Shown here one piece after another: positions 1 through 64,000 of a stretch of DNA of 64,000 bases. Both the position numbers and the translations under genes were made by a program. The stretch spans positions 1,334,501 to 1,398,500 of the forward strand of contig NZ_CP038255.1 in the NCBI RefSeq assembly GCF_004564135.1, in the 5' to 3' direction. Numbering within the stretch: the stretch's first letter is position 1; each line of letters starts with the position of its first letter. The notes under the pieces were generated by a model. It had not been told where the DNA came from, searched no databases, and saw nothing but the letters and a program-made list of their open reading frames with translations. This DNA comes from Terasakiella sp. SH-1 (GTDB taxonomy: Bacteria; Pseudomonadota; Alphaproteobacteria; Rhodospirillales; Terasakiellaceae).

Positions 1-363
1 TGCATTGGGTGCAATGGCTGTTTTGATGGTCAGGGCGCGATCAGCGGCAGAAATACCTGTTGTCACCCCTTCGCGTGCTTCAATCGAAATGGTAAAGGCT
101 GTTTCGTGGCGTGACGCATTATGGGTTGTCATCAACGGCAGGCCGAGATGATCAATACGATCGCCTGTCATGGCCAAACAAATCAGGCCACGGCCATGGG
201 TCGCCATGAAGTTAATGGCAGCGGCATCACATGTTTGTGCCGGAATGACCAGATCACCTTCATTTTCACGGTCTTCATCATCGACCAGAATGAACATTTT
301 ACCATTTTTTGCATCTTCGATGATTTCTTCGATGCTGGAGAGATATTGGCTATATTCGCTCAC
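1..363 (-). CDS. ribB: 3,4-dihydroxy-2-butanone 4-phosphate synthase (RibB/RibBA), 3' part cut by window edge
   Basis: The first 121 residues are present, and the reading frame runs off the left edge. RibB converts ribulose 5-phosphate to 3,4-dihydroxy-2-butanone 4-phosphate, a riboflavin precursor. The metal-site segment [12 protein letters not shown] is at about residues 30-41, and the later TTHNASRH and REGVTTGIS motifs are typical of the family. The start is GTG at 361-363, because the neighbouring gene ribE ends at 366 and no ATG fits; ribE and this gene are 2 bases apart. Whether a GTP cyclohydrolase II domain follows (RibBA) cannot be seen, although in this gene order a fused RibBA is usual in alphaproteobacteria. 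It is probably translated from a ribD-ribE-ribBA transcript. Confidence 0.93.
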
Positions 364-365
364 TT

Positions 366-959
366 TTATTTTCCATCCTTTTCCAGCAGGCGGGCCACAT
401 AGCGCGCGAGCATATCAATTTCCAGATTAACAAAATCGCCGACTTTGGATTTGCCAAAGGTGGTAACTTCCATGGTATGAGGAATGATATTGATGCCAAA
501 GACATCATCTTCAACCTCATTGACCGTTAAAGATACGCCGTTTAGCGTAACTGAACCCTTCGGCGCAATGAAATTTTTCAATTGTGCAGGTGCTTTGAAT
601 TTAAAACGGTGGGAATCCCCCTCTAGAGTGATGGAGATAATTTCAGCAATGCCATCGACATGACCGGAGACAATATGACCGCCTAATTCGTCACCAACGC
701 GACAAGCTCGTTCGAAGTTAACAGATGTCTCAACTTCCCAAGAACCCATGGTGGTTTTGGACAGGGATTCCGCAGAAGCCGTAATAGCAAACCAGTTCGG
801 GCCTTTTTCCACAACGGTCATACAAGCGCCGTTACAGGCAATAGAGGCCCCGATATCAACGGTGCTGGTATCATAAGCTGTTTCAAATTCAAAACGGGTG
901 TCGCCTGATTTTTCAACGGCTTTGACGCGCCCAAGGTCGGTAATAATGCCAGTAAACAT
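366..959 (-). CDS. ribE: Riboflavin synthase, alpha chain
   Basis: This 197-residue protein dismutates two 6,7-dimethyl-8-ribityllumazines into riboflavin. It has the invariant N-terminus [10 protein letters not shown] and two homologous lumazine-binding barrels (about residues 1-95 and 96-190), each with a GxSLT-type loop; the second reads NGVSLTVN. Length is normal for the family. It lies 30 bases downstream of ribD and 2 bases upstream of ribB on the same strand, so the three are almost certainly one transcript. Confidence 0.97.
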
Positions 960-989
960 ATCAATGAATGCTTTCAGTTATCTGTAAAA

Positions 990-2084
990 TCAAGAAAGGT
1001 CTAAATCGCGACGGCGATAAAGCTCAACAAGGTCATCACCGGAGCCAAACAAGCCATTGCGATCAAAAAATGGGGTATCTTCAAGATGGTCAACGCCAAA
1101 GGCTTGTACTACGGGAATGCCATCATGGCCCATCAGGCGCGGGGCACGCATCCAGGCCAGGCGGTCTACCAGTTTGCGACGCATCATGGCTGCGCACAAA
1201 TGGCTACCGCCTTCGACCAAGACGCGGGTCAGGCCGCGTTTGCCCAGTTCGCTTGCCACCCAATCCAGTGTAATGCCGCCTTCATTATTGCTGTGGGGTG
1301 GCACAATCAGTTCCATCCCTGCTTCTTGGTAAGCTTCTGCGCGGATATCATCCTGATCACCCAGGGTGAACATCCATGTGGGGATGCGATGGGCTTCTGT
1401 CACCAAATGGTGGGTCAGCGGCAGGCGCATGCGACGATCAATCACAATACGCACAGGCGAATGATCTTCCAGCCCAGCCAGTCGACAAGTCAGTTTCGGG
1501 TTATCTTCTGTTGCTGTTCCAATTCCGACCATGATCGCATCATGGTTGGCGCGCAACAGATGGCCTTGTTGGCGTGTCGGGGCCTCGGTAATCCATTCGC
1601 TTTCACCGGTATGAACCGCGATTTTCCCATCCAGTGTTGTTGCCATTTTCATGGTGAACATAGGGCGTTCTTTTAACACTTTCAGAAAAAAACCTTCATT
1701 GACTTCCAAGGCTTCTTCGCGACAGACGTTCAGGATAATTTCAATGCCTGCATCTTTAAGCATCTTAATCCCCCGCCCAGAGACGCGGGGGTCCGGGTCT
1801 TCAAGGGCGATGACAACACGTGTGATGCCTGCCTCAATCAGGGCTTCGGCACAAGGTGGTGTTTTGCCATGATGCGAGCAAGGTTCCAGCGTTACGTAGG
1901 CTGTTGCACCGCGTGCGTCTTCCCCTGCCCGGCTCAAAGCAACCGTTTCGGCATGGGGGCGTCCGCCGGGCTGTGTCCAGCCACGGCCCAAAACAATGTT
2001 GTCTTTGACAATGATGCAACCAACCGCAGGGTTGGGCCATACGTTACCAAGGCCACGACGGGCAAGGCCCAAAGCGGTGCGCAT
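990..2084 (-). CDS. ribD: Bifunctional diaminohydroxyphosphoribosylaminopyrimidine deaminase / 5-amino-6-(5-phosphoribosylamino)uracil reductase
   Basis: RibD performs the deaminase and reductase steps of riboflavin synthesis. The N-terminal deaminase domain shows the zinc motifs PHAE and PCSHHGKTPPC, and the C-terminal half is the NADPH-dependent reductase (KMATTLDGKIA, SEWIT, VEGG). The start is uncertain. The frame is open upstream to 2228, deep inside nrdR. The ATG at 2084 gives 364 residues, but homologues usually have five or six more residues (here SDDAY) before this Met, so a non-ATG start is possible: TTG at 2150, or a CTG near 2111 preceded by AAGG. It sits 34 bases after nrdR and 30 before ribE. 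Confidence 0.93.
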   Translation of the reverse strand: MRTALGLARRGLGNVWPNPAVGCIIVKDNIVLGRGWTQPGGRPHAETVALSRAGEDARGATAYVTLEPCSHHGKTPPCAEALIEAGITRVVIALEDPDPRVSGRGIKMLKDAGIEIILNVCREEALEVNEGFFLKVLKERPMFTMKMATTLDGKIAVHTGESEWITEAPTRQQGHLLRANHDAIMVGIGTATEDNPKLTCRLAGLEDHSPVRIVIDRRMRLPLTHHLVTEAHRIPTWMFTLGDQDDIRAEAYQEAGMELIVPPHSNNEGGITLDWVASELGKRGLTRVLVEGGSHLCAAMMRRKLVDRLAWMRAPRLMGHDGIPVVQAFGVDHLEDTPFFDRNGLFGSGDDLVELYRRRDLDLS

Positions 2085-2118
2085 ATAGGCGTCATCACTG
2101 GTTGGGGCCAGTGGTGCC

Positions 2119-2577
2119 TTATTGGTTATGTGTTCCCAAATTTTCGACAAAGTCCTCGAAGTCCTTTGCTTCACGGAAATCTTTATAAACAGAGGCAAAT
2201 CGTACGTAGGCGACTTTATCCAGCTCAAGTAAAACTTCCATCACTTTTTCACCAATGGCATTGGACTGGATTTCAGTTTCACCGGATGTTTCCAACTGAC
2301 GCTGGATAGAGCTGACGATACGTTCGATTTGATCTTCTTCGACGGGCCGTTTGCGCAATGAAATGCTAATGGAACTCAGCAATTTATCGCGATCAAAAGG
2401 TGTTTTTGTACCATCGCGTTTGACGACCATCAGTTCACGCAGTTGCACCCTTTCAAAGGTGGTGAAACGTGAAGCGCAGGCCGGACAGTAACGGCGACGA
2501 CGAATGGCAGCGCTGTCCTCAGTCGGACGCGAGTCTTTGACTTGGGTGTCGTGATTGCCACAAAAAGGACAGCGCAT
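2119..2577 (-). CDS. nrdR: Transcriptional repressor NrdR
   Basis: NrdR represses ribonucleotide reductase genes in response to ATP/dATP. The 152-residue protein has an N-terminal zinc ribbon with Cys3, Cys6, Cys31 and Cys34, the basic stretch RRRRY between the pairs, then an ATP-cone domain (about residues 49-139, beginning [15 protein letters not shown]). Length and domain order are standard. It is placed between glyA (26 bases upstream) and ribD, the usual alphaproteobacterial order. No NrdR box was found in this window. Confidence 0.97.
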
Positions 2578-2603
2578 GTCATTCGATCCTTAAGCTTTTA
2601 GCC

Positions 2604-3887
2604 TTAGAAGTCTTTGTAAACCGGGAACTGTTTGCACAATTCGCCGACTTTGGCACGAACAGCGGCTTCAACATCGGCGTTGTTGTCTTCACCGTTGGCT
2701 GCAAGACCGTCCAGAACGTCAGAGATCAGGTTGCCGATCTGCTTGAATTCTTCTTCCTTAAAGCCACGTGTTGTCCCAGCCGGTGTGCCTAAACGAACAC
2801 CGGATGTGACCATCGGTTTTTCCGGGTCAAACGGAATGCCGTTTTTGTTACACGTGATGCCTGCGCGTTCCAGTGCCGCATCGGCCATCTTACCCGTCAC
2901 ACCTTTGGGGCGCAGGTCAACCAGCATCAGGTGCGTATCTGTGCCGCCTGTAACGATGTCACAGCCGCGTTCAACCAGTACAGCAGCCAGTGCTTTGGCA
3001 TTGGCAACAACTTGAGCTGCATAGTCTTTGAACTCAGGACGCAGCGCTTCGCCAAAGGCAACGGCCTTGGCTGCAATCACATGCATCAGGGGACCACCTT
3101 GCAAGCCGGGGAAGACCGCAGAGTTAATCTTTTTACCCAGATCCAGATTGTTGGACAGGATCATACCGCCGCGTGGGCCACGCAGGGTTTTATGCGTTGT
3201 TGTTGTCACAACATCTGCGTATGGCAGCGGGCTTGGGTGAACACCACCAGCAACCAGACCTGCAAAGTGCGCCATATCCACCATCAACATCGCGCCCACT
3301 TTGTCTGCAATTTCACGGAAACGCTTAAAGTCGATTTGACGCGGAATAGCAGAACCACCGGCAACGATCAGTTTCGGCTGGCATTCAACGGCCATTGCTT
3401 CAACTTCATCATAATCAATGTCTTGTGTTTCTCGCGATACATCATATTGAACCGCATTGAACCATTTACCAGATTGTGCAGGTGGAGCACCATGTGTCAA
3501 GTGACCACCAGAAGCCAGTGTCATCCCCATGATGGTGTCGCCCGGTTGCAGCAATGCCATGAAGACAGCACCGTTCGCTTGTGCACCAGAATGTGGCTGA
3601 ACGTTCACATATTCGCAATCAAATAGTTCTTTGGCACGCTCAATCGCCAGACCTTCTGAAACGTCAACATATTCACAACCACCGTAGTAACGGCGACCCG
3701 GATACCCTTCGGCATATTTGTTGGTCAGAACAGTGCCCTGAGCCTCGATCACAGCGCGGGAGACAATGTTTTCAGATGCGATCAGTTCGATCTGGTCTTG
3801 CTGACGGCCAAGTTCTTCACGGGTGGAAGCATAAACCTCAGGGTCGGAATCTGCCAAAGTGGCAGTAAAGAAATTTTCAAAAGACAT
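2604..3887 (-). CDS. glyA: Serine hydroxymethyltransferase
   Basis: This PLP enzyme interconverts serine and glycine and charges tetrahydrofolate with a one-carbon unit. The 427-residue protein shows the PLP-lysine motif [13 protein letters not shown], with Lys233 as the Schiff-base residue, and the substrate-site segments [13 protein letters not shown] and DMAHFAGL. Full length. It begins 57 bases downstream of rpiB and ends 26 bases before nrdR on the same strand. Confidence 0.98.
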
Positions 3888-3943
3888 TTACGTGAGCCTT
3901 TCTAAAGGGAGGATAAAAGAAAAATGCTTTTAAGACCTATGCT

Positions 3944-4390
3944 TCAAAGCGGTGGATTAGACAGTTTTTCAACACGACGTGCGTGTCGACCGCCTTCGAA
4001 TTCTGTATTGAGGAACACGTCCAGGCAATCTAATGCGGTGGCTTCACCCATTGTACGATCACCAAAGGCAATGACGTTGGCATCATTGTGTTCACGTGAC
4101 AAGCGCGCACCCAAGGCATCATGAACCAAGGCACAGCGCACTTCGGCAAAACGGTTGACGGCAATGGAAATGCCAATGCCGGACCCGCAGACGACAACAC
4201 CGCGATCAGCGTCGCCATTTTTAATGGCTTTGGCCAGCTTGTAGCCATAGTCAGGATAATCAACGGAAGCACAACTGTCACAGCCCAGGTCAAGAACCTC
4301 AAAACCCTTGTTTTTCAGCTCATTAGCCAAAGTTGTTTTCAGGTCAATACCGCCGTGGTCACAGGCAATTGCAATTTTGTTTGAAGCCAT
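3944..4390 (-). CDS. rpiB: Ribose 5-phosphate isomerase B
   Basis: RpiB interconverts ribose 5-phosphate and ribulose 5-phosphate in the pentose phosphate pathway; ribulose 5-phosphate is also the substrate of RibB downstream. The 148-residue protein has the ACDHGG phosphate/sugar-binding start, the VVCGSGIGISIAVNR segment with the catalytic Cys, and the C-terminal GGRHARRVEKL stretch. It is the first gene of the rpiB-glyA-nrdR-rib run; the 89-base gap before it leaves room for a promoter. Confidence 0.97.
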   Translation of the reverse strand: MASNKIAIACDHGGIDLKTTLANELKNKGFEVLDLGCDSCASVDYPDYGYKLAKAIKNGDADRGVVVCGSGIGISIAVNRFAEVRCALVHDALGARLSREHNDANVIAFGDRTMGEATALDCLDVFLNTEFEGGRHARRVEKLSNPPL

Positions 4391-4479
4391 AAGTAATGGT
4401 CCTCATCAATGGTCATTGTTGGGCTTTGGTTTAGCACAGGCAAGACCTGCGTTACAATTGTTAAATTGCGTACATAGCC

Positions 4480-4680
4480 CTACTTGCCTTCCCTCATTTT
4501 GCGCAGCTTGTATTCGAGCTTTTGCTTGGCATTTTGCCGGATCATTGGTTCGCCCATGCTGATTAAGCCTGTGGCGATGACCTCGACCCCGGTTTCGGCA
4601 TCAATGGCGTGAACACGCAGGTATTTCCCATAGGGGCGCGCTTCAAAATAAATCTGACGATGGTGTGAGTTTTGGGACAT
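4480..4680 (-). CDS. Small conserved protein, DUF6898-like
   Basis: This is a 66-residue soluble protein that starts MSQNSHHRQIYFE. The frame is open 24 bases further up, but the ATG at 4680 fits homologues as I remember them. The pattern YFE...G.Y..V.AID.ETG.EV, followed by a basic C-terminal helix, resembles the DUF6898 family found upstream of rpiB/glyA in Rhodospirillales. The family assignment is from memory and tentative. No catalytic motif is visible. It is co-directional with rpiB and 89 bases upstream of it. Confidence 0.7.
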   Translation of the reverse strand: MSQNSHHRQIYFEARPYGKYLRVHAIDAETGVEVIATGLISMGEPMIRQNAKQKLEYKLRKMREGK

Positions 4681-4746
4681 GGTACTAAAAAAGATAATAG
4701 ACACTATAGCCTTAATGTAATGGCTATCGCTGTGAAGTCCACAGGC

Positions 4747-6084
4747 TTAATGCGCCATTTCAGAAGTTTTTATGGTGATTTGTTCTTGTCGTTTGATCAT
4801 GGGCAGGTTTTCAGACAGTTCACGGTAGAAGAAATTCATGTGGCGGTATTCTTCTGGCTCACATGTTTGGGCCTGTCTCAGGTTATAGACCAGCTTACGC
4901 ATTTCATTGCAGATATCACAAGTCACACTCAGGTTACTACGCAGGGCGCAGTTGTAAATTTCTTCCAAAGCATTGTCGGTGCAATCCAGCAGGTAATTGA
5001 AGTCAAACTCTTCTTCGTGTTCGCTGGAGATTTTATCCAGAACCCAGGCCAGTTGTACGAGATGGCGTTCCATTTTAACGGAATTTAGTTCGTTAATGCC
5101 GCTATAAACCTGGGTTTCAAGGTCTTTAGGTGCCTGTTTTTTTAGAACCTTGGCAGCAAGTGTATTGGGGGCGGAGAAGGATGGCGCAGACTCTTTATCT
5201 TCTTGATTCATATGAGCGCGGTCTGGCCCAGCATAATTGCGTGTCACTACAAACTGTCGATCACTTTGACATAAGGTGCGGAAGGTTTTCAAGATGCTGT
5301 CGACAGAAATAGGCTTTTGTAAAACCAAATCACACCCCCCATCCAATAAGGCTTTTTGGGCGCTGTTCGTGTTCGTGTTTGTATTTGTCATAACCAGAAT
5401 AGAGAGGAACGGGTTTTTACTGCATAGGCCATGACGGATTTTTTGTGTCAGGTCGCAAATTTCACGAATACCGAAAGAACAATCCAGCACAAGGATATCG
5501 AAATGCGTTCGTTGTAATTCTTTTTCAAGGTCATGCATGGCGCTGACATCGCAAATTTTTCCAAAACCAATACCAAGCAAGCCCCCACGTAAGCTGTTGC
5601 GCTTTTGCGGGTTTGGGTCTGCGAGCAGGAAATTGACTTCATCAAATGAGGGGCGTTTTGTTTTGGTCGGTGTACCAATTTTTTTTACGGATTTGGTTTT
5701 GTCGCAATTTATTTTTTCAAAAAGACCCGCTGTTTGATCAGAGGTGTTTTTGATGCGGGTAATAACCATTTTAATCAAGGAATAAAGCAGCGGATCAACT
5801 TCTTTGAGGCGGTCATCAAATGATTTTTTATTTAAAACAATGGCCTCAACAGGTTCATAAGTGACGACACTGGCTGAACGGGGCAAATTATTGATGATAG
5901 CCATCTCGCCGACCACGCCTCCTTCTTCGACCAAAGCAAGGGGAACTTGTGTGCCATTAGGGCCTTTTTTATAAATTTTAACGCTGCCAGATTGGATGAT
6001 ATAGGCAAAATCAGCTTGATCGCCTTCTTTGAATAAGACGGTATTGGCGTCAAATTTGACTGTTTTATATGCGTCTACGACCAT
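4747..6084 (-). CDS. Cyclic-nucleotide-binding domain / response-regulator receiver fusion protein
   Basis: The 445-residue protein has three parts. Residues 8-113 are a cNMP-binding (CRP-type) beta barrel with the phosphate-cassette-like run GEMAIINNLPRSASV (59-73). Residues 150-270 are a receiver domain with Asp156, the likely phospho-acceptor Asp201, Thr233 and Lys257 in the canonical places. Residues 330-445 are a helical, Cys-containing region of unknown fold. There is no helix-turn-helix, so it is unlikely to bind DNA as CRP does. Residues 233-240 (TNTNTNTN) are encoded by a 6-base tandem repeat right after receiver strand beta 4. No histidine kinase or cyclase is adjacent. It probably integrates a ligand signal and phosphorylation; its output is unknown. 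Confidence 0.85.
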   Translation of the reverse strand: MVVDAYKTVKFDANTVLFKEGDQADFAYIIQSGSVKIYKKGPNGTQVPLALVEEGGVVGEMAIINNLPRSASVVTYEPVEAIVLNKKSFDDRLKEVDPLLYSLIKMVITRIKNTSDQTAGLFEKINCDKTKSVKKIGTPTKTKRPSFDEVNFLLADPNPQKRNSLRGGLLGIGFGKICDVSAMHDLEKELQRTHFDILVLDCSFGIREICDLTQKIRHGLCSKNPFLSILVMTNTNTNTNSAQKALLDGGCDLVLQKPISVDSILKTFRTLCQSDRQFVVTRNYAGPDRAHMNQEDKESAPSFSAPNTLAAKVLKKQAPKDLETQVYSGINELNSVKMERHLVQLAWVLDKISSEHEEEFDFNYLLDCTDNALEEIYNCALRSNLSVTCDICNEMRKLVYNLRQAQTCEPEEYRHMNFFYRELSENLPMIKRQEQITIKTSEMAH

Positions 6085-6334
6085 AGTGCCCCCGTGGAAG
6101 TTTAGGCGTATCAGTCGACATGCTTTCAGCGTTTTTTCTTTTTATTCAATAGATTATGTAGAGTTGAATGAAATTTCAATAGACCCATTTGGGTGAGTGC
6201 GATGCAACAATTGGTAATGTTTTGAATTCAAATGAATTTTTTTGCAGACAATTAAAATTTTTATGATTCCAGGATGCAAACTTTTCTACTTTTAATGCTT
6301 TATGGTAGTTGAGTCTTATCTTTATGTATAGTGA

Positions 6335-6368
6335 AAAAGGCCCTGCCAAATAATGGACAGGGCCTTTT
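6335..6368 (-). terminator. Rho-independent terminator of icmF
   Basis: The stem AAAAGGCCCTG pairs with CAGGGCCTTTT around a 12-13 base loop, followed on the minus strand by a T run. It lies 15 bases past the icmF stop. The rest of the gap 6085-6334 is AT-rich and shows nothing else that I can support; it must hold the promoter of the receiver fusion gene. Confidence 0.85.
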
Positions 6369-6383
6369 GTTGAAAGGTTTGAA

Positions 6384-9300
6384 TTACATGTTACGGCGAT
6401 ATTGGCCGCCAACTTCAAACAGGGCGTCTGAAATCTGACCGAGGGAGCAATAGCGCACAGCTTCCATCAGGACTTCAAACATGTTGCCATTGGCACGTGC
6501 CACGTCTTTCAGCTTGGCAAGAGCCTTTTCCCCATCGCTGGCATTGCGCTGCTGGAAGTCTTTCAGGCGTGAAATTTGGCTTTCTTTCTCGTCTGTAGAA
6601 GAACGAGCCAATTCAGGGGTTGGTGGTTCTTCCGCATTGGGGTTGAGGAATGTATTCACCCCAATAATCGGCAGCGTGCCATCGTGTTTCTTCATTTCAT
6701 AGTATAAAGATTCATCTTGGATCATACCACGCTGGTAACCTGTTTCCATGGCACCCAGAACGCCACCACGCTCAGAAATACGCTCGAATTCTTTCAGAAC
6801 GGCTTCTTCCACAAGGTCAGTCAGTTCTTCAACGATAAAGGCACCCTGGTTCGGGTTTTCGTTTTTCGCCAGACCGAATTCCTGGTTAATGATCAACTGG
6901 ATCGCCAGGGCACGGCGTACAGACTCTTCCGTCGGTGTTGTGAAGGCTTCGTCATAGGCATTGGTATGCAGGCTGTTACAGTTATCATATGTTGCCAGCA
7001 GGGCTTGCAGGGTTGTGCGGATATCGTTGAAATCCATTTCCTGAGCATGAAGCGAGCGACCAGAGGTCTGAATATGGTATTTCAGCTTCTGTGAACGCTC
7101 ATTGGCGCCATATTTGAAACGCATGGCTGTTGACCAGATGCGGCGTGCCACACGGCCCAGAACCGTATATTCAGGGTCCATCCCGTTAGAGAAGAAGTAA
7201 GACAGGTTCGGGGCAAATTCATCAATGTGCATGCCACGTGCCAGATAGCTTTCTGCAAAGGTAAAGCCGTTAGACAGGGTCAATGCCAGTTGTGAAATCG
7301 GGTTCGCCCCTGCTTCGGCGATATGGTAGCCAGAGATGGAAACAGAATAGAAGTTGCGAACATCATTGTTCACAAAATACTGCTGGATATCCCCCATCAT
7401 TTTCAGGGCAAATTCTGTGGAGAAGATGCAAGTGTTTTGACCTTGGTCTTCTTTGAGAATATCGGCCTGAACCGTGCCGCGCACATTTGCCAGTGTCCAG
7501 GCTCTGATCTTTTCGATCTCTTCATCTGTCGGAATACGACCGTTTTCTGTTTTGAACTTCTCGATCTGCTGTTCAATTGCTGTATTCAGGAACATGGCAA
7601 GCAACATGGGTGCCGGGCCGTTTACAGTCATGGAAACAGAGTTAGAGGGCGCACACAGATCAAACCCGTCATAGAGAACTTTCATATCGTCCAGTGTGGC
7701 AATGGAAACACCGGAGTTACCGATTTTACCATAGATATCCGGGCGATGATCCGGGTCTTGACCGTACAAAGTCACGGAGTCAAAGGCGGTAGAAAGTCGT
7801 TTTGCATCAGAGTGTTGGGAGAGATACTTAAAGCGTTTGTTCGTGCGGAAGGCATCACCCTCCCCTGCAAACATACGGGTGGGGTCTTCGCCTTCACGTT
7901 TGAAGGCAAATACACCTGCTGTGTAGGGGAAACTGCCCGGAACGTTTTCTTTTAGCAACCATTTCAGGATTTCACCTTCGTCTTCAAATTGCGGCAGCGA
8001 AACTTTTGGAATTTGGGTGCCAGACAAAGATGTGTATTTCAGCTCCGTGCGGATTTCACGATCGCGGATTTTTACGACATATTCGTCACCGGAATAATTC
8101 TCTTTTACTGTTGGCCAGATTTCCAACAGCTTGTGGCAACGTCCATCGAGCGCCTGATCGCGTTCTTTGATCAGTTTCTTGATGGCTTTTTTGCCTTTTT
8201 CGCCGGCTTCTTCCAGCATGCGGTTTGTTTCGCGCAGCTGTTGACGTTCCCGTGCAATTTTGGACTGTGTGGCGATGTCTTTGTGATAGCCACGAACCGT
8301 GTCGGCAATATCTGCCAGATAACGGCGGCGTTCTGGCGGAACAATCGCTGTTTTCGGGGATGAATGACGAATGCCGGGGCCTTCTTTCAAGGTGGTTGTG
8401 ACCTTGCCAAGCTTTTTGGCTTTCAGGGCATTGACCAGTTCATAATAAAGGGCCGTTACACCTTCGTCGTTAAAGCGTGATGCAATAGTGCCGATCACAG
8501 GCATGTCTTCTGGGGCAGAATGGAATTGTTCACGGTTGCGCAGGACTTGTTTAGCCACATCACGCAAGGCATCCTTGGCTCCTTTACGGTCGAATTTGTT
8601 GATGGCGATAATTTCAGCGAAATCGAGCATGTCGATTTTTTCCAGCTGAGAAGCGGCACCAAATTCAGGTGTCATCACATACATGGGGAAGTCAACATAA
8701 GGAACGATGCCTGCATCGCCCTGCCCGATCCCCGGTGTTTCAACAATAACCAGATCAAAGCCCGCCAGTTTGCACGCATTGACCATGGATGTCATGGAAG
8801 GTGGAACTTCAGACTTATTGTCACGCGTTGCAATGGAACGCACATAAATGTTGTCCACATTGTTGGCGTTCATACGGATACGGTCACCCAACAAAGCTCC
8901 GCCTGTCTTGCGGCGTGTCGGGTCAATGGCGAGTACGGCAATGCGTGGCTCGTTTGAATACATGCGGAAACGGCGGATCAGCTCGTCCGTCAGGGAGGAT
9001 TTACCTGCCCCACCTGTACCTGTGATACCGAGAACCGGAACTTTACCAGAAAGCTTTTCACCGCCTTCATCAATTTGTTTTTTCAGCTTGGCGTCCAGCT
9101 GGTCGTTCTCAAGTGCTGTAATAATACGCGCCAGATCAAGGGTGTCGCCTTTTTTCAGCTTCGCTAGTGATTTCGGGCATGAGATATCTTTTGCCGGTGC
9201 ATAGTCAGAACGTTTGACCATATCCTGAATCATGCCTTCAAGGCCCAGTTTGCGGCCATCTTCCGGGGAATAGATTTTTTCAACACCATGGCTCATCAAG

Positions 9301-9644
9301 TCTTCGATTTCATCGGTGACGATTACACCGCCGCCGCCGCCAAAGACCTTGATATGGCCTGCGCCACGTTCTTTAAGCAGGTCGATCATATATTTGAAAT
9401 ATTCAACGTGACCGCCTTGGTAGGAGCTGACGGCAATGCCTTGAGCATCTTCTTCAATGGCTGCGGTGACAATTTCATCCACAGAACGGTTGTGGCCCAG
9501 ATGAATGACCTCTGCCCCGCTGGATTGAAGAATGCGACGCATAATATTGATTGATGCATCGTGGCCGTCAAACAGGCTGGCGGCAGTCACAAAACGAACC
9601 GGGTTTTTCAGTTTATAAGCCTTTTTAGTGTTACCGTCTGGCAT
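6384..9644 (-). CDS. icmF: Fused isobutyryl-CoA mutase IcmF (B12-binding, G-protein chaperone and mutase domains)
   Basis: IcmF interconverts isobutyryl-CoA and n-butyryl-CoA with adenosylcobalamin. The 1086-residue protein carries the B12-binding domain at residues 15-145 with the axial His28 in LFDGHDAS, a MeaB/ArgK-like GTPase chaperone at about 200-520 with P-loop GTGGAGKS (209-216), and the TIM-barrel mutase domain at about 560-1086 with HIQTSGRSL. This order is diagnostic for IcmF and differs from methylmalonyl-CoA mutase. Some IcmF relatives act as pivalyl-CoA mutases, so substrate use is inferred. It stands alone with its own terminator and has two palindromes upstream (9676-9696 and 9787-9804). 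Confidence 0.95.
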
Positions 9645-9675
9645 GCGATCCTCCCAAAAACTTCTATAAAAATAA

Positions 9676-9696
9676 TTCGGTATTTAAATGCCGATT
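9676..9696. promoter_or_regulatory. Imperfect palindrome upstream of icmF, shared with bioB
   Basis: TCGGTATTTAAATGCCGA (9677-9694) is an 18-base palindrome with one mismatched pair, 33 bases before the icmF start. Read on the minus strand it is preceded by AAATAA, and the same arrangement precedes bioB at 22889-22912. A transcription factor operator is the simplest reading; a short hairpin in the leader is the alternative. Confidence 0.45.
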
Positions 9697-9786
9697 TATT
9701 TTCTTTTTTTACGCCCTAACCAAATAATGGAAGGACGTTGAAAAAAGCCAAGTCAAAAATATGATTTGGCGAAATTAAATAGTTAC

Positions 9787-9804
9787 CTTTACGTAAACGT
9801 AAAG
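9787..9804 (-). promoter_or_regulatory. LiuR/MerR-type operator candidate in the icmF promoter
   Basis: CTTTACGTAAACGTAAAG is an 18-base palindrome broken only at its central AA. On the minus strand it lies between TTGCTT (9807-9802) and CTATTT (9782-9777), which are 19 bases apart, the long spacer typical of MerR-family promoters. LiuR, a MerR-family regulator of branched-chain amino acid breakdown in proteobacteria, is known to use TTTACGT..ACGTAAA-like sites as I recall. This suits icmF, which handles isobutyryl-CoA. No LiuR gene is in the window. Confidence 0.5.
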
Positions 9805-9880
9805 CAAAAGCAGAGGCAGGTAAAGAGACAAATTGTAAATAATTTAAAATGTTTCAAATTATCCCCTCGCTCTCCCATAG

Positions 9881-9941
9881 TTGTCATTCCAAACTTGATT
9901 TGGAATCCATTGGACCCTCGTATCAAGTACGAGGGTGACGG
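9881..9941. repeat. Dispersed double-hairpin intergenic repeat, copy 1
   Basis: There are two adjacent hairpins: TTCCAAA/TTTGGAA around CTTGA, then ACCCTCGTA/TACGAGGGT around TCAAG, ended by GTGACGG. Related copies occur at 11417, 12531, 15044, 29129, 54474 and 55992. Confidence 0.75.
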
Positions 9942-9988
9942 GCTGAAGTATGTTTTTCATATCAGTCTTTTCTGATTTTTAGATTTGC

Positions 9989-10020
9989 TTGACGCCGCAT
10001 GTCTGAGGTGGTCTTGTATT
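9989..10020 (+). promoter_or_regulatory. Possible metY promoter
   Basis: TTGACG (9989-9994) is a good -35 box, followed by AT-rich TTGTAT/TGTATT 19-20 bases on; this spacing is longer than ideal. A small hairpin (GTC..GTATT / AATAC.GAC, 10011-10038) lies just before the metY ribosome-binding site. I could not match it to a SAM riboswitch. Confidence 0.3.
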
Positions 10021-10054
10021 GCCAATTTTAATACTGACTTATAGGAAAGCTTTC

Positions 10055-11347
10055 ATGTCTGATAAGAAACTTCATCCTGAAACACTGGCCCTGCACGCTG
10101 GTTACCGTAATGATGAAACTGCAAAATCTGTGGCTGTGCCCATCCACCAAACAACCTCTTATCAGTTTGATAGTGCTGAACATGCGGCCAATCTGTTTGC
10201 CCTGAAAGAATTCGGCAATATCTATACACGTATCATGAACCCGACCACTGATGTGCTGGAACAGCGCTTGGCCGCCCTTGAAGGTGGTGTGGCAGCCCTT
10301 GGTGTGGCATCTGGTCAGGCGGCTGCGACTTTTGCCATTTTGAACCTGTGTCAAGCTGGCGATAACTTCGTGACCTCAACCGACCTTTATGGTGGTACGT
10401 GGAACCTGTTTGCCAATACATTTAAGCAAATGGGCATCGAAGCGCGTTTTGTCGATCCGGCTGATCCGGAATCTTTCCGCAGCGCAACTGATGACAAGAC
10501 ACGTTGTTATTTTGCCGAAACCCTGCCGAATCCTAAGTTGAATGTCTTCCCCATTAAAGAAGTGGCTGATATTGGTCGTGAATTGGGTGTGCCGCTGATT
10601 ATGGATAACACAGCAGCACCGTTGATCTGTCGTCCGCTGGAACATGGTGCGGCGATTGTGATGTATTCCACAACCAAATATATCGGCGGTCATGGCACAT
10701 CTATCGGTGGTATGATCATTGATGGTGGTAATTTTGATTGGGAAGCTGGCGGTGATCGTTTCCCGACCCTGAACCAGCCGGACCCGAGCTACCACGGTGC
10801 TGTTTGGACAGAGGCGGTTAAGCCGCTTGGCCCGATTGCTTATATCATCCGTGCGCGTGTAACACTGTTGCGTGACATTGGTGCAGCAGAAAGCCCGTTC
10901 AATGCATGGCAGACAATTCAGGGGCTGGAAACTCTGCCGCTGCGTATGCGCCAGCATTGTGAAAATGCCAATAAGGTTGTTGAATTCCTCAACAACCACC
11001 CGAAAGTGGAAAATGTCATTCACCCGTCCATTCAAGATGGTGAGGCCAAGCGCCGTGCCGATGCTTATCTGGATGGTGGTTATGGTGCTCTTGTCGGGTT
11101 TGAGCTGAAAGACGGTCTGGATGCAGGTCGTAGCTTTATCGACTCACTGGAATTGCTCTATCACGTAGCAAACATCGGGGATGCCCGTTCTTTGGCGATC
11201 CATCCTGCCAGCACAACGCATTCACAGATGACAGAAGAAGAACAGGCCAAAGCGGGTGTGACACCGGGCTATGTTCGTCTGTCCATCGGGATTGAACATG
11301 CAGATGATATTATCGCCGATATCGAGCAAGCTTTGTCTAAATGCTAA
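10055..11347 (+). CDS. metY: O-acetylhomoserine aminocarboxypropyltransferase (sulfhydrylase)
   Basis: This PLP enzyme makes homocysteine (or methionine with methanethiol) from O-acetylhomoserine. The 430-residue protein has the SATTKYIGGHG-type PLP motif (STTKYIGGHG) with Lys208, and the MDNT segment of the Cys/Met-metabolism fold. The length (about 430, against about 390 for cystathionine synthases) and LHAGYRND start favour the OAH sulfhydrylase subfamily. The start is the ATG at 10055, preceded by AGGAAAG; the frame extends 12 codons upstream without a ribosome-binding site. Single gene with a terminator at 11368. Confidence 0.93.
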   Translation: MSDKKLHPETLALHAGYRNDETAKSVAVPIHQTTSYQFDSAEHAANLFALKEFGNIYTRIMNPTTDVLEQRLAALEGGVAALGVASGQAAATFAILNLCQAGDNFVTSTDLYGGTWNLFANTFKQMGIEARFVDPADPESFRSATDDKTRCYFAETLPNPKLNVFPIKEVADIGRELGVPLIMDNTAAPLICRPLEHGAAIVMYSTTKYIGGHGTSIGGMIIDGGNFDWEAGGDRFPTLNQPDPSYHGAVWTEAVKPLGPIAYIIRARVTLLRDIGAAESPFNAWQTIQGLETLPLRMRQHCENANKVVEFLNNHPKVENVIHPSIQDGEAKRRADAYLDGGYGALVGFELKDGLDAGRSFIDSLELLYHVANIGDARSLAIHPASTTHSQMTEEEQAKAGVTPGYVRLSIGIEHADDIIADIEQALSKC

Positions 11348-11367
11348 GTCTGCCATAATTTAAGCAT

Positions 11368-11398
11368 AAACGCCGGGCTATATATGGTCCGGCGTTTT
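11368..11398 (+). terminator. Terminator of metY
   Basis: The stem AAACGCCGG pairs with CCGGCGTTT around an 11-13 base loop, ending in a T run. It starts 20 bases after the metY stop. Confidence 0.85.
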
Positions 11399-11416
11399 TG
11401 TTTGCATAAAATAAAT

Positions 11417-12522
<1,106 letters not shown>

Positions 12523-12530
12523 AACAAGTG

Positions 12531-12597
12531 CCGTCCTCGCAAATGCGGGGACCTCTTTCAAGGGTAAAGGAGATTCCCAATCGAGTTGGGAATGATA
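12531..12597. repeat. Dispersed double-hairpin intergenic repeat, copy 3 (inverted)
   Basis: This is the same two-hairpin unit as at 11417 but in the opposite orientation: CCTCGCAAATGCGGGG, then a linker, then TTCCCAATCGAGTTGGGAA. It lies immediately after hemB. Confidence 0.85.
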
Positions 12598-12603
12598 AAG
12601 ATA

Positions 12604-12648
12604 TAAAAAAAGCCGCATCTTCCATAAGGGGACGCGGCCTTTTTGTTT
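12604..12648. terminator. Bidirectional terminator between hemB and cheW
   Basis: An A run, the stem GCCGC...TTCC / GGGG...GCGGC and a T run are symmetric, so it can end both hemB (plus) and cheW (minus). Confidence 0.75.
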
Positions 12649-12663
12649 AAATTTCTTTACAGA

Positions 12664-13176
12664 TTAAACGGCAGCTTTCGCGCCCTTCATTTCTGTTGTT
12701 TGGATGTCGAGCATGCGGTCTACATCCAGTACAACCATCAGCTGGCCGTCTAGGCGATAAACGCCGGAAGCGAATTCGCGCCAGATTGGGTCCAGTGTCG
12801 ATGGGTTGCGCTCATAATTCTTTTCATCAAGGCTGAGAACTTCACCAACGGTGTCAACCAGCAGGCTGTACAGTTCATTGATATGTTCGACAGTCACGCC
12901 CATGCTTTGGCCGTCGTCGTCACGCTTTGGCAGGCCAAGGCGCACACGCACGTCGATCACGGTTACAATACGACCACGCAAGTTGATGGAGCCTGCAACT
13001 TCTTTGGGTGCAAGCGGAATAAAGGCAATATGGTCCGGCATCAAAATGTCCTGAACTTTCAGAACAGGAATACCAAACAACTGATCAGCGATTTTGAAAG
13101 TGACGTAATCTTCCAAACCGTCCCCTTTGATAAGGTCTGTTGATTGCGCGTCATTCGTTGTTACGAGCTGATTCAT
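12664..13176 (-). CDS. cheW: Chemotaxis coupling protein CheW
   Basis: CheW links chemoreceptors to the kinase CheA. The 170-residue protein is a single CheW domain (about residues 22-160) after a 20-residue polar leader. Family segments are YVTFKIADQLFGIPV, the conserved NLRGRIVTVIDVR run and GVYRLDGQLMVVLD. There is no CheA or CheY nearby, so it acts with components encoded elsewhere and perhaps with the two receptors at 39748 and 47176. The 146-base gap upstream can hold its promoter. Confidence 0.95.
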   Translation of the reverse strand: MNQLVTTNDAQSTDLIKGDGLEDYVTFKIADQLFGIPVLKVQDILMPDHIAFIPLAPKEVAGSINLRGRIVTVIDVRVRLGLPKRDDDGQSMGVTVEHINELYSLLVDTVGEVLSLDEKNYERNPSTLDPIWREFASGVYRLDGQLMVVLDVDRMLDIQTTEMKGAKAAV

Positions 13177-13322
13177 TTTTTCTCTCCGGCCATTAGCATT
13201 TCAGCTTGTTGTCAAAAGGCTCTTCTAAAAGATGTATCTACCAATTTGACAGCTGCGCAAATCTACACAAAAAACACAGCAGAGTTAAGCCAAATTATGA
13301 GATAGCCCCCTAAAATTTATAA

Positions 13323-14165
13323 TTACCCGGTCAACCACTGTTTTACAAGCCCGATTTGCGTCTCATCCATCAACGTTGGGGCGTGGCCGACTTTGGGGAT
13401 TTCAACCAGCTCGGCATCCGGGCCGCGTTTTAGCATTTCCTGGGCTGTTTCTTTGGTCAAAAGATCGGAGTCTTCGCCCCGCAGAATCAGCACCGGGCAT
13501 TTAATGGATTCCCAGATGGGCCAAAGGTCGACATCAACGGGATCAGCCTCTTTAAAAGGCTGAGAAATTGCTGGGTCGTAATGAAAAGCAAACTGACCGT
13601 CTTCACATTTCTTGGCACTATGTTCCGCCAGATGTTTCCATTGTTCATCACTTAAGGGACCAAAGGGAGCATGGATCAGGCGCAAATGTTGTTCCAAAGC
13701 CTCCAGGGACGGAAATTTGGGGTCCATGCCAAGATAATCACCAATGCGGGCCAGTGAGTCTTTGGGGATAAAGGGGCCAACATCATTGACAATCAGGCGT
13801 TGAATGGGGCTGTTGGGCTGAATGGCGAGCATCATGCCGATGATTCCCCCCATGGATGTACCAATCCAGTCGACCTTTTCATCCCCGATTTTGGCAAGTA
13901 GAGTTGCCATATCATTTACATAAAGCGGGAATCCATAATCTGAGGGATTAAGCAACCAGTCACTATATCCCCTGCCCGCCATATCCGGGCAGATGACCTG
14001 GTGGGTATCGGTCAGGGCTTGCGCCAGTTCATCAAAGTCACGGCTGTTGCGGGTGAGCCCGTGGGCACAGATGGCCGTGCGTCCCGCTTCTTCAAATCCC
14101 CAATGGGTATAGGCAATGCGGTGAAAACCATGAGGGCCAAGGCTGAGGAAACTTTTCTGTTGCAT
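13323..14165 (-). CDS. Alpha/beta hydrolase
   Basis: This 280-residue soluble hydrolase has the nucleophile elbow GTSMGG (Ser104), oxyanion HGLTRN and a late GHAPTL carrying the catalytic His. Substrate is unknown; esterase, lactonase and C-C hydrolase activities are all possible in this family. A relative at 46030 shares GLTRNS.DF and GHAPTL. It is divergent from the enoyl-CoA hydratase at 14259, with 93 bases between for both promoters. Confidence 0.9.
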   Translation of the reverse strand: MQQKSFLSLGPHGFHRIAYTHWGFEEAGRTAICAHGLTRNSRDFDELAQALTDTHQVICPDMAGRGYSDWLLNPSDYGFPLYVNDMATLLAKIGDEKVDWIGTSMGGIIGMMLAIQPNSPIQRLIVNDVGPFIPKDSLARIGDYLGMDPKFPSLEALEQHLRLIHAPFGPLSDEQWKHLAEHSAKKCEDGQFAFHYDPAISQPFKEADPVDVDLWPIWESIKCPVLILRGEDSDLLTKETAQEMLKRGPDAELVEIPKVGHAPTLMDETQIGLVKQWLTG

Positions 14166-14258
14166 GGCAACTTATCCTTCTTATTCAAACAATTTGCCTT
14201 ATCTTGCAAAGTTGATAGTTTGTTCGTCAAACAAAATCTCTAAGCGGAGCAAAAAGAT

Positions 14259-15038
14259 ATGAGCGATCCTATCCTTGTTCAACGTGATGATGCGATTGTG
14301 ACCATTACTTTGAACAACCCGGAAAAACGCAATGCCCTGACCAAACCTGCCTGGCAAAAGTTGGGCGATGTGATGGAAGAGCTTTCAGCAGATAATGATT
14401 TGCGTTGCATTATTATTCGTGGGGCTGGCGATGAAGCTTTTGCGGCAGGAGCTGATATTTCTGAATTTCCTGAAGAACGCTCCAGTGCGGCCCAAGCCAA
14501 AGCCTATGGGGAAATTGTGACACGTACGGTCAAGGCGATTGAAGAATGCCGCCATCCGACGGTTGCTATGATTAAAGGGGCTTGTACAGGTGGCGGGCTG
14601 GAAATTGCCTGTGCGTGCGATATGCGTATTGCGGGGGAAAGTTCGCGTTTCGGCGTGCCGATCAACCGTTTGGGGCATACATTGGCCTATCCTGAACTGG
14701 ATGCGATTCTGCGCCTTGTCAGTCCGGCGGTGATGCTGGAATTGTTGCTTGAAGGTCGTGTTGTGGATGCGGATTACGCACTACGTGTTGGCATGATCAA
14801 TCGTATTGTGGAAGACTGGGAAGTTGAAGAAGAAGCCAAACAATGTGCTGAACGTATTGCCAAAGGGGCCCCTCTGGCTGCACGTCTGCACAAAAAAATG
14901 GTGTCACGCCTGAAACGTCCAGAGCCTTTGACGCAAACAGAGTTGGATGAAGCCTTTTCCACTTGTGATTCGGAAGATTACCAAAACGGCTATCGTGCCT
15001 TTATGGAAAAGAAAAAGCCGGTCTTTAAGGCAAAGTAG
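14259..15038 (+). CDS. Enoyl-CoA hydratase/isomerase family protein
   Basis: The 259-residue crotonase-fold protein has the oxyanion-hole segments AAGADISEF (about residue 67) and GACTGGGLEIACACD (about 108). The glutamates used by classical hydratases are not clearly placed: the segment after GGGLE contains a Glu, but the second acid position lies in INRLGHTLAYPELD, where I cannot align it by eye. It could therefore be a hydratase, an isomerase or a decarboxylase of the superfamily. ATG start with AAGCGGAGC upstream. It is a single gene. Confidence 0.9.
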   Translation: MSDPILVQRDDAIVTITLNNPEKRNALTKPAWQKLGDVMEELSADNDLRCIIIRGAGDEAFAAGADISEFPEERSSAAQAKAYGEIVTRTVKAIEECRHPTVAMIKGACTGGGLEIACACDMRIAGESSRFGVPINRLGHTLAYPELDAILRLVSPAVMLELLLEGRVVDADYALRVGMINRIVEDWEVEEEAKQCAERIAKGAPLAARLHKKMVSRLKRPEPLTQTELDEAFSTCDSEDYQNGYRAFMEKKKPVFKAK

Positions 15039-15043
15039 ATTCT

Positions 15044-15071
15044 CGTCGTCCTGGCTTTTGCGAGGGCGACA
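15044..15071. repeat. Dispersed repeat, degenerate half copy
   Basis: CGTCGTCCTGGCTTTTGCGAGGGCGAC keeps one hairpin of the dispersed unit, between two convergent genes. Confidence 0.55.
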
Positions 15072-15076
15072 GAGGT

Positions 15077-15553
15077 CTATAGAGTTTTATAGCCACCTTG
15101 GAAATAGAGCAATGGTCCGGTGGCATCGCTGTTGGTGCTGATCGAAGTCACTTCGCCGATAAAGATGGTATGGTCCCCACCCTTGTGAGATTCGACACGC
15201 TTACATTCCAGTGTTGCCAGTGTGCCGTCCAGAACTGGACAACCATTTTGACCTTCGTGCCATTTAATCGTATCGAACTTGTTTTCGTCGCTGCCCGCAA
15301 ACAGATTGGATAGATTTTCCTGATTTTCCGCAAGGATGCAGATATTGAAGTTCGGCTCTGAAAGGAAAACATCGTTAAGCTGGCTGTCGGTCTTTAAAGA
15401 AAACAGGACCAATGGCGGCTCTAGGGAGACAGAGGCAAAAGAATTGATAGTGACACCAATGTTGCCCGCCTTTTCAGACTGGCTTGTGACAACAGTAATC
15501 CCTGTGGCAAATTGGCCCAGGACATCACGGAATTCGCGCTGATCGAAACTCAT
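15077..15553 (-). CDS. Flavin reductase family protein
   Basis: This 158-residue FMN-binding split-barrel protein is of the HpaC/ActVB type; such proteins supply reduced flavin to a monooxygenase. Family features are FRDVLGQFATGITVVT at the start, NSFASVSLEPPLVLFS (FMN phosphate contact), and the late GGDHTIFIGEV loop. There is no partner monooxygenase next to it, so its oxygenase is unknown. It is convergent with the enoyl-CoA hydratase. Confidence 0.92.
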   Translation of the reverse strand: MSFDQREFRDVLGQFATGITVVTSQSEKAGNIGVTINSFASVSLEPPLVLFSLKTDSQLNDVFLSEPNFNICILAENQENLSNLFAGSDENKFDTIKWHEGQNGCPVLDGTLATLECKRVESHKGGDHTIFIGEVTSISTNSDATGPLLYFQGGYKTL

Positions 15554-15680
15554 ATCTCACCTATTCGTTGCTTTTAGACTTCAATAGAGATTGAATGAAG
15601 AGCCGTCAATAGCTTGTTTAATCAATCTCTTCAGCTATATTTTATATAAGTCCTACTGAATGGTTGTGCGAAGGAAAAAG

Positions 15681-16178
15681 ATGTTTAATTCACGATCAAA
15701 TCCATATGAGGGTGAAAGCCGTCAGGCTGTTGGCCCAGACCCGCTGGAACAGCCTGAATTTTATGATGGTATAACTCAAAAGCGGATTTTGGCCTATGTG
15801 GTTGATTTTCTGATTTGTGCCGGGCTTGGTGGATTGGGATTTGTTTTGGCTGGAATCATGGGGATTATGAGCTTTGGTTTGCTGTTTGCGCCCATGATGG
15901 CGCTGATGGCCTTGATCCCGATTGCCTATCATACGTTTTTAATCGGTTCAGCCAAGAGCGCGACCTATGGGATGCGTTTTGCCGGGATCAGGGTGTATCG
16001 CCTTGATGGGGGGCGTCCAGAATTAATGCAGGCTTTTGTACAGTCCGCTTTATTCTTTTTGACGGTACCGCCAACCTCTTTTCTTATTTTGATTGTGTGT
16101 TTGTTTAATCTGCGCAGGCGCTGTCTTCATGATATACTTGCCGGGACTTTGGTGTTAAATATTCCTGAACAAGAATAA
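15681..16178 (+). CDS. RDD family membrane protein
   Basis: This 165-residue integral membrane protein has three or four hydrophobic helices (about residues 35-58, 62-85, 118-145) and the RDD family pattern RILAYVVDFLI near the start and RRRCLHDILAGT at the end. The Arg/Asp residues that give the family its name are present. The start at ATG 15681 is favoured by AAGGA upstream; an ATG at 15660 is possible. Function is unknown; some RDD proteins are ion exchangers. It is 14 bases upstream of bpt and probably co-transcribed. Confidence 0.9.
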   Translation: MFNSRSNPYEGESRQAVGPDPLEQPEFYDGITQKRILAYVVDFLICAGLGGLGFVLAGIMGIMSFGLLFAPMMALMALIPIAYHTFLIGSAKSATYGMRFAGIRVYRLDGGRPELMQAFVQSALFFLTVPPTSFLILIVCLFNLRRRCLHDILAGTLVLNIPEQE

Positions 16179-16192
16179 GCCTAAGGTAAGCA

Positions 16193-16915
16193 ATGCGCCC
16201 GGATCGTACCCAGTCCAAGGTCTTTTTTTATACAACGTCCCCCCTGTCCTGCCCTTATTTGGATGGGGAGGTTGAAAGACGTATTGTGACTGAATTGACT
16301 GGGGCAGATGCGGATGATCTGCATAATGCCCTTTCTAAAGGTGGTTTTCGTCGCAGTCACTATATGGCTTATGCCCCTGTATGTCCGAATTGTTCGGCCT
16401 GTGTTCCTGTGCGTGTGGATGCGCAGAATTTTCATTTCTCTAAAAGCTGGCGTCGGGTGGAAAAGCAGTTTTCCTATCTGGAAGCAACACTTTGTGAGCC
16501 CGTAGCCACCCAAGAGCAGTTTTTATTGTTTGAGAAATATCAAAAAAAGCGTCATGGCGATGGCGATATGGCCTCGATGGATTATTTTGACTATCGCTCC
16601 ATGATTGAAGAAACGCCGATCAAAACATCGCTTGTTGAATTTCGCGAAGAAGGAACATTGGTTTCAGCCTTGTTGATGGACCATCTCGATGATGGCTTGT
16701 CTGCGGTGTATAGTTTTTTTGATGATGCAAAAAAATACCGGGGTATGGGGAATTATATGGTGCTATGGGCGATCCGTCAGGCTGTGGTGCAGAACCTCCC
16801 TTATGTTTATCTTGGCTACTTGATTAAAGACTGTCGTAAAATGTCCTATAAGGGACGTTACAGCCCGCTTGAAGGCTGCGTTGACGGGCAATGGGTATTG
16901 TTGAATACCGACTAA
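16193..16915 (+). CDS. bpt: Aspartate/glutamate leucyltransferase (arginyltransferase-like, N-end rule)
   Basis: Bpt adds Leu from Leu-tRNA to proteins with N-terminal Asp or Glu, which marks them for ClpS/ClpAP. The 240-residue protein has the N-terminal CPYL, the GGFRRSHYMAYAPVCPNCSAC cluster at about residues 50-70, and the C-terminal acyltransferase-fold part with YVYLGYLIKDCRKMSYK. Length and motifs are typical. It follows the RDD gene closely. Confidence 0.95.
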   Translation: MRPDRTQSKVFFYTTSPLSCPYLDGEVERRIVTELTGADADDLHNALSKGGFRRSHYMAYAPVCPNCSACVPVRVDAQNFHFSKSWRRVEKQFSYLEATLCEPVATQEQFLLFEKYQKKRHGDGDMASMDYFDYRSMIEETPIKTSLVEFREEGTLVSALLMDHLDDGLSAVYSFFDDAKKYRGMGNYMVLWAIRQAVVQNLPYVYLGYLIKDCRKMSYKGRYSPLEGCVDGQWVLLNTD

Positions 16916-16936
16916 CACTTAGAAAAAAATCAAATA

Positions 16937-16946
16937 TTGCAATGCA
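16937..16946. promoter_or_regulatory. TTGCAATGCA site upstream of the TRAP operon
   Basis: Exact copy of the sites at 47059 and 59916. It lies 27 bases before the possible sigma-54 box and 150 bases before the dctP start. Confidence 0.35.
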
Positions 16947-16963
16947 GTACGCGTTTTTGCGTA

Positions 16964-16979
16964 TGGTCTTTTGTTTGCA
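16964..16979 (+). promoter_or_regulatory. Possible sigma-54 promoter of the TRAP operon
   Basis: TGGTCTTTTGTTTGCA keeps the GG-N10-GC invariant spacing and the TTTGCA -12 half but has a poor -24 half. Dicarboxylate transporter genes in other alphaproteobacteria are often sigma-54 dependent. Weak evidence. Confidence 0.25.
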
Positions 16980-17014
16980 AGTGGTTTGCAGCAGGCGTAA
17001 GCTAAATTCTTATT

Positions 17015-17054
17015 GGTTATCGGATAACCGATGTCCGGTTAACAGATAACCGGA
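17015..17054. promoter_or_regulatory. Two palindromic operators before the TRAP operon
   Basis: GGTTATCGGATAACC (17015-17029) and TCCGGTTA.ACAGA.TAACCGGA (17034-17054) are two palindromes sharing the half site GGTTA, with centres 22 bases apart (about two helical turns), ending 35 bases before the dctP start. The layout fits cooperative binding of a repressor or activator of the transporter. The regulator is not in the window. Confidence 0.6.
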
Positions 17055-17089
17055 TTTGAGAATTTAAATGTGATTAGGGAGGTTTTCAC

Positions 17090-18184
17090 ATGAAGCGTCG
17101 TGATTTTCTAGCCGGAGCAGCTGCGGTCGGTGCCATTGGTGCAGCAAGTGCTGTTTCTGCGCCTGCTATTGCAAGCGGTAAGCGTACACTCAAAATGGTG
17201 ACCACTTGGCCGAAGAATTTCCCCGGCCTGGGCACTGGTGCGGCTCGTGCTGCAAAACGTATCACGGACATGTCTGACGGTCAGTTAACCGTTAAATTAT
17301 TTGCGGCTGGTGAATTGGTGCCTGCATTTGAATCTTTTGATGCGGTGTCCAGCGGGACGGCTGATCTTTACCATGCGGCTGAATATTATTGGCAAGGTAA
17401 GCATAAGGCATTTAACTTCTTCACTTCTGTTCCTTATGGTCTGACAGCGGGTGAGATGGATGCCTGGATTCACCATGGTGGTGGTCAGGAGTTATGGGAC
17501 GAACTGGCGTCCGGCTTTAATATCAAGCCGTTTGCTTGTGGTAACACAGGCGTTCAGATGGGTGGTTGGTTCAATAAGGAAATCAATTCCGTTGAAGACC
17601 TGAAAGGTCTTAAAATCCGCATGCCGGGTTTGGGTGGTGAAGTGCTGCGTCGTCTGGGTGCTGCGGCTGTAACCCTGCCAGGTGGTGAGATTTTCCCATC
17701 CCTGCAATCTGGTGCCATTGATGCGACAGAATGGGTTGGCCCATGGAATGATCTGGCCTTTGGTTTCTATAAAGTGACCAAATATTATTATTCACCGGGC
17801 TTCCACGAGCCGGGTTCAACATTGTCTTGTGGTGTAAACCTTGATGTGTGGAAATCACTGACACCTGCACAACAGGCAATCGTTCAGAACGCGACGATGG
17901 CAGAAAACAACTATATGATGGCTGAATTTAACGCCCGTAACGGTGACAGCCTTGAGGTTCTGCTTAAGAAACATGGTGTTCAGGAACGCAAGTTCTCTGA
18001 CGATGTGATGATGGCGATTGGTGATGCCTCAGGTGAAGTAATGCGCGAAGTTGCCAAAACCGATGCCCTGACAACGAAGATCTTTGATAGCTATACTGAC
18101 TTCCGTCGCAAAGCGATTAAATGGTCTGATCGTTCAGAAGCATCTTACTGGAACGCACGTAAGCTGCCGTTCAAATACAGCTAA
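17090..18184 (+). CDS. TRAP transporter substrate-binding protein, TakP-like (2-oxoacid type)
   Basis: This is a periplasmic solute-binding protein of 364 residues with a twin-arginine-like signal (RRDFLAG at residues 3-9, cleavage near APAIASG). From memory, long stretches match the alpha-keto acid binder TakP of Rhodobacter: AGELVPAFES, HHGGG, GNTGVQMGGWF, DATEWVGPWND and YYYSPGFHEPG. 2-oxoacid or related monocarboxylate binding is therefore likely but not proved. The start ATG at 17090 has GGGAGG upstream. A hairpin after the gene probably sets a higher level of this protein than of the permeases that follow. Confidence 0.92.
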   Translation: MKRRDFLAGAAAVGAIGAASAVSAPAIASGKRTLKMVTTWPKNFPGLGTGAARAAKRITDMSDGQLTVKLFAAGELVPAFESFDAVSSGTADLYHAAEYYWQGKHKAFNFFTSVPYGLTAGEMDAWIHHGGGQELWDELASGFNIKPFACGNTGVQMGGWFNKEINSVEDLKGLKIRMPGLGGEVLRRLGAAAVTLPGGEIFPSLQSGAIDATEWVGPWNDLAFGFYKVTKYYYSPGFHEPGSTLSCGVNLDVWKSLTPAQQAIVQNATMAENNYMMAEFNARNGDSLEVLLKKHGVQERKFSDDVMMAIGDASGEVMREVAKTDALTTKIFDSYTDFRRKAIKWSDRSEASYWNARKLPFKYS

Positions 18185-18190
18185 TTGCAC

Positions 18191-18232
18191 AAAAAAGGGC
18201 GACAGCACAAATCTGTGCGTCGCCCTTTTTTT
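18191..18232 (+). terminator. Hairpin terminator/attenuator between dctP and dctQ
   Basis: AAAAAAGGGCGAC.GCAC / GTGC.GTCGCCCTTTTTTT has a stem of 17 pairs and an ideal T run. Lying inside the operon, it probably gives partial termination and so an excess of binding protein over membrane subunits. Confidence 0.85.
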
Positions 18233-18257
18233 GTCGATTTCTAATGGGAGATAAGCT

Positions 18258-18803
18258 TTGGGGTCACTTTCGACTTTGATGCGCTTTATTGACGGGTTGA
18301 ACCAGACGATTGGCCGAACAGTCGCCTGGCTGGCGGTGATCATGGTGATCACGCAGTTTTCCGTTGTGGTGATGCGCTATGTTTTCGGCATCGGTTCGAT
18401 TATGATGCAGGAATCTGTCGTCTATATGCATTCATTTTTATTTATGATCGGTGCAGGCTATACATTACTGCACAATGGGCATGTACGCGTGGATGTTTTC
18501 TATCGTGAAGCCGGGGTGCGTAAAAAAGCAGTCATTGATATTTTCGGTGTTGTTTTCTTGCTTTTACCTGTTTGTTTCCTGATTGGGGATTCATCCTGGA
18601 AATATGTTTATCAATCCTGGTCAATCCTTGAAGGGTCCAAGGAAACCAGCGGGATTCATGCTGTTTATCTTCTGAAATCCGTTATTTTGGTTTTCTGTGT
18701 TCTCTTGAGTTTGCAAGGGATTGCCCTGGCATTGCGTTCTTTCCTGATTTTAAAAGGGGCGCTGGTGCCAGAAGAAGACCATGACGTACATGAGGTGCCT
18801 TAA
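18258..18803 (+). CDS. dctQ: TRAP transporter small permease (DctQ)
   Basis: This 181-residue membrane protein has four predicted helices (about residues 18-40, 55-77, 95-115, 137-157). Such proteins form the small subunit that pairs with DctM. The start is TTG at 18258 with GGGAG seven bases upstream; ATG at 18279 is the alternative. It is two bases from dctM. Confidence 0.9.
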   Translation: MGSLSTLMRFIDGLNQTIGRTVAWLAVIMVITQFSVVVMRYVFGIGSIMMQESVVYMHSFLFMIGAGYTLLHNGHVRVDVFYREAGVRKKAVIDIFGVVFLLLPVCFLIGDSSWKYVYQSWSILEGSKETSGIHAVYLLKSVILVFCVLLSLQGIALALRSFLILKGALVPEEDHDVHEVP

Positions 18804-18805
18804 TC

Positions 18806-20377
18806 ATGGAAATTGCTGAAATTCTTTGTATTGCCATGTTTGTGGTGACTTGTGGCTTCTTGATGTTGGGCTTCCCTGTTGCCTTTACCTTGGCGGGAAC
18901 CAGTATTTTCTTTGCCGCCATGGGGGTGGCCACTGATGTGTTTAGCTGGTCCCTGTTTGGTGCCCTGCCCTCACGTATTTTTGGTAATGCCATGACCAAT
19001 GAGGTCCTGATTGCTGTTCCCCTCTTTATTTTCATGGGGGTAATGCTGGAACGTTCCAAGGTGGCAGAAGAACTGCTTGATAGTATGGGCATGTTGTTTG
19101 GTTCCTTGCGCGGTGGTTTGGGTATTTCTGTATCTATCGTGGGCGCGTTGCTGGCGGCTTCGACCGGGATTGTTGGGGCGACAGTGGTGACGATGGGATT
19201 GTTGTCTTTGCCGACTATGTTGAAACGTGGCTATAACCCGTCCCTTGCCTGTGGGTCTATCTGTGCAGCCGGGACATTGGGACAAATTATTCCGCCATCT
19301 ATCGTTCTTGTTCTTCTAGGTGATCAGATTTCCAATGCCTATTCTGATGCGCAACGCTCGCTTGGAAATTTCTCCCCGGAACCGGTTTCTGTGGGCGACT
19401 TGTTTGCAGGTGCCTTGATCCCAGGGCTTGGTTTGGTGGGCATGTATATTGCCTATCAGCTGATTGTGGCCTGGTTTAAGCCGGAAACATCCCCGCCGAT
19501 CCCGCAAGAAGAGTTAAATGTGGAAGGGCTCGGAAAACGTATTGCCCATGCTTTGATCCCGCCGATTATTCTGATTGTAGCGGTGCTAGGCTCCATTCTC
19601 GCAGGTGTTGCCACCCCGACAGAAGCGGCTGCTGTTGGCTCTGTTGGTGCATTGTTGCTGGCAGGTTTGCGTCTTGATGAAAGCCACGGTATCCCATTTT
19701 ATGGTGCTGGCTTGGCGCTGGTGGTGATGTTGATCTTGACCAATACGATGGACTTGCGCTTGGGAATGAGTGAAACCAGTGCGGCCAATATGTTTGGTAT
19801 CGGGCTGGCGTCGGTTTGTTGTGCCATCCTCGCCTTTGGTGTGTTGATGGCGGCCAAACGGGTGTGGGATGCCAAAATCCTGCAAGAAGTATGTGCTTCG
19901 ACCATGGATATCACTTCTATGGTATTTGTGATCTTGATTGGTGCCTCTGTCTTCTCCCTCGTGTTCCGTGGGCTTGGCGGAGATGATATGGTTCATGAAA
20001 TGCTTAGCGAGCTACCCGGTGGTGTCGTTGGGGCCATGATCGTGGTGATGGCCGTGATGTTCGTTCTCGGCTTCTTCCTTGATTTTATCGAGATTACTTT
20101 TGTCGTTGTGCCGATTGTTGCCCCGGTCCTGTTAATGATGGATTTGAATCCGGTCTGGTTGGGGGTGATGATGGCGATGAACCTGCAAACATCGTTTTTG
20201 ACACCGCCCTTTGGTTTTGCCTTGTTCTACCTGCGTGGCGTGGCCCCGAAAGAGGTCTCCACCATGCAGATTTATAAAGGCGTGATCCCCTTCATCGTTA
20301 TTCAGGTGATTGGCCTGTTGCTTCTGTCCTTCTTCCCAGGGCTGGCAACTTGGTTGCCAAGCGTGATCTTTGGATAA
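18806..20377 (+). CDS. dctM: TRAP transporter large permease (DctM)
   Basis: The 523-residue protein, with 12 or more hydrophobic segments, is the sodium-coupled transport subunit. Family segments are FPVAFTLAGTS, NEVLIAVPLFIFMGVML, ASTGIVGATVVTMG, the GTLGQIIPPSIVLVLLGD loop and TPTEAAAVG. It is longer than common DctM proteins (about 430) because of an insertion in the middle (about residues 285-345, two extra helices), as in the 2-oxoacid/chloroaromatic subgroup; this agrees with the TakP-like binding protein. Confidence 0.94.
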   Translation: MEIAEILCIAMFVVTCGFLMLGFPVAFTLAGTSIFFAAMGVATDVFSWSLFGALPSRIFGNAMTNEVLIAVPLFIFMGVMLERSKVAEELLDSMGMLFGSLRGGLGISVSIVGALLAASTGIVGATVVTMGLLSLPTMLKRGYNPSLACGSICAAGTLGQIIPPSIVLVLLGDQISNAYSDAQRSLGNFSPEPVSVGDLFAGALIPGLGLVGMYIAYQLIVAWFKPETSPPIPQEELNVEGLGKRIAHALIPPIILIVAVLGSILAGVATPTEAAAVGSVGALLLAGLRLDESHGIPFYGAGLALVVMLILTNTMDLRLGMSETSAANMFGIGLASVCCAILAFGVLMAAKRVWDAKILQEVCASTMDITSMVFVILIGASVFSLVFRGLGGDDMVHEMLSELPGGVVGAMIVVMAVMFVLGFFLDFIEITFVVVPIVAPVLLMMDLNPVWLGVMMAMNLQTSFLTPPFGFALFYLRGVAPKEVSTMQIYKGVIPFIVIQVIGLLLLSFFPGLATWLPSVIFG

Positions 20378-20402
20378 GAAGATATCCTTGTTATGAATTG
20401 GA

Positions 20403-20437
20403 AAAGGCCGCTTCAGGGAAACTTGCAGCGGCTTTTT
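20403..20437 (+). terminator. Terminator of the TRAP operon
   Basis: The stem GCCGCT.CA / TG.AGCGGC is preceded by an A run and followed by TTTTTC, 25 bases after dctM. Confidence 0.75.
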
Positions 20438-20470
20438 CTTTGGCCTATCCTATTCAGAATGGAGGGTGTT

Positions 20471-21742
20471 ATGGGCAACTATCGTATTCTTTCAATTTGT
20501 TTCTTTTTGTTGATGTTGACGGCTTGTCAAAGCACCCAGATTATCAAGGCCGATAAGAATGTGATATTAGCACCAGCTGAAAGTCTGGAGTTCAGCATCT
20601 TCCCCAAACAAGACTGGCAGGAAACGGGTGTTTCCGTTCTGGCTGGTAAGGAATATGAACTTAAAGCCAATGGCATGTGGAGCTATGGCCCCATTTGTGG
20701 CATCGCTGATCCTTCTGGTGCCGGGAATGCCCCCATATGCAGTGGCCCCGGTTATGTGATTGATAAGAACAGTTCCGCACTGGTGGGGAAAATTGGGCCG
20801 ACGGGCAAACCGTTTTTTGTCGGCTTTGGCGTGAAGATCAAACCTGAGAAATCCGGTAAATTGTTGATGGGACCCAATGCCTGGGATTGGTTGCCACAGG
20901 ACAACACGGGGAAGATGGATGTCAAGGTGACCCGTGTCGGGGAAAGTTATCAAGTGACAACACCACAAGTTCAGCCTGCTCCCTCACAACCGCCACAGCA
21001 AGCACAAGCCCCGGTGAAGGCAGTTTCAAAATATCTTGGGGCAACCACACAAATTCAAGGGCCGCGCATTGCCTTGGTGATTGGTAATTCTGATTATCGT
21101 ATTTCGCCGCTTCGAAATCCGGTGAATGATGCACGCTTGATGTCCAAGACCTTACGCAGTTTGGGTTTTGATGTAATTCACGAGGAAAATGCCACGCAAC
21201 GCAAAATAAAACGGGCCTTAAACCATTTTGGGGACCGTTTGGAAAAAGCAGGCCGACGGGCCGTTGGGTTATTTTATTATGCCGGCCATGGTGTACAGGT
21301 TTCCGGGCGTAATTATTTGATTCCAATTCAGGCTAATATTCAAAATGAAAAAGATGTGGATGTGGAAGCCGTGGCCGTTGATGGGGCCTTGATTGCCATG
21401 GAATATGCCCGAAACGATTTGAATGTGGTGATTTTGGATGCCTGTCGCAATAACCCCTATCGCAGCGGGTTTCGTTCTGCCAATCGGGGGCTAGCCTTGA
21501 TTGATGCACCACGCGGCAGCTTGATTGCTTATTCGACCAGTCCGGGCAAGGTCGCCGCAGATGGCAGTGGTTTAAACAGTCCCTATACGACGGCTGTTGT
21601 AAAGGCCATGTCTGATAAAGGGGTGGCGATTGAACGGATGTTCAGGAATGTACGAAATCAGGTGATGCAAATGACCAACCAACAACAAGTCCCGTGGGAG
21701 GCTTCGTCACTGGTTGGTGGGGATTTTTATTTTAACCCCTAA
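20471..21742 (+). CDS. Caspase-like (C14) lipoprotein with N-terminal lectin-like domain
   Basis: The 423-residue protein has a lipoprotein signal with lipobox LTAC (Cys19), so it is anchored to a membrane in the periplasm. Residues about 45-157 form a beta-rich domain with LVGKIG, FFVGFG and SGKLLMG motifs, which resembles the PA-IL/LecA galactose-binding fold. A Pro/Gln-rich linker (168-185) leads to the caspase p20-type domain, from GPRIALVIGNSDY (197) to DACRNNPY, with catalytic His273 (YYAGHG) and Cys325. The start at 20471 has GGAGGG five bases before it; an open frame extends to 20393 over the terminator. Such proteases cleave after basic residues in known cases; the target here is unknown. 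Confidence 0.9.
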   Translation: MGNYRILSICFFLLMLTACQSTQIIKADKNVILAPAESLEFSIFPKQDWQETGVSVLAGKEYELKANGMWSYGPICGIADPSGAGNAPICSGPGYVIDKNSSALVGKIGPTGKPFFVGFGVKIKPEKSGKLLMGPNAWDWLPQDNTGKMDVKVTRVGESYQVTTPQVQPAPSQPPQQAQAPVKAVSKYLGATTQIQGPRIALVIGNSDYRISPLRNPVNDARLMSKTLRSLGFDVIHEENATQRKIKRALNHFGDRLEKAGRRAVGLFYYAGHGVQVSGRNYLIPIQANIQNEKDVDVEAVAVDGALIAMEYARNDLNVVILDACRNNPYRSGFRSANRGLALIDAPRGSLIAYSTSPGKVAADGSGLNSPYTTAVVKAMSDKGVAIERMFRNVRNQVMQMTNQQQVPWEASSLVGGDFYFNP

Positions 21743-21746
21743 TGAA

Positions 21747-21788
21747 AAAAAAGGGCCGCTGGGAAGTGATCCGCAACGGCCCTTTTCT
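21747..21788. terminator. Bidirectional terminator between caspase gene and bioB
   Basis: AAAAGGGCCG / CGGCCCTTTT has an A run before and a T run after. It serves both convergent genes. Confidence 0.85.
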
Positions 21789-21805
21789 TTTATTTTTAAG
21801 GAAGG

Positions 21806-22804
21806 TTATTCCCCTGCTTCCAGCATGGGTTTGCCTTCACGATGTTCTTCAGGCTGAATGCCAAGACGGGTAAACATATCTTGGTCCGCTGCAACGCCTT
21901 GGTTTCCAGCTGTCAGCAGTTTATCACCATAGAACATGGAATTTGCGCCAGCAAAGAAGCACAGCGATTGCAGTTCTTCACTCATTTCTTCACGACCTGC
22001 TGACAGGCGCACGTAAGAAGCTGGCATGACAATACGGGCAACTGCGATTGTTTTGACGAAATCAAAATGGTCGATTTTGGCCTTGGCTTCAAACGGTGTG
22101 CCTTCAATCGGGATCAGCATATTAATTGGAATGCTTTCCGGGTGTTTGGGCAGGTTCGCCAGTGTCACCATCATGCTTGCTCGGTCTTGCTGGCTTTCGC
22201 CCATACCGATAATGCCGCCTGTACACAGTTTGATACCTTTATCACGGCAACGATCCAGTGTGGCCAGACGATCATCGTAAGAACGTGTGGTCACAACTTT
22301 GTCGTAATATTCACGCGAAGTATCAATGTTATGGTTATAGTAATCCAGACCTGCTTCTTTTAGCTGTGCCGTCTGTTCATCTGACAGCATACCCAGTGTC
22401 ATGCAGGTATCCATGCCTAAATCTTTGACTGACTTAACCATGTTAAGAATTTCCGGCATATCGCGCTCTTTTGGAGAACTCCAGGCCGCGCCCATACAGA
22501 AACGGGTCGCGCCCCCCTCTTTTGCCGCTTTTGCCGCATCAATCACGTCTTGCGTCGGGATCATTTTGGACGCTTTGGTTTCGCTTTCATGATGGGCCGA
22601 CTGAGAACAATAGTTACAGTCTTCAGCACAGCCACCTGTTTTGATATTCAACAGTGTGCTGAGCTGTACGCGGTTCGGGTCAAAGTTTTGACGGTGAACA
22701 CTTTGGGCGTGAAACAAAAGATCGTTAAACGGTAAGGCAAACAGCGCTTCGACTTCTTCAACAGTCCAGTCGTTGCGAGGGGTGGCCGAAATAGTGGGGG
22801 TCAT
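21806..22804 (-). CDS. bioB: Biotin synthase
   Basis: This radical SAM enzyme inserts sulfur into dethiobiotin. The 332-residue protein has the iron-sulfur motif [10 protein letters not shown] with Cys59, Cys63 and Cys66, followed by SQSAHH, and the later RLSAGREEM segment with the Arg that contacts the auxiliary cluster. Length is normal. No other bio genes are adjacent. A near-perfect 28-base palindrome lies about 85 bases upstream. Confidence 0.97.
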
Positions 22805-22886
22805 GTTCTTCTTATTCCAATAATACCTGAGTGGGTTACCACGTTATTTAGGTCATTAGATACGGGATCGCAAGGGACATTTCAAG

Positions 22887-22914
22887 ATAAATCGGCATTC
22901 GAATACCGATTTAT
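22887..22914. promoter_or_regulatory. 28-base near-perfect palindrome upstream of bioB
   Basis: ATAAATCGGCATTC / GAATACCGATTTAT is a palindrome with a single mismatched pair. The same core, in the same orientation relative to the gene, lies upstream of icmF (9676-9696). On the plus strand it is followed by a T run, so a hairpin terminator is an alternative reading. It does not resemble the BioR site TTATctATAA. Confidence 0.5.
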
Positions 22915-23100
22915 TTTTTGTGGATAAATTTATGCAGGAAACCCAATGCCTTAAAAAGGCCCCCCTCAAGAAAGGGAGGAGGTCCAAAAAATATGTATGT
23001 ACACTGGATGCTCTTAAGTTTTGGGTAGCATTGGTATAGGAATACCTAGTCGATTGAAACCCTGCTTGCTTCGCAAGTGAATATCCCATATCTTCTCCTT

Positions 23101-23295
23101 TCTGACGTTTGACGACGTCCTATTAGCGGTTAGCTGCCCCCGACTGGGCGGCCTTTGTGTGTCTGTAAAACGGCATGCAAGGCTTTTCCTATGGTCGGGA
23201 GTGGGCTGAATACAACACCCCTCGGGAAATAGGTCCGCATGTCTAATAGCATGTCGTCAAACTCCCGATCACCAGAAATTTCTGGTGGTCGCTAT
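23101..23295 (+). ncRNA. Structured RNA with self-antisense segments, C4/IsrK-like in layout
   Basis: Bases 23107-23126 are complementary to 23243-23262 over 20 positions (18 Watson-Crick, one G-U, one mismatch). Between them a hairpin, GCTGCCC/GGGCGGC (23133-23152), shows CCCGAC in its loop, complementary to GTCGGG at 23194-23199. The segment 23193-23202 can instead pair with 23261-23270, so two folds compete. The 20-base target covers codons 2-8 of a small open frame (ATG 23239). Phage C4-type antisense RNAs control a downstream gene with two such short antisense blocks, which is the reason for the comparison; a retron msr-msd is the other RNA with this outline, but no reverse transcriptase is present. 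Family not verified. Confidence 0.5.
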
Positions 23296-23361
23296 AACAG
23301 GAGGAAAGCGACGTGGAAAAGACAGAAATTAATGAAAATGATGCCTTTATTGACCGGTTGA
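23239..23361 (+). CDS. 40-residue open frame under the antisense segment
   Basis: ATG at 23239 with AGG five bases before it starts MSNSMSSNSRSPEISGG and ends in a basic stretch. Its codons 2-8 are the exact complement of the upstream segment 23107-23126, so its translation could be blocked by that RNA. I do not recognise the protein. It overlaps the next frame, which suggests coupling. It may be only a leader peptide or a remnant. Confidence 0.35.
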   Translation: MSNSMSSNSRSPEISGGRYNRRKATWKRQKLMKMMPLLTG

Positions 23362-23375
23362 TTGGCCCGCTGTGA
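23313..23375 (+). CDS. 20-residue peptide frame with a strong ribosome-binding site
   Basis: GTG at 23313 is preceded by AGGAGG at about the right distance and encodes an acidic peptide starting with VEKTEINEND. It overlaps the end of the 40-residue frame out of phase. Either it is the true product of the region or the truncated start of a lost gene. No homologue is known to me. Confidence 0.3.
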   Translation: MEKTEINENDAFIDRLIGPL

Positions 23376-23392
23376 TAGGTAGAAATGAAACA

Positions 23393-23414
23393 GGCTCCTG
23401 CTTTCGCAGGAGCC
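23393..23414. repeat. Perfect hairpin GGCTCCTGC/GCAGGAGCC downstream of parC
   Basis: The nine-pair stem with loop TTTC resembles the dispersed repeat halves at 54384 and 54474. On the minus strand it is followed by GTTTC, so it may also help to end parC transcription. Confidence 0.55.
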
Positions 23415-23423
23415 TACAGGTGG

Positions 23424-25655
23424 TTAAGTAAACTTATTATTCCTTGGGAAGCCATTGGGGGCTAAACGCCCTGCCCCGGCGCGTTTGCCAATCCATGGGA
23501 GCAGGTCAGTGACAGTGCGGGTACGATCTGAGCCACCGCCCATTTGCCAGCTGATGCCCTCTTCAAGGTTAAAGCTCAGCACATCGGACATGCCGCCATC
23601 ACGGTATTTCTGCAAGATAACCCCGCGACCCCGGTTCATTTCCGGCAGGTCTTCGACTTTGAACACAAGGATTTTTCGGTTGTCGCCCACAACGGCAATG
23701 GCATTGCCCGTCAGCGGCATACAGATTTTTGCCTTTTCGCCTTCTTGCAGGTTCAGCACTTGTTTACCGTTTTTAGTTTGGGCGACAACGGATTTTTCCT
23801 CAATGGCAAAACCACGACCAGAGCTGGAGGCCACCAGCATTTTACGTTCCGGGTTATGGACGAACATATCGACGATTTCATTTTCATTGCCGATATCCAC
23901 CATCAAGCGCACAGGTTCGCCATGCCCACGCCCCGGTGGCAGTTTGTCACAGCCAATGGTGAAGAAGCGCCCGTTGGAGCTAAAGGCCAAAAGTTTGTCT
24001 GTGGTGTAGCCTTTCAGCACAAAGCGGGCTTTATCGCCATCTTTGTATTTGATCGCGCTTTCATCGTTGTTATGGCCTTTAAACGCACGGATCCAGCCCA
24101 TGTGAGAGCAGACAACGGTGATGGGTTCGCGTTCGATAAAGGCTTCGAAATTCACCACATCGGCACTTGGGGCATCGCCAAAGTCCGTGCGACGTTTGCC
24201 TAATTCGGTTTTCTGGCCGAATTGTTTTTTGGTTTCGCGAATTTCATCGGAAATGGTTGCCCATTGCTTGGTTTCATCTGCCAGCAATTCTTCCAAGCCC
24301 GCTTTTTCGTCACTGAGTTCTTTATGTTCGGTCTTCAGTTCCATTTCTTCCAGCTTACGTAAGGAACGTAGGCGCATGTTCAAAATGGCTTCGGCCTGAA
24401 CTTCTGTCAGTTTAAAGGCACTCATCAATTCTTGGCGGGGATGGTCTTCTTCGCGGATAATACGAATGACTTCATCCAGATTAAGGAAGGCAATCAGGTA
24501 GCCTTCTAAAATTTCCAGGCGACGAGCAATCTTTTCTAAGCGATATTTGGAACGGCGTTGTAAAACCACGCGACGGTGATCAAGGAAGGCTTGCAAAACT
24601 TCGCGCAAGTTCATCACACGTGGGGTCTGGTCTGCATCCAGCACGTTCATGTTGAGACCGAAACGGACCTCGAAATCAGTGAGCTTGAAAAGCTGTTCCA
24701 TAAGAACTTCGGCTTCAACCGTACGATTGCGCGGTTCCAGAACAATGCGGACTTCTTCGGTAGATTCATCACGGATATCGGCCAGCAGCGGCAGCTTTTT
24801 GGCGAAGAGAAGTTCGGCGACCTTTTCAATCAGTTTGGATTTTTGAACCTGATATGGGATGCCTGTGACCACGATTTGATACATACCGTGGGACAGTTCT
24901 TCTTTTTCCCATTGGGCACGAATACGGAAAGAGCCTTTACCCTTGGTATAGGTTTCAATGATGGTCGCGCGTTCATCAACAATCACACCGCCTGTGGGGA
25001 AATCTGGTCCTGGGATCAGGTCGACCAGCTTTTCAATGCCTGCATTGGGGAATTTGATCAGATGAAGTAACCCGTCACACAGTTCGCCCGCATTGTGGGG
25101 TGGGATGTTGGTTGCCATCCCCACGGCGATCCCGCTGGACCCGTTTGCCAGCAGGTTTGGAAAGGCAGCGGGCAGAACCATGGGTTCTTCTTCTTCACCA
25201 TCATAGGTCTGGCGAAAATCAACGGAATCTTCATCTATATTGCGCAACAGTGCCATGGCGACTTCTGTCAGGCGGGCTTCGGTATAACGCATGGCGGCCG
25301 CATTATCGCCGTCAATGTTACCAAAGTTCCCCTGCCCATCCACCAGTGGATAGCGCACGGCAAATTCTTGGGCCAGTCGCACCATGGCTTCGTAAACCGA
25401 GCTATCCCCATGAGGGTGATATTTACCGATCACGTCACCGACCACACGCGCACATTTCTTAAAGCCTTTGGCCGGGTCCAGTTTGAGCTGGCGCATGGCA
25501 AAGAGCAAACGGCGGTGTACGGGCTTTAACCCATCGCGCACATCAGGCAGTGAGCGCGACATAATGGTGGACATAGCGTAAGCGAGGTAACGCTCGCCAA
25601 GGGCATCGGCTAGTCGGGTTTCGCGGATATCTCCGCTTTTAACGGTGTCTGACAT
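23424..25655 (-). CDS. parC: DNA topoisomerase IV subunit A
   Basis: ParC is the DNA-cleaving subunit that decatenates chromosomes with ParE. The 743-residue protein has the catalytic Tyr124 in [10 protein letters not shown] and the quinolone-determining stretch [14 protein letters not shown] (78-91). The length of about 740, with a shortened beta-pinwheel lacking a GyrA box, indicates ParC rather than GyrA (about 900). ATG 25655 is chosen; the frame continues to a TTG at 25688 without a ribosome-binding site. It lies 58 bases downstream of recO. Confidence 0.95.
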
Positions 25656-25713
25656 TGGTTCTCGAAATAAGGATAGAGATTTGATCAAATAAATTTGACC
25701 CTAGTTTAGCGAT

Positions 25714-26430
25714 CTATTTCAATCGGTCAATAAATCGCGTACGTGCAGCGGGCAACTTCTTGTTTATGGGGCCAAGAAGACAGCGTTCAATGAAATGCCC
25801 GGTGATGGTAAAAACCGCCAGCAGGTCTTTTTTATGGGGTTTTACCTCATCTACAAGTAGATGGTAGGGTAAAGGGAAAAGCTTGTCTTTATAAGGTTCC
25901 CCGGCATTGCGACTGACAGCACGTCCCGTCTTTGGGGAGATGTAGATCAAATCACCCGTTTGACCAGTGGCCGCACAGGATGAAAGGTCCAGCCCAAAGC
26001 CAAGTTCATTTAAAAGACCCAATTCCCAGCGTTGATAAATCTCCGGCCACAGGCGGGTTTCATCTAACATGTCCAATAAAATTAGGATTGCACCAAACAC
26101 CCCTTCTACCGATTGGCGTTCCGGCAGGCATAGGTCACACATGGCGCACAGGGTGTTTATATTCGTCAGTTTTTCCCGACTATTGATAGCCTTGGCCCCA
26201 TAGGCCGTTTCCATTTCCACGCTGAACGTACCCAGGTGTTCTTCCAGTCGCCCCTTCCATTCCACTTGTAAGAGGTTTCCCGGCTGGAGCAGTGGAGACA
26301 GTTTTTTACTGCTGCCACCGCGCACAAGCCCGCTATAGCGGCCATGTTCACGGGTCAGCGTGGTGATAATAACGCTGTTTTCCCCATGTTTGCGGGCAGA
26401 TAAGACGATGGCGAGATCGGACCAGAGCAT
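25714..26430 (-). CDS. recO: DNA repair protein RecO
   Basis: RecO loads RecA on SSB-coated DNA with RecR. The 238-residue protein has an N-terminal OB-fold (VLSARKHGENSVIITTLTREHGRY) and a helical C-terminal part with LNELGFGLDLSSCAATG, as in the family. The order parC after recO is common in Rhodospirillales. It is divergent from the TPR gene with 38 bases between. Confidence 0.95.
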   Translation of the reverse strand: MLWSDLAIVLSARKHGENSVIITTLTREHGRYSGLVRGGSSKKLSPLLQPGNLLQVEWKGRLEEHLGTFSVEMETAYGAKAINSREKLTNINTLCAMCDLCLPERQSVEGVFGAILILLDMLDETRLWPEIYQRWELGLLNELGFGLDLSSCAATGQTGDLIYISPKTGRAVSRNAGEPYKDKLFPLPYHLLVDEVKPHKKDLLAVFTITGHFIERCLLGPINKKLPAARTRFIDRLK

Positions 26431-26468
26431 AATGTCTTGTAAAAAAATCGAAAAAAAGCAAAAACACT

Positions 26469-28742
26469 ATGGGAACATGGCCTATGATTTCTTATGATGG
26501 AAGTCAAAATTATCACAGTGGTGAAACGGGGACCAAAGACGTGTCTGCATTTTCAGGCTTGGATGAACAAGCGCAAGAAAATGAACCTTCGGACGAAGGT
26601 GTTGAAAAGAAAGAGGAAACATCGGGGCGCAAGGCCGCACCGATCAGTGTTTCCTTGTCTTTGGCTGCAGCTATTCGTGCCCATAAAAAAGGCAAGATGG
26701 AAAAGGCCGTTCAGATCTATAGCGGCATTTTAAAGAAATACCCAGACCATGGGGATGCGAACTATCTATTAGGGGTTGCTGCCTTCGAACGTGGCCTGAA
26801 AGAAGACGCCATTGCCATGATTGAAAAGGCGATTGAGGCTGATCCGGAAAATGCCTCTTACCATGGCAAGCTGGGTGAAATCCTGACCATGATGGGCTAT
26901 GTGGAACGCGCAGATGAGGCTTATGGCCGTGCAGCTGAACTGGCCCCTGGTGATGTGCGTTTTCATCTTGGCCGTGCCCAGATTTTGGAACGCAATGGCG
27001 ATATTGACGGGGCCTTAAAGCAATATCACGATATTTTGGAGCGTTGGGGCGATTCGCATGAAGCCTTTTATCGTTGTGCGGCGATTGAAGCCCGTCTGGG
27101 CCAACGTGATGAGGCCAAAACCCACGCCAAACGTGCCCTTGAAGCCAAAGCAGATTACGCCGATGCGCATTTCCTTTATGGCTTGTTATCCATGGGCACG
27201 GGGGATGTGAAGCTGGCGTGCAAGCATTTTCATGCCGCTTCTCAATATAGTGAAGGGCGTGGCGATTATCATATGAAGGTTGCAGCCAAGTTGATGCAAC
27301 TGGCTGATTATGATGGGGCTTTGCAGGCCCTGCGTCGTGAAACCAAACGCCAGCCCAGCAGCCCGCAGGCGTATTGCCTGATGGGGGATTGTCTGAGTGC
27401 CAAGAAGGAATTTGACGGCGCGGTGCTGAGTTATGACCGGGCCATTGAAAATGATGCCTCTTATGCCTTGGCTTATGCCAATCGGGGGCTGGCTTTAATG
27501 GCGTTAGGGCATGTGCAGGAAGGTCATGAGTCTTGTCAAAAGGGCGTGCAGATCGCCCCAAATGACTGGCAGGCCCTGAATGCCCTTGGGGTTTTGTTGC
27601 GCGAAAATGACAAGCTGATTGATGCGATTGATTGTTTAGGCAAGGCAACACGTTTGGCCCCCAATGAAAGCCGCCCGTTTGTGGAACTGGCCTTAGCCTG
27701 TCAGGACAGTCTTGATCTGGAAAATGCGCTCTATCACATTCGTGAAGCCCAAGCTTTGGCCCCGAAAGATGCTGAAATTACCTTTCGTCTTGGTCAAATG
27801 CAGTTACAGCATGGGGATTGGGCTGGTGGCTGGAAAAATTATGAGGCACGTACAAAATTACGTACCTACCAGCCGTTGTTGGGCCGAAAGGAACTGGCAG
27901 AACCCGTGTGGGATGGCAAGCCTTTAGGGGATGGGAAGCGTCTTGTTCTGTATGTGGAACAGGGCTTTAGTGATGCCATTCAGTTCTTGCGCTTTATCCC
28001 GTTGGTGAAAGAGCGTGTCGCAGATATTTATATTGCCTGTCACAAAGAAATGGCACGCCTGTTTGCTGCTGTGGAAGGGGTCAACGGTGTGGTGCCGCAA
28101 GATACCCCCCTGCCCCGCCATGATGCCCAAGCCGCGTTGAACAGCTTGCCTTATTTGTTGGGGGTTACATCACCATCAGAATTACCGCCGTTTAAAGCTT
28201 ATCTTAGTGCCTCGTTTAAGGATGTTCAGTCCTGGTCGGAGCGTGTGTCAAAAGAAGCCGGTGGTGTGAAGGTCGGCCTTGTCTGGCAAGGGGATCGTGA
28301 TTATCGCAAGGATAGTCGGCGCTCGCCCGGTATTTGGCCGTTTTCTCGGTTATTCTATATGCGTAATCTGGATTTCTTTGGCCTTCAGGTCGGCGATGGC
28401 AGTGACGTATTGACCGATCCGCAGTTGGCGAAGGTCGTGCGCAATTACGGCATTGATCTCTTGGATTTTGCTGATACCGCCGGGTTGATTGAGGCCCTTG
28501 ATCTGGTGATTACCTGTGATACGGCTGTGGCTCATTTGGCAGGTGCGATGGGGAAACCAGTCTGGATGGTGCTGCCCTTTGCCTGTGACTGGCGTTGGGG
28601 CATACCTTTAGGGGGGCAAGGTGTGCAATCTGACTGGTATCCATCCATGACGCTTTATCGCCAGTCTGTCCATGGGGACTGGGCTGATGTTTTTGCCCGC
28701 CTGGGCCAGGAACTGGATCAATTTGTCGCAAAAAAACAATAA
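26469..28742 (+). CDS. Tetratricopeptide repeat protein with C-terminal glycosyltransferase-like domain
   Basis: In this 757-residue protein, residues 1-60 are polar and probably disordered. About 62-450 is a run of ten or more TPR units (for example KAVQIYSGILKKYPDHGDANYLLG). About 480-757 has a glycosyltransferase family 9/41-like C-terminal lobe with GLVWQGDRDYRKDSRRS, VITCDTAVAHLAGAMGKPVW and DWRWG. The combination is seen in alphaproteobacterial proteins linked to flagellin or surface glycosylation, but the acceptor cannot be told here. An ATG at 26484 is an alternative start. Confidence 0.85.
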   Translation: MGTWPMISYDGSQNYHSGETGTKDVSAFSGLDEQAQENEPSDEGVEKKEETSGRKAAPISVSLSLAAAIRAHKKGKMEKAVQIYSGILKKYPDHGDANYLLGVAAFERGLKEDAIAMIEKAIEADPENASYHGKLGEILTMMGYVERADEAYGRAAELAPGDVRFHLGRAQILERNGDIDGALKQYHDILERWGDSHEAFYRCAAIEARLGQRDEAKTHAKRALEAKADYADAHFLYGLLSMGTGDVKLACKHFHAASQYSEGRGDYHMKVAAKLMQLADYDGALQALRRETKRQPSSPQAYCLMGDCLSAKKEFDGAVLSYDRAIENDASYALAYANRGLALMALGHVQEGHESCQKGVQIAPNDWQALNALGVLLRENDKLIDAIDCLGKATRLAPNESRPFVELALACQDSLDLENALYHIREAQALAPKDAEITFRLGQMQLQHGDWAGGWKNYEARTKLRTYQPLLGRKELAEPVWDGKPLGDGKRLVLYVEQGFSDAIQFLRFIPLVKERVADIYIACHKEMARLFAAVEGVNGVVPQDTPLPRHDAQAALNSLPYLLGVTSPSELPPFKAYLSASFKDVQSWSERVSKEAGGVKVGLVWQGDRDYRKDSRRSPGIWPFSRLFYMRNLDFFGLQVGDGSDVLTDPQLAKVVRNYGIDLLDFADTAGLIEALDLVITCDTAVAHLAGAMGKPVWMVLPFACDWRWGIPLGGQGVQSDWYPSMTLYRQSVHGDWADVFARLGQELDQFVAKKQ

Positions 28743-28754
28743 AGGAAGATTTAC

Positions 28755-29111
28755 GTGGGACGTCAAACACCGATTGATTTCGTCATTAAAAAGCTGCGTG
28801 TCAAATTAGGCCCGGATGCCTTGCTATGTAATTCAGACCAACGCATTCAGGTGACTGATGAAGATAATGGCGAGCTGTGGGTTGCGGTTGAACATGACCT
28901 CGAACCCGGTGTGACCTATCTGGCTTTATTTTCAGAAGAGCTGGAGATGGATTTTGATGTTCAGATCAACGAGAAGAACGGAAAAATCCTTAAAGACAAA
29001 AACGTCAAAGCGGTTAATGAAATGATCAAATTTACGGGTATTGACGTCTTTGTCGATACGGTAGCGGCGAAAGTCTTGGAATTTAACGAAGAATTACGCG
29101 CAAGCCGATAA
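28755..29111 (+). CDS. Uncharacterised 118-residue protein
   Basis: I do not recognise this protein. It starts at GTG 28755 with AAGGAAG upstream, 12 bases after the TPR gene, and is probably co-transcribed with it. It is soluble and acidic, with alternating strand-like stretches (LWVAVEHDLEPGVTYLALF) and a helical C-terminus. It has no Cys-rich, nucleotide or membrane motif. Its proximity suggests a role beside the TPR/glycosyltransferase protein. Confidence 0.75.
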   Translation: MGRQTPIDFVIKKLRVKLGPDALLCNSDQRIQVTDEDNGELWVAVEHDLEPGVTYLALFSEELEMDFDVQINEKNGKILKDKNVKAVNEMIKFTGIDVFVDTVAAKVLEFNEELRASR

Positions 29112-29128
29112 AGGCAAAGCAATGAGAT

Positions 29129-29195
29129 TGTCGCTCTCGCCTATGCGGGGGCTTTTGTTTAGCTGAATAAGGCCCCCGATCAAGCCGGGGACGAC
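29129..29195. repeat. Dispersed double-hairpin intergenic repeat
   Basis: TCGCTCTCGCCTATGCGGGGGC and then GGCCCCCGATCAAGCCGGGGACGAC make two hairpins between the convergent 28755 gene and era. Confidence 0.75.
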
Positions 29196-29201
29196 GCTTT
29201 T

Positions 29202-30116
29202 TTATGCGTTATAATCCAAACCCCAATAATTGAAGCGTTCCGGATCATCGCTCCATTTATCGCGCACTTTGACAAACAGGAAGAGATGTACGCGGCAATC
29301 CAGAATTTCTTCCAGTTCTTTACGGGCGTGAGCCCCGATGGCTTTGATCTGTTGACCTCCTTTACCCAGAATAATCTTCTTCTGGCCGTCACGAGCAACA
29401 TAGATGATCTGTTCAATCTTCACACTGCCGTCTTTTTTCTCTTCCCATGTTTCAGTTTCTACCGTTGTGGAATAAGGCAGTTCCTGACGCAGCTTGAGAT
29501 AAAGCTGTTCACGGGTGATTTCAGCAGCCAGCAAACGTTCCGGCATGTCAGAAACTTGATCTTCCGGGAAGAGCCATGGGCCTTGCGGCAGTTTTTCCAC
29601 AATGAAATCGACAAAATGATCAAGCCCATCCCCTTTAAGGGCAGAAACCATGAAGGTATCCGTGAAGATATCTTCCGCATTCAGCTTCATGGTGAGTTCA
29701 AGCAGGGCTTCTTTATCGACAATATCAATTTTGTTGAGGATCAGGATGGCCTTACGCTTCTGTTCCTTCAAGGTATTGATAATGGTTTGTGTTTCATGAC
29801 AAATGCCGCGCTTGGCATCGACCAGCACCACGATATGGTCTGCATCAGCTGCCCCACCCCAGGCCGCAGCGACCATGGCACGGTCCAAACGGCGTTTTGG
29901 GGCAAAGATACCGGGTGTATCGACAAAAATGATTTGGCTGTCGCCTTTCATCATAATGCCTAGAACACGGGTACGTGTGGTTTGGACTTTGGGCGAAACA
30001 ATGGAAACCTTGGTGCCGACCATCTGGTTAATTGCTGTTGATTTCCCGGCATTAGGCGCACCGACAAAGGCAACAAATCCGGCACGTTGTTTCGAAAAAT
30101 CGATCTCTTCAGTCAT
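29202..30116 (-). CDS. era: GTPase Era
   Basis: Era is an essential GTPase that helps to mature 16S rRNA. The 304-residue protein has P-loop GAPNAGKS (19-26), switch motif DTPGIF, NKID and a C-terminal KH domain with GKGGQQIKAIG. Its start overlaps the rnc stop by one base, giving tight translational coupling. Confidence 0.98.
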   Translation of the reverse strand: MTEEIDFSKQRAGFVAFVGAPNAGKSTAINQMVGTKVSIVSPKVQTTRTRVLGIMMKGDSQIIFVDTPGIFAPKRRLDRAMVAAAWGGAADADHIVVLVDAKRGICHETQTIINTLKEQKRKAILILNKIDIVDKEALLELTMKLNAEDIFTDTFMVSALKGDGLDHFVDFIVEKLPQGPWLFPEDQVSDMPERLLAAEITREQLYLKLRQELPYSTTVETETWEEKKDGSVKIEQIIYVARDGQKKIILGKGGQQIKAIGAHARKELEEILDCRVHLFLFVKVRDKWSDDPERFNYWGLDYNA

Positions 30117-30805
30117 TATTTCTTATCCAAAACTATGTCTAACAGGGTACCAGCAGCAGCTTGTTCCGCTTTACGTTTGGACGGGCCGCTGGCACGCTGT
30201 GGTGTATGGTTTTTCACCAATACTTCAATTTCAAAAATCGGGGCATGGGCCGGGCCTGTCTGGGAAACGGTTTTATAGACAGGTAACGGCAGTCCCTTGC
30301 TTTGTGCCCATTCTTGCAGGGCTGTTTTATTATCTTGGGGCGGTGTTGGGTCTTCTTCAACCAGACCTGCCCAAAACTTTGTAATGAAATCCTGTGCAGC
30401 CCCTAGCCCTCCATCCTGAAACAGGGCTGCAATGACAGCTTCACACGCATTGGCAAGGATCGCAGGGTTTTCGCGCCCCCCTAAATCAGCTTCGGCTTGA
30501 AGCATATCAATATATTGTCCAAGCTCAATATCAGTGGAGACACGGGCCAAGGCTTCTTTACGGACCAAAGCCGTATGGCGACGGGCCAGATCGCCCTCTT
30601 TGTCTTTAGGAAAGCGCTTAAACAGCAAATCAGCAATCACCAGTCCCAGTACGCGATCACCGAGAAATTCAAGGCGTTCGTTATCAAGGGCAGAGCCGTC
30701 TTTATGTCGGCGGTGGGTGCTTGAATGCACAAGGGCGAGTTTCAAACGCGTGGGGTCTTGAAAAGTATAACCGATGGTTTGTTCAAGCTGTTCAGGAGTG
30801 CGCAT
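30116..30805 (-). CDS. rnc: Ribonuclease III
   Basis: RNase III cleaves double-stranded RNA in rRNA processing. The 229-residue protein has the signature NERLEFLGDRVLG (about 42-54) with the metal-binding Glu and Asp, and a C-terminal double-stranded RNA-binding domain with GPSKRKAEQAAA. It is 3 bases after lepB and overlaps era by 1. Confidence 0.98.
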   Translation of the reverse strand: MRTPEQLEQTIGYTFQDPTRLKLALVHSSTHRRHKDGSALDNERLEFLGDRVLGLVIADLLFKRFPKDKEGDLARRHTALVRKEALARVSTDIELGQYIDMLQAEADLGGRENPAILANACEAVIAALFQDGGLGAAQDFITKFWAGLVEEDPTPPQDNKTALQEWAQSKGLPLPVYKTVSQTGPAHAPIFEIEVLVKNHTPQRASGPSKRKAEQAAAGTLLDIVLDKK

Positions 30806-30808
30806 TGA

Positions 30809-31513
30809 TTACTCAATACCTGAGAACAGGCGACTGAAACGGATAGATGACAAGTCCCAGGTCGGTTCCAGCGTATCTTTGGAATAGAACAGGAATTCTG
30901 CACGACCCACTAAATTTTTCGCCGGGATAAAGCCGACTTCACTTAGCCAGCGGCTATCTTGGGAATGGTCACGGTTATCACCCATAGCAAAATAATGTTC
31001 TGGCGGAACCGTATAGACAGGTGTGTTGTCACTCCAATGCCAATTGTCATTTTCTTCGGCAATCTCATGAACAACGCCATTGGGCAGTGTTTCGATATAT
31101 TTGGTCACGCGCTGAACGCTGCCATGCTGGTTACGTGTGACAAATTCACCAACTTTTTCACGCTTAACCGCTTCCCCATTGATGTGTAGCAGGCCGTTAA
31201 TGACCTGAATTTTATCACCGGGCAGGCCAACGATACGTTTGATATAATCTTTTGAGGTATCTGTCGGCAGCTTGAAAACGGCTACATCACCGCGTTCCGG
31301 CTGGCTTTCAAAGACACGACCATCAAACAGGTTTACCCCAAACGGCAGTGAATAGGTGCTGTATCCGTAGGAGAATTTGGAGACGAAAAGATAGTCACCA
31401 ATAAGCAACGTCGGCTTCATTGAGCCGGACGGAATATTGAAAGGTTCATATGCGATTGTACGAATGCCCAAGGCAAGGACAATGGCCCAAAAGACTGTTT
31501 TAATCGTTTCCAT
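30809..31513 (-). CDS. lepB: Signal peptidase I
   Basis: LepB removes signal peptides from exported proteins. The 234-residue protein has one N-terminal membrane helix (about 5-22), catalytic Ser31 in PSGSMKPTL, catalytic Lys92 in YIKRIVGLPGD and the box GDNRDHSQDSR. It heads the lepB-rnc-era run. A 63-base gap separates it from acpS upstream. Confidence 0.97.
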   Translation of the reverse strand: METIKTVFWAIVLALGIRTIAYEPFNIPSGSMKPTLLIGDYLFVSKFSYGYSTYSLPFGVNLFDGRVFESQPERGDVAVFKLPTDTSKDYIKRIVGLPGDKIQVINGLLHINGEAVKREKVGEFVTRNQHGSVQRVTKYIETLPNGVVHEIAEENDNWHWSDNTPVYTVPPEHYFAMGDNRDHSQDSRWLSEVGFIPAKNLVGRAEFLFYSKDTLEPTWDLSSIRFSRLFSGIE

Positions 31514-31576
31514 GGATAAGCTTTAATTTCACGTTAACTTCAGCGCAGTGATGAATCCAACCTTATGGCTTGAATG

Positions 31577-31987
31577 TCAAGCTTCATCTGCTTTTGGAAG
31601 GGCAGAAATTATCACAATGGCATGGGCCATAGGGTATTCATCAGTCAAAGAGACATTGATCAGGGCTTCCATTCCGTCGGGAAGCAGGCTGTCCAGACGA
31701 TCCTTTGCGCCCCCTGTGAAGGTCATTGTCGGTTGGCCGGAGGGGAGATTATCATTGACCAAATCACGCCAGAAGACGCCGTTCTGAAAGCCTGTGCCCA
31801 GTGCTTTAGCGGCAGCTTCTTTGGCGGCATAGCGCATGGCGTAGCCATTTGCAATATGGGCGCGACGTTCAGCTTTTTCTTGTTCTTCAATGGTATAGAT
31901 GCGATTGATAAAGCGATCCTTAAACTTATCAAGGGTCTTTTCAATGCGGCGAATATCAATCAGGTCTGTGCCGACACCAATGATCAT
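31577..31987 (-). CDS. acpS: Holo-[acyl-carrier-protein] synthase
   Basis: AcpS transfers 4'-phosphopantetheine to acyl carrier protein. The 136-residue protein starts MIIGVGTDLIDIRRIE and has the second motif RYAAKEAAAKALGTG. The frame is open eight codons further, inside pdxJ, but ATG 31987 matches the family start and lies one base after the pdxJ stop. Confidence 0.96.
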   Translation of the reverse strand: MIIGVGTDLIDIRRIEKTLDKFKDRFINRIYTIEEQEKAERRAHIANGYAMRYAAKEAAAKALGTGFQNGVFWRDLVNDNLPSGQPTMTFTGGAKDRLDSLLPDGMEALINVSLTDEYPMAHAIVIISALPKADEA

Positions 31988-31988
31988 T

Positions 31989-32729
31989 CTAGGCCCCCAG
32001 TCGTGCTTCATTCATCAGGCTGCGCATTTTGTCCATGGCTTCGGCCAGTCCGCAGAAGATGGCTTCGCCAATCAGGAAGTGCCCGATATTTAGTTCCACA
32101 ATCGTATCAATTTCCGCAATTGGTTTGACGGTGGCATAAGTCAGCCCATGACCGGCATGGCATTCCAATCCCAGTTCTTCGGCGTAAGCTGCGGCTTTAA
32201 TGATACGTTGGAGTTCTTTATCACGTGCTTCACCTGTTTCTTCACAGTAAGCCCCGGTGTGAAGTTCAATCACAGGAGCACCCAGTTCCTTGGCCGCATC
32301 CAATTGTGCCGGGTCAGCTTCAATAAACAGGGAAACACGGATGCCTGCTTCGCTTAGCTTGTTGACAAATGGTTTGAGGTGGTCAAAGTTGCCTTTGGCA
32401 TCCAGTCCGCCTTCTGTTGTGCGTTCTTCGCGTTTTTCAGGCACGATACAGGCAGCGTGTGGGCGATGACGTAGCGCAATGCCCAGCATTTCTTCGGTTG
32501 CAGCCATTTCGAAGTTCAGTGGTAGATTGACTTCATTGGTCAGGCGCGTGATATCATCATCGGAAATATGACGACGATCTTCACGCAAATGTGCCGTAAT
32601 ACCATCAGCCCCAGCCTGTGCGGCCAGTTGGGCGGCGCGCACCGGATCAGGAAAAGAACCGCCACGGGCATTGCGAATGGTGGCAACATGGTCGATATTC
32701 ACGCCAAGGCGCAGTTTTCTATTCATCAT
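31989..32729 (-). CDS. pdxJ: Pyridoxine 5'-phosphate synthase
   Basis: PdxJ condenses 1-deoxyxylulose 5-phosphate with 3-amino-2-oxopropyl phosphate. The 246-residue protein has [17 protein letters not shown] at the start, HLREDRRHI, and the C-terminal [14 protein letters not shown]. It sits between the DUF2062 gene (overlap 11 bases) and acpS (gap 1 base), the common pdxJ-acpS pair. Confidence 0.98.
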
Positions 32730-33324
32730 GGCTGTGGCCTATAAAAGTCGATTTCTTTGCTGCCGCATGGCGATGAACGCGCCGTGCATGATAGCGTTTA
32801 ACAAGAGTACGGATCGGGAAAAAGAATAAGGCCCAGCTCAGGATAAAGGCTGGAAGGCCACCGACGAACATCGGCCAGAAGACAGGCCAAGCCACATCCC
32901 CAACATAGGTCCAGTCCATGCCTTTGACCGCTTCGATCAGTTTGTCAAAAAAGGCTAAAAACTCAAGGTCTTCTTCGCTAGACGCGCCACTACCCGCTCC
33001 CATCATCAGCCCGGTCTTGTAAGTGCCAAGCCAGATAAAGGGGAAAGTCCAGGGGTTGCCAACTGCCGTACCGATGGCGGAGGCCAGAATATTACCCCGT
33101 GTGATCCAGGCAACCGCTGCGCCTAAGATAAAATGTAGCCCGACAAAGGGAGTAAAGGAAATGGCTGCACCAGCAGCAAAGCCCGCAGCAATGCTATAGG
33201 GCGTGCCAGGAAGACGGGCAACCCTGTGACCAACATATTTCGAAGACCGCTTCCAACCCATTGCGGGCCAGAAAAAACCGATAACTTTTTGATGAAATTT
33301 AGGTTTTTGGCGTCTTCTGAACAT
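32719..33324 (-). CDS. DUF2062 domain membrane protein
   Basis: The 201-residue protein has a basic N-terminus and three hydrophobic segments (about 47-72, 78-105, 140-165). The core, [22 protein letters not shown] and [20 protein letters not shown], is characteristic of DUF2062. The function of the family is not established. It overlaps the pdxJ start by 11 bases and follows rsh after 8. Confidence 0.92.
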
Positions 33325-33332
33325 AAGGTACC

Positions 33333-35489
33333 CTAGCTTCTGGATCTTTCAACAGAATTGATTTCCGGTGTGGCGCGCAGGGCTGCAATGATATTGGTTA
33401 GATGGCGGACATCATCCACTTCCACATCAATGATCAATTCAAAAAATTCCTGCGTGCGATGGGTGATTTTCAGGTTATGAATATTGCCACTATTTTTGGC
33501 AATAACCATGGAAAGTGACCCTAAAGCGCCTTGTTCGTTAATAACGGTGAGTTTTATACGCCCGACATGTTTGGAGCTTTGTTCTTGTTGAGTCATGTCC
33601 CAAGATACATCCAGCCAGCGTTCCGGTTCATTTTGGAATTGCATCAGGCTGTCACAGTCGATGGTGTGAATTGTTACCCCGCGCCCGGTTGTGACAATCC
33701 CGACAATGCGATCACCAGGAAGTGGGTGGCAACATCCGGCAAAATGCATGGCCATCCCCGGAATGAGGCCGCGGATGGGCACAGACTCTGGGTGGGGAGT
33801 ATCCTTGTGTGACTTGATTGGGATTTTTGTCGATGTCGTTGTTTTCTTTGACTTAATACCAGGAAAGATAGCTTCGACCACATCACGTGCGGGAAGGTGT
33901 CCGCTGCCGACTTCGGCAATCAGGTCATCGACTTCATTGGCATTGAATTTTTTCAAGACCCCTTGCAGGGCTTTTTCAGCGAATTCATATTCTTCCTGAC
34001 GAAAAGCGCGTTGCAGCATGATTTTACCAAGGGCAAGATATTCATCACGTTGCTGCAGGCGGATATAGCGACGAATACAGGCCCGCGCCTTCCCTGTAAC
34101 CACAAACCGTTCCCACGTCGGCGAGGGTTGCGGTACTTTTGAGGTAATGATGTCAACCTGATCACCGTTTCTAAGCTCTGTGCGCAAAGGAACAATCCGA
34201 CGGTTAATTTTGGCCCCAACGCAACGGTTGCCGATTTCCGTATGAACCGCATAGGCAAAATCAACAGGTGTGGCCCCACTGGGCAGGTTGATAAGATCTC
34301 CCTTGGGCGAGAAACAGAACACCTGATCCTGAAACATATTCAACTTGGTATGTTCCAGAAATTCTTCCGGGTCATCAGCGCTATCGAGAATATCTAGCAG
34401 TTCGCGCAGCCAGCGGTATTGTTTGCCTTCTGTCTGTTTGGTGTCAGACCCACCTTTGGCCTTATAATGCCAGTGGGCAGCAACCCCATATTCGGCAATT
34501 TCATGCATTTCACGGGTGCGGATTTGAATTTCAATGCGGTGATGGTCCGGGCCAAAGACACCCGTGTGCAGGGATTGGTAGCCATTGGGTTTGGGTGTGG
34601 ACAGATAATCTTTAAAACGCCCCGGCACGGTTGGGTATTTGCCGTGAATGACACCAAGAATGCGATAACAATCTTCTGTGTTTTCGACGATGACGCGGAA
34701 CGCCATGATGTCACACAGTTGTTCAAAGCCCACGTCTTGGCGCTGCATTTTACGCCAGATGGAATAAGGCGCTTTTTCCCGGCCGCTGATTTCTGCTTCA
34801 ATGCCGTTGTCTTTTACGGTGTCACGCAGTTCCTTGAGGATACGCCCCACCAGGTCCCCCCCCTGTTCACGCAGGAATTCTAGGCGGGTAATAATGGAAT
34901 CGCGCGCTTCGGGGTTGAGCTGCTCAAAGGACATGTCCTGTAGCTCATCCTTGATCTCGTGCATACCGATGCGCTCAGCTAGCGGTGCGTAGATTTCCAT
35001 CGTTTCGGCAGCGATACGGCGGCGCTTTTCCGGCTTTTTGATGAAATGTAGCGTGCGCATATTATGCAGACGGTCCGCCAGCTTCACCAACAGCACACGA
35101 ATGTCATCAGACATGGCGATGACCAGCTTGCGCAGATTTTCCGCCTGTTTGGTATGGGAGGACTGTAATTCGATTTGAGTCAGCTTTGTTACACCGCTGA
35201 CAAGGCGCTGTACACGTTCACCAAAGGCATCTTCGATGTCTTCTGCCGTAACTTCGGTATCTTCGATTGTATCGTGTAACAGGGCGGTGATGATCGTATC
35301 AGCATCAAGGCGGTAATCGGTTAGAATACCGGCTACTTCCAGTGGATGCATGAAGTACGGATCACCTGAGGCACGTTTTTGAGAACCATGTGCCTTCATG
35401 GCAAAAACATAAGCGCGGTTGAGGGCATCCTCATCCGCGCTTGAATCATAGGCCCGGACCCGTTCAACAAGTTCGTATTGACGGATCAT
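33333..35489 (-). CDS. rsh: Bifunctional (p)ppGpp synthetase/hydrolase (Rsh/SpoT)
   Basis: This is the stringent-response enzyme. The 718-residue protein has an HD hydrolase domain with HDTIEDT (72-78), a synthetase domain with the GRFKDYLSTPKPNGYQSLHT segment, a TGS domain (about 385-450) with FSPKGDLINLPSGATPVDFAYAVHT, and a C-terminal ACT domain. Both catalytic halves keep their key motifs, so hydrolase and synthetase activities are both expected. It lies 12 bases after rpoZ. Confidence 0.97.
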   Translation of the reverse strand: MIRQYELVERVRAYDSSADEDALNRAYVFAMKAHGSQKRASGDPYFMHPLEVAGILTDYRLDADTIITALLHDTIEDTEVTAEDIEDAFGERVQRLVSGVTKLTQIELQSSHTKQAENLRKLVIAMSDDIRVLLVKLADRLHNMRTLHFIKKPEKRRRIAAETMEIYAPLAERIGMHEIKDELQDMSFEQLNPEARDSIITRLEFLREQGGDLVGRILKELRDTVKDNGIEAEISGREKAPYSIWRKMQRQDVGFEQLCDIMAFRVIVENTEDCYRILGVIHGKYPTVPGRFKDYLSTPKPNGYQSLHTGVFGPDHHRIEIQIRTREMHEIAEYGVAAHWHYKAKGGSDTKQTEGKQYRWLRELLDILDSADDPEEFLEHTKLNMFQDQVFCFSPKGDLINLPSGATPVDFAYAVHTEIGNRCVGAKINRRIVPLRTELRNGDQVDIITSKVPQPSPTWERFVVTGKARACIRRYIRLQQRDEYLALGKIMLQRAFRQEEYEFAEKALQGVLKKFNANEVDDLIAEVGSGHLPARDVVEAIFPGIKSKKTTTSTKIPIKSHKDTPHPESVPIRGLIPGMAMHFAGCCHPLPGDRIVGIVTTGRGVTIHTIDCDSLMQFQNEPERWLDVSWDMTQQEQSSKHVGRIKLTVINEQGALGSLSMVIAKNSGNIHNLKITHRTQEFFELIIDVEVDDVRHLTNIIAALRATPEINSVERSRS

Positions 35490-35501
35490 GGTGCTACCTA
35501 C

Positions 35502-35900
35502 TTAGTCTTCGTCGTCGATTTCAACTTCGTCTTGGAAAGCCAAAGCGCCAGCTGCATCCAAAGACGCGCTGTCATCTTGAACGTTCAATGCATCGGCCAA
35601 CGCATCGGCGTTGTCTTCTGCCGCTTCAACAGCTGTTTCTTCGCTTGAAGTTTCTTCTTCTTCATCGCGGGCTGGTGCCATGCGTTGTGAGCCACGGATC
35701 AAAGACTCTTGCAAATTATCAATAGCGATTGTTTCATCAGCGATTTCACGCAGGGAAACAACGGGGTTTTTATCGTTATCTCGTTCAACAGTGAGTTCTG
35801 CGCCAGCAGAAATGTCACGGGTACGCTGAGCAGCGGACATAACCAGCTCAAAGCGGTTTGGGATCTTAACGATACAATCTTCTACGGTAACGCGAGCCAT
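35502..35900 (-). CDS. rpoZ: RNA polymerase omega subunit with acidic C-terminal tail
   Basis: The N-terminal 65 residues are the omega fold ([31 protein letters not shown]). Residues about 80-132 form a low-complexity, very acidic tail rich in Glu, Asp and Ala. Total 132 residues. The start is ATG 35900; the longer frame to 35969 has no family match. Confidence 0.96.
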
Positions 35901-35971
35901 AAAGACGTCACTCCAAAAATACATAAATGCGAAGGGCGCAAAATATAGCGACACCTCTGGTGAAATCAAGC

Positions 35972-36487
35972 CTAATCTTGCTCAATGGCCTCAATAATTT
36001 GATCTTGAGGTAAGTGAGCGATTAATTCCTTTAAAGATAACCTTTTTTTCGGATGTGTCCAGTCTGGATCAATATCTTGCAAGGGGTACAGGACAAAGGC
36101 CCTTTCATGCATGCGTGGATGGGGCACGCAAAAGGGCTTATCTTCAATTTTACCAGCGTCTTCAATGATTTCGTTATTATAGGCAATCAGGTCCAGGTCC
36201 AGTACGCGTGGGGCATTGGCTTCGCTGCGCACACGACCAAATTCATTTTCCACATCCAGCAGCTGTTTTAAAACCTCTCTGGGGGCTAAGTCTGTTTCAA
36301 TAGCGGCCACGCCGTTGATGTACCAGGGCTGGTCTGACATGGGTACGGGGGCTGACTTGAACCAGCGAGATTGTGCCGTAACCAACAGGCCGCATTGGGT
36401 AAGCCTTTTGATACAAGCGTTTAGGGTTTCAATGGGGCTACCGTGAACAGGGGATGGTAGGTTGGCACCAAGTCCGATGAGTATCAT
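35972..36487 (-). CDS. folK: 2-amino-4-hydroxy-6-hydroxymethyldihydropteridine diphosphokinase
   Basis: FolK pyrophosphorylates hydroxymethyldihydropterin in folate synthesis. The 171-residue protein starts [12 protein letters not shown], and has [23 protein letters not shown] with the metal-binding Asp pair, and [12 protein letters not shown]. It is the first gene of the folK-rpoZ-rsh-DUF2062-pdxJ-acpS run; the 109-base gap to the divergent NYN gene carries the promoters. Confidence 0.96.
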
Positions 36488-36596
36488 CTTATAAATCCTT
36501 GCGAAAACAGATGTTTCGCGTAATACTGTTTGCCGTTTTTATAGGATTGCCGCCGTATTTTGGCAATGATTTATATTTGAGTTATTGGAAGTGAAG

Positions 36597-37205
36597 ATGA
36601 TTTTCTACCCACAGGAGCGTATGGGGCTGTTTATTGATGGGTCTAACCTTTATGCCGCAGCGCGTTCGCTTAATTTTGACATTGATTACAAGCGCCTTTT
36701 GGAGGTTTTTGCCAATAAGGGGCATCTGATCCGCGCTTTTTATTACACAGCTCTTGTTGAAGACCAGGAATATTCCCCGATTCGACCGTTGGTGGATTGG
36801 CTGGATTACAATGGTTATACCATGGTGACCAAACCGACCAAGGAATTCACCGATGCGCAAGGCCGTCGCAAGATCAAGGGCAATATGGATATTGAGCTTG
36901 CCATTGATGTAATGGAGATGGCGGAACATCTGGACCATATTGTTATTTTCTCTGGTGATGGGGACTTTCGCCGTCTGGTCGAGGCCGTTCAGCGCAAAGG
37001 TGTGCGTGTGACAGTCGTCAGCACAACGCGTTCAAGCCCGCCAATGGTCGCCGATGAATTGCGCAGGCAGGCTGATAACTTTATTGATTTGGTCGATTTG
37101 GAAGATACGGTGACGCGACCGGCTGGCCCGGCAGGACAAAGTTCTTCTCAGCCCGATTATGAGGATGAGTATCTTGATGATGATGCCGAGTATGTTGAGG
37201 AATAA
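36597..37205 (+). CDS. NYN domain protein (LabA/DUF88 family)
   Basis: The 202-residue protein has a PIN-like NYN nuclease fold: GLFIDGSNLYAAA with the first acidic residue, KGNMDIELAIDVM, and HIVIFSGDGDFRRLVEAV with the Asp cluster. The C-terminal 30 residues are an acidic tail (YEDEYLDDDAEYVEE). Members are predicted RNases. ATG 36597 is used; a TTG 12 bases up is possible. It is three bases before the uracil-DNA glycosylase gene. Confidence 0.92.
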   Translation: MIFYPQERMGLFIDGSNLYAAARSLNFDIDYKRLLEVFANKGHLIRAFYYTALVEDQEYSPIRPLVDWLDYNGYTMVTKPTKEFTDAQGRRKIKGNMDIELAIDVMEMAEHLDHIVIFSGDGDFRRLVEAVQRKGVRVTVVSTTRSSPPMVADELRRQADNFIDLVDLEDTVTRPAGPAGQSSSQPDYEDEYLDDDAEYVEE

Positions 37206-37208
37206 GAG

Positions 37209-37853
37209 ATGACATCCCCTACCTCAGCTGTTCCGACACCGGATTGTGATCTCTGTCCGCGTCTTGTTGAGTTTCGCCATGATAATCAGGCAAAATACCC
37301 GGATTTTTTTAACGCACCCGTTCCATCATTTGGGCCGCTTGAGGCACAAGTGTTGGTTTGTGGTCTGGCACCGGGATTAAAAGGAGCCAATTGCACCGGG
37401 CGTCCCTTTACCGGGGATTATGCCGGGGATCTGTTGTATCCAACCTTGAAGACGTTTCATTTTGCAACAGGTGAATATGGCGCACGCGCAGATGATGGCT
37501 TTGAACTGGTCAATTGTCGCATTACCAATGCCGTACGGTGTGTACCACCTCAAAATAAGACAACAGGGCCGGAAGAAAAAGCCTGCCGTCCCTTTCTGAT
37601 TGACGAAATGAAGGCCATGCCTAATTTAAAGGCCATTCTGGCGTTGGGTGGTGTGGCGCATAATGCGGTGATCCAGACACTGGGCCTGAAGAAATCACAG
37701 TGGAAATTCGGCCATAATGCCCGCCATGAGCTGGGGGATGAATTGCCTATTTTATTCGACAGTTATCACTGTTCACGCTACAACACAAATACGGGTCGTT
37801 TGACCGAAGAAATGTTTCATGACGTGTTTCGCAGCCTGTGCGAAGAGCTATAA
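37209..37853 (+). CDS. Uracil-DNA glycosylase, family 5 (UDGb-type)
   Basis: The 214-residue iron-sulfur glycosylase removes uracil and related damaged bases. It has the N-terminal CDLCPRL pair of cluster Cys, motif GLAPGLKGANCTGRPFTGD (family 5 has no catalytic Asp/Asn here), further Cys in NAVRCVPPQNK and KACRP, and DSYHCSRYNTNTG at the DNA-contact loop. It is co-directional with the NYN gene and 17 bases before thrH. Confidence 0.92.
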   Translation: MTSPTSAVPTPDCDLCPRLVEFRHDNQAKYPDFFNAPVPSFGPLEAQVLVCGLAPGLKGANCTGRPFTGDYAGDLLYPTLKTFHFATGEYGARADDGFELVNCRITNAVRCVPPQNKTTGPEEKACRPFLIDEMKAMPNLKAILALGGVAHNAVIQTLGLKKSQWKFGHNARHELGDELPILFDSYHCSRYNTNTGRLTEEMFHDVFRSLCEEL

Positions 37854-37870
37854 ACTAAGGGGGAAGTCTC

Positions 37871-38482
37871 GTGGAAATCGTATGTCTTGATCTTGAAGGT
37901 GTTTTGATCCCGGAAATCTGGATTAACTTTGCCGAAAAAACAGGGATTGAGGCCCTGAAACGTACGACACGGGATGAGCCGGATTATGATGTTTTGATGA
38001 AATATCGCCTTGATATTCTCGATCAACATGGCTTGAAAATGAAAGATATTCAGGACGTCATCAACAGCTTGGGTCCGCTGGATGGGGCGAAAAAGTTCTT
38101 GTCAGAGTTGCATGAAGATTTTCAGGTCGTCATTCTTTCTGATACGTTTTATGAGTTTGCAGAACCGCTGATGCGTCAGCTGGATTGGCCGACTTTATTC
38201 TGTCACCGTTTAATCGTGGATGAAAATGATCGTGTAGCTGACTATAAGCTACGGCTGACAGATCACAAACGTAAAGCTGTCGAGGCGTTTAAACAGCTGA
38301 ACTTCCATACGATTGCAGCGGGCGATAGCTATAATGACACGACAATGTTGGGGGAAGCGCATACGGGCATTCTCTTTAGTGCGCCTGATAATGTAATTGC
38401 GGAATTCCCGCAGTTTAAAACGGCTTTCACCTATGATGAGCTAATGACCCATATTCGTGCCGCGAGCCCACGCTTTGGCTGA
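37871..38482 (+). CDS. thrH: Bifunctional phosphoserine phosphatase/homoserine phosphotransferase ThrH
   Basis: This HAD-fold enzyme, described in Pseudomonas, dephosphorylates phosphoserine and can pass the phosphate to homoserine. The 203-residue protein has the nucleophile motif DLEGVL (Asp7 and Glu9, the latter typical of ThrH in place of a second Asp), SDTFYEF and GDSYNDTTML. Start GTG 37871 with GGGGGAAG upstream. It overlaps the DUF4169 gene by 8 bases. Confidence 0.93.
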   Translation: MEIVCLDLEGVLIPEIWINFAEKTGIEALKRTTRDEPDYDVLMKYRLDILDQHGLKMKDIQDVINSLGPLDGAKKFLSELHEDFQVVILSDTFYEFAEPLMRQLDWPTLFCHRLIVDENDRVADYKLRLTDHKRKAVEAFKQLNFHTIAAGDSYNDTTMLGEAHTGILFSAPDNVIAEFPQFKTAFTYDELMTHIRAASPRFG

Positions 38483-38648
38483 GATCATCAACCTTCGACA
38501 AAAACGCAAGCAAAAGGCCCGTTTGGATAAGGACAAACGGGCTGAGGAAAATCGCGTTAAATTTGGCCGAACAAAAGCGCAGAAGAAAAAAGAGGCTTTT
38601 GAAGCCGGAAAACAAAAACAATCTGTGGATGATCATAAGTTAGATTAA
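38475..38648 (+). CDS. DUF4169 family small basic protein
   Basis: The 57-residue, highly charged protein reads MAEIINLRQKRKQKAR... with ENRVKFGRTKAQKKKE, the DUF4169 pattern. The likely start is TTG 38475, overlapping the thrH stop. An ATG at 38457 in the same frame would add six residues unlike the family. Function is unknown. Confidence 0.85.
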   Translation: MAEIINLRQKRKQKARLDKDKRAEENRVKFGRTKAQKKKEAFEAGKQKQSVDDHKLD

Positions 38649-38736
38649 AAAACTAAAAATAGGGCTTGAATTTTTTTTGAGTTCGTATACATCCTAAAAT
38701 GGTCTTTTCGGATTAAAATATAATTTTAGGTGACTT

Positions 38737-39000
38737 ATGCGCTCTTTTGTTTTTTCTCTAACTTTATTGGCAGCTTCTTTTGGGGCTTTTGCAACCCATG
38801 CTGGGACTGTTGGTGTGCCTGAGGCCCCCAATTTAATGCCTGCACCGGCTCCGGCCCCCGCTCCTGCTTCGGTCCAGTCTGTAGATTCCAGCTTGAGTGC
38901 TGCGCAATGCACGAGCTTAAAAGAAACATATATTGGTTCTAAGCCAGTGGTGCAGGAACGTTTGAAGACGTTGTATCCAACCTGCCTGAAAGATCTGTAA
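38737..39000 (+). CDS. Small secreted protein with Pro-Ala linker
   Basis: The 87-residue protein has a clear signal peptide (cleavage near ATHAG, residue 22), then a PAPAPAPAPA stretch (about 36-46), and a 40-residue C-terminal part with two Cys that may form a disulfide. Not recognised. It is 4 bases before the next gene, so the two are probably one unit. Confidence 0.75.
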   Translation: MRSFVFSLTLLAASFGAFATHAGTVGVPEAPNLMPAPAPAPAPASVQSVDSSLSAAQCTSLKETYIGSKPVVQERLKTLYPTCLKDL

Positions 39001-39004
39001 GAAA

Positions 39005-39676
39005 ATGAGAAAATTCCCCTATATCGAGATCGACCTCAAAACAGACATTCTGGCTTTTGCTGCCTTTGTGATGGCTTTAGGGGGCGTTCTGGTGCAGGGA
39101 TATCACTTTGTCAGGGGGGCGCAAGTAACCTTGTTTCCCCCTGAACAGGTGATCATGATTTTTTATCAATATCATCCCAAGGATGAAAAACGTTATTTAC
39201 GCTTGGGTGCCCGTGTTGCTTATACCAATGATGGGGAGACGGGGCATAATGCGGTTGTTGAAAAAGAAACAATTTCCTTTGAACTTGACGGGGTAAGATA
39301 TGAACAGCAATGGCAGTCTGTTCATAAATTCACGGGAACGGAAGCCAGTGTTAAGACTGAATATATTAGCGAAGCCAAGCCAGAACCAATTCAAGCAGGT
39401 AACGCAATCAGTCGTGAGATCTATTTTGCACCACACAGTATACGTTGCACGCAAAAGCAACCAGATTGTAATGTTGAAAAGAATTATTTGACAGGAATCG
39501 ACTTTCTTAATGGCATTGCTGGGCTTGAGCAGTTAAAAATTACCATTTCTTCCAAGTTGTTTGATGTAAAGAAACCAATCAGGGTTTCCTGCCTGATTGA
39601 TGTGGATACAGCTTTGATCGGTAAGCTGGCAGCTTTTGGGTCTGCCGCCCCGAGTTGCTGGCCTGAATCATCTTGA
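39005..39676 (+). CDS. Uncharacterised single-pass membrane protein
   Basis: The 223-residue protein has one hydrophobic helix (about residues 14-36) after a short charged N-terminus, and the rest probably lies in the periplasm. The soluble part is beta-rich with four Cys, two as CTQKQPDC. I do not recognise it. Its closeness to the small secreted protein at 38737 suggests that they work together in the envelope. Confidence 0.75.
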   Translation: MRKFPYIEIDLKTDILAFAAFVMALGGVLVQGYHFVRGAQVTLFPPEQVIMIFYQYHPKDEKRYLRLGARVAYTNDGETGHNAVVEKETISFELDGVRYEQQWQSVHKFTGTEASVKTEYISEAKPEPIQAGNAISREIYFAPHSIRCTQKQPDCNVEKNYLTGIDFLNGIAGLEQLKITISSKLFDVKKPIRVSCLIDVDTALIGKLAAFGSAAPSCWPESS

Positions 39677-39701
39677 TTACGCTTTAAGGGGCAGGACCAA
39701 T

Positions 39702-39738
39702 AACAGCGCCACCTAGCCGGAAGGAAGGTGGCGTTTTC
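39702..39738. terminator. Bidirectional terminator between 39005 gene and chemoreceptor
   Basis: The stem CGCCACCT pairs with AGGTGGCG, flanked by AACAG/CTGTT which extends the pairing, and is followed by TTTTC. Confidence 0.8.
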
Positions 39739-39747
39739 TGTTATGGG

Positions 39748-41454
39748 TTAAGCCGCTTTTTCGGCACTCTCAACATTGTTGAGGAAATTGTTGATATAAG
39801 CTTGAAGGTCATCAGAGATTGCCATCAGCTCAGATGCCGAGCTGGAGACTTCCTGAGCTTTGACTCCCGTGTCCTTGGCTTCATCAGTCACATTTGCAAT
39901 GTTATCTGCAACGCGTTGTGTCCCATCGGCAGCTTGCTGAACGCTTCGGGTGATTTCATCGGTTGAGGAACTTTGTTCTTCCACCGCCGCCGCTACGCTT
40001 GAAGACATGGAGCTAATCTCATTGATCATGTTGGAAATCTCGCGGATGGCTTCCACAGCACCGTTGATTTCACCTTGGATACTAACGATCTGTGCGCCAA
40101 TTTCTTCGGTTGCTTTACTGGTTTGAGAAGCCAGGTTTTTCACTTCTGAGGCCACAACGGCGAAACCCTTGCCCGCATCCCCTGCCCGTGCGGCTTCGAT
40201 GGTGGCGTTCAGGGCCAGCATATTGGTTTGATCTGAAATATCACTAATCAAGCCCACAACTTCGCTAATACGATCAGATGCATTGGCAAGGTGGCTGATC
40301 TTTTCATTGGCAATATCTGTTTTTTCAACAGAATTGGAAAGCAGGCCCGTGGTTTGTTGGACATCGCTTGAAATTTGCTGGATTGATGCGCTGAGCTGCA
40401 TACTGGCAACAGAAACGGAATCAACATTTTCTGCAGCTTGTTGGGTATCATTGGATACGTTTTCAACTTTGTTACTTGTTGACGCCGCATTGCCGTTTAA
40501 TGCATCAGCTGCGTTATGAAGGGTTGTAATTGAATTGGAAACAGCCCCCATCATTTCACCGATTTTTTCTTCAAACTTTTTAGTGAGGTCTGCAACGGCT
40601 TGCTGGCGGCGGATTTGCTTTTGTTGTTCAGCACCTTCGCGTTCTTCAAGTTTGATGCGTTCAATGGAACTTTCTTTAAAAATCTGGATAGCTTTGGCCA
40701 TATCACCAATTTCATCTTCACGCTCTAGTCCGTTGACTTCTGTGTCCAGTTCGCCTTTGGCTAACTTATTGGTTACAATGACAAGTCTTTGAATGGGGGT
40801 GACGCCTTTTTTAGCAAGAAAGATGGTGATTGCGATGAAAATGATTAAAACAAGCCCTGCTGAAATGATGATGGAATTTACAATGTTGTTGATAAAGGCT
40901 TCGCTTTTTTCTTTTTCAATACCAACGTAAAGAATGCCGACGACTTTGCCGGATGGGTCAAAAATAGGGTTATATTCGGTGTAATAATCAATACCGAAAA
41001 TAGTAGCTTCGCCGCGATAGGTTTTACCGCTTTTTACAACAGGGTATGCGCGCCCGGTTTGCCCCAAAGGGGTGTTGATTGCACGGGAACCGTCCGGCTT
41101 TTTAATGTTTGTGGTTTTGCGCCAGAAGTCTTTTGTTTTTTCATCCCATTGAAAAACTGTCGCTGTATCCCCCGTGGATTGGGTAATGCGGTCAATCATG
41201 AAGTGGTTGCGAAATTTCGGGAAACGAATGGTTTTGATGTCATGGACATTGCCATTATCATCAATTTTGAACTTCAGGCTTGGATACAGCATCTGAAAAC
41301 CCATTGCTGCAGTACGCAAGGATTTCCCTTGAAGGTCCTGTACGAATGTTTTTAATTCTGAATTCAGCGTAATCACTGATGCAGCGCCAATCCCAACTGC
41401 GGAAAGCAAAAGCAAGAGTGTTGAGAAAACAACCATTTTCGTCGTAATGCGCAT
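39748..41454 (-). CDS. Methyl-accepting chemotaxis protein with periplasmic Cache-type domain
   Basis: The 568-residue receptor has TM1 at 7-29, a periplasmic single-Cache-like domain at 35-185 ([23 protein letters not shown] at its end is typical), TM2 at 192-214, HAMP at about 215-270 and the signalling domain to the C-terminus with the hairpin tip [22 protein letters not shown]. The ligand is unknown; small organic acids are common for this sensor class. Partner CheW is at 12664. It has its own promoter region at 41455-41755. Confidence 0.93.
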
Positions 41455-41755
41455 AACTATACCTCAATAAAGACATAGCCGAAGAGGCCCCCCGACCTTC
41501 GACCCGAACAGTGAAATCTTTATACTTTGGAATTAAGTATTTTCCTCACCTATTTAGGTAGCCTATTGCGTAATTATTCTTGATTGTTCATTAACATGAT
41601 GAAAGTATTGTTTTTTTTGACTTTTTCGAAAGTTAAAAATATGAAACCAAAAGATATTTTTGAGGTGTTTTTTTAATTACAAGTTCTGCCTGTGTATAGA
41701 ATCGGCATTCGCAGATGTATAGATTTCATCTAAAAGGTGTTTTGGGTGCTGTGAC
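41455..41755. other. AT-rich gap upstream of the chemoreceptor gene
   Basis: These 301 bases lie between the chemoreceptor start and the smpB stop. They contain runs of T/A, AATCGGCATTCG at about 41699-41710 (one half of the icmF/bioB palindrome), and no open frame that I trust. The receptor promoter should be here. Confidence 0.5.
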
Positions 41756-42244
41756 TTAGTATTTTTCGCGCATTAAGCGGGCTTTATCGCGTTTCCAGTC
41801 CCGATCCTTGATGCTTTCGCGTTTATCGTGACTTTGTTTACCTTTGGCAATCCCGATGGCAACTTTGGCAATTCCGCGATCATTGAAGTGAATATGCAGC
41901 GGAACAAGCGTATAGCCTTTCTGCGTTGTCATTCCCAACATTTTGTCCAGCTCTCGTTTATGGAGCAGAAGTTTACGTGGACGCAGTGGCTCGTGATTAA
42001 AACGGTTCCCACCTTCGTACACCGGGATATTAGCATTGACCAGATAAAGCTCACCATCTTTTTCAGTGGCGTAAGCTTCCTGAATACTGGCGCGACCACT
42101 GCGCAGGGATTTGACTTCGGTGCCTGTCAAAACCATGCCGCATTCAATGGTATCTTCAATGAAATAGTTATGGCGCGCCTTGCGGTTTTGTGCCGCAATG
42201 CGCGCCGAAAAATCATCGTTCTTTTTTTTCTTCTTGGCTGCCAT
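41756..42244 (-). CDS. smpB: SsrA-binding protein SmpB
   Basis: SmpB carries tmRNA to stalled ribosomes. The 162-residue protein starts MAAKKKKKN and has [29 protein letters not shown] plus the C-terminal [20 protein letters not shown] tail that enters the decoding channel. ATG 42244 lies 4 bases after the dapA stop, so the pair is coupled. Confidence 0.97.
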
Positions 42245-42248
42245 GGAC

Positions 42249-43121
42249 TTAGATAAGGCCAGCACCAGTCAAGGCGTTACGGACAGTTTCTTTGCTACTG
42301 TCAGAAATTTCTACCAACGGCAGACGTGTTTCAGAAGAGCAACGCCCCATCAGTTCAGCGGCATATTTCACAGGCCCTGGGCTGCTTTCGCAGAACATGG
42401 CATTGTGAACCGGCAGCAACTGGAACTGAATCTCCATGGCCTTTTGTACATCGCCTTCACGCCATGCACGTTGCATGTCAGAACACAGTTTTGGGGCAAT
42501 GTTGGCTGTGACAGAAATACAGCCATGACCACCGGCAGACAGGAACTGAACAGCTGTGGCATCTTCACCAGAAAGCTGACAGAAGTTTCCGCCGCAAGCT
42601 TGATAAGTATCCAGCGGGCGTGTCAAATCCCCTGTTGCATCTTTAACGCCAACAATGTTTTTGAGTTTGGACAACTCTGCCATCGTTTCCGTCGTCATAT
42701 TAATGACAGAACGGCCCGGAATGTTATAGATGATGATGGGCAGATCCACCGCATCATGGATTGCTTTATAATGGGCAATCAGGCCCGCCTGTGTCGGCTT
42801 GTTATAATAAGGTGTCACAACAAGACCGGCATTGGCACCTGCTTCCTTGGCATGTTTCTGCAGGCTGACGGCTTCGGCTGTATTGTTGGAACCGGTTCCG
42901 GCGATGACCGGAACGCGTCCCTTGGCAGCCTCAAGACACAGTTCCACCACACGGCGGTGTTCATCGTGGCTGAGAGTCGGTGATTCACCAGTGGTGCCGA
43001 CCGGGACGAGTGCATCAGACCCTTGCTCGATCTGCCATTCAACGTGGTCTTGGAACGCTTGTTCGTCGACTTTTCCGTTTTTGAACGGCGTGATCAGGGC
43101 AGGAATAGAACCCTGAAACAT
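42249..43121 (-). CDS. dapA: 4-hydroxy-tetrahydrodipicolinate synthase
   Basis: DapA condenses pyruvate and aspartate semialdehyde in lysine/diaminopimelate synthesis. The 290-residue protein has the GTTGESPTL loop, Tyr132 in YNIPGRS and the Schiff-base Lys160 in [12 protein letters not shown] 43121 with AAGGAGA upstream is the start; the frame to 43226 has no homology. It is divergent from the lytic transglycosylase gene, with 220 bases between. Confidence 0.97.
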
Positions 43122-43341
43122 GATTATCTCCTTGGTATGTGTAGGAAAAAATGTGCCTACACAAATCAAAACTATTTTTTGGATTGGGGAACATAACTGT
43201 TCTGTTGGCAATGGGCAAGTTTTCAAAGCGAAAAAAGTTGAATCCGTTCTTGCGGATGGCTGTGCTGCCGCTTAAAGTATTTGTCCAAGCAGGGATCGCA
43301 GAATGAATTCTTGCAGAAAATAGACACGGGATGGATGACCA

Positions 43342-45330
43342 TTGAGTTTGTCTTTTAAGGTAAAGCAATCACGCCTTTTCATGAGTGCCCTTGCATTTGG
43401 TGCGTTCATGTCATTGCAGCCCCTTAGCGCTGCACCCCTTTCTCATGCAGATTACAAAATTACCAAGTCCGCTTTTCAGGATGCCAAAAAGAAGAAATGG
43501 AAACGCGCTTCCAACAAGGCGGTGAAGGCGAAAAGCACGATGCCTGCCAAACTGGTTCGCTGGATGCAGATTATTGACCCGAAAAAGGATGTTTCTTTTC
43601 AGGATATTGCGGCTTTTATTTCACATAATTCAGAGTGGCCGCGCCAGTCAATCCTTCAACGCCGTGCTGAAGAGGCCATGAGTGAAGCCATGGCACCGCA
43701 AGCTGTCATCAAATGGTTTAATGGTCGCCAACCCCGAAGTGCCAATGGACATATACGACTTGTGGACGCCTTGCATAAACTGGGACGGGTGCAAGAGGTG
43801 CGTGAACAGGTGCGTAAATCCTGGCTTAAGGTAAACTTTGGTCGCCAACAGCAAAAACAGTTTTATCGCAAATATCGGAAATACCTGACTTATCAGGATC
43901 ATGTGGATCGTCTGGATCGTTTGTTGTGGGAGGGGCGTTATTATCCGGCACGCCGGATGTTGCGCCATGTAAAGAAAGATTGGCAGCGACTGGCCGAAGC
44001 CCGCTTGGCATTACGTCGAATGCGCGGTGGTGTTGATGGTGCCATTGCCCGTGTCCCGAAAAAGTTTATCGAACATCCGGGACTTTTGTTTGAACGTATG
44101 CGATGGCGCCGGATCAAGGGACGCCATGAAGGGGCTGTCGAGTTATTTTTCAAAGCACCGCAAGACCTGCCCTACCCGCATGTTTGGTGGAAACAGCGTG
44201 TGATTATGGCACGCCATGCCATTCGTGAAGGCCATTACAGCGAAGCTTATCGTATGGTCACAAACCATGGTTTGGAGAAAGGTGCGAACTTTGCCGATGC
44301 AGAATGGATGGCAGGCTGGATCAAGTTGCGCTTCTTAAAAGAGCCACAAGAGGCGTTAGCCCATTTCACAACATTGAATAAGGCGGTGAAATATCCCATC
44401 AGTAAGGCACGGGCCACCTATTGGGTTGCGCGCTCTTATGAAGATATGGGCAAGGCCGAAGAAGCGGATAAATGGTATAAAGAGGCATCGCAATATACCA
44501 CCTTTTATTACGGCCAATTGGCGAGTGAACGTTTAGGCAAACGCTCGCAAGTAACGGTTAATTTGAAAGCACAACCAAACAAACAGGAACGTATTTCCTT
44601 TGAAGAAAGCGAGCTTGTGGATGTGGTTTCCTTCCTTAAGCGCATTGGGGAACGTGAACAGATGCGCAGTTTCATCTATCAGCTGAATACCATGAGTACC
44701 ACGGCAGGCTGGCGCACGCTGGTGGCTGAACTTGCCATCAAGTCAGGACGGCCGGATTTGGCGGTTTATGTCGGGAAAAAAGCCTTACGTGATGGACATG
44801 GTGTCATTGAAGCTGCCTACCCGCTTCTTGATCCTAAAATCATGCGTAAGACACCAGAAAAAGCCCTTGTTCATGGGGTGGTACGTCAAGAAAGTGCCTT
44901 TTATGAAAAGGCGCAGAGCCATGCTGGTGCACGAGGGTTGATGCAATTGATGCCACGCACAGCCCACCGTTTGGCGAAGATGAAAAACTATAAATATTCT
45001 CGCAAGAAACTGACTTCTAGTCCCAAGATGAACGTGTGGCTTGGCAGTGAGTATCTGGATGATTTGTTGAAAAAGTTTGATGGGTCTTATGTGCTGTCAT
45101 TGGCCTCTTATAATGCAGGGCCACACCGGGCCCGCCAATGGGTTAAGGAATTTGGCGATCCTCGCACCGATGACCGTGACTATGTTATCGACTGGGTTGA
45201 ACAAATCCCCTTTAGCGAGACACGCAATTATGTGCAACGTGTGTTGGAAAATGTGCAGGTTTATCGCTACCGTTTGAAAACAACACAAATTGCATCTTCT
45301 TTGGAATCTGATTTGAAAAGAAGAAAATAG
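43342..45330 (+). CDS. slt: Soluble lytic murein transglycosylase
   Basis: The 662-residue periplasmic enzyme cleaves peptidoglycan with formation of 1,6-anhydro ends. It has a signal peptide (LFMSALAFGAFMSLQPLSAA), a long helical super-ring domain (about 40-480), and a C-terminal catalytic domain with Glu in VVRQESAFY, GLMQLMPRTA and SYNAGPHRA. The start is probably TTG 43342; ATG 43381 would shorten the signal. It is one base from the dehalogenase gene. Confidence 0.94.
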   Translation: MSLSFKVKQSRLFMSALAFGAFMSLQPLSAAPLSHADYKITKSAFQDAKKKKWKRASNKAVKAKSTMPAKLVRWMQIIDPKKDVSFQDIAAFISHNSEWPRQSILQRRAEEAMSEAMAPQAVIKWFNGRQPRSANGHIRLVDALHKLGRVQEVREQVRKSWLKVNFGRQQQKQFYRKYRKYLTYQDHVDRLDRLLWEGRYYPARRMLRHVKKDWQRLAEARLALRRMRGGVDGAIARVPKKFIEHPGLLFERMRWRRIKGRHEGAVELFFKAPQDLPYPHVWWKQRVIMARHAIREGHYSEAYRMVTNHGLEKGANFADAEWMAGWIKLRFLKEPQEALAHFTTLNKAVKYPISKARATYWVARSYEDMGKAEEADKWYKEASQYTTFYYGQLASERLGKRSQVTVNLKAQPNKQERISFEESELVDVVSFLKRIGEREQMRSFIYQLNTMSTTAGWRTLVAELAIKSGRPDLAVYVGKKALRDGHGVIEAAYPLLDPKIMRKTPEKALVHGVVRQESAFYEKAQSHAGARGLMQLMPRTAHRLAKMKNYKYSRKKLTSSPKMNVWLGSEYLDDLLKKFDGSYVLSLASYNAGPHRARQWVKEFGDPRTDDRDYVIDWVEQIPFSETRNYVQRVLENVQVYRYRLKTTQIASSLESDLKRRK

Positions 45331-45331
45331 C

Positions 45332-46030
45332 ATGACGCAAAAATTGGAAAATATTAAAGCATGCGTTTTTGACGCGTATGGTACTTTGTTTGATGTGGCC
45401 GCATCAGCGCGCCATTGTGCGGCAGATATTGGGGATAACTGGCTGAATTTTTCGGCCATGTGGCGCAAGAAGCAGCTGGAATATACATGGTTGCGCACCA
45501 TGATGGGGCGCTATGTGGACTTTTGGCATGTCACGGGTGAAGCACTTGATTTCACGATGGATACGTTCAACATGCAAGACCCCTTGCTACGCGCGCGTTT
45601 GATGGAATTATATTTGAAGCTGGATGCGTATCCCGAAGTCCCCAGAATGTTGGCAAACCTCAAGGACCGGGGGATTAAGACGGCAATTTTGTCAAATGGG
45701 TCACGCACCATGTTAACTGCCGCTGTGCGTCAAGCCGGTATTGCCCATTTGCTGGATGATGTTATGTCTGTTGATGAGGTCAAAGCTTTTAAAATTGACC
45801 CAAGGGTCTATCAAATGGCTGTTGATCATTTGGAGGTCGAACCCCATGAGGTCGCTTTTCAGTCTGCCAATGCATGGGATGCGGTTGGGGCGACAGCTTT
45901 TGGTTTTCAGGTTGTCTGGATCAATCGTTTTGGTCAAAAACAGGAACAAATGGGGCAAGATATTTTGCCGAAGATTGAGGTGAAGTCCCTACATCATTTC
46001 CCTGATATTGTTTGCGAGACGGAAGTGTGA
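45332..46030 (+). CDS. Haloacid dehalogenase, type II
   Basis: The 232-residue HAD protein hydrolyses 2-haloacids such as chloroacetate in the known family. It has nucleophile Asp14 in VFDAYGTLFD, AILSNGS, and VAFQSANAWDAVGATAFGF at the metal-independent active site. It sits between slt and an alpha/beta hydrolase, one base from each, so it is part of a three-gene unit. Physiological substrate unknown. Confidence 0.9.
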   Translation: MTQKLENIKACVFDAYGTLFDVAASARHCAADIGDNWLNFSAMWRKKQLEYTWLRTMMGRYVDFWHVTGEALDFTMDTFNMQDPLLRARLMELYLKLDAYPEVPRMLANLKDRGIKTAILSNGSRTMLTAAVRQAGIAHLLDDVMSVDEVKAFKIDPRVYQMAVDHLEVEPHEVAFQSANAWDAVGATAFGFQVVWINRFGQKQEQMGQDILPKIEVKSLHHFPDIVCETEV

Positions 46031-46884
46031 TGATGTCGTTTCAGGAACGGTTTATTTCGGCTTCAGATGGGCTAAAGCTTTATGTTCGTGATTATCGCCC
46101 AAAGCAGATAGAGGGGCGAACCGTTTTATGTCTATCCGGGCTGACACGCAATTCTCAGGACTTTGATCAGATTGCGGATGTCATGTGCCAACGTGGTCAT
46201 CGTGTTGTGACACTGGATTATCGTGGCCGTGGGCGATCGGACTATGATCCTGATGGGCAGAATTATGCCCCCATGACGTATGTGTCAGATATTTTTAATG
46301 TTGCTTCGGCATTGGGCTTACATCACGTGGTCTTTTTAGGAACATCATTGGGGGGCTTGTTATCCATGGCGATGTGTGTGGTTGCCCCAAGTCTTGTACA
46401 CAGTGTCATTTTGAACGATGTGGGGCCGGATCTCGATGAAACGGGTCTTGCAAAGATCATCGCCTATACCAGTGACGATCGTGCCGTCAGTGATCTGGAA
46501 GGGGCTGTTGAAAAATTAAAAAGCCATTATCAGGATGAGCTGAGTTTTGATGATAAGGACTGGCATACGATTGCAAAGAAAACCTATAAGCTTGTCGATG
46601 GACGCTATATCCCGAATTGGGATGTGAAGATCGCTGAAAACCTCAAGGCTGATCGCGGTAAAGAGGAACGCAAAGATTTATGGCCCTATTTTCATGCGTT
46701 GGGCCTGCGAAAGGTGCTGGTGTTAAGGGGGGAAGTTTCTTCCGTTTTTAAGAAAGAAACTTATGAAAAAATGCTGGCTTCACTGGATAATATATCCGGT
46801 CTGGAAGTTGCCAATGTTGGTCATGCCCCTACCCTTGAAGAAGACAGTGCAGAACAGGCGATACTTGAATTTATCAGTTCCTGA
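46030..46884 (+). CDS. Alpha/beta hydrolase
   Basis: The 284-residue hydrolase has nucleophile Ser106 in GTSLGG, oxyanion SGLTRNS and late His in GHAPTLEED. It resembles the protein at 13323 in length and motifs. The ATG at 46030 overlaps the dehalogenase stop (TGATG). A hydrolase coupled to a haloacid dehalogenase would fit breakdown of a halogenated ester, but this is inference. Confidence 0.9.
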   Translation: MMSFQERFISASDGLKLYVRDYRPKQIEGRTVLCLSGLTRNSQDFDQIADVMCQRGHRVVTLDYRGRGRSDYDPDGQNYAPMTYVSDIFNVASALGLHHVVFLGTSLGGLLSMAMCVVAPSLVHSVILNDVGPDLDETGLAKIIAYTSDDRAVSDLEGAVEKLKSHYQDELSFDDKDWHTIAKKTYKLVDGRYIPNWDVKIAENLKADRGKEERKDLWPYFHALGLRKVLVLRGEVSSVFKKETYEKMLASLDNISGLEVANVGHAPTLEEDSAEQAILEFISS

Positions 46885-47175
46885 AAAGATCGCTTCCTGA
46901 CCTTCCATATAGAATGTGTTTCATAATGCTCTTGGTCTTACTGAGAGCGACTCGGCATGAATAATGAACAGTATATAAGTGTAATATGTTTTTTATTCGC
47001 TCACTACGGGTTTAAAAGTAATATTTTTTACCTAGGCGGTTGATTTTAGCACGTTATATTGCAATGCAGTGTCGAATTGGTGCGACGCAATACTGTTTCT
47101 TTTAGACTCTATATAAACTAGCAATACTATTATTCCCTAATATAACTTAGAGTTTTGTGTACATGGGGGCTTTAT
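46885..47175. other. Promoter gap before the haem chemoreceptor
   Basis: These 291 bases are AT-rich and hold TTGCAATGCA at 47059-47068, identical to 16937-16946 and 59916-59925. There is no gene. Confidence 0.6.
47059..47068. promoter_or_regulatory. TTGCAATGCA site upstream of chemoreceptor
   Basis: The exact 10-base sequence, with TGC/GCA half sites, also occurs upstream of the TRAP operon and of pdhA. PhaR of polyhydroxyalkanoate-forming bacteria binds TGC-rich palindromes, but this link is only a suggestion. Confidence 0.35.
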
Positions 47176-48897
47176 ATGCAAATCCAAATTAAAGGTAGTG
47201 TTGCCATTGCTTTTTCCATTGCTTCGGCATTAATGATCGGAGCAATCGCTTTTACGCTTGATGGTATATATTCAACAAAAATTGAGACAGAAGCGGAAAA
47301 AGAAGTAAACAACAGTATTCAGCGTGCTGTTCAAATGTTTATGGTTTCAACGGTTCGTTTTCTCGAGGAATACAAAGAGGCTTCTGAAGATGAAAAACCT
47401 GAAATCCATAATGCATGGATCAAGACTATTTTTGCTGTAGATAAGGCGGTTACCCATAATTTTGGAGAAGATATGACCCGTATTCGCTTAATTAATGCGG
47501 AGACGGTTGGTGGGCCGGGGTCCTTTGGTAAGGAACAGACTGAGCCCAAAATACCTTTTGAACACGACGCGTTAACCGCCCTCAGTAAAGGTGGTGAAAT
47601 TTATAAAACCCAGGATGAAGAATTCTTGCGGGTTGCTGTTCCATTGCCAAGTAATGCACATGAAGGCTGTGCGACATGTCATAGTATTGACCCTAAAGAG
47701 TCGATCTTTTTAGGGACACTGAATGTCTATGTGCCCCTAACAAATATGAAAGTTGCGGCATATGAGGAATCTACAAACATTATTATGCTGGTGGTTGCTC
47801 TTTTGCTGGCGACTTTTGGGGGGACGTATTTCTTTATCGCAAAACGTATTGTGACACCGATCTCTCAAACAACGCGTACCATGCGTCGTCTTGCCCGTGG
47901 GGAAGACGACATTATGCTTAAAGGTGTTGAGCGGACTGATGAAATTGGTGAGATGGCGCAGTCGGTGCAGGTTTTCCAAGAGAATGCACAGCGTGTGAAG
48001 CATCTTGAGGAAGAGCAAACAGCGCAAGAAAAAGCGGCCGAAGAAAAGAGAAAGGTCGCTCTTCGCGAAACTGCCGATGCGTTTGAGGCTGAGGTTCAAG
48101 ACATTGTACGCGCTGTACACGAAGCCTCAGAACAATTGAAAAACCTGGCTGAGGGAATGTCTGATGCGGCTGGGCATGTCGGTGGTGCTGCTGAAAATGC
48201 TTCAAACGCTGCAGGAAGTATTTCTCAGAATGTCGATGCGGTGGCCGCTGCCTCTGAAGAACTGTCTTGTTCGGTTGATGGCATTACGCGTCAAGTCAAT
48301 CATGCATATGATACTTCATCGAATGCATCGAACCTGAGCCAGGGTGTCAGCGAAAATGTACAAAGCTTGTCTAACAAGGTGACGCAAATTTCGGAAGTTG
48401 TTGGGCTCATTACAGATATTGCCAATCAAACGAACCTGTTAGCATTGAATGCCACCATTGAAGCTGCCCGAGCGGGTGAAGCAGGGAAAGGGTTTGCTGT
48501 TGTTGCGTCAGAAGTGAAGAACCTGGCCAATCAAACGGCTAAAGCCACAGAACAGATTGAAACCCAAATTAGTGGTGTCGTCGCGGCAACAGAAGAAACG
48601 GTTCAAGGGTTCTCTCATATTAATTCCGCTATTTCTGAGGTTCAGGAAACCTCAACTGAAATTGCAGCTGCGATTGAAGAGCAAGGTGCAGCAACGAGAG
48701 AAATCGCAGGTAATGCAACACAAACTGCAAAGGATGTTGCTTTGGTCTCAACAACAGTGAGTGATGTAAAAGAAGGCGCACAAAGCAATGTTGGTCGCTC
48801 TCAACAAGTTCTTTCTTCTGCAGAAGACCTGCAAAACCAAGCAGAGACTTTAAGGAGACGCTTGAGAGACTTCTTAACGGCACTGCGAGAAGGCTAA
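47176..48897 (+). CDS. Methyl-accepting chemotaxis protein with periplasmic c-type haem motif (DUF3365/Tll0287-like)
   Basis: The 573-residue receptor has TM1 at 8-29, a periplasmic domain at 30-198 with CATCH (Cys165, Cys168, His169), TM2 at 201-221, HAMP, and the signalling domain with [22 protein letters not shown]. The CXXCH and the following [10 protein letters not shown] fit DUF3365 haem sensors. Haem attachment in the periplasm suggests a redox, O2 or NO stimulus. The start is ATG 47176 with GGGGG upstream. It has its own promoter gap and terminator. Confidence 0.92.
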
Positions 48898-48914
48898 GAG
48901 CAATCTACAATTCC

Positions 48915-48961
48915 CCTTTGGCCTAAGCAAAAATGTGAAAGCAGTAGGTGTAGGCCAAAGG
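48915..48961. repeat. Inverted repeat CCTTTGGCCTA / TAGGCCAAAGG
   Basis: There are eleven perfectly paired bases with a 25-base loop between the chemoreceptor stop and its terminator. There is no T run, so it is not a simple terminator; a small RNA or 3' stabiliser is possible. Confidence 0.5.
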
Positions 48962-49004
48962 ACTGGATTAAACTCTGACTTTTGTAGGTAATCGGATTGG
49001 CCAT

Positions 49005-49038
49005 GAAAAAAGCCCGGCTCTATCGAACCGGGCTTTTT
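49005..49038. terminator. Bidirectional terminator between chemoreceptor and bactofilin gene
   Basis: AAAAAGCCCGG pairs with CCGGGCTTTTT around an 8-base loop. Confidence 0.9.
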
Positions 49039-49054
49039 GAATCAGATAGCTTGT

Positions 49055-49558
49055 TTAAGCTGTTGCTTTTTTTGCATCTGCTGTATTGCTTTTATTGTTG
49101 GATGCATTGGCGTTCGAATTGGGTTTATTCGTTCCCCCTGCCCCTTTAAGAGGTGTTTTCTTGCTGGGATTAAGGCTGAATTCGCCATCGACCAGGCGTT
49201 TGCAGTGACCTTCCAGGAAGGCACCCGTTTCAATTGACAGGTTGTCATGCAGGATATCACCGACAACGTGGGCGCTTTTAGCAAGGCTCACATTCAGGGC
49301 CTTGATTTGACCATCGACTTTACCGTGAACACGAATGGATTCAGCGATGACTTCCCCTTTAATATGGGCAGTTTCGCCAACGAGAATATCTTTGCTGATG
49401 ATGTCGCCACTTACAGTGCCATCAATCTGAATTTCGCCTTCACTTTTCAGGTTGCCTGTTACAGACAGGTCTTCGCTGATGATAGACGGTGCGACACGTT
49501 TCTTCGGCGCAGAAACGCTGGAAGTCTTTGGTGAGTTGCTTTTAGCCTTGGAAAACAT
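49055..49558 (-). CDS. Bactofilin (polymer-forming cytoskeletal protein)
   Basis: The 167-residue protein forms nucleotide-free filaments that shape the cell. The central beta-helix (about residues 35-130) shows the repeating SV.G...S.G.I.IDGTV.GDI pattern; the tails are polar and disordered. ATG 49558 overlaps the end of the M23 peptidase gene by 17 bases, so the two are translationally coupled, as in the conserved bactofilin/peptidase pair. Confidence 0.94.
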   Translation of the reverse strand: MFSKAKSNSPKTSSVSAPKKRVAPSIISEDLSVTGNLKSEGEIQIDGTVSGDIISKDILVGETAHIKGEVIAESIRVHGKVDGQIKALNVSLAKSAHVVGDILHDNLSIETGAFLEGHCKRLVDGEFSLNPSKKTPLKGAGGTNKPNSNANASNNKSNTADAKKATA

Positions 49559-50852
49559 TGCGTCCTGCCTTGATAAATTTATACGGATCGACATTTTTGC
49601 CATTTACACGTACTTCGTAATGTAAATGGGCGCCAGTGCTACGGCCTGTGTTCCCCACAAGTCCAATCTTGGTTCTAAAGTCAATTGTATCACCTTTTTT
49701 GACGAGTGTCTTATGCAGGTGACCATAACGTGTTTCAATCCCGTTACCATGATCAACGATGATAAAGCGACCATAGTTGCCTTTCCAGCCAACAAACTTC
49801 ACTTTACCCGGCGCTGTCACATAAACGGGTGTTTTTTTCGTGGCAGCCATATCCAGACCGTAATGAACGGCCCAGCGATTGTTCACCGGATCACGGCGCT
49901 TACCATATCGGCTGCTGATATAGTAATAGTCAAGAGGTTGTGCCAAAGGTAAAGAGGCACGAATTTTTTGCAGGCCCTGCCAGCGGGCTAAATGACGATC
50001 AACCGCGTTCAGTTGAATTTGTTCAGCTTCTTCGGTTGCTTCGCCCTGACTATTGAGAGCTGCGATGAAAGGCCCGCCAGATGCGGTTGTATCTTCATCA
50101 AGGGTGCCTAACATTTTATCCGGATCAAGACCAGCCAAGGTCATGATTCCTTCAATATCTGTAATCTCTTCACTAGCTTGATTGGTCACGCGCTTGATCA
50201 AATCTTCCTGAGAATGATTGAGGCGGGCAACTTTAATTTCAGTTTCACGCAGCTTTTCTTCAATACGTTCTTTTTGCAGACGTGCTGTATTGCGTTCCGC
50301 CAAGGCTGTTTGTAAATCCATTTCCTTTAAGGACAGGTCGCCTTTCAGGGAATAGTTACGGTTTGCCAGCTCGCGCATGGAATCTTCAATGGAATTCAGT
50401 TGGGTATTCAGGTGCATACGCGCAATTTGTGCTTCTTTACGGGCTGCTTCGGCTGAAACCAGCTTGTCCTTATTTTTCAGAGCCTCTTTGCCAAGGCTTG
50501 CCACCATCATGGAATGGTTGGCTTCCAGTTCGTCACTGATGTTGGTGAATTTGGTCTGATATTCATTAACTTCGGTCAGCAGACTGCGATAAGCGACCTG
50601 CACGCTGAGAATTTCTTTGTCTTTGGCAACCAGTTCTGCACCATGCATAAAGTGATTGATGCTGGTAAACCCTGTCCAGCTCAGCAGTGCAAAAGCACTG
50701 GCGGCTAAAGTCATTTGTGTGCGTTTGGAGGCGCGCAGGTATTTGATGTCTGCGTCTGTGCGCAAGACAAGCTGGCGTTCCGGAAAGTATTTATCGGTAA
50801 GTTCGACGGTTTTTTCTTTTACTTTATCGTACCGTTTTTTCAAGTCGTTCAT
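49542..50852 (-). CDS. M23 family metallopeptidase, bactofilin partner
   Basis: The 436-residue protein has one membrane helix near residues 48-65, a long coiled coil (about 80-220), and a C-terminal LytM domain with zinc ligands in HYGLDMAA and GAHLHYEV and the structural YGHL. It is probably a peptidoglycan endopeptidase directed by bactofilin. It is divergent from pgpA, with 255 bases between. Confidence 0.93.
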   Translation of the reverse strand: MNDLKKRYDKVKEKTVELTDKYFPERQLVLRTDADIKYLRASKRTQMTLAASAFALLSWTGFTSINHFMHGAELVAKDKEILSVQVAYRSLLTEVNEYQTKFTNISDELEANHSMMVASLGKEALKNKDKLVSAEAARKEAQIARMHLNTQLNSIEDSMRELANRNYSLKGDLSLKEMDLQTALAERNTARLQKERIEEKLRETEIKVARLNHSQEDLIKRVTNQASEEITDIEGIMTLAGLDPDKMLGTLDEDTTASGGPFIAALNSQGEATEEAEQIQLNAVDRHLARWQGLQKIRASLPLAQPLDYYYISSRYGKRRDPVNNRWAVHYGLDMAATKKTPVYVTAPGKVKFVGWKGNYGRFIIVDHGNGIETRYGHLHKTLVKKGDTIDFRTKIGLVGNTGRSTGAHLHYEVRVNGKNVDPYKFIKAGRNVFQG

Positions 50853-51107
50853 GTGCCCCTAGATACCGTTTTGTCAGACCCTAGTTATTCATTTTGTTTT
50901 TCAAAGCCTTATATGGCTTATTGAAACGGGTCGATAATTACGTTGGTAACTACCTTTCTCAAAATCCCAAGCATTTATACAGTGCTTTGTCCTCTAACGC
51001 TATGCCAATAATCAAAAAAATGTAAATTCTTTGCCTATTGGTTTTACTTTACGACTTATGTTATATCGCAATGTATTAAGATAAGGTTTCCAACAGGTGA
51101 GTTTATA

Positions 51108-51602
51108 GTGAGTTATAATCAGAAATTAAACAAGGAATTCCTCCTTTCACCTGCGGGTGTGCTTGCAACATGGTTTGGTTCGGGGCTTTTGCCCAAGGCC
51201 CCGGGGACATGGGGCTCGCTTGCTGCCCTGCCCTTTGCCTGGGGGATTCAATATTATACGGGCTGGATTGGCTTGAGTATTGCAACTGTGCTGGTTTTTT
51301 TAATCGGCTGGTGGGCGGCTCATGCCTTTGAAGAAAAGGCCGATGTGAAAGACCCTGGTGCGGTTGTGATTGACGAGGTTGCCGGGCAATGGCTGGTTCT
51401 GATCCCTGCTGGGTTGGACCTGAAACTTTATATCATTGGTTTTTTCTTGTTTCGTCTTGTAGATATCTTCAAACCTTGGCCGGCCTGTTGGTTTGATCGT
51501 CATGTTCATGGCGGTCTGGGCATTATGCTGGACGATGTGGTTGCCGCCCTTTATGGTTTGATTGCGATTTATTTTATCCAAATTCAATTAAGCGGGATGT
51601 AG
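51108..51602 (+). CDS. pgpA: Phosphatidylglycerophosphatase A
   Basis: PgpA dephosphorylates phosphatidylglycerophosphate at the inner membrane. The 164-residue protein has GLLPKAPGTWGSL, DPGAVVIDEVAGQW with acidic metal ligands, FKPWPA and the HGGLGIMLDD end, and three or four hydrophobic helices. Start GTG 51108 with AGGTGAG upstream. It is 4 bases before pncC. Confidence 0.95.
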   Translation: MSYNQKLNKEFLLSPAGVLATWFGSGLLPKAPGTWGSLAALPFAWGIQYYTGWIGLSIATVLVFLIGWWAAHAFEEKADVKDPGAVVIDEVAGQWLVLIPAGLDLKLYIIGFFLFRLVDIFKPWPACWFDRHVHGGLGIMLDDVVAALYGLIAIYFIQIQLSGM

Positions 51603-51606
51603 TCCG

Positions 51607-52092
51607 ATGAAATTGAACAGCCTTGCCAAAGAAACACTCATTGCCTGTCGCAGGGCGGGCTTAATGATTGCCACGGCTGAATCCTGTACTGGGGGTATGA
51701 TTAGTGCAGCTCTGACCTCCGTTTCTGGCTCATCAGATGTGTTTGATCGTGCTTTCATCACCTATTCCAATCAGGCCAAGCAGGATATGTTGCATGTGCC
51801 TGAGAAAAAGCTGGAAAAACACGGGGCTGTGAGTAAGCAAGTCGCCAAAGCCATGGCGGAAGGAGCCCTGAGCGTTTGTGACAGTGACTTATGTGTTGCT
51901 GTGACCGGAATTGCCGGACCTGACGGAGGCACAGATGAAAAGCCTGTTGGGCTGGTTTATATCGCTTGTGCTAAAAACGGCAGCACGACCATTGTGGAAA
52001 AGCATAGATTTGAAGGCGGTCGTGATGACGTTCGTTTTCAAACGGCTGAACGGGCCTTAAAATTGATCCAAATTCAGGCTTTGGTGCCGTAA
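51607..52092 (+). CDS. pncC: Nicotinamide-nucleotide amidohydrolase (CinA C-terminal domain)
   Basis: The 161-residue protein is a stand-alone CinA C-terminal domain, deamidating NMN in pyridine nucleotide salvage. It shows TAESCTGGMISAALTSVSGSS, YSNQAKQDML and AVTGIAGPDGGTDEKPVGLVY. It is co-transcribed with pgpA. Its 3' end overlaps the convergent COQ10-like gene by 19 bases. Confidence 0.94.
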   Translation: MKLNSLAKETLIACRRAGLMIATAESCTGGMISAALTSVSGSSDVFDRAFITYSNQAKQDMLHVPEKKLEKHGAVSKQVAKAMAEGALSVCDSDLCVAVTGIAGPDGGTDEKPVGLVYIACAKNGSTTIVEKHRFEGGRDDVRFQTAERALKLIQIQALVP

Positions 52093-52514
52093 AGCTCTAC
52101 GGCACGTTTTTCAAAGGCATTGATCATCAGCTTGACGGCTTCGTTAAACACTGCGCCCATGGCTTTTTGCAAAATGGCGGATCGAAATTCAAAATCGACA
52201 AAAAAGTCGATGGTGCAGCCGCCATTTTCATCTTCATCAAATTTCCAGTGGCTGTTGAGATATTTAAACGGGCCATTTTTATAGACGATTTGGACTTCCT
52301 TATCCTGATCAAGGGTCACTTCCGAGGTGTATTTTTCACGAATCATCTTAAAGCCAATCACCATATCGGCCACCATATGGTTGCCTTCAAGTGAGCGCAC
52401 GCGCGTTGCCACACACCAGGGTAAAAAGTCTGGGTATTTAGCAACATCGGCGACCAAGTTATACATCTCAGCCGCCGAGAATGGGCTTTTTTTAATTTCT
52501 GCGTGCGTTGGCAT
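52074..52514 (-). CDS. COQ10/RatA family START-like protein
   Basis: The 146-residue lipid-binding fold protein has YNLVADVAKYPDFLPWC at its start and FVDFEFRSAILQKAMG late. In mitochondria the COQ10 relative binds ubiquinone; some bacterial members are annotated RatA toxins, which the sequence cannot settle. Here it lies 7 bases before lipA on the same strand, the common alphaproteobacterial order lipA then COQ10-like. Confidence 0.93.
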   Translation of the reverse strand: MPTHAEIKKSPFSAAEMYNLVADVAKYPDFLPWCVATRVRSLEGNHMVADMVIGFKMIREKYTSEVTLDQDKEVQIVYKNGPFKYLNSHWKFDEDENGGCTIDFFVDFEFRSAILQKAMGAVFNEAVKLMINAFEKRAVELYGTKA

Positions 52515-52521
52515 GCGGGCC

Positions 52522-53466
52522 TTACTTTAGCTTTGCAAGTTGTTCCTCACGCGCAGCACGCAATTTGGCAAAATCATGATCGGCATGATAGCTCGAACGA
52601 GTAAGCGGCGTACAAGATGCCAGCAGGAAACCCTTGCGTTTGGCGATCTTTGTATATTCTTCAAACTCTTCCGGCGTCACGAAACGGTCAATCGCTGCGT
52701 GCTTTGGCGTGGGTGCTAAGTACTGCCCAATGGTCAAAAAGTCAACATCTGCGCATCGCATGTCATCCATGACCTGAATGACTTCTTCCTTTGTTTCGCC
52801 CAAACCGACCATGATGCCGGACTTGGTGAAAATATGCGGGTCTATTTCTTTTACCTGTTGGAGAACACGCAAGGAATGGTAATAGCGTGATCCCAACTGC
52901 ACGGATGGGAACAGGCGCGGCACAGTTTCTAGGTTGTGGTTAAACACGTCCGGTTTGGCTGCGACCACATGTTCCAAGGCCCCTTCTTTTCCACGGAAAT
53001 CCGGTGTTAGAATTTCAATGGTGGTATCTGGGGATTTTTCACGAATGCGTTGGATACATTGGACAAACTGATCTGCCCCGCCATCATCAAGGTCATCGCG
53101 ATCAACTGAGGTAATAACCACATGTTTCGCGCCCATGGTTGCCACGGAAATAGAAACATTTTCCGGTTCCATCGGGTCAGGCGCATTGGGCTTGCCCGTA
53201 ATTACGTTACAGAAAGTACAAGCACGGGTGCAAATCTCGCCCAGGATCATGAAGGTTGCATGTTTGCGTTCCCAGCATTCGCCAATATTGGGGCAAGAGG
53301 CTTCTTCACAAACCGTATGCAGGTTCTTATCCCGCATCAGTTTACGTGTCTCGTTATAGCCTTTTGACACAGGGGCTTTCACGCGGATCCAGGATGGTTT
53401 TTTCTGGATGGGGTTATCCGGGTTTTTCTGCTTTTCGGGGTGACGCAATTTCGGTGCTTCACTCAT
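52522..53466 (-). CDS. lipA: Lipoyl synthase
   Basis: This radical SAM enzyme adds two sulfurs to octanoylated lipoyl domains. The 314-residue protein has the auxiliary cluster Cys53, Cys58, Cys64 ([12 protein letters not shown]), the radical SAM Cys79, Cys83, Cys86 (CTRACTFC) and the C-terminal Ser in the RSSYHAD segment. Its products are the E2 and E1 beta lipoyl domains encoded at 56-59 kb. Confidence 0.97.
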
Positions 53467-53499
53467 GATCTGTTGATCCTTCTTTCATGTAAAGCTGTC

Positions 53500-54324
53500 C
53501 TACCCACAGCATTTCTTGTTTGGCTTGATCGCTTCGATGGAGGCAGAGGCCACATATTGTTCAATACCGCGCCCCGGTGCCCAATCTTTAATATATTCAC
53601 GGCTTTCTTCTTTGACATCAATGTTGATATCAACAAAGCCGACAGCTTCCAGCCAGTTTGTTAAATCTTCTACAGAAGCCGCACCGGAAACGCAACCGCA
53701 CAGCAATTCTGTATCCTCTTGAATATCTTGTGGCATATCATGTGTCTGGACCACATCAGAAATGGCCACACGACCACCGGGCTTAAGCACACGATAAGAT
53801 TCTTCAATCACGCGATCTTTGCGTGGGGACAAGTTTATCACACAGTTGGAAATAATCACATCGGCGGTGTTATCGGCAATGGGCAGGTTCTCAATCTCAC
53901 CCAAGCGGAATTCCACATTATCAGCACCAATCTTTTGGGCGTTATCACGGGCCTTGCGCAACATATCCGGTGTCATATCCACACCAATGACTTGCCCTGC
54001 TGTGCCCACCTGTTTGGCAGATAGAAAACAGTCAAAGCCACCACCTGAGCCCAAATCAACAACGGTTTCACCTGATTGCATTGCGGCGATGGCAGATGGA
54101 TTGCCACAACCAAGTCCCATGTTTGCCCCATCGGGAACTGCTGCGAGTTCTTCTTCGCTATAGCCGAAATTCTTGGCGAATTCTTCGGCAGATGGTGTGT
54201 CTGCCCCACCTGTTGCGGGAAGGCAACAACCTGCATTGCCGCCAGAATTGGCAATTTTGGCATAGCTTTCAGAAACGTCCTTGCGAACGTCATCATCAGT
54301 TTTAGGGCCACAGCAACCGGACAT
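53500..54324 (-). CDS. arsM: Arsenite S-adenosylmethyltransferase
   Basis: ArsM methylates As(III) using SAM. The 274-residue protein has SAM motif VVDLGSGGGFDCF and three separated Cys (73 in LGCGNP, 161 in SNCVINLSP, 211 in CGCVSG) at positions matching the arsenic-binding trio. It also has CC pairs near both ends (4-5, 33-34, 272-273). No other ars gene is adjacent. Confidence 0.93.
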   Translation of the reverse strand: MSGCCGPKTDDDVRKDVSESYAKIANSGGNAGCCLPATGGADTPSAEEFAKNFGYSEEELAAVPDGANMGLGCGNPSAIAAMQSGETVVDLGSGGGFDCFLSAKQVGTAGQVIGVDMTPDMLRKARDNAQKIGADNVEFRLGEIENLPIADNTADVIISNCVINLSPRKDRVIEESYRVLKPGGRVAISDVVQTHDMPQDIQEDTELLCGCVSGAASVEDLTNWLEAVGFVDINIDVKEESREYIKDWAPGRGIEQYVASASIEAIKPNKKCCG

Positions 54325-54383
54325 GAGAACCTCGTCTAATTATCTGTTTCCCTGTGTAAACAGGGAACTTGTGTGAAGAGAGA

Positions 54384-54401
54384 TTCCTGCTTTCGCAGGA
54401 A
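54384..54401. repeat. Hairpin TTCCTGC/GCAGGAA, half of the dispersed repeat
   Basis: The perfect seven-pair stem with loop TTTC is the same as one half of the unit at 54474. Confidence 0.5.
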
Positions 54402-54473
54402 AACAAAACGGAGAGGAAACTATAGCCCCCTCCCCGTCTTAATCAATTCACTTTTTTGTCAGCACCTTCCTAT

Positions 54474-54540
54474 ATCGTCCCCCCTGCGAAGGCAGGGGCC
54501 CATTTTCAAGGGTGGTTTCCTGCCTACGCAGGAATGACGA
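54474..54540. repeat. Dispersed double-hairpin intergenic repeat
   Basis: CCCCTGCGAAGGCAGGGG, a linker, then TTCCTGCCTACGCAGGAA followed by TGACGA lie downstream of lpd. Confidence 0.85.
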
Positions 54541-54560
54541 AAAAAGAAGATATAGGCAGC

Positions 54561-55964
54561 CTACATGTGTATAACTTTGCCATACGCATCCAGAACACTT
54601 TCATGCATCATTTCCGACAATGTCGGATGCGGGAAGACTGTATGCATGAGGTCTTCTTCTGTGGTTTCAAGCGACTTGGCAACACCGAAGCCCTGAATCA
54701 TTTCAGTTACTTCTGCACCAACCATATGGGCGCCGAGCAGTTCACCAGTCTTTTCATCAAAGATGGTTTTAACCAGACCGTCTGGGGCACCCAGGGCAAT
54801 CGCCTTACCATTCCCCATGAATGGGAAACGACCAACTTTGATTTTGTAGCCTGCTTCTTTCGCCGCTTTTTCCGTCAGGCCGACAGAAGCCACTTGTGGT
54901 TCGCAATACGTACAGCCCGGAATAAGGTTTTTATCCAGCGGGTGAACACCTTCAACACCAGCGATTTTTTCAACACAGATGATGGCTTCATGTGAGGCTT
55001 TGTGGGCTAGACACGGCGCACCAGCCAAGTCACCAATGGCATAAACACCTTCAGCAGATGTTTTGCAGTAGCCATCAATAGCAACAAAACCACGCTCGTC
55101 CAGCTTCACACCAGCAGCTTCAAGGCCGATATTTTCAACGTTCGGCACCACACCAACGGCTGTGATGACTTTATCGACTTTGATGGTTTCCTGCTTGCCG
55201 CCTTTTTCAAGGGTTGCTGTAACGCCATCAGCCGCTTTATCCAATTTCTTCACAAAAGTGCTGGTTTTGAATTTCAAGCCACGTTTTTCCATTTGCTTTT
55301 GTGCGAACTTGGAAATTTCTTCATCTTCAACCGGCATGATGGTGTCGAGTGCTTCAACCACGGTCACATCTGCACCGAATGTATGATAGAAGTTGGCAAA
55401 TTCGATACCAATGGCACCAGAACCAATGACCAGCATGGATTTCGGCACTTCGGTCGGAACCAATGCTTCTTTATAGGTCCAGACTTGCTTGCCATCGGGC
55501 TCCAGCCCCGGGAAAGATTTTGCCCGTGCACCTGTTGCCATGATGATGTGTTTGGATGACAATGTTTCAAAGACTTTACCGTCTTTTTCCACGCTCAGCT
55601 TACCGCCACCAAGCAGTTTGCCATAGCCATCAAAAACAGTGACTTTGTTCTTTTTCAACAAATGGCCGATCCCGCCGGACAATTGTTTTGAAACGCCGCG
55701 TGAACGTTCAACAACTTTTGCAAGGTCAAAAGAAATGTCTTTTGCACCCAGACCGAAGCTGGCCGCATGTTTCATATGTTCATAGATTTCTGCGGAACGC
55801 AGCAGGGCTTTTGTCGGGATACAGCCCCAGTTCAAGCAGATACCACCAAGGTGGTTGGCTTCAACAATCGCTGTTTTTAGACCAAGTTGTGCCGCACGGA
55901 TCGCGCCAACGTAACCACCGGGGCCTGCGCCAACAACAATGACGTCAAAATTTTTATCAGACAT
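54561..55964 (-). CDS. lpdA: Dihydrolipoyl dehydrogenase (E3)
   Basis: This flavoprotein reoxidises dihydrolipoyl groups of the 2-oxoacid dehydrogenases. The 467-residue protein has the FAD motif GAGPGGYVGA, the redox pair in GGICLNWGCIPTKALL, the NAD motif GSGAIGIEFA and the C-terminal HPTLSEMMHE with the catalytic His-Glu. ATG 55964 is the start. It is 108 bases after pdhC, with a repeat copy in the gap. Confidence 0.97.
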   Translation of the reverse strand: MSDKNFDVIVVGAGPGGYVGAIRAAQLGLKTAIVEANHLGGICLNWGCIPTKALLRSAEIYEHMKHAASFGLGAKDISFDLAKVVERSRGVSKQLSGGIGHLLKKNKVTVFDGYGKLLGGGKLSVEKDGKVFETLSSKHIIMATGARAKSFPGLEPDGKQVWTYKEALVPTEVPKSMLVIGSGAIGIEFANFYHTFGADVTVVEALDTIMPVEDEEISKFAQKQMEKRGLKFKTSTFVKKLDKAADGVTATLEKGGKQETIKVDKVITAVGVVPNVENIGLEAAGVKLDERGFVAIDGYCKTSAEGVYAIGDLAGAPCLAHKASHEAIICVEKIAGVEGVHPLDKNLIPGCTYCEPQVASVGLTEKAAKEAGYKIKVGRFPFMGNGKAIALGAPDGLVKTIFDEKTGELLGAHMVGAEVTEMIQGFGVAKSLETTEEDLMHTVFPHPTLSEMMHESVLDAYGKVIHM

Positions 55965-55991
55965 CTTCAAATAATTCCTTATCTCTACTCA

Positions 55992-56057
55992 GTCATCCTC
56001 GCGTATGCGGGGATCTGTGTGAAATGGGAACGAGGTCCCCGCCTTCGCGAGGACGAC
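55992..56057. repeat. Dispersed double-hairpin intergenic repeat inside the pdh operon
   Basis: CCTCGCGTATGCGGGG, a linker, then CCCCGCCTTCGCGAGG and ACGAC lie between pdhC and lpdA. It may alter mRNA stability between the two genes. Confidence 0.85.
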
Positions 56058-56072
56058 GTTCTGTTTTTGGTA

Positions 56073-57368
56073 TTAGAGCATCAATGCAATCGGGTCTTCG
56101 ATCAGAGCTTTCAGCTCTTTGATCAAAGCAGCGCCTGCCGCACCGTCGATACAACGGTGATCAACAGCCAGTGTCAGGGTGACAACAGTGGCAACAGCCA
56201 ATGCGCCGTCCTTAACAACCGGGCGCTGTTCCCCTGCCCCTACAGACAGGATGCCGCCTTGCGGTGGGTTGATGATGGAGTTGAAGCTCTTAATCCCGAA
56301 CATGCCGAGGTTAGAGATGGTGAATGTACCGCCCTGATATTCTTCAGGTGACAGTTTGCCTTCACGGGCACGTAGCGCCAGATCCTTGGCTTCGTTTGCC
56401 AGTGTCGCCAGACCTTTAGACGCCGCATCTTTGATGATCGGTGTGATTAGGCCACCTTCAACGGCAACTGCAATCGCCATATCCACTTGCTTGAACTTCA
56501 AGATCGCATCGTCGGTATAGGCAACGTTACAATCAGGCACACGTGACAGGGCCAAAGAGGTCGCCTTAACGATAAAGTCGTTAACTGAGATCTTATAGTC
56601 TGCGCCATCACGGGCATTGAGTTCTTTGCGTAAGGAAAGAAGCTTGTCGATTTCCACATCCACTTGCAGGTTGAAGTGCGGGATATCGCGTGCAGATTCC
56701 GTCAGGCGCTTGGCAATGGTCTTGCGCATGTTGGAGTTTGGCACGGCTTCAAATTCAGGCAGAAGTTTGAAGATCGGATCATCAACAGACAATGTGTTGC
56801 TTTCGGCAGCCACCGCTTTGGGTGCAGGTTTATCAGCCGCAGGTGCTGCTGCTTTCCCTGTACCTGCGGCAATGGCAGCGTCCACGTCACGTTTAACGAT
56901 ACGACCACGCGGGCCAGTCCCGGAAACAGCACTCAGGTCCAAACCTTCGTTGGCGGCAATGCGACGCGCCAGTGGGCTTGAGAAAATACGATCACCGTTA
57001 TTAGCAGCCGGTGCAGCCGGGGCTGGTGCGGATGGAGCAGCTGTCGGTGCTGCGTCAGCTGCCGCAGGGGCTGCTGCTGCTGTAGGCGCAGCTGTTGCTG
57101 CCCCTTCCAGTGCAGAGGCATCTTCACCCTCTTCCAGCAACAGGGCGATCAGTTCATTGACTTTCACGCCTTCTGTGCCAGCTGGAACAATGATTTTACC
57201 CATTGTGCCTTCGTCAACAGCTTCGACTTCCATTGTGGCTTTGTCTGTTTCGATTTCGGCGATGACGTCGCCGGATTCAATTGTGTCACCTTCGGCAACA
57301 CACCATTTGGCCAGATTGCCTTCTTCCATCGTCGGAGAAAGGGCCGGCATCAAGATTTGAATAGGCAT
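56073..57368 (-). CDS. pdhC: Pyruvate dehydrogenase E2 (dihydrolipoyllysine acetyltransferase)
   Basis: The 431-residue protein has one lipoyl domain (1-80, lipoyl Lys in [10 protein letters not shown]), an Ala/Pro linker, a peripheral subunit-binding domain (FSSPLARRIAANEGLDL) and the acyltransferase core ending DHRCIDGAAGA with the catalytic His. It is preceded by pdhB with 25 bases between. The frame is open further upstream, but MPIQILMPALSP is the family start. Confidence 0.97.
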   Translation of the reverse strand: MPIQILMPALSPTMEEGNLAKWCVAEGDTIESGDVIAEIETDKATMEVEAVDEGTMGKIIVPAGTEGVKVNELIALLLEEGEDASALEGAATAAPTAAAAPAAADAAPTAAPSAPAPAAPAANNGDRIFSSPLARRIAANEGLDLSAVSGTGPRGRIVKRDVDAAIAAGTGKAAAPAADKPAPKAVAAESNTLSVDDPIFKLLPEFEAVPNSNMRKTIAKRLTESARDIPHFNLQVDVEIDKLLSLRKELNARDGADYKISVNDFIVKATSLALSRVPDCNVAYTDDAILKFKQVDMAIAVAVEGGLITPIIKDAASKGLATLANEAKDLALRAREGKLSPEEYQGGTFTISNLGMFGIKSFNSIINPPQGGILSVGAGEQRPVVKDGALAVATVVTLTLAVDHRCIDGAAGAALIKELKALIEDPIALML

Positions 57369-57393
57369 AATGCTTTTATCCTTATTTCCGAGA

Positions 57394-58767
57394 TTACTTG
57401 TAACAAACTGCTTTTGCAGCAGCGACAATGTCATTTGTCGTCGGCAAAGCCAGTTTTTCAAGGTTGGCTGCATAAGGCATTGGCACGTCAGCACCAGCCA
57501 CACGGGTTACAGGTGCATCCAGATAATCAAATGCATGTTCCATCACCTGTGAAGAAATCTCAGAACCGATGTTGGAATAAGCCCAGCCTTCTTCCACTGT
57601 CACCAGACGATTTGTTTTCTTAACAGACTCGATGATGGTATGTGTATCCAGCGGACGAAGCGAACGCAGGTTGATGACTTCGGCAGAAACTCCTTCTTCT
57701 GCCAAGGCTTCAGCAGCTTGCAGTGCCCAACCAACAGAAATGCCATAGCCAACCAATGTCACATCGGAACCCGCACGCTCGATCTTTGCTTTACCAAACG
57801 GGATGACGAAATCTTCATCTGTCGGGCAATCAAATGTTTGACCGTAAAGAATTTCGTTTTCCAAAACCACAACCGGGTTCGGGTCACGAATGGCAGCTTT
57901 GAGCAGACCTTTGGCATCTTCGGCAGAATAAGGTGCAACGACCTTCAGACCCGGACAATGCGCATACCAAGAGGCATAACACTGAGAGTGCTGAGCGGCT
58001 ACACGAGAGGCGGCACCGTTACACCCACGGAACACGATCGGGCAGGAAATTTCACCACCAGACATATAAAGCGTCTTGGCGGCAGAGTTGATGATATGGT
58101 CAATGGCTTGCATGGCGAAGTTGAATGTCATGAATTCAACAACGGGTTTGAGACCAGACCATGCCGCACCAACACCCAGACCTGTGAAGCCGATTTCAGT
58201 GATCGGCGTATCTACAACGCGCTTGTCACCAAATTCTTCCAGCAGACCTTGGGAGATTTTGTAAGCACCTTGGTATTGGGCGACTTCCTCACCCATGATG
58301 AAGACTTTGTCATCACGACGGAATTCTTCAAACATGGCTGTGTTCAGCGCTTGGCGAACCGTCATGGCTTCTGTTGGGCCGTCATAGGCATTTTCAATGA
58401 CTTCAACAGGTGCAGCAGAGGCTGTTGGAGCAGCTGTCGCTTCGACAGCAGGGGCGCTTTCAGCTGGGGCTGCAGCCGGGGCAGAACCGCCTGCTGCGTA
58501 ATTTTCAACAGCAGCAGCGTCTTCACCTTCATCAAGCAAAAGCGCAATCAGCTCGTTTACCTTAACGTTTTGTGTGCCTTCCGGTACGAGGATTTTCCCC
58601 ATCGTGCCTTCATCAACGGCTTCGACTTCCATTGTGGCTTTATCAGTTTCGATCTCGGCAATGACATCACCGGATTCAACTTTGTCCCCTTCGGCCTTGC
58701 ACCATTTTGCAAGGTTGCCTTCTTCCATGGTTGGAGAAAGCGCAGGCATAAGAACTTCAATAGGCAT
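57394..58767 (-). CDS. pdhB: Pyruvate dehydrogenase E1 beta with N-terminal lipoyl domain
   Basis: The 457-residue protein has a lipoyl domain at 1-80 ([10 protein letters not shown] again), an Ala/Pro linker, then the E1 beta domain from about 130 ([18 protein letters not shown], and the HSQCYASW stretch at the active site). This fusion is known from alphaproteobacteria and differs from the E1 beta of most other bacteria. It lies between pdhA (22 bases) and pdhC (25 bases). Confidence 0.97.
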
Positions 58768-58789
58768 TATATTTCCTCTTATCTTGCTT

Positions 58790-59803
58790 TTACGCTTCCA
58801 CCAACACGTCGGTCCACAGCTCACTTTCGGCTGGTTCCGGGCTGGTTTGGGCAAATTCTGCGGATTTTGTCACAACGGCTTTGATCTCTTTGTCGATCTC
58901 TTTCAAGCCGGCTTCATCCATATGACCACCGTCGATCAGCATGGCGCGTACGAAATCAATCGGGTCGCTTTCAGAACGAACCTTTTGAACTTCTTCTTTT
59001 GCGCGATATTTCGCCGGGTCAGACATGGAGTGACCGCGATAACGGTATGTCTTCATTTCCAGAATAACTGGGCCTTCGCCACGACGACATTTTTCGGCTG
59101 CTTCCTTGGCAGCTTCACGAACTTCAAGAACATTCATGCCGTTGACCTGAATACCCGGAATGCCGTGGGCTGATCCGCGTTCAGACAGGTTGGTGTTTGA
59201 AGACGCACGCTCAAGGCTTGTACCCATGCCGTACTGGTTGTTCTCAATCACATAAACAACAGGCAGGTTCCAAAGAGCTGCCATATTAAAGGCTTCGTAA
59301 ACCTGACCTTGGTTAACAGCACCGTCACCCATGTAGGCAAAGTTCACGCCGCCGTCTTCGTTGTACTTGTGACCAAAGGCCAAACCTGTACCCAGCGGGA
59401 TTTGTGCGCCAACGATCCCGTGACCGCCGTAGAAACCACTCTCTTTAGAGAACATATGCATGGAACCGCCCTTACCTTTAGACAGGCCACCCTCACGGCC
59501 AGTCAGTTCGGCCATAACGCCGTCCGGATCCATACCACAGGCCAGCATATGGCCATGATCACGATAAGATGTGATCAGCGTGTCTTGTGGGTTTGCAATG
59601 GATTGAATACCAACAACAACGGCTTCCTGACCGATGTAAAGGTGACAGAAACCACCGATCAGGCCCATGCCGTATAATTGACCCGCTTTTTCTTCAAAGC
59701 GACGGATCAACAACATGTCCTTATAATATTGGATCAGTTCTTCTGGTGTGGCCTCGGGGACTTTTTTCTTTCCCCGAGATGTACGTTTTGTTTGTGTTGC
59801 CAT
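58790..59803 (-). CDS. pdhA: Pyruvate dehydrogenase E1 alpha
   Basis: The 337-residue thiamine diphosphate enzyme decarboxylates pyruvate. It has [15 protein letters not shown], the TPP motif [17 protein letters not shown] and the phosphorylation-loop-like [10 protein letters not shown]. Start ATG 59803 with GGGGAG upstream; the 59836 frame start has no support. It is the first gene of pdhA-pdhB-pdhC-lpdA. Confidence 0.97.
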
Positions 59804-60187
59804 TAGGGCTCCCCTTGGCTGACCTGAAATAGGCATATGCGAAGCAAATTTGATGTTCTTTTGAAACCTATCTGGCGGGGCTTGGCAAGTTTTTCACAGA
59901 ATGGAAATGTTTGTTTTGCAATGCAAAAAACTAATTTAACTATACTTTGGTTAAGTGTGTTGTAAGGGTTAGTGCGTATGATCTTAAGGGCTATTCAATA
60001 AATAGCGCTTTTATAGCCCTTGAAAAATAAAGGTATTAACTTATATATCGTTAATATATGATGAGTTAAAGTTGTTCGCTTGTTTAACGATTATGTGACT
60101 TAACTTGATTTTTGTTGTTTTGCAGTGCGGAAAAAACGTTTAAATCTCTTGGCGGTATAAGAGTACCTATCCCTCGTTGCGATTCGC
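59804..60187. other. Promoter region of the pdh operon
   Basis: This 384-base AT-rich gap holds TTGCAATGCA at 59916-59925, about 115 bases before pdhA, and an AT-rich inverted repeat TTAACT (60036) / AGTTAA (60063). The open frame at 60100-60414 is antisense to the ABM gene and is rejected. Confidence 0.6.
59916..59925. promoter_or_regulatory. TTGCAATGCA site upstream of pdhA
   Basis: Exact copy of the 10-base site at 16937-16946 (TRAP operon) and 47059-47068 (haem receptor). Confidence 0.35.
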
Positions 60188-60520
60188 TTAATTACGTACC
60201 CAGCGATAGCCGTGTTCAACTTTGGCGACTTGAAGTTGGTAATCCTCATACCATTTCTGTTTGCCACATTGACGTGCTTCTTGGTGTTCCAAGTTATTTT
60301 TCCAGTTTTCAATCGCGTCGATATTTTTCCAGTAGGAAACACTAATGCCTTTGCCCGCATCATCGCGGACACTTTCCATACCAAGGAAGCCTGTTTGTTG
60401 CTGTGCAAGCTCAACCATGTGATCAGCTATTTTATCGTAGCCATCTTGGTCTTGACTAGTCCGCTGGTTGACAAAAATGACTGCGTAATAAGGTGGGTTT
60501 GGTAGAGTTGTTGCAGTCAT
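60188..60520 (-). CDS. Antibiotic biosynthesis monooxygenase (ABM) family protein
   Basis: The 110-residue dimeric alpha/beta barrel-like protein has YYAVIFVNQRTSQDQDGYDKIA at the start, QTGFLGMESVRDDAGKGISVSYW in the middle and WYEDYQLQVAKVEHGY at the end, as in YgiN/heme-degrading-like ABM domains. Substrate is unknown. ATG 60520 is used; the longer frame would overlap the FtsB-like gene. Confidence 0.9.
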   Translation of the reverse strand: MTATTLPNPPYYAVIFVNQRTSQDQDGYDKIADHMVELAQQQTGFLGMESVRDDAGKGISVSYWKNIDAIENWKNNLEHQEARQCGKQKWYEDYQLQVAKVEHGYRWVRN

Positions 60521-60530
60521 AATCAGTGTC

Positions 60531-60845
60531 TCACTTAATAATAATGGCAATTTCATCTGGATGGGCAAAATTCAATACTGCACGTGCACGTTCTTCCAGA
60601 AGATCTGGGTCAAGGCTGTCTGAGCGTAACAGGTAAACGCGATGTTCAAGGCGTTCTCTTTTCGCCTTCACTTTTGCCAGTTGTGCTTTGGTTTTTTCAA
60701 CACGGGCCTGATAATCAAGCAAAGCGCGAATGCCACCATCACCTTGGACAAAATGATAGGCAAAATAAAGGACCACGCACACGCCAAGCACCGGCAGGAA
60801 TACCCCCGGCTGGATGCTTGAAAAAACTGTGCGTAACGCGTTCAT
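60531..60845 (-). CDS. FtsB/DivIC-like septum formation initiator
   Basis: The 104-residue protein has one membrane helix (about 13-32) and a following coiled coil (about 43-75, KTKAQLAKVKAKRERLEHRVYLL) and then LDPDLLEERARAVLNFAHPDEI, the FtsB family pattern. It acts in the divisome with FtsL and FtsQ. Its place directly downstream of eno is the usual one. Confidence 0.93.
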   Translation of the reverse strand: MNALRTVFSSIQPGVFLPVLGVCVVLYFAYHFVQGDGGIRALLDYQARVEKTKAQLAKVKAKRERLEHRVYLLRSDSLDPDLLEERARAVLNFAHPDEIAIIIK

Positions 60846-60980
60846 AAAAATCGACTATCCTAAAGATGTATCAATAGACTTTCCTTTATGACTCCAATTG
60901 GTAAATAAAGTCTAACCGGAATGAAGACTCTTTTGGGAAAAGTTTCTTTATGAGAACAGATGCACCCCCTTCCCTCTGCA

Positions 60981-61020
60981 AACAAAAAAGGGCTACCCAA
61001 ACGGACAGCCCTTTTTTGTT
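60981..61020 (-). terminator. Terminator of eno
   Basis: AACAAAAAAGGGCT pairs perfectly with AGCCCTTTTTTGTT. It lies just after the eno stop, before the FtsB-like gene. Confidence 0.9.
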
Positions 61021-61038
61021 TATTGTTGTTCTCGCAGA

Positions 61039-62325
<1,287 letters not shown>

Positions 62326-62414
62326 TTAATCTGGAAAACAGAGATAAAATTCGTGCGCCCTAGATACTGGCTTGAGGCACAAAATGCAAGATTTTCCTGT
62401 CCTTCTTCAAATTT

Positions 62415-64000
62415 CTATTTTGGGCTAGAGTTGGATTTCTTTTCAATTTTGTCAGATGAGGCAAGAACAGGCTTTTTACGAGATGCGTAAATATTACCAG
62501 GATCAAAGACTAAGCGGACTTTTTTACCTTTTTCATCATATCCAGTTCCAACCAGAACATGGTCATTACTTTCAAAGACGAATTCACCACTGACTTGCAT
62601 AATGTGGTTACAGGTAAGGTCCCATTTTATTTTCTGGTTTTGGCTGGGCAGGATCACACTGGTAATACAGTACCCTACTTTAGGTGAGTCTGCGGTGAAA
62701 AAGAAATAAGTGTTTCTGCCACTATATTTAATATCGACAGAATGTTCTTCTTGCTTGCCTTCCCAGCTAAAGAGCATGCGCTTTCGCCAGATACGGTTGT
62801 ATTTTTCTTTAGCTGTATATTGAACAACATCCTTGTGATTTTTGGTGGGGCGTTTGTAAGTAGCTGGCTTTTTTACAGGTTTCTTGAGTTCTTCTTTATC
62901 TATTTTCTTTGTTAACGAAGGGCCTCTATCATATTCAATGCTTACGCTTCGGTTTTTATTATCATAACCCGTGCCTAGAAAACGGTTCCCTTTTATTTGG
63001 CCTGTACCGTTTACTACCAAGTTATTGGCACAGGTTGCCGTCCATTTTCGATCATCAACTTTTCCTTGGCAGGCTCCAATTTGACTATCGAGTGTATGGA
63101 AACGAAAATTTCCACTTTCTTCGTTATAGTAAAATTGTGTCAGTTGAGGTTTAAAATGGTCTTGCCAGCTTAATGTTGCTGAATATGCAGTATATGTTTC
63201 AGTTGGTTTACGGGGCTTTGTATTTGTTGAGGTCTGGATGCTGTGCTTTATCAGGGCTTGAAGTTGTGGAGACGTTCTTCCATGAGCGCATGATGCAGCA
63301 ATGCTAATGGCCATTCCTGCAAGGTCATGGTTGTTCTTATCCAGTGCTTTGGCGTTCGCGAAAACCGCGTGATGACCAGCTTTTTTTACCTTGTCGGCAT
63401 AAGCTCTTTGTGCCCAGTTTTTCACTTTTGAATCAGACTTATCTGCAATGACGAATATTTGTCGGTCATTTCGCTTTGGCATTTGATCAATATAATCAGT
63501 CGGATCATAGACTAAATTTTTATATTGCCCGACATATAGGTGTCCTTTAGCTCTAATCGTATCCCATAGCGACCCGATTGAGGAAGCCAGTGTCGCGCAT
63601 TTGATGTCGTTTCGCCAATTGAGCATCGCTGCAACAGCAATCCCTCCACCAGATTGGGAACTGAGCGAGATTTCATCAATATGATGTTTTGCTTTAATCT
63701 TGTTTATTGCAGCATTCAGTAATCTTGGGTTTTTCTCTTTATAACGGTCCCCATGAAAACCTGTTGAGCCAAGAGTACCTGGGCGTGCCATATAGAAAAA
63801 AGGCATCTGTATTTTGTGAGCGATGTTTTTTGCTGTAGAGGCAAACTCATTATGTGACCAGCTTGTATAGGATGCAGGAACATTGACGACTCTTGACGTG
63901 AAATAAGTTGCCCATGCGATATCGCCATGAACATGGAAATGGGCAATTTTGTTATGGGGTTTCAAACCTGCTGTATAATATTGAATACACTCTTGGGCAC
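62415..64000 (-). CDS. Alpha/beta hydrolase-like protein with duplicated C-terminal domain, cut at right edge
   Basis: At least 528 residues; the frame is open past position 64000 (ECIQYYTAGL precedes the TTG at 63965), so the true start is outside the window. The N-terminal part is an alpha/beta hydrolase with FHVHGD and the nucleophile-like LSSQSGGGIAV. The C-terminal part has two copies, about 70 residues each, of a Cys-pair beta domain that ends GTGYDxK...V...FD or YD. A Lys/Pro-rich linker separates the two copies. It could be a secreted hydrolase with two binding modules, but no signal can be seen. It ends 101 bases before eno. Confidence 0.8.
   Translation of the reverse strand, partial: AQECIQYYTAGLKPHNKIAHFHVHGDIAWATYFTSRVVNVPASYTSWSHNEFASTAKNIAHKIQMPFFYMARPGTLGSTGFHGDRYKEKNPRLLNAAINKIKAKHHIDEISLSSQSGGGIAVAAMLNWRNDIKCATLASSIGSLWDTIRAKGHLYVGQYKNLVYDPTDYIDQMPKRNDRQIFVIADKSDSKVKNWAQRAYADKVKKAGHHAVFANAKALDKNNHDLAGMAISIAASCAHGRTSPQLQALIKHSIQTSTNTKPRKPTETYTAYSATLSWQDHFKPQLTQFYYNEESGNFRFHTLDSQIGACQGKVDDRKWTATCANNLVVNGTGQIKGNRFLGTGYDNKNRSVSIEYDRGPSLTKKIDKEELKKPVKKPATYKRPTKNHKDVVQYTAKEKYNRIWRKRMLFSWEGKQEEHSVDIKYSGRNTYFFFTADSPKVGYCITSVILPSQNQKIKWDLTCNHIMQVSGEFVFESNDHVLVGTGYDEKGKKVRLVFDPGNIYASRKKPVLASSDKIEKKSNSSPK

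Follow-up and report, generated by a model that had tools for sequence, protein, structure and literature searches.

The closest described systems to the RNA analysed here are the antisense RNAs of phage immunity regions. In phage P4, the CI RNA pairs with the targets seqA and seqC and causes termination, and the immunity region is described, in the passages of the source that deal with P4, as an upstream target hairpin, a terminator, an antisense domain and a downstream target over the ribosome-binding site (PMC4825925). In P1 and P7, the C4 RNA (Rfam RF01695) is antisense to the start of the antirepressor operon and blocks ant translation; according to the section concerned, its specificity varies between relatives (PMC12197685). 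IsrK of Gifsy-1 (RF01394) is presented, in the paragraphs devoted to it, as a leader with alternative pairings and a tiny ORF, with an antirepressor-like gene downstream (PMC4825925). The fourth system is sRNA-Xcc1 (RF02221), which is expressed as an RNA of ~88 nt in Xanthomonas (PMC2996969, in the part on this RNA) and lies upstream of symE in Xanthomonas cassettes according to the relevant part of a 2025 paper (PMC12444791). The three Rfam families C4, isrK and sRNA-Xcc1 have been listed close together in a Xylella genome, and the portion of the paper that lists them does not link them (PMC12189769). A literature search, mostly outside the subscription journals, returned no paper joining sRNA-Xcc1 with an antirepressor or with phage P4, a link that may nevertheless be in print, and within the same scope no paper on a C4 antisense RNA with an antirepressor in alphaproteobacteria.

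The locus compared with these systems lies in the window, i.e., the whole stretch of 64,000 nucleotides of Terasakiella sp. SH-1 DNA that was analysed. The candidate RNA region (23101..23375, plus strand) is situated between two genes which, following the naming in a first-pass annotation, we take to be bioB and parC. Quite probably, this region forms the leader of a small operon with the architecture of the isrK-C4 immunity region of P4, a reading that draws on what was observed of its anatomy and covariation, on the number of copies, on the empty sites and on pairing throughout the family. The order and pairing logic of P4 recur in the window, with a clear upstream target arm and with candidates for the terminator and the downstream target; what differs is hairpin 1, and the gene of the window type is an orphan sited in an unremarkable part of the chromosome. 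With sRNA-Xcc1 the 3' domain of the window shares the closing stem, hairpin 1 with its AAUACAA internal loop, hairpin 2 with a variable loop and the trailing CACC, whereas the sRNA-Xcc1 model is without the upstream seqA and terminator and the RNA is treated, in the parts of the literature covered, as trans-acting or virulence-linked. The C4 model does not match the window; unlike in P1 and P7, the next frame is a 20-codon orphan stub and no antirepressor, and complementarity to the start region is present but not copy-specific (z -0.8). The isrK model likewise fails to match, and the short form of IsrK activates translation, unlike the action proposed here.

Anatomy of the candidate RNA between bioB and parC

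The upstream target arm, seqA (23103..23126, plus strand), can form a small hairpin itself and occupies an isrK-like position. Its bases 23108-23126 pair with the antisense stretch seqB (23243..23261), as indicated by covariation, by the 275-nt fold and by own-versus-other tests. The first-pass annotation had drawn attention to this pairing, placing 23107-23126 opposite 23243-23262 and counting a single mismatch and a single G-U pair, which is exact. The self-complementarity score of the 20-mer, 17.5, was equalled by none of 1,483 random 275-nt stretches of the window (maximum 14.0), and the 275-nt fold was more stable than all of 200 shuffles (z -4.66). Between seqA and the antisense domain lie two terminator-like hairpins, both with poor U-tracts. 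The upstream one (23133..23152, plus strand) has the loop CCGACT, is followed by CTTTGTGTGT and has compensatory changes at one of its seven pairs; the second (23153..23182, plus strand), seen in the fold and in the alignment of five copies, is followed by CTTTTCCTAT. CCCGAC (23139-23144) had been described as a hairpin loop complementary to 23194-23199. The complementarity is correct by letters and its support goes no further than the letters; the loop sits in the terminator-like hairpin.

The antisense domain of the sRNA-Xcc1 type (23193..23278, plus strand) is closed by a stem of 23193-23201 with 23262-23270, and the complementarity of 23193-23202 to 23261-23270, on which the idea of two exclusive folds had been based, holds by letters. 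In isolation, the domain folds into the sRNA-Xcc1 shape (z -3.72) with the closing stem and hairpin 2, of which 23243-23248 (CTAATA) in seqB forms the loop; hairpin 1 folds differently in the isolated domain than in the RF02221 alignment. The hairpin CACCAGAAATTTCTGGTG (23270..23287, plus strand) is placed immediately 3' of the domain. It is followed by an AGGAGG ribosome-binding site (23299-23304), correctly reported before, which together with a GTG start (23299..23315, plus strand) may be the seqC target of seqB, although not a copy-specific one, and by a gene stub of 20 codons (23313..23375, plus strand). No sigma-70-type promoter-like site was found in 22805-23440.

In the first-pass annotation, the target of the antisense stretch was codons 2-8 of a 40-residue frame with its ATG at 23239. 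That frame exists, but among the four other copies only L003 and L004 have a matching ATG that opens the long frame, and the 40-residue frame was rejected as a conserved gene as its start is not kept across copies. In the window, this ATG is out of frame with the GTG stub at 23313, whose start is the candidate downstream target instead. Nor is a downstream target the main partner: the strong and specific partner of seqB is the upstream arm seqA.

By its sequence, the window RNA is a clear relative of sRNA-Xcc1 under the curated threshold. The stretch 23193-23278 matched RF02221 over model positions 1-87 with 48.5 bits (E 1.5e-7), below the cut-off of 53, and the other copies scored 44.5-47.3 bits, also below it. 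The closing stem, hairpin 1 with the conserved internal loop and hairpin 2 are all present in this alignment. The closing stem covaries in 46 family members and so do the hairpins of the domain, as scored on the specified structure (an automatic consensus had misaligned the closing stem). The earlier description of the RNA as C4/IsrK-like, with its main idea of C4-type antisense control in the absence of a visible phage, is supported in the sense of "works like". Membership of those Rfam families fell away because neither model matched at E up to 10 in a scan of 22805-23423. The C4 model also gave no match in the source genome at E 0.001 and none in 20 family loci at E 1. Rfam over the whole window returned nothing above cut-off, and a riboswitch or other known leader was rejected. 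No phage or plasmid homologue of the region was found by DNA comparison.

Copies in the genus and their paired arms

Four copies are present in the 3.83-Mb source genome and one more in the sister species G001. A blastn search of 60 genomes, including the source genome itself, revealed no copy beyond these five; its sole additional match, 32 bases long, falls on the parC terminator of G005. An RF02221 search of the other four species of the genus gave no match. In the seqA:seqB helix of the five copies, compensatory changes occur at 8 of the 18 pairs and no pair is broken. When the pseudoknotted structure (the seqA:seqB helix together with the closing stem, hairpin 1 and both hairpins in between) was scored, 245 of 245 cells were paired, as against 37-44% when the partners were slid by 1 to 3 columns. 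As the five copies include two orthologues, the independent events are few, and the strength of the result is that none is broken. Judged from this alignment, the seqA:seqB pairing is under selection. Compared with each other copy, the window seqA differs at 4 to 7 of 19 positions, and all 18 pairs are intact.

In the diverged SPECIFICITIES, the cores of the paralogues are near-identical, and the paired arms have diverged yet are compensated. L002 and L003 do not differ at any of 114 core positions and differ at 3 of 19 in seqA, every change being compensated in seqB; between L003 and L004, 1 of 114 core positions differs versus 6 of 19 in seqA (Fisher p 2.5e-5). Measured against ORF third positions, the seqA rate was not clearly raised (p 0.39, 0.27 and 0.025, uncorrected). 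This suggests that the core is frozen and that the arms co-drift roughly as fast as silent positions do, or a little faster. The arms of the copies thus appear from their sequences to drift jointly, and diversifying selection would be a claim beyond the rate comparison.

The energies of the own seqA:seqB duplexes ranged from -25.4 to -28.3 and those of the non-own duplexes from -8.5 to -21.5, with the exception of the orthologues L002 and L007 (-22.3 and -26.2). Insulation between paralogues is only partial, because the seqA of L003 still binds the seqB of L002 at -21.5. A published parallel to such diverged specificities is the heteroimmunity of P1 and P7 by c4 RNA, as given in the relevant section of the source (PMC12197685). 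The candidate seqC, which is identical in three paralogues, pairs with every seqB (-18.5 to -28.1) and shows no discrimination. Most of the variable letters fall in the hairpin-2 loop of the isolated domain, 23243-23248. In the own-versus-foreign comparison, the window copy reached z -4.2 upstream, the best of all, and only -0.8 downstream.

The other three copies of the genome and the G001 copy precede a gene for a protein of 105 to 108 aa, of which the window copy retains the first 20 codons only, with the GTG start and the AGGAGG, the stub abutting the parC terminator. The protein had no match in Pfam, NCBIfam or PHROGs and no relative in GTDB contigs or viral contigs, and within the genus it occurs only in the source species and G001. 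A phage match (E 0.7) and a PDB match (E 0.4) were both dismissed. Confidence in the structure prediction is low (mean pLDDT 66.8, from 3 sequences), and a profile comparison with two other small downstream families showed no relation. Between the three paralogous genes, 9 of 9, 12 of 14 and 11 of 13 changes are at third positions; since nearly all the changes are of this kind, the protein is under selection. The similarity between copies stops within 6 bases of the ORF stop codon, and the left border is less clean, L002 and L003 having ~200 additional bases in common on that side. One copy has kept its gene neighbourhood in both species, where inspection by eye showed no phage gene, and no antirepressor adjoins the copies of the window type.

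Pairing and neighbours across the sRNA-Xcc1 family

At E 0.001, a sample of 289 genomes of the class contained 37 with a match to RF02221, and a sample of 398 genomes of the phylum contained 58; none of 14 control genomes had one. Matches above the cut-off were found in 5 class genomes and 39 phylum genomes, with up to 13 matches in one genome. That number was seen in G152, a genome of 1.4 Mb, in which at least seven of the 13 sRNA-Xcc1 matches (L020, L050, L052-L055, L057, L061, L062, L064, L067, L074 and L077) are followed by genes for paralogous proteins of ~90-120 aa. At L021 (G255), two sRNA-Xcc1 matches lie on opposite strands, ~300 bases apart (1501-1585 plus and 1123-1206 minus).

Phage P4 served as the yardstick for the family plan: Rfam placed C4 at 8507-8420, with isrK (8692-8615) preceding it on that strand. 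By eye, the consensus plans of C4 and sRNA-Xcc1 are alike, with a closing stem, hairpin 1, hairpin 2, a short single strand, the closing stem again and CACC. Many family loci have an arm complementary to seqB upstream of the domain, followed by a terminator-like hairpin, and in some the ribosome-binding site that comes next is also covered by bases complementary to seqB. The P4 order was seen by eye in most of 17 loci (12 of sRNA-Xcc1 and 5 of C4); L104 is without a clear seqA.

Three sets of loci were used to compare own with foreign flanks. The alpha set consists of 77 of the 78 listed RF02221 matches, one at a contig end having been dropped, and L007. The viral and named-genome sets were picked by one exact hairpin-1 motif, which each scan met in at least 120 stretches and at least 80 loci, and among the matches listed, 81 viral and 74 named usable places gave 63 and 59 distinct loci; the domain was taken to end a constant distance from the motif, and the starts of the next genes were picked by script. 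Upstream, the mean z was -2.05 in the alpha set, the own arm being best in 28 of 78. Among the matches listed, it was -1.04 in the viral set (n = 63; own best 4, top 5% 17) and -1.96 in the named set (n = 59; own best 13, top 5% 34). Downstream, the alpha set reached a mean z of -0.62 (own best in 7 of 78), and the matches listed gave -0.81 for the viral set (n = 63; own best 5, top 5% 11) and -0.54 for the named set (n = 59; own best 5, top 5% 7). On both sides, none of 20,000 permutations reached the own-flank pairing of the viral and named sets (among the matches listed), in tests that treat loci as independent even though some are related and the sets overlap (one Azospirillum contig is in both the alpha and named sets, and one Brenneria contig equals a viral one in size). 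For the alpha start regions (n = 72, the window copy being outside this test as its frame is too short), again none of 20,000 did, with only 13 of 76 in the top 5%. That the own arm is seldom the best, doing so among the matches listed at only 4 of the 63 viral loci and 13 of the 59 from named genomes, is explained by conserved letters, which let foreign arms pair. It follows from these comparisons that upstream pairing is general and that downstream pairing holds for part of the family.

A terminator-like hairpin between seqA and the domain is present in 15 of 78 alpha loci, including the five copies of the window type, and, among the matches listed, in 36 of 63 viral and 44 of 59 named loci. 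Shuffles led to expectations of 2.4, 2.4 and 3.0, respectively, and downstream control stretches had such hairpins in 3 of 77 alpha loci and, among the matches listed, in 3 of 63 viral and 2 of 57 named ones. A loop motif of the type CCCGACA/CCCGTCA was found in 5 alpha loci of 78 and, among the matches listed, in 20 viral of 63 and 35 named of 59 (shuffled expectation 2.0, 1.4 and 2.2). The window's CCCGACT falls outside this pattern, which is a hint rather than a test, and the pairing of CCCGAC with GTCGGG was set aside.

Antirepressors are the commonest recognised neighbours in the viral contigs among the matches listed. They make up at least 30 of 61 viral neighbours, 30 of which match one anti-repressor PHROG (among the matches listed), and 16 of the 25 PHROGs listed for these neighbours are named anti-repressor. 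Pfam domains of the same 61, among the matches listed and with tallies that may overlap, were P22_AR_C (13), Bro-N (10), KilA-N (10), Rha (9), AntA (8), ORF6N (5) and P22_AR_N (4). The alpha-class scan, which took in 59 of 76 downstream proteins, gave Rha 4, KilA-N 1, Bro-N 1, two DNA methylases, two HNH nucleases, two HTH proteins, three outer-membrane barrels and others. For the 58 named-genome neighbours, the matches listed comprised Bro-N 11, P22_AR_N 2, ORF6N 2, Rha 2, AntA 1 and SymE 1, and at least 35 of the 58 had no Pfam match among those listed. Taken together, the three counts indicate that antirepressors mark the viral copies, not all copies. In some genomes of the class (loci L037, L043, L082, L085 and L091), the gene after the RNA probably encodes an outer-membrane or surface protein; at four of these five loci, the start region is no more complementary to seqB than foreign ones.

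Proposed mechanism, alternatives and the parC-bioB site

Transcription, processing, termination and translational block of the leader can be pictured from this anatomy. A transcript that begins upstream of 23103 would expose seqA first, followed by the weak terminator-like hairpin; the antisense domain of ~86 nt that carries seqB would be made next, and then the gene start. The antisense domain, once free (probably by processing of the leader), would use its hairpin-2 loop to bind the seqA of new transcripts and favour early termination. It may also pair with the start-codon region (seqC), perhaps blocking translation, and a seqB that pairs within its molecule, with the seqA there, would compete with both. 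In the genus, the module precedes the orphan 105-aa gene and has spread to four places. As the cis gene of the window copy is a stub, this copy may be without a remaining cis target; its RNA may be directed at paralogues or incoming elements, or may have no effect.

A further step is taken tentatively. The copies may represent a phage immunity switch that was domesticated as a multi-copy chromosomal system and regulates a conserved protein, each copy being set apart from its paralogues by an antisense loop and a target of its own that coevolve, and the rest of the RNA being almost frozen. If this is true, solo copies of the RNA such as that of the window may be stand-alone immunity or decoy elements, the putative opponents of which would be phages or paralogues of the same specificity. 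sRNA-Xcc1 would then be, in essence, an RNA of C4 type that controls operons of antirepressors and the like. The main reading itself already ties sRNA-Xcc1, treated as a virulence or extracellular-vesicle sRNA in the portions of the literature covered, to the antisense immunity RNAs of P1 and P4. The basis of this tie is anatomy and the statistics over ~200 loci, some of them in more than one of the three sets. It also places such switches away from any recognisable phage, as several copies whose specificities have diverged, next to small uncharacterised genes.

The arrangement of seqA, seqB and seqC in one stretch, with seqA resembling the start region, would also suit an attenuator that acts in cis only. 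There, seqB would pair with seqA or the start region of the same transcript, the balance being shifted by a ribosome, a protein or a small-molecule signal, and no antisense RNA would be released to act in trans. The nearly invariant 114-nt core is what an aptamer or a protein site would look like. However, relatives of the domain precede unrelated genes, the isolated domain has a closing stem and hairpins of its own that covary in the family, and both P4 CI RNA and sRNA-Xcc1 are made as separate small RNAs, according to the passages that treat them (PMC4825925, PMC2996969), which makes this attenuator unlikely. A MITE-like mobile structured repeat, whose inverted arms serve transposition and whose regulation is incidental, is very improbable. 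It would account for the four dispersed copies, for the end of similarity at most 6 bases from the ORF stop and for the lack of a counterpart at the parC-bioB site in sisters, but no transposase is seen by eye in the flanking ORFs, the ORF changes are nearly all at third positions as in a protein under selection, and the left border, with the ~200 bases more that L002 and L003 share, is not clean. Moreover, the arms covary rather than stay constant, and viral relatives often precede antirepressors.

The window copy could also be a dead, decayed remnant, in which the pairing is inherited rather than maintained. The truncation of the downstream gene against the parC terminator speaks for it, as does the occupation of the site, within the genus, only in the source species. 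This is rather doubtful, as the window seqA has moved at 4 to 7 of 19 positions from the other copies, yet 18 of 18 pairs stand.

The proteins of parC and bioB are adjacent in four sister species, as the comparison of this interval in G001-G005 revealed. The window segment 22922..23391 has no counterpart in the interval of G001, homology stopping at 23392 and resuming at 22921; 130 unalignable bases are held there instead. Between the homologous flanks, G002 has 22, G003 57 and G004 21 bases. The match to the stretch before bioB lies ~1.35 kb from parC in G005, and a different segment, which begins with an ORF, lies between. From these alignments, 22922-23391 would be either a lineage-specific insertion in the source species or a loss in the sisters, and the different segment of G005 suggests that the site may take up DNA repeatedly. 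The pairing that the first-pass annotation asked for in sister strains is missing at this site because the sisters lack the segment altogether; it is found in the other copies, where it covaries.

Several minor features of the interval were also observed. A 77-codon ORF on the minus strand (22856-23089) has a good ribosome-binding site and lies mostly within the inserted segment; it crosses terminator-like hairpins and nothing marks it as a gene. A sub-threshold Rfam match to BjrC68 (23382-23423, minus strand, 25.7 bits against a cut-off of 39) coincides with the parC terminator and is probably just that terminator. Upstream of bioB, the palindrome AAATCGGNATTCGAATNCCGATTT (22889-22912, no mismatches) lies in a stretch that also precedes bioB in the sisters. 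It recurs with three mismatches at 9674-9697, near the start of a minus-strand ORF (6384-9644, 1,086 aa) which presumably resembles a fused B12-dependent acyl-CoA mutase, and the two palindromes are possibly a shared operator.
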